In this document: positions 1 through 34,815 of the stretch, piece by piece
How the letters are laid out: every line of letters starts with the position of its first letter
How positions within the stretch are numbered: position 1 is the first letter of the stretch
Source: a bacterium BMS3Abin04
GTDB taxonomy: Bacteria; Bacteroidota; Ignavibacteria; Ignavibacteriales; Melioribacteraceae
Direction of reading: 5' to 3'
DNA length: 34,815 nt
Assembly (NCBI GenBank): GCA_002898175.1
Contig: BDSW01000041.1
Coordinates: 1 to 34,815 of the forward strand
Position numbers and translations under genes: made by a program
Notes under the pieces: model-generated
Told to the model about the DNA's origin: nothing
Seen by the model: only the letters and a program-made list of their open reading frames with translations
Database searches by the model: none

Positions 1-1043
1 ACATATTTTTCTTTGAACTCGTCCCATCTAGATTTAGGAATGTACATTCTTGATGCGGCGGAACATTTTTGTCCTTGATATTCAAAAGCGCCTCTAATAG
101 CAGCCGTAACCAATGCATCTACATCAGCTTTATTATGCGCAAAAATAAAATCTTTTCCGCCTGTTTCCCCAACAATCCTGGGATAAGCTTTATAATTCAT
201 AATATTATTGGCAATAGTTTTCCACATATTTTGGAAAGTAGCGGTTGAGCCTGTAAAGTGAATACCTGCAAGGTGTTCGTTCATCATAACGGGCTGCCCA
301 ACACTGCCGCCGGAACCGGAAATAAAGTTAATTACTCCGTCGGGAAGTCCCGCTTCCTTAAATAGCAGCATAAGTTGATAAGCTGAATAAACCGCACTTG
401 ACGCCGGTTTCCAAAGCGAAACATTTCCTACTAAAGCCGGCGCTGTTGGTAAATTACCTGCGATTGATGTAAAATTAAACGGAGTAACAGCAAAGATAAA
501 ACCTTCAAGAGGCCTGTATTCAACTCTATTCCACATACCTTTCGGTGAATAAGGCTGTTCGCTCATCAACTGTGCCATGTAATATGCATTAAATCTCCAA
601 AAGTCGATCAATTCACAGGCTGAATCAATTTCAGCTTGATAGGATACCTTTGATTGCCCAAGCATAGTTGCGGCATTTATACGAGCACGCCACGGTCCGG
701 CCAGCAATTCGGCTGCTTTAAGAAAAATTGATGCTCTTTGTTCCCAAGGCATTTCCGACCAGGTTTTCCACGCTTCTTGTGAGGCTTCAACAGCCATTTG
801 AACTTCTTCCTTACCGGCTCTATGAAATTTGCCCAGAAGTTTTTGATGATTGTGAGGAACTCTCATTTCTCCCATATTGCCGGTTCTAACTTCCTTACCG
901 CCAATTATTAAAGGGACTTCAATCTCTATTTCTTGTAATCGTTTTAACTCGGCTTTTAATTCTTGTCTTTCTCTGCTGCCGGGAAGGTAGGTTAAAATAG
1001 GTTCGTTGATGGGTTTAGAAACCTTAAAAATTGCGTTTGACAT
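1..1043 (-). CDS. pruA: L-glutamate gamma-semialdehyde (1-pyrroline-5-carboxylate) dehydrogenase, 3'-partial (runs off the left edge)
   Basis: Manual translation of the minus strand from ATG at 1043 gives MSNAIFKVSKPINEPILTYLPGSRERQELKAEL..., with aldehyde dehydrogenase motifs such as FTGSTATFQNMWK, YPRIVGETGGKDFIFAH and GAFEYQGQKCSAASR (catalytic Cys). Open to position 1. Confidence 0.93.
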   Translation of the reverse strand, partial: MSNAIFKVSKPINEPILTYLPGSRERQELKAELKRLQEIEIEVPLIIGGKEVRTGNMGEMRVPHNHQKLLGKFHRAGKEEVQMAVEASQEAWKTWSEMPWEQRASIFLKAAELLAGPWRARINAATMLGQSKVSYQAEIDSACELIDFWRFNAYYMAQLMSEQPYSPKGMWNRVEYRPLEGFIFAVTPFNFTSIAGNLPTAPALVGNVSLWKPASSAVYSAYQLMLLFKEAGLPDGVINFISGSGGSVGQPVMMNEHLAGIHFTGSTATFQNMWKTIANNIMNYKAYPRIVGETGGKDFIFAHNKADVDALVTAAIRGAFEYQGQKCSAASRMYIPKSRWDEFKEKY

Positions 1044-1524
1044 ACTCTTTTCCTCCAATTTTTTCAATAATTTATTTTGCAATATATAATTATTTTCTTA
1101 CTTAAGAACAAACATTTGTGAAGATTTCTTATGTAAAAATAGTACATTTTTGTCTTCTATAAAAATTTTGATTAAGTGTTAAACAGCAATTCTTTCCAAC
1201 ATCAGAAAACAAGAGATTCGCTTTATATTTAACAAATTTCAGAAGTTCAAGATTCGTATTAGATTTTTCTCAAAACGAACAAAAAACTTTACTACAGAGT
1301 ATTCAATTAAAATTTAGAACATCAACCGGAATGCTTAAGGGTCAAAACCGTCAGCTTGGCAAGTTGACTTACAAATCATAAAAGGAATCAAAATCTTAGA
1401 AAATCGCCGAGTTTAAAAACTTCAAATTCTTAAAACAAAAAATGTGCTGCAGAACAAATTATAAAAAATTATTTCCAACTAATTAATTACCAAAAATAAA
1501 CAAGGCAAATATTCGGAAATTATT

Positions 1525-2427
1525 ATGAAGCGTGCATTATATGGAATATTACTTTCTCTATTAATCTCAACCGAGTTGTTTGCTCAAAGCGGTACATCAA
1601 ACAAAGAAGCAATATTCATCTTTAATTATAGAGTTAATAGATTGTTTAGTATCCCGACTTCAAGAATATACCGCTCGCTTGATTTTGGAATTACAGTCGG
1701 AAGTAATTTTAATGACAGCGGAATAGAAAATTTTTCTGGTTCATTCGGATTCGGTTTGTTCAATTTAGTAGAATTTCAAATTATATCTAATCCGGTAGAT
1801 TACACTAATTTTAAGCGCCGGCAAAACAATTTGGAACTATCGGCAAAACTAAAATTGATGAGCGAAAAACCATTTTGGCCGGGGATTTCCATCGGAGGAA
1901 CAACTAACATTGCGCAATTAAGGACAAGGCTAAATGAGTCTCGACTTAAGTTAGAAAATGAAAAAGGATATAATTTGGGTTTGCGTTCAATTGATTACAA
2001 TATAAGAATAAATAAATTTTACTTGGTGATGAGCAAAAGATTATTTTCAACAGTTAACTTGCATTTGGGAATAAATCTAAATCAATTAAATTTTAACAAT
2101 ATAAATACGAAATACAATTTTGGTAAAGATAATTACTCCGTTAATAATTTACGCAAAAGTGTGATTGAATATTTTGGCGGAATAGATTTTGTATTAAACG
2201 GAAGGACAAAGTTTTTGCTTGAAATTTTCTCCGGTCCCCTTTTGGATTTAGATGTATCAAACGGAAATATTCTTCTTAAACAAAAAACTATAGTTAATGC
2301 CGGAATGCGAACTTTTATAAACGGATGGTTTGTTGTAGAATACGGACTTCATTTTGATGACCAATATAGTAACCTTGAGAACATCCAGCTTAGAGTGGGT
2401 TTAACTGCATTTTGGAATATCTACTGA
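1525..2427 (+). CDS. Putative outer-membrane beta-barrel/hypothetical protein with signal peptide
   Basis: 300 aa ORF with N-terminal signal peptide (MKRALYGILLSLLISTELFAQ) and alternating aromatic/hydrophobic strands typical of a barrel; followed by a strong hairpin. Confidence 0.7.
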   Translation: MKRALYGILLSLLISTELFAQSGTSNKEAIFIFNYRVNRLFSIPTSRIYRSLDFGITVGSNFNDSGIENFSGSFGFGLFNLVEFQIISNPVDYTNFKRRQNNLELSAKLKLMSEKPFWPGISIGGTTNIAQLRTRLNESRLKLENEKGYNLGLRSIDYNIRINKFYLVMSKRLFSTVNLHLGINLNQLNFNNINTKYNFGKDNYSVNNLRKSVIEYFGGIDFVLNGRTKFLLEIFSGPLLDLDVSNGNILLKQKTIVNAGMRTFINGWFVVEYGLHFDDQYSNLENIQLRVGLTAFWNIY

Positions 2428-2431
2428 CAAA

Positions 2432-2456
2432 AAACCCCGAAGTGAATCCGGGGTTT
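2432..2456. terminator. Bidirectional rho-independent terminator between convergent genes
   Basis: Perfect 8-bp stem aaaccccg / cggggttt with 9-nt loop, A-run upstream and T-rich downstream, between the + strand barrel gene and minus strand hslU. Confidence 0.8.
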
Positions 2457-2482
2457 AATATCGTTCAACAATAATATCGAAA

Positions 2483-3850
2483 CTACAATATATACTTACT
2501 CAAATCCCTATCTTTAACAATCTTATCCAATTTATCATTTACCATCTTACCGCTTATTATTACTTTCCCGGCAGGCATTTTATCCGGTACATCGAATAGA
2601 ATGTCTTCCAGCAATGTTGTTAAAATAGTATGAAGTCTTCTAGCGCCGATGTTTTCTACTTCTTCATTTACCAAGGCTGCTGTTTTAGCTACTTCTCTAA
2701 TTGCATCATCTTCAAACTGTATTTTCACTCCTTCCGTCTCTAGCAAGGCTGCATATTGTTTAAGCAGAGCATTCTGCGGAAGTGTTAAAATCTTTACAAA
2801 ATCCTCCTCCGTTAAACTCTTTAATTCAACACGAATCGGAAACCTGCCTTGGAGTTCCGGTATTAGATCGGACGGTTTAGCAATATGAAACGCACCCGAA
2901 GCTAAGAAAAGGATATGATCGGTTTTTACAGGTCCATATTTTGTGTTGACGGTAGAACCCTCAACAATCGGCAGTAAATCCCTCTGCACGCCTTCACGGG
3001 AAACATCCGGACCGGATTTAGACTTGCTTGAAGCGGCTACTTTATCAATTTCATCAATAAATACAATACCTGTATCCTGCACTCTTTTTATAGCTTCTTT
3101 TTGAACTTGCTCCATATCAATTAATTTCTGCGCTTCTTCTTGTGCTATAATTCTACGAGCATCTTTAATGCTTGTTTTCCTTTTTTTTCGTTTTTTAGGC
3201 ATCATATTGCCTACTATTTCCTGAATGTTTATCCCCATATCATCCATACCAAACGGACCAAGGACCTGCATGCCAACGGAATTGGAAACAGTGTCAAACT
3301 CAATCATTTTATCATCAAGTTCTCCATTCTGCAGTTTTTTCCTCATCCATTCACGAGTCTTTTCATTCTGGAGCATCTCTTCGGAATTGTCTTCACCGGT
3401 GCTTGTTGTAACCTTTCTTACCGGAGGAATAAGTATATCCAAAACCTTCTCTTCTGCCAGGTGCTCGGCTTTTTCCTTAACCAATTCGGTTTTTTCCGAT
3501 CTAACCATATTAACTGAAAGCTCTGTTAAATCTCTTATCATTGATTCAACATCCCGACCGACATAACCGACTTCCGTAAATTTAGAAGCCTCAACTTTAT
3601 AAAACGGTGCACCGGTTAGCTTGGCTAATCTTCGGGCAATTTCCGTTTTACCAACTCCCGTAGGACCGATTAAAATAATATTATTAGGCATTATTTCTTC
3701 ACGCATTACCTCTTCAACCATTTGTCTTCGCCATCTATTCCTTAAAGCAATTCCAACGGCGCGTTTAGCTTCATCTTGTCCGATGATATATTTATTTAGT
3801 TCTGTTACAATTTGACTTGGAGTTAAATTTTCCATTTTAATTTTTTTCAT
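2483..3850 (-). CDS. hslU: ATP-dependent protease ATPase subunit HslU (ClpY)
   Basis: 455 aa; [34 protein letters not shown], Walker [10 protein letters not shown], Walker [11 protein letters not shown]; adjacent to hslV. Confidence 0.97.
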
Positions 3851-3862
3851 TATAATTCCATT

Positions 3863-4405
3863 TTATTTTTCTACTACTTCAACATTTATTTTATCATTAG
3901 TATAAATACAAATTTCGGAAGCCGTTTTTAAAGCTTCGTGAACAATTTCCTCTGCCGATAGATCGCTATATTTAACCAGCATTTTAGCCGCAGCCAGAGC
4001 GTACATTCCGCCGGAACCGATAGCAACAATGTTATCATCCGGTTCAATTACGTCTCCCGTTCCGGAAACCACAAATGTTTTATCTTCGGAAACCACGGCA
4101 AGCATTGCTTCCAGTCGCCTAAGATATTTATCCGTTCGCCAATCTTTTGCCAATTCTACAACAGCTCGACTAACATTTCCGCTGTATTGTTCCAATTTTT
4201 CTTCGAAACGTCCGAGCAATGTAAAAGCATCGGCGGCTGAACCTGCAAAACCTACTACAACTTTTCCACTTAAAAGTTTTCTAATTTTCACGGAGTTGTG
4301 TTTCATTACAGTATTGCCCAGCGTCACCTGACCATCGCCGCCAATAGCAGCTACACCTTTGTGTATTATACCCAGTATCGTTGTTGATTTTATGTTCCTT
4401 TTCAA
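3863..4405 (-). CDS. hslV: ATP-dependent protease peptidase subunit HslV (ClpQ)
   Basis: 180 aa; [37 protein letters not shown], catalytic Thr after a short propeptide, immediately upstream of hslU. Confidence 0.97.
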
Positions 4406-4516
4406 TTTATCCTCTAAAATATTTTTTGAAATATAAACTTAACTAATTACTTTTGATTTTCTATAAAAACCGGATATTATTTTCGCTAGAATATTAATTG
4501 ACTGGTTTTTCCTAAA

Positions 4517-6355
4517 TTACGGTAAAATTTGTTTGCCCGATTTCCATTTTTGATACCACTCATAAAAAGGAGGTGTAATTGGGAAAGCCAATATCCTTCC
4601 GCCAAAACCCATATAACGGTAAACAAGCATATTTAAATTATTAACTTTTATAGAGTTTAACAACCTATTATTAATTGATACTCCATACTTATTTGCCAGC
4701 TCAGCTGTTCTGCTTTCCAATTTGTTCTTAACTTTTTTATATCTTAATTCAGATTTGATTTCATCTTTAATATCGGTAAAAGCTTTAGGAATTTTTACTT
4801 TTGGTTTTCTTTTCCCAATAAGCTTGAAGATTGAATAACCATCATTTGTTTTTAGCGGGCCGTAAATTTCCCCGACTTTCATTTCCCCGGCAATTTTTCC
4901 TATATCACCATACATAGTTACCGGGAAATATCCGAACTCTCCGCCTTTTTCTTTTGTCCATACCCTTTTAGTATGAATTTTAGCTAATTCTCTTATATCA
5001 GCGCTTTTATCCAAAGCTTTTAAAACTTCATTTACAACATCCAAGCTATCCGTTAAAATTTCAATTATATTAACTTCTTCTACCGGTGTTGCCGTTTTGT
5101 ACTTTTCCTGATAATATTTCAGAGCTTCGTCATCGGAAACTTTTACGGATTTAATAATATTGCTTTTATAAAGCTGTGCAAGATAATTATCTTTCCACAT
5201 ATCGGTCATACTTTTTACGGAAGGTAAACTATTCAATCCTTCTTTATAACCTTCTTGAGATAAAAGTATCAATGAAATAAATCTTTTTACCCTGGAATTT
5301 AATTGTGCAGCTATAATTTTAGGGTTAGTTGTGTTTGTATAAAAACCCTCAAATATAAATTCTCTTAAAAATTTCTTTACGGAAATAGGAGTACTATTAA
5401 TTTTTACCAAAATCATTTTTAGCGTATCGGGTCCAAGTCTGTTTTCAAGTTCTTTCAAATTTTCTTCACTAAAAACTATTTTTTCACCATCTTTAATTTT
5501 TAATTTTTCTTTATCCTCTTTGATTATTTCCGCTAAATTTCCGGCAATGCTCCAAAACAAAGTTCCTTTGGCTGTAACTTTTTTATCATTAAAAAAGTTT
5601 TGGTAATAACGCTGAAAAATTTCACCTTCTTTTCTGTCTTCTACGGTTTGTCTAACTTTCTTTTGAATTTCGGCTAAGCTTTCATTCTTTTGCAAAACAC
5701 GCGGTTCTAACTTATCTAACTTAAATATGTAATAACCGTCCGGTGATTCTACGGGAATAGTATATCCTCCGACTTTCAAGGAGTAAAGTGCATTTTCAAC
5801 CTTTTTATCCATCTGACCAAAATTAACTGTGTAAGGATTTGTTTTATCCTTGGCCTCCTGCCGTAATTTCAACAAACTATCAAACTTTGCACCGGTTTGT
5901 AACTGTTTATAGAGCTCTTTAATTTCATCGGAATTTTTTGAATAAATATAACTAACAACAAGTGTTTTCTTTGCCCGGTTGTATCCTTCAAATAAATCGG
6001 ATTTCTTGATTTTCACTTTATCTTTAATTTTATTTTTGTAAAGTGCATCCCGCACATACATTTCTTCAAGAGCTTTATAAGTATTCTGCATTACATCCGT
6101 CGTATCGTAGCCGTCTTTTTCTGCCTGCAAAGCAAATAATTTTTCTGCAATTAATGTTTCAAGAAGTTCTTTCTTCTTTTCCTTTTCATTTAGTTCTGTC
6201 CGGTTTAATTGCGGAACAAACTCGAAACGTTCTTTGAATTCCTCGACGGAAATTGATTTGTTTCCAATCTTAACAACCGGCTTCGTATTGTTTTGTGCGT
6301 AAATACCTATTGAAGTAAAGAATACTAAGGATAGTACAGCTTTATGTAGTTTCAT
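4517..6355 (-). CDS. Peptidylprolyl isomerase, PpiC/SurA-like, periplasmic
   Basis: 612 aa with signal peptide; two parvulin-like segments (e.g. WTKEKGGEFGYFPVTMYGDIGKIAGEMKVGEIYGPLKTNDGYSIFKL) and a SurA-like N-terminal helical region. Confidence 0.85.
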   Translation of the reverse strand: MKLHKAVLSLVFFTSIGIYAQNNTKPVVKIGNKSISVEEFKERFEFVPQLNRTELNEKEKKKELLETLIAEKLFALQAEKDGYDTTDVMQNTYKALEEMYVRDALYKNKIKDKVKIKKSDLFEGYNRAKKTLVVSYIYSKNSDEIKELYKQLQTGAKFDSLLKLRQEAKDKTNPYTVNFGQMDKKVENALYSLKVGGYTIPVESPDGYYIFKLDKLEPRVLQKNESLAEIQKKVRQTVEDRKEGEIFQRYYQNFFNDKKVTAKGTLFWSIAGNLAEIIKEDKEKLKIKDGEKIVFSEENLKELENRLGPDTLKMILVKINSTPISVKKFLREFIFEGFYTNTTNPKIIAAQLNSRVKRFISLILLSQEGYKEGLNSLPSVKSMTDMWKDNYLAQLYKSNIIKSVKVSDDEALKYYQEKYKTATPVEEVNIIEILTDSLDVVNEVLKALDKSADIRELAKIHTKRVWTKEKGGEFGYFPVTMYGDIGKIAGEMKVGEIYGPLKTNDGYSIFKLIGKRKPKVKIPKAFTDIKDEIKSELRYKKVKNKLESRTAELANKYGVSINNRLLNSIKVNNLNMLVYRYMGFGGRILAFPITPPFYEWYQKWKSGKQILP

Positions 6356-6999
6356 ATTTCTTCTTTTGCCAAATCACTTTTTGTAGCTTTATACGGAATA
6401 AGTTTTGGAACGATTTTTTGATATTTAAGGTATCTTACACCAAAACGTTCAATAAGTTTCTTTTCTTCGAAGTATGAACCTACATTAAAATAAATAATTG
6501 ATAAAATGATGAATGTAAAATAAAAGAAATCCATTTCAGGTCTAAACCCAAGAAATAACATTGAAAAGAAATAAATGGGATGCCGGCTGTACTTAAATGC
6601 TCCTCCTACAATGAAAGTTAAATTTTCATCTAACTCTTCAATTTTATAAGTCCCCTTAAAATATCTTTGAATTTGCCCAATGCCAATAAATTCGCCAACA
6701 TCAATGCTTGTTGAAGCCCAAATAAGTCCCGCTAAGCTAAGCGCTTGCAAAATTACAACCAGGATATCGAAGGGAGGTTGTAAATCATATATTATTACAT
6801 CGGGTTTAGGAGAAAGTGCATAAAAAATGTAAAAAATAGCCAAAGATGAAAGATTATAAAATAAACGGTAGAATGCTATTTTTATACCGAATTTTCTAAT
6901 CATCCAAAACTTAATTTTGTTGGATGCAAAAATTGAATGGGAAACTCCAAACAATAAAAATAGACTTAAGATTATTAGACCGTCAATAACTAGATTCAT
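6352..6999 (-). CDS. Isoprenylcysteine carboxyl methyltransferase/NnrU-like integral membrane protein
   Basis: 215 aa with several TM segments and a KYSRHPIYF motif typical of ICMT/PEMT-like methyltransferases; ATGA overlaps with both neighbours. Confidence 0.7.
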   Translation of the reverse strand: MNLVIDGLIILSLFLLFGVSHSIFASNKIKFWMIRKFGIKIAFYRLFYNLSSLAIFYIFYALSPKPDVIIYDLQPPFDILVVILQALSLAGLIWASTSIDVGEFIGIGQIQRYFKGTYKIEELDENLTFIVGGAFKYSRHPIYFFSMLFLGFRPEMDFFYFTFIILSIIYFNVGSYFEEKKLIERFGVRYLKYQKIVPKLIPYKATKSDLAKEEI

Positions 7000-8453
7000 A
7001 ATTCCTTTCTAAGCCGGGCAACCGGAATTCTTAATTGTTCCCTATATTTTGCCACTGTTCTTCTTGCAATGTGAATGCCTTTATCTTTAAGCATTTTAGC
7101 AATTTTGTCATCACTGTAAGGAAGATTTTTCGATTCACTATCTATAATTTCTTTAATTAGTTCTTTAATATGTTTGTTCGATATTTCATTTCCGGAATCT
7201 GTAGTTAATCCTTCACTAAAAAAATATTTTAACTCATGTATACCCACAGGACTTTGAACATATTTTCCGTTAACTACACGACTAATTGTAGAAATATCCA
7301 TCTGAATTTCATCGGCAATATCTTTATAAATCATTGGTTTTAATGCTTTAGTACCAAACTCGAAAAATTCATATTGCTTTTCCAGAATAGCACGCATTAT
7401 TTTCATTAAAGTTTCCCTTCGCTGCTGAATTGAAGCAATAAACCATTTTGCCGATTCAAATTTTTCACGAAGAAATTTATGAGTTTCTTTTTCGCGCTTT
7501 TTAATTTTTCTTTTTCGCTTATTTACATTAAGCATTTCAAGGTAAGTTTGACTAATCGTAACGGACGGAACGCTTCTGTCGTTTAATGTAATAATATAAT
7601 TTTCATCTACTTTTTCAATAACAAAATCCGGTGTAATTTGGTTTGATTCCGTTAAATCGCTTGATCCTTCGCCTGGTTTCGGATTTAGTTTATGAATTAG
7701 ATTAAGTGTGGTTTTTAAAGTATCGCGAGTAAGGTCCATACTTTCTTGAATAGCGGTAAATCTCTTATTTACAAAATCGTCGTAATGTTCTTCTAATATT
7801 TTCCCTGCTAAATAAGAATAATAAGGATCGTATGAAGAATTTTTTAATTGAACCAACAAACATTCTTGTAAATTACGGGCGGCAATTCCAACCGGTTCCA
7901 AGATCTGAATCATTTTTAGAACACTCTCTGCAACTTCCAGCGAAACGTCAACATGCTCAAAAAGTTTTAAGTCTTCAACAATTTTAGATAAATCTTCTCT
8001 GAAATAACCGTCCTTGTCCAAGCTGCTGATAATTACCTCTCCAAGAATCATTTGTTCTTCAGGTAAACTCAGCATGTGAAATTGATCCAATAGTCTTTCC
8101 TGAGGAGTTTCGCGAAGCGGGGCAACAGGTCGCGCTTTATCTTCGCCGGGACTTCTATTTATTCTAGTGTCGTCTAATTCCGCATCATTCATATAATCTT
8201 CTACATCAAACTCGTCTTCGCTTTTTTCCGCATCCTCTTTCTCTGCGGCTTTTTCATCCGGATTTTCTTCTTTTTGATCTACAGTTAGTTCCATTTCCTC
8301 GGTTTGAGTTTCTTCAAGAACAGGATTTAATTCAAGTTCGGTTTTAATCCTTTGCTCAAGAGCTAATGTATTTAACTGCAGCAATTTCTGATATTGAATT
8401 TGTTGAGGTGATAATTTTTGAGTTTGAATTAGTCTTTGATGAAGTGATAGCAT
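6996..8453 (-). CDS. rpoN: RNA polymerase sigma-54 factor
   Basis: 485 aa; N-terminal QKLSPQQIQYQKLLQLNTLALEQRI region I, core-binding domain, and RpoN box ARRTVAKYREQL near the C-terminus. Confidence 0.97.
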   Translation of the reverse strand: MLSLHQRLIQTQKLSPQQIQYQKLLQLNTLALEQRIKTELELNPVLEETQTEEMELTVDQKEENPDEKAAEKEDAEKSEDEFDVEDYMNDAELDDTRINRSPGEDKARPVAPLRETPQERLLDQFHMLSLPEEQMILGEVIISSLDKDGYFREDLSKIVEDLKLFEHVDVSLEVAESVLKMIQILEPVGIAARNLQECLLVQLKNSSYDPYYSYLAGKILEEHYDDFVNKRFTAIQESMDLTRDTLKTTLNLIHKLNPKPGEGSSDLTESNQITPDFVIEKVDENYIITLNDRSVPSVTISQTYLEMLNVNKRKRKIKKREKETHKFLREKFESAKWFIASIQQRRETLMKIMRAILEKQYEFFEFGTKALKPMIYKDIADEIQMDISTISRVVNGKYVQSPVGIHELKYFFSEGLTTDSGNEISNKHIKELIKEIIDSESKNLPYSDDKIAKMLKDKGIHIARRTVAKYREQLRIPVARLRKEL

Positions 8454-8455
8454 AT

Positions 8456-9022
8456 TTATTTCTCGTTATATTTATTTAATTTATTATAAAAAGATTTACC
8501 AATACCTCGCTTGATTGAACTTTCGCAAAAATTTAAGATATTAACGTTTTCTTTCTTTCCTTTTTTCAGTGCCGGTTTACAATCGGAATATTCTTCGTAT
8601 TTGAGCATAGGTCCGCCAAAATTAGTTACTCTAATAGGAAATAGATGACACGAAATAGGTTTCCGGAATTTTATTTTTTTTTCAAAATAAACTTTTTCTA
8701 TTGCACATCTCGCAACATCGCCATCCCAATAAACAAAAACACAATCCTTTCTTCCTATGGAACGGACCATTAGCATGTTTTCTTTTTCTTCCCAAAAATC
8801 GCTTTCCGCAATCTCTTTTACATTTCTTTCGGAAAGATTTTCTTTTATAATGTCATAAACTTTCTCAATTTCTTCAATTTCATCTTTTAGTAACGGAGCG
8901 CCGTAATCACTTTTCATTGTGCAGCATGCACCTTTACATTTTTCAAGATCGCAGGAAAACTTTTTTGTAAAAATTTTCTTATCGACTAAAATACCGTTAA
9001 AATCAATAAAATTGCTATTCAT
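8456..9022 (-). CDS. DUF3109 family protein (Cys-rich, putative metal/FeS binding)
   Basis: 188 aa; CDLEKCKGACCTMKSDYGAPL...DCVFVYWDGDVARCAIEKVYFEKKIKFRKPISCHLFPIR typical of DUF3109/YkgJ-like Cys proteins. Confidence 0.85.
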   Translation of the reverse strand: MNSNFIDFNGILVDKKIFTKKFSCDLEKCKGACCTMKSDYGAPLLKDEIEEIEKVYDIIKENLSERNVKEIAESDFWEEKENMLMVRSIGRKDCVFVYWDGDVARCAIEKVYFEKKIKFRKPISCHLFPIRVTNFGGPMLKYEEYSDCKPALKKGKKENVNILNFCESSIKRGIGKSFYNKLNKYNEK

Positions 9023-9221
9023 AAAACTTTGGAATAATTTTTGCTAAAATAACGAATTTAAAAGTACTAGGAAAGTTGAAAGATAAAAATATGCAAAAAA
9101 CGTTAATCGTAAATGGCTAGTTGTAAGGGAAAGCATAGAGACGTGAAAACGCTGAGACGTTAAAACAAAACAGGATGCAGATAAACGTGGAAAAAATATG
9201 ATTCCAGCGGATTAAAAATTA

Positions 9222-10157
9222 TCAACTATCCACGGTCAATTCTTCCACGTTCCATTCTTCTTCTATTTCAGAATCACTCTTTCTAACAATATTGAATATT
9301 CCCGTGAATAAAGATAATTCACTTCCCCAAAACCAGATTTTGAACCATACTCTAAGCCAGACAAACACTTGCTGAACCAGAACAACAACAAGAAACGTAA
9401 TTTTTGATCTTATAAAAATTTCTTGCGAGAATATCAAATAAGCAGCAATTGCTGAAATCGGCAGGATTAAAAGAAGCAGAAACAAAAAAACAACTTTGAA
9501 AAAATATCGAAATACAAATTTGGTTGAAAGCCAAAAAGAAGCAATAGCCTTACGGGATTCGTTTACAAACATTATCACTTTGCTGTAATCGGAAATAAGA
9601 AAAATAAGGGAACTGAGAATTAATTGAACTACAACGCCGGCAATAAATACATAAACAAGCGTCGCTTCACTTTCAACCGATTTACTCAGTCCGGTTAAAA
9701 TTAAAGTTAATGGAAAATATACAATTACTAAAATTATAACTTGGAGAATAAAATTAATTAAAGCTAATTTTAAGAAAGGTAAAATGTAATTTCCGCATCC
9801 GTAAAAAAATTCTTTCAGTGAAAACTTGTTTTCCTTGTTGTAAATAATATGTAGAATTCCACCGCTTAAAAAAACACTAAAAATTATATAAAAAATTGAA
9901 ATCCAAAAGATAATAGAAGTAAACGGTTTTATAGCTTTACCCGAATGCAGAAGGAAATCGCTGTAAGAAGTAAAATCGAATCCATGCAGTAAAGAATAAA
10001 CAGACATCGAATATCCCATTTCATTTTTCATTACTCTAAAAAATGGAACAGCGACCGTAAGCCCAAGAAGAAGAATTATCAAATAAATAAGACTAGTCAT
10101 TTTTTTAGATTTAACCGCCGAGGTAAATCCTTTTGAATATGCTTTTAGTAAATTCAC
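9222..10157 (-). CDS. Multi-pass integral membrane protein, unknown function
   Basis: 311 aa with several predicted TM segments; no family assigned with confidence. Confidence 0.7.
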   Translation of the reverse strand: MNLLKAYSKGFTSAVKSKKMTSLIYLIILLLGLTVAVPFFRVMKNEMGYSMSVYSLLHGFDFTSYSDFLLHSGKAIKPFTSIIFWISIFYIIFSVFLSGGILHIIYNKENKFSLKEFFYGCGNYILPFLKLALINFILQVIILVIVYFPLTLILTGLSKSVESEATLVYVFIAGVVVQLILSSLIFLISDYSKVIMFVNESRKAIASFWLSTKFVFRYFFKVVFLFLLLLILPISAIAAYLIFSQEIFIRSKITFLVVVLVQQVFVWLRVWFKIWFWGSELSLFTGIFNIVRKSDSEIEEEWNVEELTVDS

Positions 10158-10261
10158 GTTATTTCCTATAACTGTTTTCTAACTGATGAAAATTTTTCTT
10201 ACTCCTTTATAAAATTACCACAACGAATAAATAAAGGAAAAATATTTAAATTTATAACATC

Positions 10262-12277
10262 TTAAAATAACATTGAAAAGGACAACATGGTGTTTTCGAC
10301 CCAGAACAAAACTTTAGATGCATATTTCCAAACCACCGATGTCCTCGGTTTTCTGCTAAGACTATTATTTTCCAGGTTAATATCAATTGCAAGTTTATTA
10401 TAAGGATCGACTTTTGCCCAAGCTATTCTTTTTGATTTAACATATTTGAAAACCTTAACTCTTCCCTTCCCGTTCCACCTTTCCAAAATTTCTGAACCAT
10501 TATCAAAATGAACCAGAATTTCGACAGGCATCTTAACTTCGCCAAGCCTGTCTATATAAATTTTAGATTCGTAAAGTTTCGATGATTGTTTTTTAGAAAG
10601 AGAATCCGTCCGGGGAACCACTTTATTCGAATCATCAAATATTCCTCTATCCTTATTGATTTTTCTCGTTCTGATACTTGATAATCGATAGTCGCAAACA
10701 CCCGTTCCGTAAAGCACTTGATCGAAAAACCAATTCAAGTTATTTCCCAAATACGAATCATTCTTTTCAAACATTATTTCATTTACAACATTGATAAAAT
10801 CCCTTCCCGTAGGATGTTTGAATTTCCATTTTTCGAAATAAGTTTTCATAATTTTATTCATAGTTTTCAATCCAACCAATCTTTCAAGTGTAGTCATCCA
10901 AGTTGCGGTTTTATTATACGTGATTGTTCCGTAATTTCCTTCCTTGTACTTCCATGCAAAATTGGCATCGGGTGCAGCTTTAGGATTACGCATTCCAACG
11001 TAACCCGCTCTCATAAATTCAAAATCGCCAAAATGGAAACCGAATAAATTAAACACCGAGGTTTTTTTACCATAAAAATGATTCATGATTCGCGTCTCGA
11101 AATAAGTATTAAACCCTTCGTCCATCCAAGCTTCTTCAAATTCATTCGTTGCAAGCAATCCCATAAAGTAATTATGACCGAATTCATGAACAGTTACATC
11201 CTCAATCAATTTCATCCCTTCGGGAATTCCCCAAAGAGCCATTGTTGTAAAAAAAGTCGGATATTCCATACCGGTAGCAGCCGATGCATAATAAGGCGGA
11301 TCAACCAATGTAACCGTTGTGTAAGGATAAACTCCGAGATTATCATTAAAGTAATCAAGCGCATTGATAAGCGAACTAATAAACCTGTCTTTCATATAAA
11401 GATGATTAGGCTGCAGCAGCGCTTTAATTTGAACATGTTTCCATCGTGTTTCAACAACTTTATAATGCTTGAATGCCGTCCAGGCAAAATCTACAACATC
11501 TTCAGCTAAATAGTTAACGGTTTTTGTGCCGTCTGTATTTATCTTGGTGTTTATATGCAGCCCTGTTGCTCCAACTACATATTCTTTTGGTAATGTGATT
11601 GAAATATCATAATTCCCAAAATCGGCATAGAACTCAGTATTAGAATGATATTGATGACAATTCCAACCACCTTTTGTTGCAAAACGTTGACCGGGAACTT
11701 CATATACACCAATTTTAGGGAACCATTGTGCTATTAAAAAATAGTCTCTGCTAAAACCCGAACGGGCAACAACTTTAGGTAATTTAGTTTGAAATTGAAT
11801 ATTTAATACTATAACGGATTCGGGTAAAACAGGTTTATCCAGCTTAACGCTTATAACCGTACGATCATCTTTGTTGTTATCGTCCGGGTGAATAAACCGG
11901 ATATTATTTTTAAGCTCGTAACCGTTTTCGCCTTTCATAGATTCAACATTTACCCATCCCCAATCCAAAGTATCTTTTGCTTTAATATTTTCTCCCCGGA
12001 ATCTATGTCCGCCTTCTTTATAAAAAGTCGACTTTGTATTTTTAAATGCATTGAGATACATATGAAACCGGAGTTCTTTAATAGTATCTGCCGAACTATT
12101 TTTCCAAGTTAAGATTTCCGATCCAACTATTTGTTTTGTAGTTGGGTTAAATTCAACATTCATTTTATAATTGGCAATTCGAGGACTTAAGGGTTTATCG
12201 GAAATTGTGGGTTGTGCGATGGAAGTTGATGATGAAATTAAAGTAAATATTATTAGAAAATTTTTTATGCTTCTCAT
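10262..12277 (-). CDS. M1 family metallopeptidase (aminopeptidase-like)
   Basis: 671 aa with signal peptide; HEFGHNYFMGLLATNEFEEAWMDE (HExxH-18-E zinc site). Confidence 0.9.
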   Translation of the reverse strand: MRSIKNFLIIFTLISSSTSIAQPTISDKPLSPRIANYKMNVEFNPTTKQIVGSEILTWKNSSADTIKELRFHMYLNAFKNTKSTFYKEGGHRFRGENIKAKDTLDWGWVNVESMKGENGYELKNNIRFIHPDDNNKDDRTVISVKLDKPVLPESVIVLNIQFQTKLPKVVARSGFSRDYFLIAQWFPKIGVYEVPGQRFATKGGWNCHQYHSNTEFYADFGNYDISITLPKEYVVGATGLHINTKINTDGTKTVNYLAEDVVDFAWTAFKHYKVVETRWKHVQIKALLQPNHLYMKDRFISSLINALDYFNDNLGVYPYTTVTLVDPPYYASAATGMEYPTFFTTMALWGIPEGMKLIEDVTVHEFGHNYFMGLLATNEFEEAWMDEGFNTYFETRIMNHFYGKKTSVFNLFGFHFGDFEFMRAGYVGMRNPKAAPDANFAWKYKEGNYGTITYNKTATWMTTLERLVGLKTMNKIMKTYFEKWKFKHPTGRDFINVVNEIMFEKNDSYLGNNLNWFFDQVLYGTGVCDYRLSSIRTRKINKDRGIFDDSNKVVPRTDSLSKKQSSKLYESKIYIDRLGEVKMPVEILVHFDNGSEILERWNGKGRVKVFKYVKSKRIAWAKVDPYNKLAIDINLENNSLSRKPRTSVVWKYASKVLFWVENTMLSFSMLF

Positions 12278-12505
12278 TTATTTACCCATTTATATTTAGA
12301 GTATTGTTTTGTATTGAGCAATAGCAAGAACAAGATTAAGAGCAAAAAATAAAATAGACTACTTTGGTAAGTTAAGACAATGAAAGATACAAATTTCGAG
12401 TGAAAATATCTTTACCGCGAATATCAATAACAATTTAGATTTTAGTTCCCGAAATATACAGCGTATCTCCCGTTTACCCCATGCGGAGGAGTTCGCAAGG
12501 TTTTA

Positions 12506-12600
12506 ATATAACGATGTTGCCGATAAGCTGCTGCCCTACTTGTCCCGCTGTTTTTGCGGGAAAATAACGATGCAGCATTGTCCGACAACACCTAATTATT
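12506..12600. repeat. Imperfect hairpin element, attC-like (candidate)
   Basis: Arms GTTGCCGATAAGCTGC (12516-12531) and GCAGCATTGTCCGACAAC (12572-12589) pair with one mismatch and two bulged bases on one strand; internal hairpin tcccgc/gcggga at 12543-12561; ATATAAC box at the left end. Confidence 0.4.
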
Positions 12601-12781
12601 AAAATTATTTTTTTATAATCGAACTACTGTGAACCTACAATTCAGTACGAACGACGGAAAACCCCTTTGAAATTACAAGTACAACATAGCGTACCGCTTT
12701 CCGGCTTAGCTCAACACAGGATTATATCGAAGTCCGGCTATCACCGGATTCGGTATGAATCATTTATAACGTTATACCTTT

Positions 12782-13015
12782 TTATAAATCAAATTCATCC
12801 GCTTTGACATTGGCAACTTTTTTAAGTGCTTTCTTAAATTTAGTTTTACTTGCTCTTTTGGCTCTATTTGCTATATATTCTTCGGTCATAATTGCAGAAA
12901 TTTTTTCAGCTAACGCAGATGATACTAATTGATTAATAGAAGTATTTTCTTTTTTAGCTAAGTCTCTAGCTTTTTTATGTAATGATTCTGGTAATCTTAA
13001 ACTAATGGTACTCAT
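12782..13015 (-). CDS. Ribbon-helix-helix/HicB-like antitoxin of a type II toxin-antitoxin pair
   Basis: 77 aa; MSTISLRLPESLHKKARDLAKKENTSINQLVSSALAEKI RHH-type N-terminus; 4-nt overlap with the upstream PIN gene. Confidence 0.85.
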   Translation of the reverse strand: MSTISLRLPESLHKKARDLAKKENTSINQLVSSALAEKISAIMTEEYIANRAKRASKTKFKKALKKVANVKADEFDL

Positions 13016-13440
13016 AATTTCTCTCCAATTTTTTTTAGTAACTCTTTAGGAGTAAGTGCTTTTAAATTAAATTTTTCTATATTCTTGAAATCCTTTTTGT
13101 TGAAAGTAATTACATAATCACATTCAGATTCAACAGCTAGTTCAAGAATCATATCATCTTTTAGGTCCTTTAGAAAAGGTCTCCATAGATAGAATATTTT
13201 TCTTTTCTTCCCAATTAAACAGATATAATCTAAAATATTATTAATTTCAGTGAAATTAAGTTTAATTTGAGACTTACTCCTTTTTATAACATCTTCATAT
13301 TCTAATATTAGTGGTACTGAAATAAAAACACTAAAACGACTATCGTCAATAATTGACAATAGCTTAAAAGAAAAACCATTTCGTGATTTTAATGCAGAAA
13401 CAATAACATTAGTATCAATAACAATTTTTAGTTTTTTCAT
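13012..13440 (-). CDS. PIN-domain toxin of a type II toxin-antitoxin system
   Basis: 142 aa; IVIDTNVIVSALKS, EYEDVIKRS, LKDLKDDMILELAVESECDYVITFNKKDF carry the expected PIN acidic residues. Confidence 0.9.
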   Translation of the reverse strand: MKKLKIVIDTNVIVSALKSRNGFSFKLLSIIDDSRFSVFISVPLILEYEDVIKRSKSQIKLNFTEINNILDYICLIGKKRKIFYLWRPFLKDLKDDMILELAVESECDYVITFNKKDFKNIEKFNLKALTPKELLKKIGEKL

Positions 13441-13475
13441 AAAGGTATTATATGCAATACCAATAAAAAAGTCAA
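13441..13475 (-). promoter_or_regulatory. Sigma70-type promoter of the PIN/antitoxin operon with palindromic operator over the -10
   Basis: On the minus strand: TTGACT (13475-13470), 17-nt spacer, TATAAT (13452-13447), ATG at 13440. Palindrome GGTATT-N6-AATACC at 13444-13461 overlaps the -10. Confidence 0.7.
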
Positions 13476-13571
13476 GAAATTAATTTTACGAAGGTATAGC
13501 GGCGTTGCAAATTATATGTTTCCGATAAATTTAACAAACGCAATTTTATAAACAAATTTGAGGTATATACG

Positions 13572-13691
13572 ATGTACACAGAAATAATCAACCGTATGAA
13601 AGAGAATATGCAATTGCATGGATTTTCTCAAAGAACTCAAGAGACATATCTTTACCGGGCGCAAAAGATAAAAGAACAAATATGTGAATAA
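13572..13691 (+). pseudogene. Truncated tyrosine recombinase/integrase N-terminal (SAM-like) fragment
   Basis: ATG ORF encoding MYTEIINRMKENMQLHGFSQRTQETYLYRAQKIKEQICE then stop; resembles the N-terminal arm of phage/integron-type integrases, with no catalytic domain following. Confidence 0.6.
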
Positions 13692-13783
13692 TACTGCCCG
13701 ACAGGACTTAATATAACTATACTTTAATCCCCAAAGATTATTCAGTAACAGCGAAAGAGAACTTTCGCTTTACAAAACGTTTG

Positions 13784-14113
13784 TTAGATCTCTTTTGTTA
13801 ACTCCGAAAACTTTTTATACGGGAAAGCAATTAAACTTTCTGCAAAAAATGCTCCGTTCGCAAGTCCAATCATAGAAACTTTAGCTGCTGTTTCAACATC
13901 GGGAGCTTCATAAATATCCATGAAGTCATATTTACCCAACAAAGCAAAATGAGAAATAAACTTAACTTCAGGACACTTTTCTTTAACTTGTTCAAGCCAA
14001 ACCCGCCCCAATTCAGGTCTGTCCTTAATTTGCTTTAACGATTCCGGAGATAATTTAGTGAGTAGAATAAAGGTTTGCATAACTTTCCTCCTTAATATTA
14101 ATGACATATTCAT
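13784..14113 (-). CDS. GYD domain-containing protein
   Basis: 109 aa; MQTFILLTKLSPESLKQIKDRP...SHFALLGKYDFMDIYEAPDVETAAKVSMIGLANG. True start is probably the internal MQTF (codon 13). Confidence 0.85.
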   Translation of the reverse strand: MNMSLILRRKVMQTFILLTKLSPESLKQIKDRPELGRVWLEQVKEKCPEVKFISHFALLGKYDFMDIYEAPDVETAAKVSMIGLANGAFFAESLIAFPYKKFSELTKEI

Positions 14114-14228
14114 TATTGAGACAATTTTCTTAATTCAGCAGGAAGGATTAAAAACTAATTTATGCGAAATTTACCATGAGCAAAATTTATTGCTTTTCAA
14201 AATTTTTCAGAACCAACAACAATGTAGT

Positions 14229-14510
14229 TTAATTGCTTATTTTCACGCCTTTCCAGAATGCGATATAACCCCTAATCGGTTTTGCGGCATCTTTAGGATT
14301 AGGATAATACCAAGCGGCGTCACGGTTAACTTGGTCATTTACAACAATATCATAATAATTTGCTTCCCCTTTCCATGGACAAGTAGTATGCGTGTGACTT
14401 TTATTTAGGAATTCCATATTTACAGAATCCGGCGGAAAGTATTGATTACCTTCGACAGAAACGGTTTCATCGCTTTCCGCCAGAACAATATCGTTCCAAA
14501 CAGCTTTCAT
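14229..14510 (-). CDS. DUF427 domain-containing protein
   Basis: 93 aa; MKAVWNDIVLAESDETVSVEGNQYFPPDSVN...TTCPWKGEANYYDIVVNDQVNRDAAWYYPNPKDAAKPIRGYIAFWKGV. Confidence 0.93.
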   Translation of the reverse strand: MKAVWNDIVLAESDETVSVEGNQYFPPDSVNMEFLNKSHTHTTCPWKGEANYYDIVVNDQVNRDAAWYYPNPKDAAKPIRGYIAFWKGVKISN

Positions 14511-14557
14511 TTTGCTCCTTCAATAAACCATTCCGGAAATAAAAAAATTTGGAGTAC

Positions 14558-14911
14558 TTATACAGAAATTACAGAATTTTCAGCATCGGGGTAATAAGTA
14601 GGAACATGTTTATCGGCTTCTTTATCGTTTATCCAAGTTTCCCCGTCCAGCAAATAACGGAACTCATATTCTTTGCCTTTTAGTAAACTCATCGTAACTG
14701 TAAAAGACTTATCTTTTTTTAATTTTTTCATTGGTGTTGCATGAATGTCCCAATTATTAAAATCTCCGACTAAGCAAGCTTCTTCAAATTTTTTACCTAA
14801 CTCCGGAGGCACGTTAAATGTAACCTTACAAAGGTCTTTTGTTTTTAAATACTTCTTTCTGATAGCCATTTTTCCCTCTTTTTTATTTGTTTTATATAAC
14901 CAAAATATCAA
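14558..14911 (-). CDS. Stand-alone CBM48/isoamylase early-set (AMPK-beta-like glycogen-binding) domain protein
   Basis: 117 aa; CKVTFNVPPELGKKFEEACLVGDFNNWDIHATPMKKLKKDKSFTVTMSLLKGKEYEFRYLLDGETWINDKEADKHVPTYY. True start probably the internal MAIRKKY. Confidence 0.88.
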   Translation of the reverse strand: MIFWLYKTNKKEGKMAIRKKYLKTKDLCKVTFNVPPELGKKFEEACLVGDFNNWDIHATPMKKLKKDKSFTVTMSLLKGKEYEFRYLLDGETWINDKEADKHVPTYYPDAENSVISV

Positions 14912-15027
14912 TTAAAAATAAAAACAACAATACTAAAATATAAAACTGTCGAACAATTGTTATTTTTATTACGGTTTTACATTATAAAAATACAACAATA
15001 TTTAGACTTCTTTGTGCAATCCAAAAC

Positions 15028-18000
15028 TTATAATTTTCTTGCTACTACAACAGCGCCTTTTAAACTTTCCACTATACCAGACGAATTATTTACAGCCTCT
15101 AACAAAACAATATAAATTCCGATCCTAAGCGGATTACCGTTATCATTTAAACCGTTAAAAATTATTGTACCTTTTGCTCCGCTTGGATCATTATTTATTA
15201 ATGTTCTAACTAATCTTCCTTTGCTGTCGAAAATTCTTATTCTTATTTGTGCAACAGGTTGAGTTAAATTATAATTTATTAAACAAAAATCCTCAAAGCC
15301 GTCATTGTCGGGTGAAAATGGATTGGGAACAAAGCTAAGACTAGAATTTGAAGTGACATTACCAACAAATATAGAATTGGACCTCAGCGGTGTCCCTCCG
15401 CTTCGAGCAACCGAAGTACTCCAATTATCAGCATCATTAGAATTAATTCCGGGGTTAATTCTTTCCAAGGATCTATTTTTCGTATCAAGAATATTTCCAT
15501 TATTCCAATCGGAATTATAAAAAACAGAATCAATTAGATTCCCGTATATATCCGATATTTTTATAAATCCGGATTGATTGGTTAAAGCAAGTGAATTTTT
15601 AGCTGTAATAGTAATATTTGCCGACTGATTTAGCCATGCATAATTATTAAACACAGATGAATCCGCTGCTACCAAAAAATATTCCTTAGGTTTAAGTGTT
15701 TTACTACCTGAAGTCAATGGTAGAAGCAAACCTGAATTGTTTGTAAACTTCCATCCTCCGAGCTCAATATCATTATTCGATATATTATAAAGCTCAATAA
15801 ATTCAGAATTATCTTTATTTGGATCGTACATAATTTCATTTATAATCAAATTATTAAAGTTATAAGCTTCTGCATTTACAATGGAATTTGTCTTACCCGG
15901 AGTGCTGCCGTTCGAATCCAAAGAGGAAGACCAATTTAAGCTATCGTTTGACATATTACTTAGCGAGAGACGCTCAAGAGAAACGCCTGAACTCCCGCCC
16001 CAGTTTGAATTATATTTAACACTATCAATTACAGCTCCTCTAAAATCAAAAATCATAACTCCGTCTTCCGTGTTGCCTAACTTTCCAAAGGAGGATTGAA
16101 AAAGCTTTACATCCTTGGGAAAAGAAATTAATGCCGTATCGGTAGTAATAATAAAATATTCGCCCGGTTTAATAAAATTATCGTTAAAAGTAATTAGATC
16201 TCTTGTCGGTTTTGAAAGCAAATCGCTTATTTGCCAATCTTTGAGGTTAACTGTTTGGTCCAAGTTATTAACACACTCAACCCATTCGGGCGAACCTGCT
16301 TTTGGATTATACATTATTTCATTTATCAGGATTGTTCGGCGTGCATATCCGGATGCAATTTCCTTTTTGAGAAAATTATTTAACGTATCTTCATCGTTTT
16401 GCCAAGTAATTTGTGCTGCAACAACAATCGTATCCTGAATTAGAAAAGTATTATGAGTCGTAACCTTTAACGAATCCCCCGGAAGTAAAGAAAGCCCATT
16501 AATTTTTTCTAAAGTAGTATTTGGATAATCTGTTCCGTAGTAAAAGTTAACATTGAAGTTATCCGCATTTTTAAGCCCATCATTCTTTACGATTACAGAA
16601 ATACTAACTTCTTCATCGGGAAGTGGAAAGCGGGGAACCACATGTATGTTGCCGAAAGTTAAATCATAGTTTTTGGAAGTCACACTATTTATTCTACCGG
16701 GTGTACTTAGTTCAATATCGACCGACGGTTTCCAGTTATAAATTTCTGTAGAGGATTCAACTGAATTTATTCTTTCTAACGAACTACCTTTTTGTCCGTT
16801 CACAGAATTATCATAAAGCATTGAATCAATAGTTATTCCGCGGTCATCAACTAAAACTACTCCGTCAACATCATTATTCAAATTTGCAAAATTTAACTTT
16901 AATAACGGAGCGGGAATAATTCTATGATAATTAAGTATCGACAGACTTTTAGTAATAACAAAAAAGGAACCGGGTAAAATTTCAGCACTTTCATTTATCT
17001 TTTTTGAAACCGGAGTAGTAAAAACATCTTTAATAGACCAACCGGATAGATTTATTTTTTTAGCCGTGTTGTTATAAAATTCAATCCATTCCGGTTCACC
17101 GTTAACGGGATCATACATTACTTCGTTTATTACAACAGACTTCGGCGGGAAGCCGGGCTCAATTGATTTAACAAAGCTATTGTTACTTGTATCTTGGTCT
17201 TCTCCTGATGAAATTAAAATTTCAAATGTTTTTTTATTATTTATTTTTTTAATTGTATAATTAAAATTATAAAGCAGGGAATCTCCCGGAGGCAAAGTTA
17301 GATCTTCAGAAGTTTCAATGAGTCGCACAAAAGTGGAATCCGGATTTGTGTCTTCTGACAATTTAATACTAAAAGTGGCAGCTAATTTTCCTATATTGTT
17401 TATAACCGCAGAAACAGCAACAGTATCATTTACGAAAGGAAACTGGGGAGAAAACTCAATATCCTCAGCCGCCAGGTCGTATTCTTTTTGAGTAACGGAA
17501 TTGATATAGCCGGGTGTAGCCTTAAATTTGCTCAATGAACTTTTCCAATTTTCTTTTTCGTTGCTCGTTTGCCACGCAGATATTCTTTCTAAGGAAGTTC
17601 CGTTATTACCGCCCCAAACGGGTAAATACTTAACGCTGTCAATTATTCTATCCACGGAGTCTTTAATTATTATAACATCACCGTTATTATTAAGTGAAGG
17701 CAGATTAATTACTTTTATTTGTGACGGGATTTGGTAGAAATTGCTTATTAATTCGTTGTCACTTAATACTAAATATTCGTTCGACCCTAAAATTAAATTA
17801 TCTTCCGATATCAAGCTTAACGAAGTATTGTCGGTTAATTTCCAATTTTTAAGATTAATTGAACTATCGCTTCTATTAAACAGTTCAATCCATTCAGGTT
17901 CCTCAGCAGACGGTTTATACATTATCTCATTAATAACAACATCGTTAAAATTGATAAGACTGTTAGCGGCTGTAAAAGATTTAATAAGTTCATCATTTGA

Positions 18001-18882
18001 ACTATCTTCATCATTATTCATAGCAACTTTGACAATTACATTATTTTTCCCGGGTTTCACATTACCTATTGAAGTGCTTATATAAATCGAATCCCCGGCA
18101 GCCAAGCTGTTAAAATTTTCTTCTTTTAAAAGTTCGCCGCCCTGACCAATTTCATCTAAATTTAAGTCATAATAAATTTTAACCGTAAACATATCCGAAG
18201 GCAAAATTCCTAAATTTTTAATTTTCGCCTCAATCAAAACGCTATCTCCGGCAACCGGAAAGATTGGAAATATTTTCACATCTTCTACTGCAATATCCAA
18301 CTTCTTAGGCGATACGGAATTTTTAAATCCTGGAGTTCCGTTCTGAACCAAAGAATTTTTCCAGTTAGTATTCCCGTTATTTTTGTTTAAAATTATTTTT
18401 TCGTCCGAAATACCGGCTCCATTATTTGCTGAATATGTATAAACAGCGATTGTGTCTCGGTTTGAATTGATCAACCTTATTGTTCTATTACCGGAATTTG
18501 ACATACCCGAACTGCCAAAAGCATTATCGTTAATCTTTAGAACCAGAGCCGACGAAGGAATAATGTCTTTGTAAATTCCCGCTCCAAAATCATAGTCGCC
18601 TTCAAATATCACGGCAAATTGACCGGAGTTAAGAATAGTCCCGTTGTCTAACTCAATAACTGAATCCGGTGAAGATGTTTGATACTTTATGGTAAAACCG
18701 GATAAGTCTACCGGACTATTAGTTAAAGGGTTGTAAATTTCGATAAATTCACTATTAGATGCCGCGGGTCTAAACATTACTTCGCTTAAAATTAAATTTG
18801 CATCTGTTTGGGCACTTGAACTGTGTAAAGGAAAAGATAATGCTGAAATGATTAATATTATGAATTTACTTTTATTATTCAT
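15028..18882 (-). CDS. Large secreted/surface protein with repeated lamin-tail domains, CARDB-like domains and C-terminal FlgD-Ig-like domain
   Basis: 1284 aa with signal peptide; five INEIMYxPxxxxxEWIELxN blocks (lamin-tail), three xPxFPxxxDxVxIxxxIxNxG CARDB-like blocks, C-terminal FVPNPFSPDNDGFEDFCLINYNL...FDSKGRLVRTL. Confidence 0.88.
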   Translation of the reverse strand: MNNKSKFIILIISALSFPLHSSSAQTDANLILSEVMFRPAASNSEFIEIYNPLTNSPVDLSGFTIKYQTSSPDSVIELDNGTILNSGQFAVIFEGDYDFGAGIYKDIIPSSALVLKINDNAFGSSGMSNSGNRTIRLINSNRDTIAVYTYSANNGAGISDEKIILNKNNGNTNWKNSLVQNGTPGFKNSVSPKKLDIAVEDVKIFPIFPVAGDSVLIEAKIKNLGILPSDMFTVKIYYDLNLDEIGQGGELLKEENFNSLAAGDSIYISTSIGNVKPGKNNVIVKVAMNNDEDSSNDELIKSFTAANSLINFNDVVINEIMYKPSAEEPEWIELFNRSDSSINLKNWKLTDNTSLSLISEDNLILGSNEYLVLSDNELISNFYQIPSQIKVINLPSLNNNGDVIIIKDSVDRIIDSVKYLPVWGGNNGTSLERISAWQTSNEKENWKSSLSKFKATPGYINSVTQKEYDLAAEDIEFSPQFPFVNDTVAVSAVINNIGKLAATFSIKLSEDTNPDSTFVRLIETSEDLTLPPGDSLLYNFNYTIKKINNKKTFEILISSGEDQDTSNNSFVKSIEPGFPPKSVVINEVMYDPVNGEPEWIEFYNNTAKKINLSGWSIKDVFTTPVSKKINESAEILPGSFFVITKSLSILNYHRIIPAPLLKLNFANLNNDVDGVVLVDDRGITIDSMLYDNSVNGQKGSSLERINSVESSTEIYNWKPSVDIELSTPGRINSVTSKNYDLTFGNIHVVPRFPLPDEEVSISVIVKNDGLKNADNFNVNFYYGTDYPNTTLEKINGLSLLPGDSLKVTTHNTFLIQDTIVVAAQITWQNDEDTLNNFLKKEIASGYARRTILINEIMYNPKAGSPEWVECVNNLDQTVNLKDWQISDLLSKPTRDLITFNDNFIKPGEYFIITTDTALISFPKDVKLFQSSFGKLGNTEDGVMIFDFRGAVIDSVKYNSNWGGSSGVSLERLSLSNMSNDSLNWSSSLDSNGSTPGKTNSIVNAEAYNFNNLIINEIMYDPNKDNSEFIELYNISNNDIELGGWKFTNNSGLLLPLTSGSKTLKPKEYFLVAADSSVFNNYAWLNQSANITITAKNSLALTNQSGFIKISDIYGNLIDSVFYNSDWNNGNILDTKNRSLERINPGINSNDADNWSTSVARSGGTPLRSNSIFVGNVTSNSSLSFVPNPFSPDNDGFEDFCLINYNLTQPVAQIRIRIFDSKGRLVRTLINNDPSGAKGTIIFNGLNDNGNPLRIGIYIVLLEAVNNSSGIVESLKGAVVVARKL

Positions 18883-19061
18883 AAATCTTATGTAAATAAA
18901 ACATTAAGAAAATCTTTATCCTAATTTAAATATTTTATTTAAAATAATAAACCGTTTTTTTTAAATTCAAAAAAATTTACAATTATAATAAATGTTTTAG
19001 TAAAAGTATTTTTATAGATTAAACGTTATTTTTGTATTTTTTAGACTCTTGCACAAATTAT

Positions 19062-20414
19062 ATGGTACTAACTATGCAGCAACCTGAAGTAAGCGTCGGC
19101 ATTCTATCCGATAAAGAGATTAAAATAGTTTTCTACGGTAATTTTATAACCTCCGACACTTACCAATATTTTAACGGGAAATACACGGCTTATATTGAAA
19201 ACGATAAAATAATACTTGATAACGGGAAAGATAAAACCAAACTTGATAATAATACTATCCTGGTGCCTGATGATTTTGAATCCAATTCATTTGTTTTGCG
19301 TGATGTAATAATCGGTAAACGATTTCATTGGGAAAAAAAAGAAAATCAGAGGTTCCTTGGTTCGTTAAAATTTATAATAGATAAAGGATTATTGACTACG
19401 GTTAATATACTGCCGGTTGAGCATTATCTTACCAGCGTAATTTCTTCTGAAATGAGTGCAACAAGTCCGCCGGAACTTCTAAAAGCTCATGCAATTATAT
19501 CAAGAAGCTGGTTATTGGCTCAAATTGAAAAAAGCGAACAATTTAAGGCAAAAGACGCTGCTTACAAATCCGAAATACTAAGTGAAACTGAACTTATTAA
19601 GTGGTATGATAGAGAAGATCATACACTTTACGATGTTTGCGCCGATGACCATTGCCAAAGATATCAAGGAATTACAAAACTTACGGCGCACAATGCACAA
19701 GATGCAATTAAGGACACGGTAGGTTTGGTTCTAATGTACAATAACAAACTTTGTGATACCAGGTTTTCAAAATCTTGCGGCGGAATTTCGGAAGCATTCG
19801 AAAATGTTTGGGAACCGGAACCCAAACCGTACTTAACGAAAATAATTGACTATAAATTTGAACCGGACGGTTACGACCTTGATTTGAAAAAGGAAACCGC
19901 TGCCGAGAAATGGATACGGAATTCACCTCCCGCATTTTGTAATACGACCGATAGAAAAATTCTTTCTACGGTTTTGCTGGAATATGACCAAGAAACAACA
20001 GATTTTTATAGATGGAAGGTAGAATACACACAAAATGAAATAGCTGAGCTGATAAATACCAAAAGTGATTTTGACTTTGGTAATATTATCGATTTAATTC
20101 CCATTGAAAGAGGTGAGTCGGGTAGAATAATAAAACTCAAAATCATCGGTTCGGATAAAACTCTAACTGTAGGTAAAGAATTGTACGTCAGAAAAATTCT
20201 ATCCGATACACATTTGTATAGCTCTGCATTTGTTGTAGATAGAGAAAATATTGTAGATGGAATTCCGCAAAGATTTATTTTAACCGGTGCCGGATGGGGG
20301 CATGGTGTTGGGCTTTGCCAAATTGGAGCCGCAGTAATGAGTGAAATGGGTTATAAATTTGACGAAATTTTACTTCATTATTTTAAAAGCGCTAATATCA
20401 AAAAGATATATTGA
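19062..20414 (+). CDS. SpoIID/LytB domain-containing protein
   Basis: SVISSEMSATSPPELLKAHAIISRSWLL...DTRFSKSCGGISEAFENVW...GAGWGHGVGLCQIGAAVMSEMGYKFDEILLHYF. ORF track opens at TTG 19032; ATG 19062 or 19074 is a likelier start. Confidence 0.92.
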   Translation: MVLTMQQPEVSVGILSDKEIKIVFYGNFITSDTYQYFNGKYTAYIENDKIILDNGKDKTKLDNNTILVPDDFESNSFVLRDVIIGKRFHWEKKENQRFLGSLKFIIDKGLLTTVNILPVEHYLTSVISSEMSATSPPELLKAHAIISRSWLLAQIEKSEQFKAKDAAYKSEILSETELIKWYDREDHTLYDVCADDHCQRYQGITKLTAHNAQDAIKDTVGLVLMYNNKLCDTRFSKSCGGISEAFENVWEPEPKPYLTKIIDYKFEPDGYDLDLKKETAAEKWIRNSPPAFCNTTDRKILSTVLLEYDQETTDFYRWKVEYTQNEIAELINTKSDFDFGNIIDLIPIERGESGRIIKLKIIGSDKTLTVGKELYVRKILSDTHLYSSAFVVDRENIVDGIPQRFILTGAGWGHGVGLCQIGAAVMSEMGYKFDEILLHYFKSANIKKIY

Positions 20415-21520
20415 TGAAAGTTCTTTATACATGCCTTTCGCTTAGCTGGGGAGGAATGGAAATGTACACAATTACGTCCGCCCGGCAATTGATGAACAAA
20501 AACATATCCGTAAATCTTCTTTGTTATCCAAATTCTAAAATTTTCCGTGAAGCTAAAGAAATAGGAGTTCCGGTTATTAATTACGGAGCAAAAGGATATT
20601 TCAATCCCGTTGAAACGATAAAACTTTCCAGGATAATTAAATTCGGGAATTATAATTTAGTCCACACACATGCATCAAAAGATCTTTGGCACTTAGTGCC
20701 TGCTTTAAAATTTGCAAACTCTCAAATACCTCTTTTTTTAACAAAACATGTCGGTTCGTTCATTTCAAAAAAAGACTTTTTACACAAACTATTATATAAG
20801 CGAGTAACTACGGCATTTGCAATAAGTACAATAATAAAAAACAACCTTTTGGAAACGACTCCATTGACAGAAGAAAAAATAGAGATTCTTTATGATGGAA
20901 TAGATACGGAAATATTTTCACCTCAAAAAGCAAAAAGAGTAAGAGAAGAATTTGGTATTGATAACAATAAAATTGTAATAGGAATGATGGCACGTTTTAC
21001 TTGGGGCAAAGGTCACGAGGAATTTCTTTATGCTGCAAAAAATTTAATTAAAAAACATGCGAACTTAATCTTTCTTTTAGTAGGCGAAGCCAGTCGAGGA
21101 GAAAAAGATTATTTTAATAAAATTAAAAACTTAGTGAAAGAATACAAACTCGAAAAGCATGTAATTTTTACGGGATTTAGAAAAGATACGGTTGACGTAT
21201 TAGATGCAATGGATGTTTTTGCTTTCCCTTCACATTCCGAAGCTTTTGGAATAGCTTTAGTTGAAGCTATGTCAATGGCTAAACCCAATGTTAGTTCAAA
21301 TGCTAATGGAATTCTTGATATTGTTATTAACGAGAAAACCGGTCTATTATTCCAGAATAAAAACGGGGATGATTTAGCCGAGAAATTAGAAATTTTAATC
21401 AATTCACCTGGTAAACGCACCGAACTAGGAAAAAATGCACGTACACGAGCGATTAAACATTTTGATATTAAAATTCTGATTAATCGAACAATAAAAATTT
21501 ATCAAAGGCATATAAGTTAA
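20414..21520 (+). CDS. Glycosyltransferase family 4 protein
   Basis: MKVLYTCLSLSWGGMEMYTITSARQL...VIGMMARFTWGKGHEEFLYAAKNL...FAFPSHSEAFGIALVEAMSMAKPNVSSNANGILDIV. ATG overlaps the previous stop (TGATG). Confidence 0.93.
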   Translation: MKVLYTCLSLSWGGMEMYTITSARQLMNKNISVNLLCYPNSKIFREAKEIGVPVINYGAKGYFNPVETIKLSRIIKFGNYNLVHTHASKDLWHLVPALKFANSQIPLFLTKHVGSFISKKDFLHKLLYKRVTTAFAISTIIKNNLLETTPLTEEKIEILYDGIDTEIFSPQKAKRVREEFGIDNNKIVIGMMARFTWGKGHEEFLYAAKNLIKKHANLIFLLVGEASRGEKDYFNKIKNLVKEYKLEKHVIFTGFRKDTVDVLDAMDVFAFPSHSEAFGIALVEAMSMAKPNVSSNANGILDIVINEKTGLLFQNKNGDDLAEKLEILINSPGKRTELGKNARTRAIKHFDIKILINRTIKIYQRHIS

Positions 21521-21710
21521 ATTAATTTTAAAAAAATCAAGCCTTATTTATCAATTTTTATTTATCTTTATTTATCAATTTTTGTTATACAAAAATTATC
21601 CCTCCTCCATCGAATGAAAGAATAATTTGGTACGTAAAACAAAAAACAATTTATTAATAGTGAAATACATTGAAAAATTTACTAAATCATTTTTTTTTAA
21701 CTAAATACCA

Positions 21711-21717
21711 AAAGGAG
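21711..21717 (+). promoter_or_regulatory. Ribosome binding site for the TonB-dependent receptor
   Basis: AAAGGAG ends 5 nt before ATG at 21723. Confidence 0.7.
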
Positions 21718-21722
21718 TACAT

Positions 21723-24700
21723 ATGAAGAAAAAAAATTCTGCATTTATTTTTATTATTCTACTTTTCAGTGGAGTAATTTCGACTTTACTTGCACAAGGT
21801 GTTACAACGGGTTCTATCAATGGTATTGTAACGGACGCCGAGGGAAACCCGCTCCCCGGTGCAAACATAATTGCCGTTCATATACCCAGCGGAACACAGT
21901 ACGGAACTTCTTCAAGAACAAGCGGTTTGTATAACTTACCGAATATGAAAATTGGAGGACCCTACGAAATTACCATTTCCTATGTTGGATATAATAAGCA
22001 AAAAGAGACTAATATTTTTCTTAGTATAGGCGAGAAGCTGCGACTTGATTTTAAGCTTGCAAGTAAGTCGGTAAAACTTGGCGAAATTACCGTTTCGGCA
22101 GAAAAAAATGCCGTATTGAACAGCAACAGAACCGGGGCAGAAACATTTATAAGTCCTAAACAAGTACAAGAACTTCCGTCTATTAAAAGAAGTACTAGAG
22201 ATTTAACAAGACTGGACCCAAGAAGTGACGGTAACTTTAGCTTTGCCGGGAAAAACTGGTTATACAATAATATTTCACTTGACGGTTCATATTTTAATAA
22301 CCCTTTCGGTCTTGATGATCCCGCTCCGGGCGGACAAGCAAACGCCGAACCTGTCCCTTACGATGCAGTTGAACAGGTGCAAGTTTCCATTGCTCCCTAT
22401 GATGTTCGAGAAGGCGGATTTACAGGAGCCGGAATAAATACTGTTACCAAAAGCGGAACCAACCGGCTAAAAGCCACCGCCTACAACTTTATGAGAAATG
22501 AAAGCTTGATAGGAAATAAAGTTGCAGGGAAAGATGTAATTGCTAATCCCGACCTTTCTTTTAATCAATCGGGTATTGCAGTCGGCGGACCGATTATAAA
22601 AGATAAACTCTTCTTCTTCATCAACGGAGAAATTGTAAGAAGAGATGACCCGGGAACTAATTTCCTTGCCAGTAATAACGGTCAATCTAAATTCGGCATT
22701 TCAAGAGTGCGTGCCTCTGTAATGGATTCGATCAGACAAAGAATGAAAAACGTTTACGGCTACGATACCGGCCCTTATCAAGGATATGTACATTCGACCA
22801 ATAACGAAAAGTTATTGATTAAGCTTGATTGGAATATAAACGAGAACAACAACTTAACTTTTAGATTTAACCGTTTGGATGCACGAAGAGGATTACCTCC
22901 TTACCCGTTTGTTCTCAGCCCAAATGGAACAGGCCGCGGGCCTAACGAAAACAGCTTGCCTTTCCAAAATTCCGGCTATCGTATAAACAACAGACTTAAC
23001 TCTTTCGCATTGGAACTTAACAGCAGGGCAAAAACGTTTTCCAACAGATTTTTTGCCAGCTATAACCGTTTCCGCGATTACAGAGATCCGTTTAGCAGAC
23101 CTTTCCCGACAATAGATATTGCAGAAAACGGTATAACATATACCACGCTGGGTGAGGAACCGTTTTCGGATCATAATATCTTGGATCAAGACGTTCTGCA
23201 GTTTACCGATAACTTTAGTTATTATTACGGAAAACATGTGTTTACAGTTGGAACAACATTCGACTATTTCCATTTCTTTAATTCATTTAACATTTTTAGA
23301 AATGGTGTATTCTTTTTACCTTACTTCGTTGATTTCCAAGGCGACGGTATACCTGAAGGAAGTACATTCTTTTCACTAAAAGATTTCTTTGATCAGACAG
23401 ACCCGAATAACCCGAACGGACCGATTAAGTTTAATCAAATGGTTGGTAAAGGTTTGTACAAAGGTGAATTTATTAATGTTGGGCAATTGGCATTTTATGC
23501 ACAAGATGAATTCTTAGCAACAGAAAGACTAAGCCTTACTGCCGGTTTAAGGGTTGATATACCAATGTATTTTACAGATCCGGTAGATAATCCTTTCTCA
23601 AGATCATTAACATTGTTGGATGAAAACGACAACCCGGAAAAAGTAGACCAGAGCAAACTTGCCGGAGCTACTCCCTTGTTCTCACCTCGAATCGGTTTTA
23701 ATTTAGACTTAACAGGCGATAGATCGACTCAATTAAGAGGCGGGACCGGGATTTTTACCGGTAGAGTTCCTTTTGTTTGGATAGGAAACGTTATTTCCAA
23801 CCCGGGCGCTAATCCTAATCTTTACCCTGCCGCACCGCCGATATTAACAAAAGATAACTCAACTCTCGAACAGTCGTTTGATTTAAACGCTATGGTTAGT
23901 GATTTTAAGTGGCCTCAGGTTTGGACTACAAACTTGGCGATTGATCATAAACTTCCCGGTGGTATTTTAGGTACTTTGGAAGTAATTTACGGTAAGGATA
24001 TAAATTCAATTTATGTTAGAAACGCCGACTTACAAAAACCGCAAAGATTCTTACCCATTGATCACAGACCGTATTATACGGATGCTACGGGAAATCATGA
24101 ATTAAACCCCGACGGCGGAGCGGGAGCTTATATTATTGATAATTCGAATGAGGGTTATAATTACAACATAACCGCACAATTACGTAAAAGATTCGATTCG
24201 GGACTATATACAACTTTGGCTTACAGCTATACAAAAGCTAAAAACTTAATGAAGTCTACTGAAATAGCAAGCGTTCTTTGGTCGGAGAACCCCGTTAAAG
24301 GCGACCCGAACAAACCCCAACTAAGTAATTCGGAATTCGGTCAAACACACCGCATTATAGGCGGAGCAACATACAGAAAAGAATGGAACGAAACATTCGC
24401 CACAAGTTTCGGTTTATTTATGGAAATCGGCGAGGGCAACAGATTTGCCGGCGCAGGCGGAAATAAGTATTCGTTCACTTACGCAGGTGATGTTAACGGC
24501 GACGGAAGCGGCGGAAACGATTTGGTTTATATTCCAAGAAATCAGAATGAAATCTTTTTTGATTCATATACAGATGCAACCGGGAAAACCGTTACACCGC
24601 AAGACCAATGGAATATATTTAACCAATTCATTACACAGGATGATTACTTAAGTTCTCATCGCGGTCAAATTGCAGACAGGTTCGGTGCGGTTAATCCTTG

Positions 24701-25019
24701 GTATTTTAATATAGATTTAAGAATCCTGCAAGACTTCTCTTTTATGCTCGGAAGCCAAAAACACACTTTCCAATTAAGTGTTGATATATTAAATGTTCCT
24801 AATTTATTAAACTCTAATTGGGGAGTTAGAAAAGTTGCAAGTTCCTCCGCCACTTCACCTTTGGAATTAGTAAGATTTGACGACGATCCCAACAACAATA
24901 TTCCCGATGGAGCGCCGGTATTTAATTACAAAGGCGGAGCTCAGGAAACTTATATAAACGATCCAAGCTTGCTTTCTCGTTGGCAAATGCAGGTAGGCTT
25001 GCGTTATATCTTTAACTAA
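21723..25019 (+). CDS. TonB-dependent receptor with N-terminal carboxypeptidase-regulatory-like domain (Oar-like)
   Basis: 1098 aa; GSINGIVTDAEGNPLPGANIIAVHIPSGTQYGTSSRTSGLYNLPNMKIGGPYEITISYVGY, plug DLTRLDPRSDGNFSFAGKNWLYNNISLDG, barrel ending QMQVGLRYIFN. Confidence 0.93.
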   Translation: MKKKNSAFIFIILLFSGVISTLLAQGVTTGSINGIVTDAEGNPLPGANIIAVHIPSGTQYGTSSRTSGLYNLPNMKIGGPYEITISYVGYNKQKETNIFLSIGEKLRLDFKLASKSVKLGEITVSAEKNAVLNSNRTGAETFISPKQVQELPSIKRSTRDLTRLDPRSDGNFSFAGKNWLYNNISLDGSYFNNPFGLDDPAPGGQANAEPVPYDAVEQVQVSIAPYDVREGGFTGAGINTVTKSGTNRLKATAYNFMRNESLIGNKVAGKDVIANPDLSFNQSGIAVGGPIIKDKLFFFINGEIVRRDDPGTNFLASNNGQSKFGISRVRASVMDSIRQRMKNVYGYDTGPYQGYVHSTNNEKLLIKLDWNINENNNLTFRFNRLDARRGLPPYPFVLSPNGTGRGPNENSLPFQNSGYRINNRLNSFALELNSRAKTFSNRFFASYNRFRDYRDPFSRPFPTIDIAENGITYTTLGEEPFSDHNILDQDVLQFTDNFSYYYGKHVFTVGTTFDYFHFFNSFNIFRNGVFFLPYFVDFQGDGIPEGSTFFSLKDFFDQTDPNNPNGPIKFNQMVGKGLYKGEFINVGQLAFYAQDEFLATERLSLTAGLRVDIPMYFTDPVDNPFSRSLTLLDENDNPEKVDQSKLAGATPLFSPRIGFNLDLTGDRSTQLRGGTGIFTGRVPFVWIGNVISNPGANPNLYPAAPPILTKDNSTLEQSFDLNAMVSDFKWPQVWTTNLAIDHKLPGGILGTLEVIYGKDINSIYVRNADLQKPQRFLPIDHRPYYTDATGNHELNPDGGAGAYIIDNSNEGYNYNITAQLRKRFDSGLYTTLAYSYTKAKNLMKSTEIASVLWSENPVKGDPNKPQLSNSEFGQTHRIIGGATYRKEWNETFATSFGLFMEIGEGNRFAGAGGNKYSFTYAGDVNGDGSGGNDLVYIPRNQNEIFFDSYTDATGKTVTPQDQWNIFNQFITQDDYLSSHRGQIADRFGAVNPWYFNIDLRILQDFSFMLGSQKHTFQLSVDILNVPNLLNSNWGVRKVASSSATSPLELVRFDDDPNNNIPDGAPVFNYKGGAQETYINDPSLLSRWQMQVGLRYIFN

Positions 25020-25039
25020 AATTTCTTATTTATTATTCC

Positions 25040-25072
25040 ATAAACCAAGTTCCTACATGGAACTTGGTTTAT
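25040..25072 (+). terminator. Rho-independent-type terminator hairpin
   Basis: Perfect 14-bp stem ataaaccaagttcc / ggaacttggtttat with 5-nt loop just after the receptor stop. Confidence 0.85.
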
Positions 25073-25180
25073 ATTATTCATCCTTTCTCAAGCTAATCTA
25101 CTTCTTTTTTGTTATTTTTAACCGGAACATTAATTTCTTAAGAATCGTATTAAGGTTAGAAATATGCAAGGTTTATTTAT

Positions 25181-27277
25181 ATGGTATTTTTAAATCCGGC
25201 TGTATTATTAGGATTAATAGCCGCAGTTATTCCAATTTTAATACATCTGTTTAATTTAAGGAAATTAAAAAAAGTTGAATTCAGCACGCTTCTTTTTCTA
25301 AAAGAACTGCAAAAATCTAAAATCCGGAAAATTAAAGTTAAGCAATGGCTTCTGCTTGCTTTAAGAGTTTTAATAATTGTCTTCCTCGTAGCAGCTTTTG
25401 CAAGACCAACAATAAAACATTTTTCACTCGGCAGTGCCTCTTCAACCGCAAAAACAACTGCCGTAATAATTCTTGATAATTCATACAGTATGAGCGTTAT
25501 TAACGAAAAAGGTTCATACTTAAACCAGGCTAAAAAAAACGCAAAGGAATTAATAGAAAATATGCAGAACGGTGATGAAGCAGCTGTAATTCTCACATCG
25601 TACCCGAAATCCGGTGAACAGACACTCACTTCCCAAAAACCTAAATTGATAAACAAAATTAACGAAACCAAAATATCATATATAAGCCATCCGTTAACCG
25701 ATGCATTAAATGAAGCATCAGCAATAATTAATAACTCGCAGAATTTTAATAAGGAAGTTTACATCCTCTCGGACTTTCAAAAATTTAATTTCCCCGAGAA
25801 AATTGATACGACAGAAATGGGAAAATCTTTGTTCGATAAAAACACAAGAGTTTATACCTTCGCATTTAACGGGAAAGATGTACAAAATCTTACAAATAAA
25901 AACCTTACTGTTAACAATCAAATTTATGAAATTAATAAGCCCATTAGTTTCACTTCAACCATAAGAAATAATTCTAAACAAATCGTACGCAACTCAATCT
26001 TATCTTTGTTTATAAATGGTAAAAGGAAAGCCCAGGCAAGCATAAATCTTAATCCGAACGAAACAAAACAAGTGAATTTTGAAACCACATTAAAAGAATC
26101 CGGATTTCTTGAAATTATTTCGGAAACCGAAGAAGACGATATTTTACAAGACAATAAATACTTCGCCGGTATTTACGTCCCCAAGCAAATTTCCGTACTT
26201 GTTGCGGCAGATAATCCCGGTGATACCGAATATGTTAACACAGCATTGAGTAATAATCTATCTGATTATATTAAATTAAAAAGTATAAAGCTCACACAGA
26301 TAAATGCTTTTAATCTTAAACAATTCGATGTTGTAATAATTATAGGCTTTAAATTATTGAATAATTACGATAGAATTAGAAACTTTGTAAACGGCGGCGG
26401 AAATTTAATTTTAATGCCCGGGAGTAACTCAACATTACTGCAGTTTAATAATCTCTGCAAAGCAATCGGACTCCCCTCCGCATCTGCCGAAGTACAAATT
26501 AATCACGGTTCGCAGCAGCCGATGCTTTTTGATAAAGTCAACTTTAAGCATCCGGTCTTTTCCAACATTTTTCAAAAAGGCTCCAAACCCCAATTGGATT
26601 CACCGGAGATTTATCATTTCTTTAAGACAGAACCTTCGGGAAAAGGGAAAACTATTATCTCTTTAATTGATAAAAGCTCTTTCCTAAGCGAGTTTCAAAT
26701 AAAATCGGGAAAGGTAATGCTGTTCAATGCTGCGCCGGTGTTGAGCTGGAGCAACTTCCCTATCAAAGGAATATTTGCTCCGTTAATGAATAAATTAATT
26801 TTCTACTTAACATCCAAAAACAGAACTGCAAAAAGTGTAATTGCCGGGAATAAAATTGATGTTAATCTCAGTAAAGTAATTCTTCCTCAAATTAAAGTTG
26901 TGCGTCCCGGTAAACAAATGGAATTCCTTGATATTGATCTTGAGGAACGGAAAAAGTTTTTGGATTATGATAGAACAGATTTGGTAGGAACTTACAAGTT
27001 CTTTTCAGGCGATAAATTAATTGATTATGCCGATGTAAATATCAATCCGGACGAATCCGTTCTTAATTATCTAAACAGTAAAGATTTTGAAAAGTATATA
27101 AATAAATTACATTTCCGCGACAGAATTATTAGTTTAAATACGAATGAAGATTTCAGAAGTAAAATTTACCAATCCAGATTCGGCACGGAGCTGTGGAAAT
27201 ATTTTATTATACTTGCTTTCATTTTAGCAATTATAGAAATGATGGTTTCTAAAAGCTCCAAGAAAGATATGGATTAA
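25181..27277 (+). CDS. BatA-type membrane protein with VWA domain
   Basis: 698 aa; N-terminal FLNPAVLLGLIAAVIPILIHLFNLRKLKKVEFSTLLFLKELQKSKIRKIKVKQWLLLALRVLII (BatA-like), MIDAS LDNSYSMS, C-terminal TM helix. Confidence 0.9.
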   Translation: MVFLNPAVLLGLIAAVIPILIHLFNLRKLKKVEFSTLLFLKELQKSKIRKIKVKQWLLLALRVLIIVFLVAAFARPTIKHFSLGSASSTAKTTAVIILDNSYSMSVINEKGSYLNQAKKNAKELIENMQNGDEAAVILTSYPKSGEQTLTSQKPKLINKINETKISYISHPLTDALNEASAIINNSQNFNKEVYILSDFQKFNFPEKIDTTEMGKSLFDKNTRVYTFAFNGKDVQNLTNKNLTVNNQIYEINKPISFTSTIRNNSKQIVRNSILSLFINGKRKAQASINLNPNETKQVNFETTLKESGFLEIISETEEDDILQDNKYFAGIYVPKQISVLVAADNPGDTEYVNTALSNNLSDYIKLKSIKLTQINAFNLKQFDVVIIIGFKLLNNYDRIRNFVNGGGNLILMPGSNSTLLQFNNLCKAIGLPSASAEVQINHGSQQPMLFDKVNFKHPVFSNIFQKGSKPQLDSPEIYHFFKTEPSGKGKTIISLIDKSSFLSEFQIKSGKVMLFNAAPVLSWSNFPIKGIFAPLMNKLIFYLTSKNRTAKSVIAGNKIDVNLSKVILPQIKVVRPGKQMEFLDIDLEERKKFLDYDRTDLVGTYKFFSGDKLIDYADVNINPDESVLNYLNSKDFEKYINKLHFRDRIISLNTNEDFRSKIYQSRFGTELWKYFIILAFILAIIEMMVSKSSKKDMD

Positions 27278-27317
27278 ACAACGGAATAATAATTTTTAAC
27301 AACTATATTTTTAAGTA

Positions 27318-28583
27318 ATGCAAGAAATTCAACAAGACAAAACAGAACGCGCAATTCTTATTGCCGTAAAAACCAGAGATATTTCAAAAGAGAGAGTTGC
27401 GGAATATCTAAATGAGCTGGAAATGCTTACGGCTACGGCAGGCGGGGAAACAATTATCAAAATTATCCAGGAAAGAAGCAGAGTTGATCCGGCTTATTTT
27501 ATAGGGAAAGGCAAAGCCGAAGAAATTGCAGAATTGGCTGAGCTTAATGATATTTCCCTAATCATTTTTGACGATGACTTAAATTCTACACAAGTTAGAA
27601 ATTTGGAGCGATTAATAGACAGAAAAATATTAGACCGCAGCGGACTGATTCTTGATATTTTTGCATCCCATGCTAAAACGAGACAGGCAAAAACTCAAGT
27701 TGAACTTGCACAGCTTCAATATATGCTTCCGAGATTAACACGTGCATGGACACATTTATCGAAGCAGTACGGCGGCATCGGGACTAAAGGCCCGGGCGAG
27801 ACACAAATTGAAACCGATAGAAGAATAATAAGAACACGAATAGCAAAGCTAAAGGAGAAGCTGGTAAAAATAGATTCGCAGCAAACAACCAAAAGTCTTG
27901 CGCGGAAAAACCATATTAAAGTCTCACTTGTAGGCTATACCAACGCCGGAAAATCTACGCTTATTAACAGGCTTACCAAAGCTGATGTTTTAGTTGAGAA
28001 TAAACTTTTCGCAACTTTGGATTCGACTACCCGTTCATTAGCACTTGGTAAAAATAAGGAATTACTCATCAGCGACACAGTCGGTTTTATTAGAAAACTC
28101 CCGCACCATCTTGTTGCATCTTTCAAAAGTACTTTAGATGTTGTGCGGGAAGCCGATTTTATTCTACACGTAATAGATATATCCAATCCGTTTTTTGAAG
28201 ATCACATAAAGATTGTTGAAAAAACTTTAAAAGAATTACACTGTGAAAAGAAACCCCAGATAAAAGTATTTAATAAAGTTGATTTACTGGAAAACAAATC
28301 GGTTATCAAATATGTAAATAATAAATTTGCGCAATGCATTGTTATTTCGGCAGAACGGGGAATGAACATAAAAAAATTAGAAACCTTATTACTTGATTTG
28401 TACGAGCATAACTTTGTTGAAAAAACAATTAAGCTTCCTATTACCAATTCAAAACTAATATCAAAAATTCATAAATTAGCTGAAGTAATATCTATAAACT
28501 ATGAAGATGATCTTTGCAAAATTAAATATAAAACAAGCATAGAAAATAATAACAGGATAGAAAATTTGCTTAACACAAACTAA
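27318..28583 (+). CDS. hflX: GTPase HflX
   Basis: 421 aa; DRSGLILDIFASHAKTRQAKTQVELAQLQYMLPRLTRAWTHLSKQYGGIGTKGPGETQIETDRR, G1 GYTNAGKST, G3 DTVGF. Confidence 0.97.
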   Translation: MQEIQQDKTERAILIAVKTRDISKERVAEYLNELEMLTATAGGETIIKIIQERSRVDPAYFIGKGKAEEIAELAELNDISLIIFDDDLNSTQVRNLERLIDRKILDRSGLILDIFASHAKTRQAKTQVELAQLQYMLPRLTRAWTHLSKQYGGIGTKGPGETQIETDRRIIRTRIAKLKEKLVKIDSQQTTKSLARKNHIKVSLVGYTNAGKSTLINRLTKADVLVENKLFATLDSTTRSLALGKNKELLISDTVGFIRKLPHHLVASFKSTLDVVREADFILHVIDISNPFFEDHIKIVEKTLKELHCEKKPQIKVFNKVDLLENKSVIKYVNNKFAQCIVISAERGMNIKKLETLLLDLYEHNFVEKTIKLPITNSKLISKIHKLAEVISINYEDDLCKIKYKTSIENNNRIENLLNTN

Positions 28584-28622
28584 GCCTCTCAAAGGAATTT
28601 AGTTTGTTAAAAAGGAAGAATA

Positions 28623-30188
28623 ATGAAAAGAAAAATATTGTATATCAACGGTAAATCATTAACACTAAAAAAAATTGATTTCTTCTTAAAAGAAAACCCT
28701 GTGGTAAAGCTAACCGCAGAAGCCGAGAAAAAAGTAAAACGCGCCAGAGCTTTAATTGATAAATGGGTCGAGACCGACGAAATAATATATGGTGTAACAA
28801 CCGGCTTCGGTGAATTTGCCAATGTAAAAATTTCCAACAAAAATTTAGCACAGCTGCAGAAAAACCTTATAGTAAGCCATTCCGCCGGAGTTGGAAAACA
28901 GCTGCCTCCTTTTATTGTAAAAATAATGATGCTCCTTCGTATAAATGCTTTAGCACGCGGTCATTCCGGAATTCGTTTATTAACCCTTGAGTTATTAATT
29001 AACTTTATAAATAATGATATTATTCCGGTCATTCCTTCACAAGGCTCTGTTGGTTCAAGCGGAGATTTGGCGCCGCTTGCACATTTGGTTTTAGCGCTAA
29101 TAGGAAAAGGTAAGGTTCAGATAATAAAAGATATTAACAATCCACTTGCGGAAAGAACTAGAATAATTTCTTCGAAAGCTGCAATGAAAAAGTTTAACTT
29201 AACTCCTGTTAAACTTGCTGCAAAAGAAGGTTTAGCCTTAATTAACGGAACTCAAATGATGACAGCGTTTGCATCGTTTATTTGTCTGCGGGCAAAGGAA
29301 TTAATTAAAACTGCCGATATTTGCGCTGCGCTTAGTCACGAAGCATTAAGAGCTACTGATAAAGCTTATGATTTACGCTTACACAAACTTCGTCCGTATC
29401 CGGGACAAATAACCACGGCAAAAAATATGCTGAGTTTAATTAAGAATAGTGAAATACGAAAATCCCATCTTAAAAATGATCCGCGAGTTCAGGATTCATA
29501 TTCAATTCGCTGTATCCCCCAGATCCACGGAGCTTCACGTGATACAACAGATTATGTCTGCTCCAAAGTTGAAATTGAGTTAAATTCGGTCAACGATAAT
29601 CCTTTAATTTTTCCCGATGAGGGCGATCATTTGGAAGGAGGAAATTTTCACGGTCAGCCGATTGCACTGGTAATGGATTTTATGGCAATTGCACTTTCCG
29701 AACTTGCTAATGTATCGGAACGAAGGACGGAACGGCTTGTAAACGGTTCGTTAAGTAATTTACCAAGATTCCTTACTAAAAAAGGCGGATTAAATTCAGG
29801 TCTGATGATAGCACAATACACTGCGGCAGCTTTGGTTTCGGAAAATAAAGTCCTTGCTCATCCGGCAAGTGTCGATTCAATCCCAACTTCGGCAAATCAA
29901 GAAGATCACAATTCAATGGGTTCAATTGCTGCAAGAAAATGCTTTGATATTCTCGGAAATGTTCAAAAAGTAATTGCCATAGAATTGCTGACAGCTGCGC
30001 AAGGCATTGAATTCCTAAAACCTTTAAAGTGCGGAAAGGGAACTTCCGAAGCTTATAAGACAATTCGCAAGTATGTTAAACCGTTGGAGCATGATAGAAT
30101 TCTGTACGAAGATTTGGAAAAGTTAATTAGCATTATTACAAACGGCGAATTGCTTAGCAACGTAGAAAAAGTTGTACACTTAATTTAA
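28623..30188 (+). CDS. hutH: Aromatic amino acid lyase, histidine ammonia-lyase-like
   Basis: 521 aa; YGVTTGFGEFANVKIS, NLIVSHSAGVGKQLP, PSQGSVGSSGDLAPLAHLVLALIGKG, SIPTSANQEDHNSMG. MIO-site triad reads SSG instead of ASG. Confidence 0.88.
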   Translation: MKRKILYINGKSLTLKKIDFFLKENPVVKLTAEAEKKVKRARALIDKWVETDEIIYGVTTGFGEFANVKISNKNLAQLQKNLIVSHSAGVGKQLPPFIVKIMMLLRINALARGHSGIRLLTLELLINFINNDIIPVIPSQGSVGSSGDLAPLAHLVLALIGKGKVQIIKDINNPLAERTRIISSKAAMKKFNLTPVKLAAKEGLALINGTQMMTAFASFICLRAKELIKTADICAALSHEALRATDKAYDLRLHKLRPYPGQITTAKNMLSLIKNSEIRKSHLKNDPRVQDSYSIRCIPQIHGASRDTTDYVCSKVEIELNSVNDNPLIFPDEGDHLEGGNFHGQPIALVMDFMAIALSELANVSERRTERLVNGSLSNLPRFLTKKGGLNSGLMIAQYTAAALVSENKVLAHPASVDSIPTSANQEDHNSMGSIAARKCFDILGNVQKVIAIELLTAAQGIEFLKPLKCGKGTSEAYKTIRKYVKPLEHDRILYEDLEKLISIITNGELLSNVEKVVHLI

Positions 30189-30194
30189 CGGGAT

Positions 30195-30620
30195 TTAATT
30201 TTCTCCCAACTTTAATACTTTCTTAACCGTTGCTGTTTGTCCCGATAGTTTATCATTAACTTTAAATATACATTCATATTTCCCGGTTGTATAAGTTGAA
30301 TCCAAATCTGCTTGTGCTTCAAGTTCCAAATCTTCTAAAGGCTCGGCTTCCGAACGTTCTTCCACACCGGATACGAGAGCTTTAAGCGTATCGTTTGATG
30401 GAGTAATGAGATCGAGCGTATAACTTAGTTTAGCCGCATATTTTGCAAAAGATTTTTTTTGTGAAAATCCCTTTGCAATAGTTGTTACATGCAGTTCCCA
30501 ACTTCCTCCCACATCATACGCGAAAGCTTCGGGCGCGGACAATTGCAGCTTTTGTTCTTCTTCTTTCGAACAAGCAGAAACAACAAGTATTAACAAAATA
30601 ATTACAAAAAACCTTTTCAT
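30195..30620 (-). CDS. Putative lipoprotein, hypothetical
   Basis: 141 aa; signal peptide with lipobox VVSAC at the N-terminus. Confidence 0.75.
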   Translation of the reverse strand: MKRFFVIILLILVVSACSKEEEQKLQLSAPEAFAYDVGGSWELHVTTIAKGFSQKKSFAKYAAKLSYTLDLITPSNDTLKALVSGVEERSEAEPLEDLELEAQADLDSTYTTGKYECIFKVNDKLSGQTATVKKVLKLGEN

Positions 30621-30738
30621 AAAAACACTCCCATTAATGATTTCTTTAATCCGTACAATGACGGATAAGAATAAATTGGGGAATTTGAATACATAATATT
30701 ACAAACATTTTCTGAAAAATGATTATGCTACTAAAAAT

Positions 30739-30786
30739 TAAAAGCCGGAAAAGACAAAACGTTGAATTTTGTATAGCCGGCTTTTA
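30739..30786 (-). terminator. Composite terminator hairpin downstream of serC
   Basis: 10-bp stem taaaagccgg / ccggctttta enclosing a second small hairpin acaaaa...ttttgt; lies just 3' of the serC stop on the minus strand. Confidence 0.7.
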
Positions 30787-30816
30787 TTAAAAATTATTAT
30801 TTGTATTTAACACGAA

Positions 30817-31902
30817 CTAGTTTTTAGCTTTAAAATCCTTCATGAATTCTACCAACGCTTCAACTCCGGCTTTAGGAAAAGCATTATAAATTGATGCTCT
30901 TAATCCACCAACCGATCTATGGCCTTTTAATCCCACAAATCCTTTTTCTAAAGCTTCGGCAACAAATTTCTTCTCCAAATCTTCGTTCGGCATTCTAAAA
31001 GTTACATTCATAAGCGAACGGTCTTCTTTTGCAGCATGACCTTTATAATATCCATCGCTCTCATCAATAAAACTATAAAGAATATCCGCTTTCTCCAGGT
31101 TCCTTTTGTACATAACATCTAGTCCGCCCATATTCAAGAGCCATTTATATACCAGTCCAATTACATAAACAGTAAACGCCGGCGGAGTATTGTAAAGCGA
31201 ATTTTTACTCTGATGAACTTTATAATTCAAGTATGTATGCAAATCATCGGAAGACCTTTCCAGCATATCATTTCTAATAATTACTAAAGTAGCGCCGGCG
31301 GGACCCATATTTTTTTGTGCACCCGCATATATTAATGCATACTTATTTACATCTATTTTTTTATGCAGCATATCGGAGGAAGTGTCACAAACCAGAGGGA
31401 CATTCCCAACTTCCGGCTCCGTTTTAAATTCAGTTCCCATAATCGTATTATTAGAAGTAAAGTGTACGTAAGAAGCATCCGGAGTTAATTTAAGTTCGTT
31501 TTGCTTAGGAATTCTATTAAAATTTGTGTCTTCCGAAGAAGCGACAACATTAACTATTCCTACGCGCTTGGCTTCTTTAATCGCTTTTTTAGACCATGCA
31601 CCGGTATTGATATAATCCGCTTTGTTATTCGGAGGCATAAGGTTTAACGGAATCATTGAGAATTGTAAAGTTGCGCCGCCTTGTAAAAATAAAACACTGT
31701 AATTGTCGCCAATGTTCAATAATTTGCGTAGATCATTTTGAGCTCCGACAAAAATATCATTATACTCTTTTGATCTGTGACTCATTTCCATCACGGACAT
31801 TCCGGCTCCGGGATAAGAATATAAATTTTCCTGTGCTTCTCTTAAAACCTCTTCCGGTAAAACTGCCGGTCCGGCATTAAAATTGTAAGCTCGTTCTTTC
31901 AT
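30817..31902 (-). CDS. serC: 3-phosphoserine/phosphohydroxythreonine aminotransferase
   Basis: 361 aa; AYNFNAGPAVLPEEVLREAQENLYSYPGAGMSVMEMSHRSKEY, PLVCDTSSDMLHKKIDVNKYALIYAGAQKNMGPAG, GHRSVGGLRASIYNAFP. Confidence 0.97.
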   Translation of the reverse strand: MKERAYNFNAGPAVLPEEVLREAQENLYSYPGAGMSVMEMSHRSKEYNDIFVGAQNDLRKLLNIGDNYSVLFLQGGATLQFSMIPLNLMPPNNKADYINTGAWSKKAIKEAKRVGIVNVVASSEDTNFNRIPKQNELKLTPDASYVHFTSNNTIMGTEFKTEPEVGNVPLVCDTSSDMLHKKIDVNKYALIYAGAQKNMGPAGATLVIIRNDMLERSSDDLHTYLNYKVHQSKNSLYNTPPAFTVYVIGLVYKWLLNMGGLDVMYKRNLEKADILYSFIDESDGYYKGHAAKEDRSLMNVTFRMPNEDLEKKFVAEALEKGFVGLKGHRSVGGLRASIYNAFPKAGVEALVEFMKDFKAKN

Positions 31903-31946
31903 TTTTAATTTCCTTATGTTATTAAATCTAAATTTATTTTTAATTT

Positions 31947-32084
31947 CTTAATCTTAATTTGTACTCATTCCCTTTAAGCAGATTAAGATTATGAGTAAGA
32001 GTATGATTAAGAGTTCTAACCCTATCCTCTTAATCTTAATTCTTACTCTTCTTCAGTAGCCGGATTATGATTAAGAGTATGATT
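31947..32084. repeat. Cluster of degenerate inverted/direct repeats of a gattaaga/gagtaaga unit
   Basis: gagtaagagtatgattaagag (31993-32013) faces ctcttaatcttaattcttactc (32027-32048) as an imperfect inverted repeat; related copies at 31947-31973 (reverse) and 32062-32084. Confidence 0.65.
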
Positions 32085-32085
32085 G

Positions 32086-33321
32086 TTAAATAACATGAAC
32101 AACCAATCCGTCTCTTAGTTTTGGCTCAAACCAAGTCGACTTTGGCGGCATAGTTTCACCGGCATTTGAAATATTTATTAAATCGTCAACCGAAACAGGG
32201 TACATAGAAAATGCCACGACCGCTTTCCCGCTATCGACCAGCTTTTCCAATTCCTCCGTTCCTCTTATACCACCGATAAAATCAATCCTATCACTAGTAC
32301 GCGGATCTTTAATTCCCAATATTGGATGAAGCAAATAATTTTGAAGAATTCCTACATCAAGGTTTTCACCAATTGTATTGCCGCTTTTTACATTTTCATT
32401 AGGTTTAAGTAAATACCATTTACCGCTCAAATACATAGATATACTTTTTCTTGCCGGAGGAGAAGCGGGACCCGGTTGCTCGATGTTAAAATTAGTTTTA
32501 ACTTTTTCTAAAAATTCGCTTTCACTATTTCCATTTAGATCAAACACAACTCTGTTGTAAGGGAGTATTTTAAGCTGTTCTGCCGGAAATAAAACGGCAA
32601 GGAAAAAATTATATTCTTCCTCTCCGGTATGATTTGGATTAGCTTCCATTTTCACTTGCTGAGCGCGGGCAGCGCTTGCTGCTCTGTGGTGACCGTCGGC
32701 AATGTAAAGTTTTTCTGCTTTTCCAATTTCACTTTGAATTGTTTCGTTATATTCTTCAGGGACTACCCAAACCGTGTGCCTAATAGAATCGTTTGAAGTA
32801 AAGTCATAAACCGGATCGATTTCATCCATAACTTTATTTACAATTTCATTTACGGCATCAATTCCCTTATAAGTTAAAAATACTGCCCCGGTTTGAGCTT
32901 CTGTAGTTACAATGTGATTTGTTCTATCGTCTTCTTTTACTTTTCTCGTTTTCTCATGCTTCATTATTACATCCCGGTTATAATCATCAACCGAAAATGT
33001 TGCGGCAATACCGACCTGTGTCTGGTCGCCCCAAACTAATCTGTAAAAATAAAAGCGAGGTTCTGCATCCTGAATTAACGGAGCTTCTTTCTTAATTCGT
33101 TCTAAATTTTCTTTAGCTTTTTCATACACTCTTTTATCGTAAGCATCAATATTTTTATCTAATTCTATTTCAGACCTGGTTACTCTTAAAAAATTAATGG
33201 GGTTGTCTTTTGCCAATTCCGCCGCCTCTTTTCTATTAACCACATCGTAAGGTACACTTGCAACCAAATGCGCTACACGAGGCTCCGGTCTAACTGCTTT
33301 GAAGGGTCTGATAACTGCCAT
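32086..33321 (-). CDS. DUF1015 family protein
   Basis: 411 aa; MAVIRPFKAVRPEPRVAHLVASVPYDVVNRKEAAELAKDNPINFLRVTRSEIEL...LYIADGHHRAASAARAQ; upstream of serC on the same strand. Confidence 0.93.
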   Translation of the reverse strand: MAVIRPFKAVRPEPRVAHLVASVPYDVVNRKEAAELAKDNPINFLRVTRSEIELDKNIDAYDKRVYEKAKENLERIKKEAPLIQDAEPRFYFYRLVWGDQTQVGIAATFSVDDYNRDVIMKHEKTRKVKEDDRTNHIVTTEAQTGAVFLTYKGIDAVNEIVNKVMDEIDPVYDFTSNDSIRHTVWVVPEEYNETIQSEIGKAEKLYIADGHHRAASAARAQQVKMEANPNHTGEEEYNFFLAVLFPAEQLKILPYNRVVFDLNGNSESEFLEKVKTNFNIEQPGPASPPARKSISMYLSGKWYLLKPNENVKSGNTIGENLDVGILQNYLLHPILGIKDPRTSDRIDFIGGIRGTEELEKLVDSGKAVVAFSMYPVSVDDLINISNAGETMPPKSTWFEPKLRDGLVVHVI

Positions 33322-33481
33322 AATTACTCCTTATTCTAAATTGCCCGATTCATTAAAATTGAAAAACTTCACAAAATTTCATACTGTAAATCTATGTTTT
33401 TACAAGAGATAAACAAGTATTATTTTGTGTTTTATAAATTTTCTTCGGCTAACTTCAGCATACAAAACATTAAACTGGTAT

Positions 33482-34815
33482 TTATTTTACTAAAGCGATC
33501 ACCGTACTAAGCTCTTCAACTAACTCGTCATCTTTTCCGCTGAATCCAACACTTTTAAATCTTATATTTCCGTTTTTATCAATTATGAACTTAGTAGGGA
33601 TACCGGGAACGTTGTAATCAGCTACAACTTTATTTTCTTTATCGATCAAAACTTCAAAAGGATAATTATTCTTTTTAATAAAATCCGCAGCATTTTGTTT
33701 TTTATCTTTTACCCGCTCCCAGGTATTTACAAATAAAAACTTAACATTAGGATTGTTTTTAAATTTTTCCACAGCCATTTTCATCGCCGGGAAAGATTTT
33801 TTACACGGTCCGCACCAAGTAGCCCAAAAATCAAGAATAACTGTTTTTCCTTTAAAGTCATCCAACGAAACATTCTTTCCTTTCAAATCCGAAAGAGTAA
33901 ATTTGGGAGCCGGTGACTCGGTTAATTCCTTTTTAATTTTTTCAACGAGTTTCGACTTTGCAGCGCCTTCAATTTTTTGCATATAACCGGTTAATTCTTT
34001 TTTACTTCCGCCTAATTCTACGAACAAACTTTTTAATTCGTCTTTCATCTTTTGATTATAGTTTCCGGAACTTACAAACTTCTCCAAAGATTTTTTCGCT
34101 TGCTCTTTATAACCGGAACTTAAAAGGCACTCAATATAATTTTCATTTAAGTCACTTTGTTTTTCTTTTGTAAGAGACACAGCTTCTTTGCATGCGGAAA
34201 GCGCTTTTTCATTTTCGCCGGACTTTCTTAGCAAACTTCCGTAAGTATCCAAAACATAACCTAATGATCTTTCTTTAGATTCTTTCCATTGTTTATCTGT
34301 AAGGTAAACAGGTTTTTCAGTTTTAGGAGCCTTAACTTCTTCACGCGCAAGTTTAACTCCGGTAGCTGCAAGATTTATTGCCATTGGAGAAATAGCCCCG
34401 CTTGTATACATTGACCAAGCAACGGAATTGTACATTTCGGCATCTGCATATTTAGGGTAACTTTTTATTAAATTTTCAGCCTTTAGGTATTCTTTCTTCT
34501 TTGAAAGATCATTTATAAGGATGTAAAACATATTAGTAATCAGCTTACTTTGCGGAAATTTTTCAATAAAATCATTCAGCTTAGCCTCTTTAACTTTTAA
34601 GTTTTTCTCCATTCTGAAAGCTGTAAATTCATCGTTCTGAACTAATTTGGAATTAGGGAATTTCTTTATGCAGAGTTCTTTATACTTATTATATTTTTCT
34701 CTGTTACCTAACCGTCCATAAAAACCCGCAAGGAATTCCATGTTTTTTTCCGATAGATTTACTTTCTTTTCTAAGTTATCCAGCTCAACTTTTATTACAC
34801 TATCACGAACGCTTT
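33482..34815 (-). CDS. TlpA/thioredoxin-like protein with N-terminal TPR-like region, 5'-partial
   Basis: C-terminal thioredoxin fold with WATWCGPCKKSFPAM. The frame stays open upstream of M at 34741 to the window edge (SVRDSVIKVELDNLEKKVNLSEKN), so the true start lies outside. Confidence 0.88.
   Translation of the reverse strand, partial: SVRDSVIKVELDNLEKKVNLSEKNMEFLAGFYGRLGNREKYNKYKELCIKKFPNSKLVQNDEFTAFRMEKNLKVKEAKLNDFIEKFPQSKLITNMFYILINDLSKKKEYLKAENLIKSYPKYADAEMYNSVAWSMYTSGAISPMAINLAATGVKLAREEVKAPKTEKPVYLTDKQWKESKERSLGYVLDTYGSLLRKSGENEKALSACKEAVSLTKEKQSDLNENYIECLLSSGYKEQAKKSLEKFVSSGNYNQKMKDELKSLFVELGGSKKELTGYMQKIEGAAKSKLVEKIKKELTESPAPKFTLSDLKGKNVSLDDFKGKTVILDFWATWCGPCKKSFPAMKMAVEKFKNNPNVKFLFVNTWERVKDKKQNAADFIKKNNYPFEVLIDKENKVVADYNVPGIPTKFIIDKNGNIRFKSVGFSGKDDELVEELSTVIALVK

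Follow-up and report, generated by a model that had tools for sequence, protein, structure and literature searches.

A probable integron toxin-antitoxin cassette bordered by relics of IS91-type units in the Melioribacteraceae bacterium BMS3Abin04

On contig BDSW01000041.1 of the Melioribacteraceae bacterium BMS3Abin04 the truncated start of a tyrosine recombinase gene, a toxin-antitoxin pair transcribed away from it and a hairpin beyond the pair lie side by side, which raises the question of whether they are the remains of an integron with its own integrase or were brought together by some other route. The window, that is the whole stretch of 34,815 nucleotides that was analysed, carries them between genes for an M1 peptidase and a GYD-domain protein:

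12278 to 13783, no strand: insertion-bearing interval, from the M1 peptidase start (12277) to the stop of the GYD gene (13784)

The gap between the two genes is 1506 bp in the window vs ~180 bp in G002, a genome of the same genus (locus L155, where the GYD match ends at 2479 and the M1 ORF starts at 2659). G002 is a clean empty site for a block of ~1.3 kb, which is an insertion between what are otherwise close neighbours, a point not raised in the first-pass annotation of this DNA; the edges of the insertion are left approximate because the intergenic DNA has diverged between the window and G002. We consider it probable that the block is a single integron gene cassette for a PIN/ribbon-helix-helix toxin-antitoxin pair, bracketed by the relics of two IS91-type insertions. 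An Rfam search of the region gave no match. A terminator-like hairpin sequence, AGCGAAAGAGAACTTTCGCT, at 13750-13778 is found again at 4 other places in the host genome, and between ORFs further along the window, at 31946-32091, there are a strong palindrome and two imperfect direct repeats of 55 nt.

The PIN/antitoxin pair described by the first-pass annotation, running from 13440 to 12782 on the minus strand, is present as two overlapping ORFs, with that of the toxin upstream:

13012 to 13440, minus strand: predicted PIN-domain toxin, 142 aa, intact ORF (PIN_3 70.6 bits, cut-off 27; TIGR00305 54.1 bits, cut-off 29.15)
12782 to 13015, minus strand: predicted ribbon-helix-helix antitoxin, 77 aa, intact ORF (HicB-type ribbon-helix-helix family 31.6 bits, cut-off 21)
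13444 to 13461, no strand: operator-like palindrome GGTATTATATGCAATACC, 18 bp, directly upstream of the toxin start

A PIN protein above the curated TIGR00305 cut-off with a ribbon-helix-helix partner, which also has weak RelB/DUF6290 similarity, is the composition of a type II pair, and the palindrome is found upstream of the pair in all 12 of the 12 homologous loci examined. By family membership the antitoxin would neutralise a PIN ribonuclease, the PIN protein being a presumed toxin, and the cassette would be expressed from its own predicted operator; judging from its sequence, the pair is probably still a working addiction module under that operator.

Homologous pairs with 71-77% DNA identity occur across ~14 genomes of the family. 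At locus L012 the pair (1435-2082) lies between attC sites at 1096-1382 and 2106-2297, at L021 it likewise lies between attC sites, and at L020 a single attC adjoins it; the same ORF unit is therefore, on the evidence of L012 and L021, a gene cassette elsewhere. Several homologues (about half) lie outside any attC context, and the suggestion that an integron origin would be undermined were the pair found in relatives without these flanks has thus met with a mixed answer. Toxin-antitoxin systems have been reported from the cassette arrays of integrons and CALINs (PMC7923331), and the pair resembles these in having its own promoter/operator and being carried as a cassette, but it differs from them in its damaged attC and in being the one cassette left of its array.

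The hairpin previously noted 3' of the pair is real, as on either strand the stretch 12500-12610 folds more stably than every one of 200 dinucleotide shuffles (z -3.9 and -4.4), and it falls within a longer feature:

12506 to 12711, minus strand: attC relic of the cassette (covariance model R1, 44 bits), with attC and cassette genes both read on the minus strand

Covariance model R1 was made from an alignment of 16 attC sites from relatives, all of them ordinary attC sites and none of them IS ends. The consensus stem of this clade family consists of 16 pairs, double compensatory changes being seen in 11, and its 5' arm contains an unpaired base, so that together with the R''/L'' and L'/R' boxes it has the single-strand stem, compensatory changes and extrahelical base by which attC sites are recognised. 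When two class 1 integron plasmids were scanned the only matches at E <= 1 fell in the cassette regions, and these were weak (17-18 bits). An unfiltered scan matched 12506-12711 with an E of 7.2e-8, the match reaching to ~12711 and so beyond the bounds first given for the hairpin; the lack of an attC covariance hit, which had been named in advance as counting against an integron, did not come about. Across the host genome the model finds 8 sites at E <= 1, with the window site in eighth place (E 9.5e-5), and in a control stretch of 10 kb within the window no match fell below E 0.8. With default filters the covariance search missed the window site, so that the case for an attC is built on the scan without filters, that of the whole genome and a comparison of the boxes. 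In that comparison the site scores 35 vs a null maximum of 27 and a maximum of 29 in the rest of the window; its L'/R' boxes (12508-12536) are well preserved, and the R''/L'' half, which overlaps sequence derived from IS91, is degraded. Furthermore the minus-strand box sequence CAGCTTATCGGCAACATCGTTATAT matches CAGCTTATCGGCAGCCCGTTATAT, the end of an attC (L106 3855-3957) that neighbours a genuine IntI gene of G001, a genome of the same genus. Judged by the model and the boxes, the hairpin 3' of the antitoxin is a damaged member of the clade attC family and the relic of the cassette's own attC.

The other side of the cassette is less clear:

13494 to 13512, minus strand: candidate L'/R' half of a second attC (box score 29; covariance model 11.4 bits, E 0.1)

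This stretch, 5' of the cassette and not listed as a half-attC in the first-pass annotation, has a degenerate R' (GCTATAC) and directly abuts the leader of an IS91-type unit; its box score equals that of the best control, and it resembles the L' boxes of attC sites in the host. It is suggestive only of half a second attC. A separate attC scanner was used as support only, given its background of ~10 matches/Mb at score 16, and none at 17, in ~0.4 Mb of shuffles.

Genuine integrons are common in the order, with IntI above the curated cut-off in 56 of 160 of its genomes and in two copies in G001, and there are previous reports of integrons in Ignavibacteriae and Chlorobi, and of clusters of attC without an integrase (PMC9024848). 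In the host genome no TIGR02249 match was found at E <= 1e-70 (the assembly being 91.8% complete, in 391 contigs). The host's 7 other attC-model matches are all on contigs other than the window's, namely C113, C174, C91, C270, C15 and C188, with two of them ~0.6 kb apart on C174. AttC sites without an integron integrase are termed CALIN or single attC in the terms of IntegronFinder (PMC9024848), and the block is like these in being an attC-bearing cassette in a genome without a detected IntI; it differs from a CALIN in that both of its borders carry IS91-type relics, and, as a CALIN has at least two attC close together and no intI, the one scoring attC and one uncertain half in the window fall short of the two-site rule. 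A second PIN-type cassette (130 aa), at L040 7291-7683 in an attC array of G090, is nearly the same as one at L106 5135-5527 beside the genuine IntI of G001, and is apparently shared between the genus of G090 and that of the window.

On either side of the pair the DNA resembles parts of one kind of mobile element:

12664 to 12785, plus strand: 3'-end relic of an IS91-type unit (73% over 124 nt to G090, E 1.5e-13)
13506 to 13612, plus strand: leader and first codons of an IS91-associated recombinase gene (78% over 109 nt to contig C9 of G090)
13572 to 13691, plus strand: 39-aa N-terminal stub, by sequence that of an IS91-associated tyrosine recombinase (66% over 29 aa to the G023 recombinase)

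In an intact unit in G023 a 289-aa recombinase (TIGR02249 195 bits, cut-off 265) precedes a transposase of the IS91 family (NF033538 363 bits, cut-off 125) with Y2_Tnp and Zn_Tnp_IS91 domains. No Y2 transposase gene with Zn_Tnp_IS91 occurs in the window, which carries relics only and no intact IS91 family element. The 3'-end relic, a second palindromic element that the first-pass annotation did not list, has an inverted-repeat stretch at 12694-12715 and a terminal attC-like hairpin at ~12714-12777; it ends in AACGTTATAC, adjoining the cassette, and it interrupts the cassette's own attC. Similar 3' ends are found in G023, G039, G087, G090 and G067, each of them abutting cassette genes. The notion that the hairpin at 12703-12777 is a mere cassette repeat was dropped, as the same end is found downstream of transposase sequence in G023, G090 and G039. 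In G067 one internally deleted copy retains both the recombinase start and the 3' end, and thus the two fragments in the window belong to one kind of element.

The presence of such relics on both sides of the pair, together with the attC-like hairpin at the 3' end of the unit itself and the occurrence of the pair outside attC contexts, would suit a reading in which an IS91-type element alone moved the pair, by one-ended or composite transposition, and in which the similarity to attC is simply that of the element's own end. We regard this as unlikely: the boxes at 12508-12536 match attC sites from the arrays of genuine integrons, the model that detects the site owes nothing to IS ends, and L012 and L021 carry the pair between ordinary attC sites.

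The 39-aa stub ORF is present as described. Its match to the Pfam family Phage_int_SAM_4 is weak (18.2 bits, below the cut-off of 27), and a tblastn search with the stub against phages and plasmids gave nothing useful. Against the full-length G023 tyrosine recombinase it scores 42.7 bits, so that ~43 bits for an IS91-associated recombinase stand against <= 25 for the best collected IntI ORF, a comparison that is approximate as a few of the collected IntI ORFs are truncated or mis-picked. At the DNA level the G090 match runs through a recombinase frame that is followed by an IS91-type transposase remnant. The recombinases of the IS91-associated group are without the ~30-residue insertion present in IntI proteins, and a survey of tyrosine recombinases describes the catalytic-domain insertion specific to integron integrases as essential for integron function (PMC8138268). 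By its nearest relatives, then, the stub is the start of an IS91-associated recombinase and not of IntI.

This bears directly on the first-pass proposal of a decayed mini-integron, with the stub as its own intI, an attI-like spot and one retained cassette. Part of that proposal stands, as there is an attC relic after the 3' end of the toxin-antitoxin cassette, there are genuine integrons in the same genus, and the order and orientation of the parts agree with it. The eroded intI does not stand: leader and 5' coding sequence match an IS91-type element in both DNA and protein, the full-length proteins closest to the stub are of the non-IntI kind that had been named as counting against the idea, and where a complete integron has an intI with the IntI-specific insertion there is here a stub of the IS91-associated type. 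Furthermore a unit of this kind also accounts for the second palindrome, which is its 3' end. No attI was identified, and the half-attC and IS91-type leader account for the spot in question, 13494-13571; the locus is accordingly probably not a mini-integron with its own integrase platform. The divergent order looks like that of an integron because a unit of the IS91 type has this orientation at an attC; G023 and G090 show the same, with an ordinary attC upstream of the unit. A mini-integron is thus a very improbable account of the block. Least credible of all is a chance likeness, with a chromosomal toxin-antitoxin pair beside unrelated hairpins, for whilst half of the pair's homologues lie outside attC contexts and terminator-like hairpins are common, the site's E value holds across the whole host genome, 12664-12785 and 13506-13612 are both homologous to one element type, and the site is empty in G002.

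Under the preferred reading, that of a cassette bracketed by IS91-type relics, the cassette would have entered the chromosome between the M1 peptidase and GYD-domain genes within integron-derived, attC-bearing DNA, and on the minus strand it would begin with the half-attC (13494) and finish with its own attC (~12777 to 12506). The border relics would derive from an IS91-family unit with a tyrosine recombinase and a Y2 transposase, of which the leader and 39 recombinase codons remain on one side and the 3' hairpin end on the other, the rest having been deleted. All of the fragments would be accounted for if IS91-type units had inserted twice, at the attC sites on either side, and had then suffered internal deletions; that there were two separate insertions, and the order of events, is what we infer from their arrangement. 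The cassette is probably no longer moved efficiently, because the R''/L'' half of its attC has decayed and the host genome yielded no IntI, and its excision would have been lost.

The wider question is how often such units and attC sites meet. Distant IS91-plus-recombinase units lie among attC-like sites in G411 and G215. In G023 an array (L053 235-9898) with 8 attC-model matches within 10 kb, one of them truncated, holds RelBE, PIN, HigBA and SIR2-type cassettes together with the intact unit, and no TIGR02249 match above cut-off was reported for that genome. Beside an attC array in G215 (L136 6308-7216) there is a 302-aa integrase (TIGR02249 223.6 bits, cut-off 265) without the IntI insertion, possibly an unusual array integrase. 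Among public homologues a recombinase lies upstream in 73 of 80, and an attC-like site within 2.5 kb in 1 of 80 by the attC scanner, which may overlook attC sites of other types than those found in this clade; on this count we rejected an association with attC throughout the IS91-plus-recombinase elements. We would tentatively suggest, whilst holding it somewhat less likely than its converse, that an IS91-family lineage with its own tyrosine recombinase and an attC-like 3' hairpin regularly resides at integron attC sites, either by targeting attC or by travelling as cassettes, such that single-strand transposition is partnered with single-strand integron recombination, with two relics of this in the window.

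Insertion sequences that target attC sites are known from the IS1111-attC group, the transposase of which is of the DEDD type and unrelated to the HUH/Y2 transposase of the units described here. A published precedent is ISCR28, for which a 2025 paper describes attC sites at the end of or just after an IS91-like gene and suggests passive shuffling as cassettes (PMC12772301). By that description the likeness is that the gene for an IS91-like transposase ends within an attC or next to one, and because of this precedent the association of IS91 with attC is not wholly new; the units described here differ in having an upstream tyrosine recombinase and in lying in arrays of toxin-antitoxin and defence-type cassettes. 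What this clade adds to the known association is the recombinase that goes with the units and the repetition of their relics; the recurrent association of such units with attC is mildly new, and as an integron remnant the block itself is ordinary.

The finding accounts for an integrase stub that is easily misread and enlarges the known set of integron remnants by one damaged cassette, and the broader point is the frequency with which IS91-type units are found at attC sites in this lineage. If these units target attC or ride as cassettes, they would provide a transposon route by which integron genes reach other places, and may be one reason why cassette arrays lose function.
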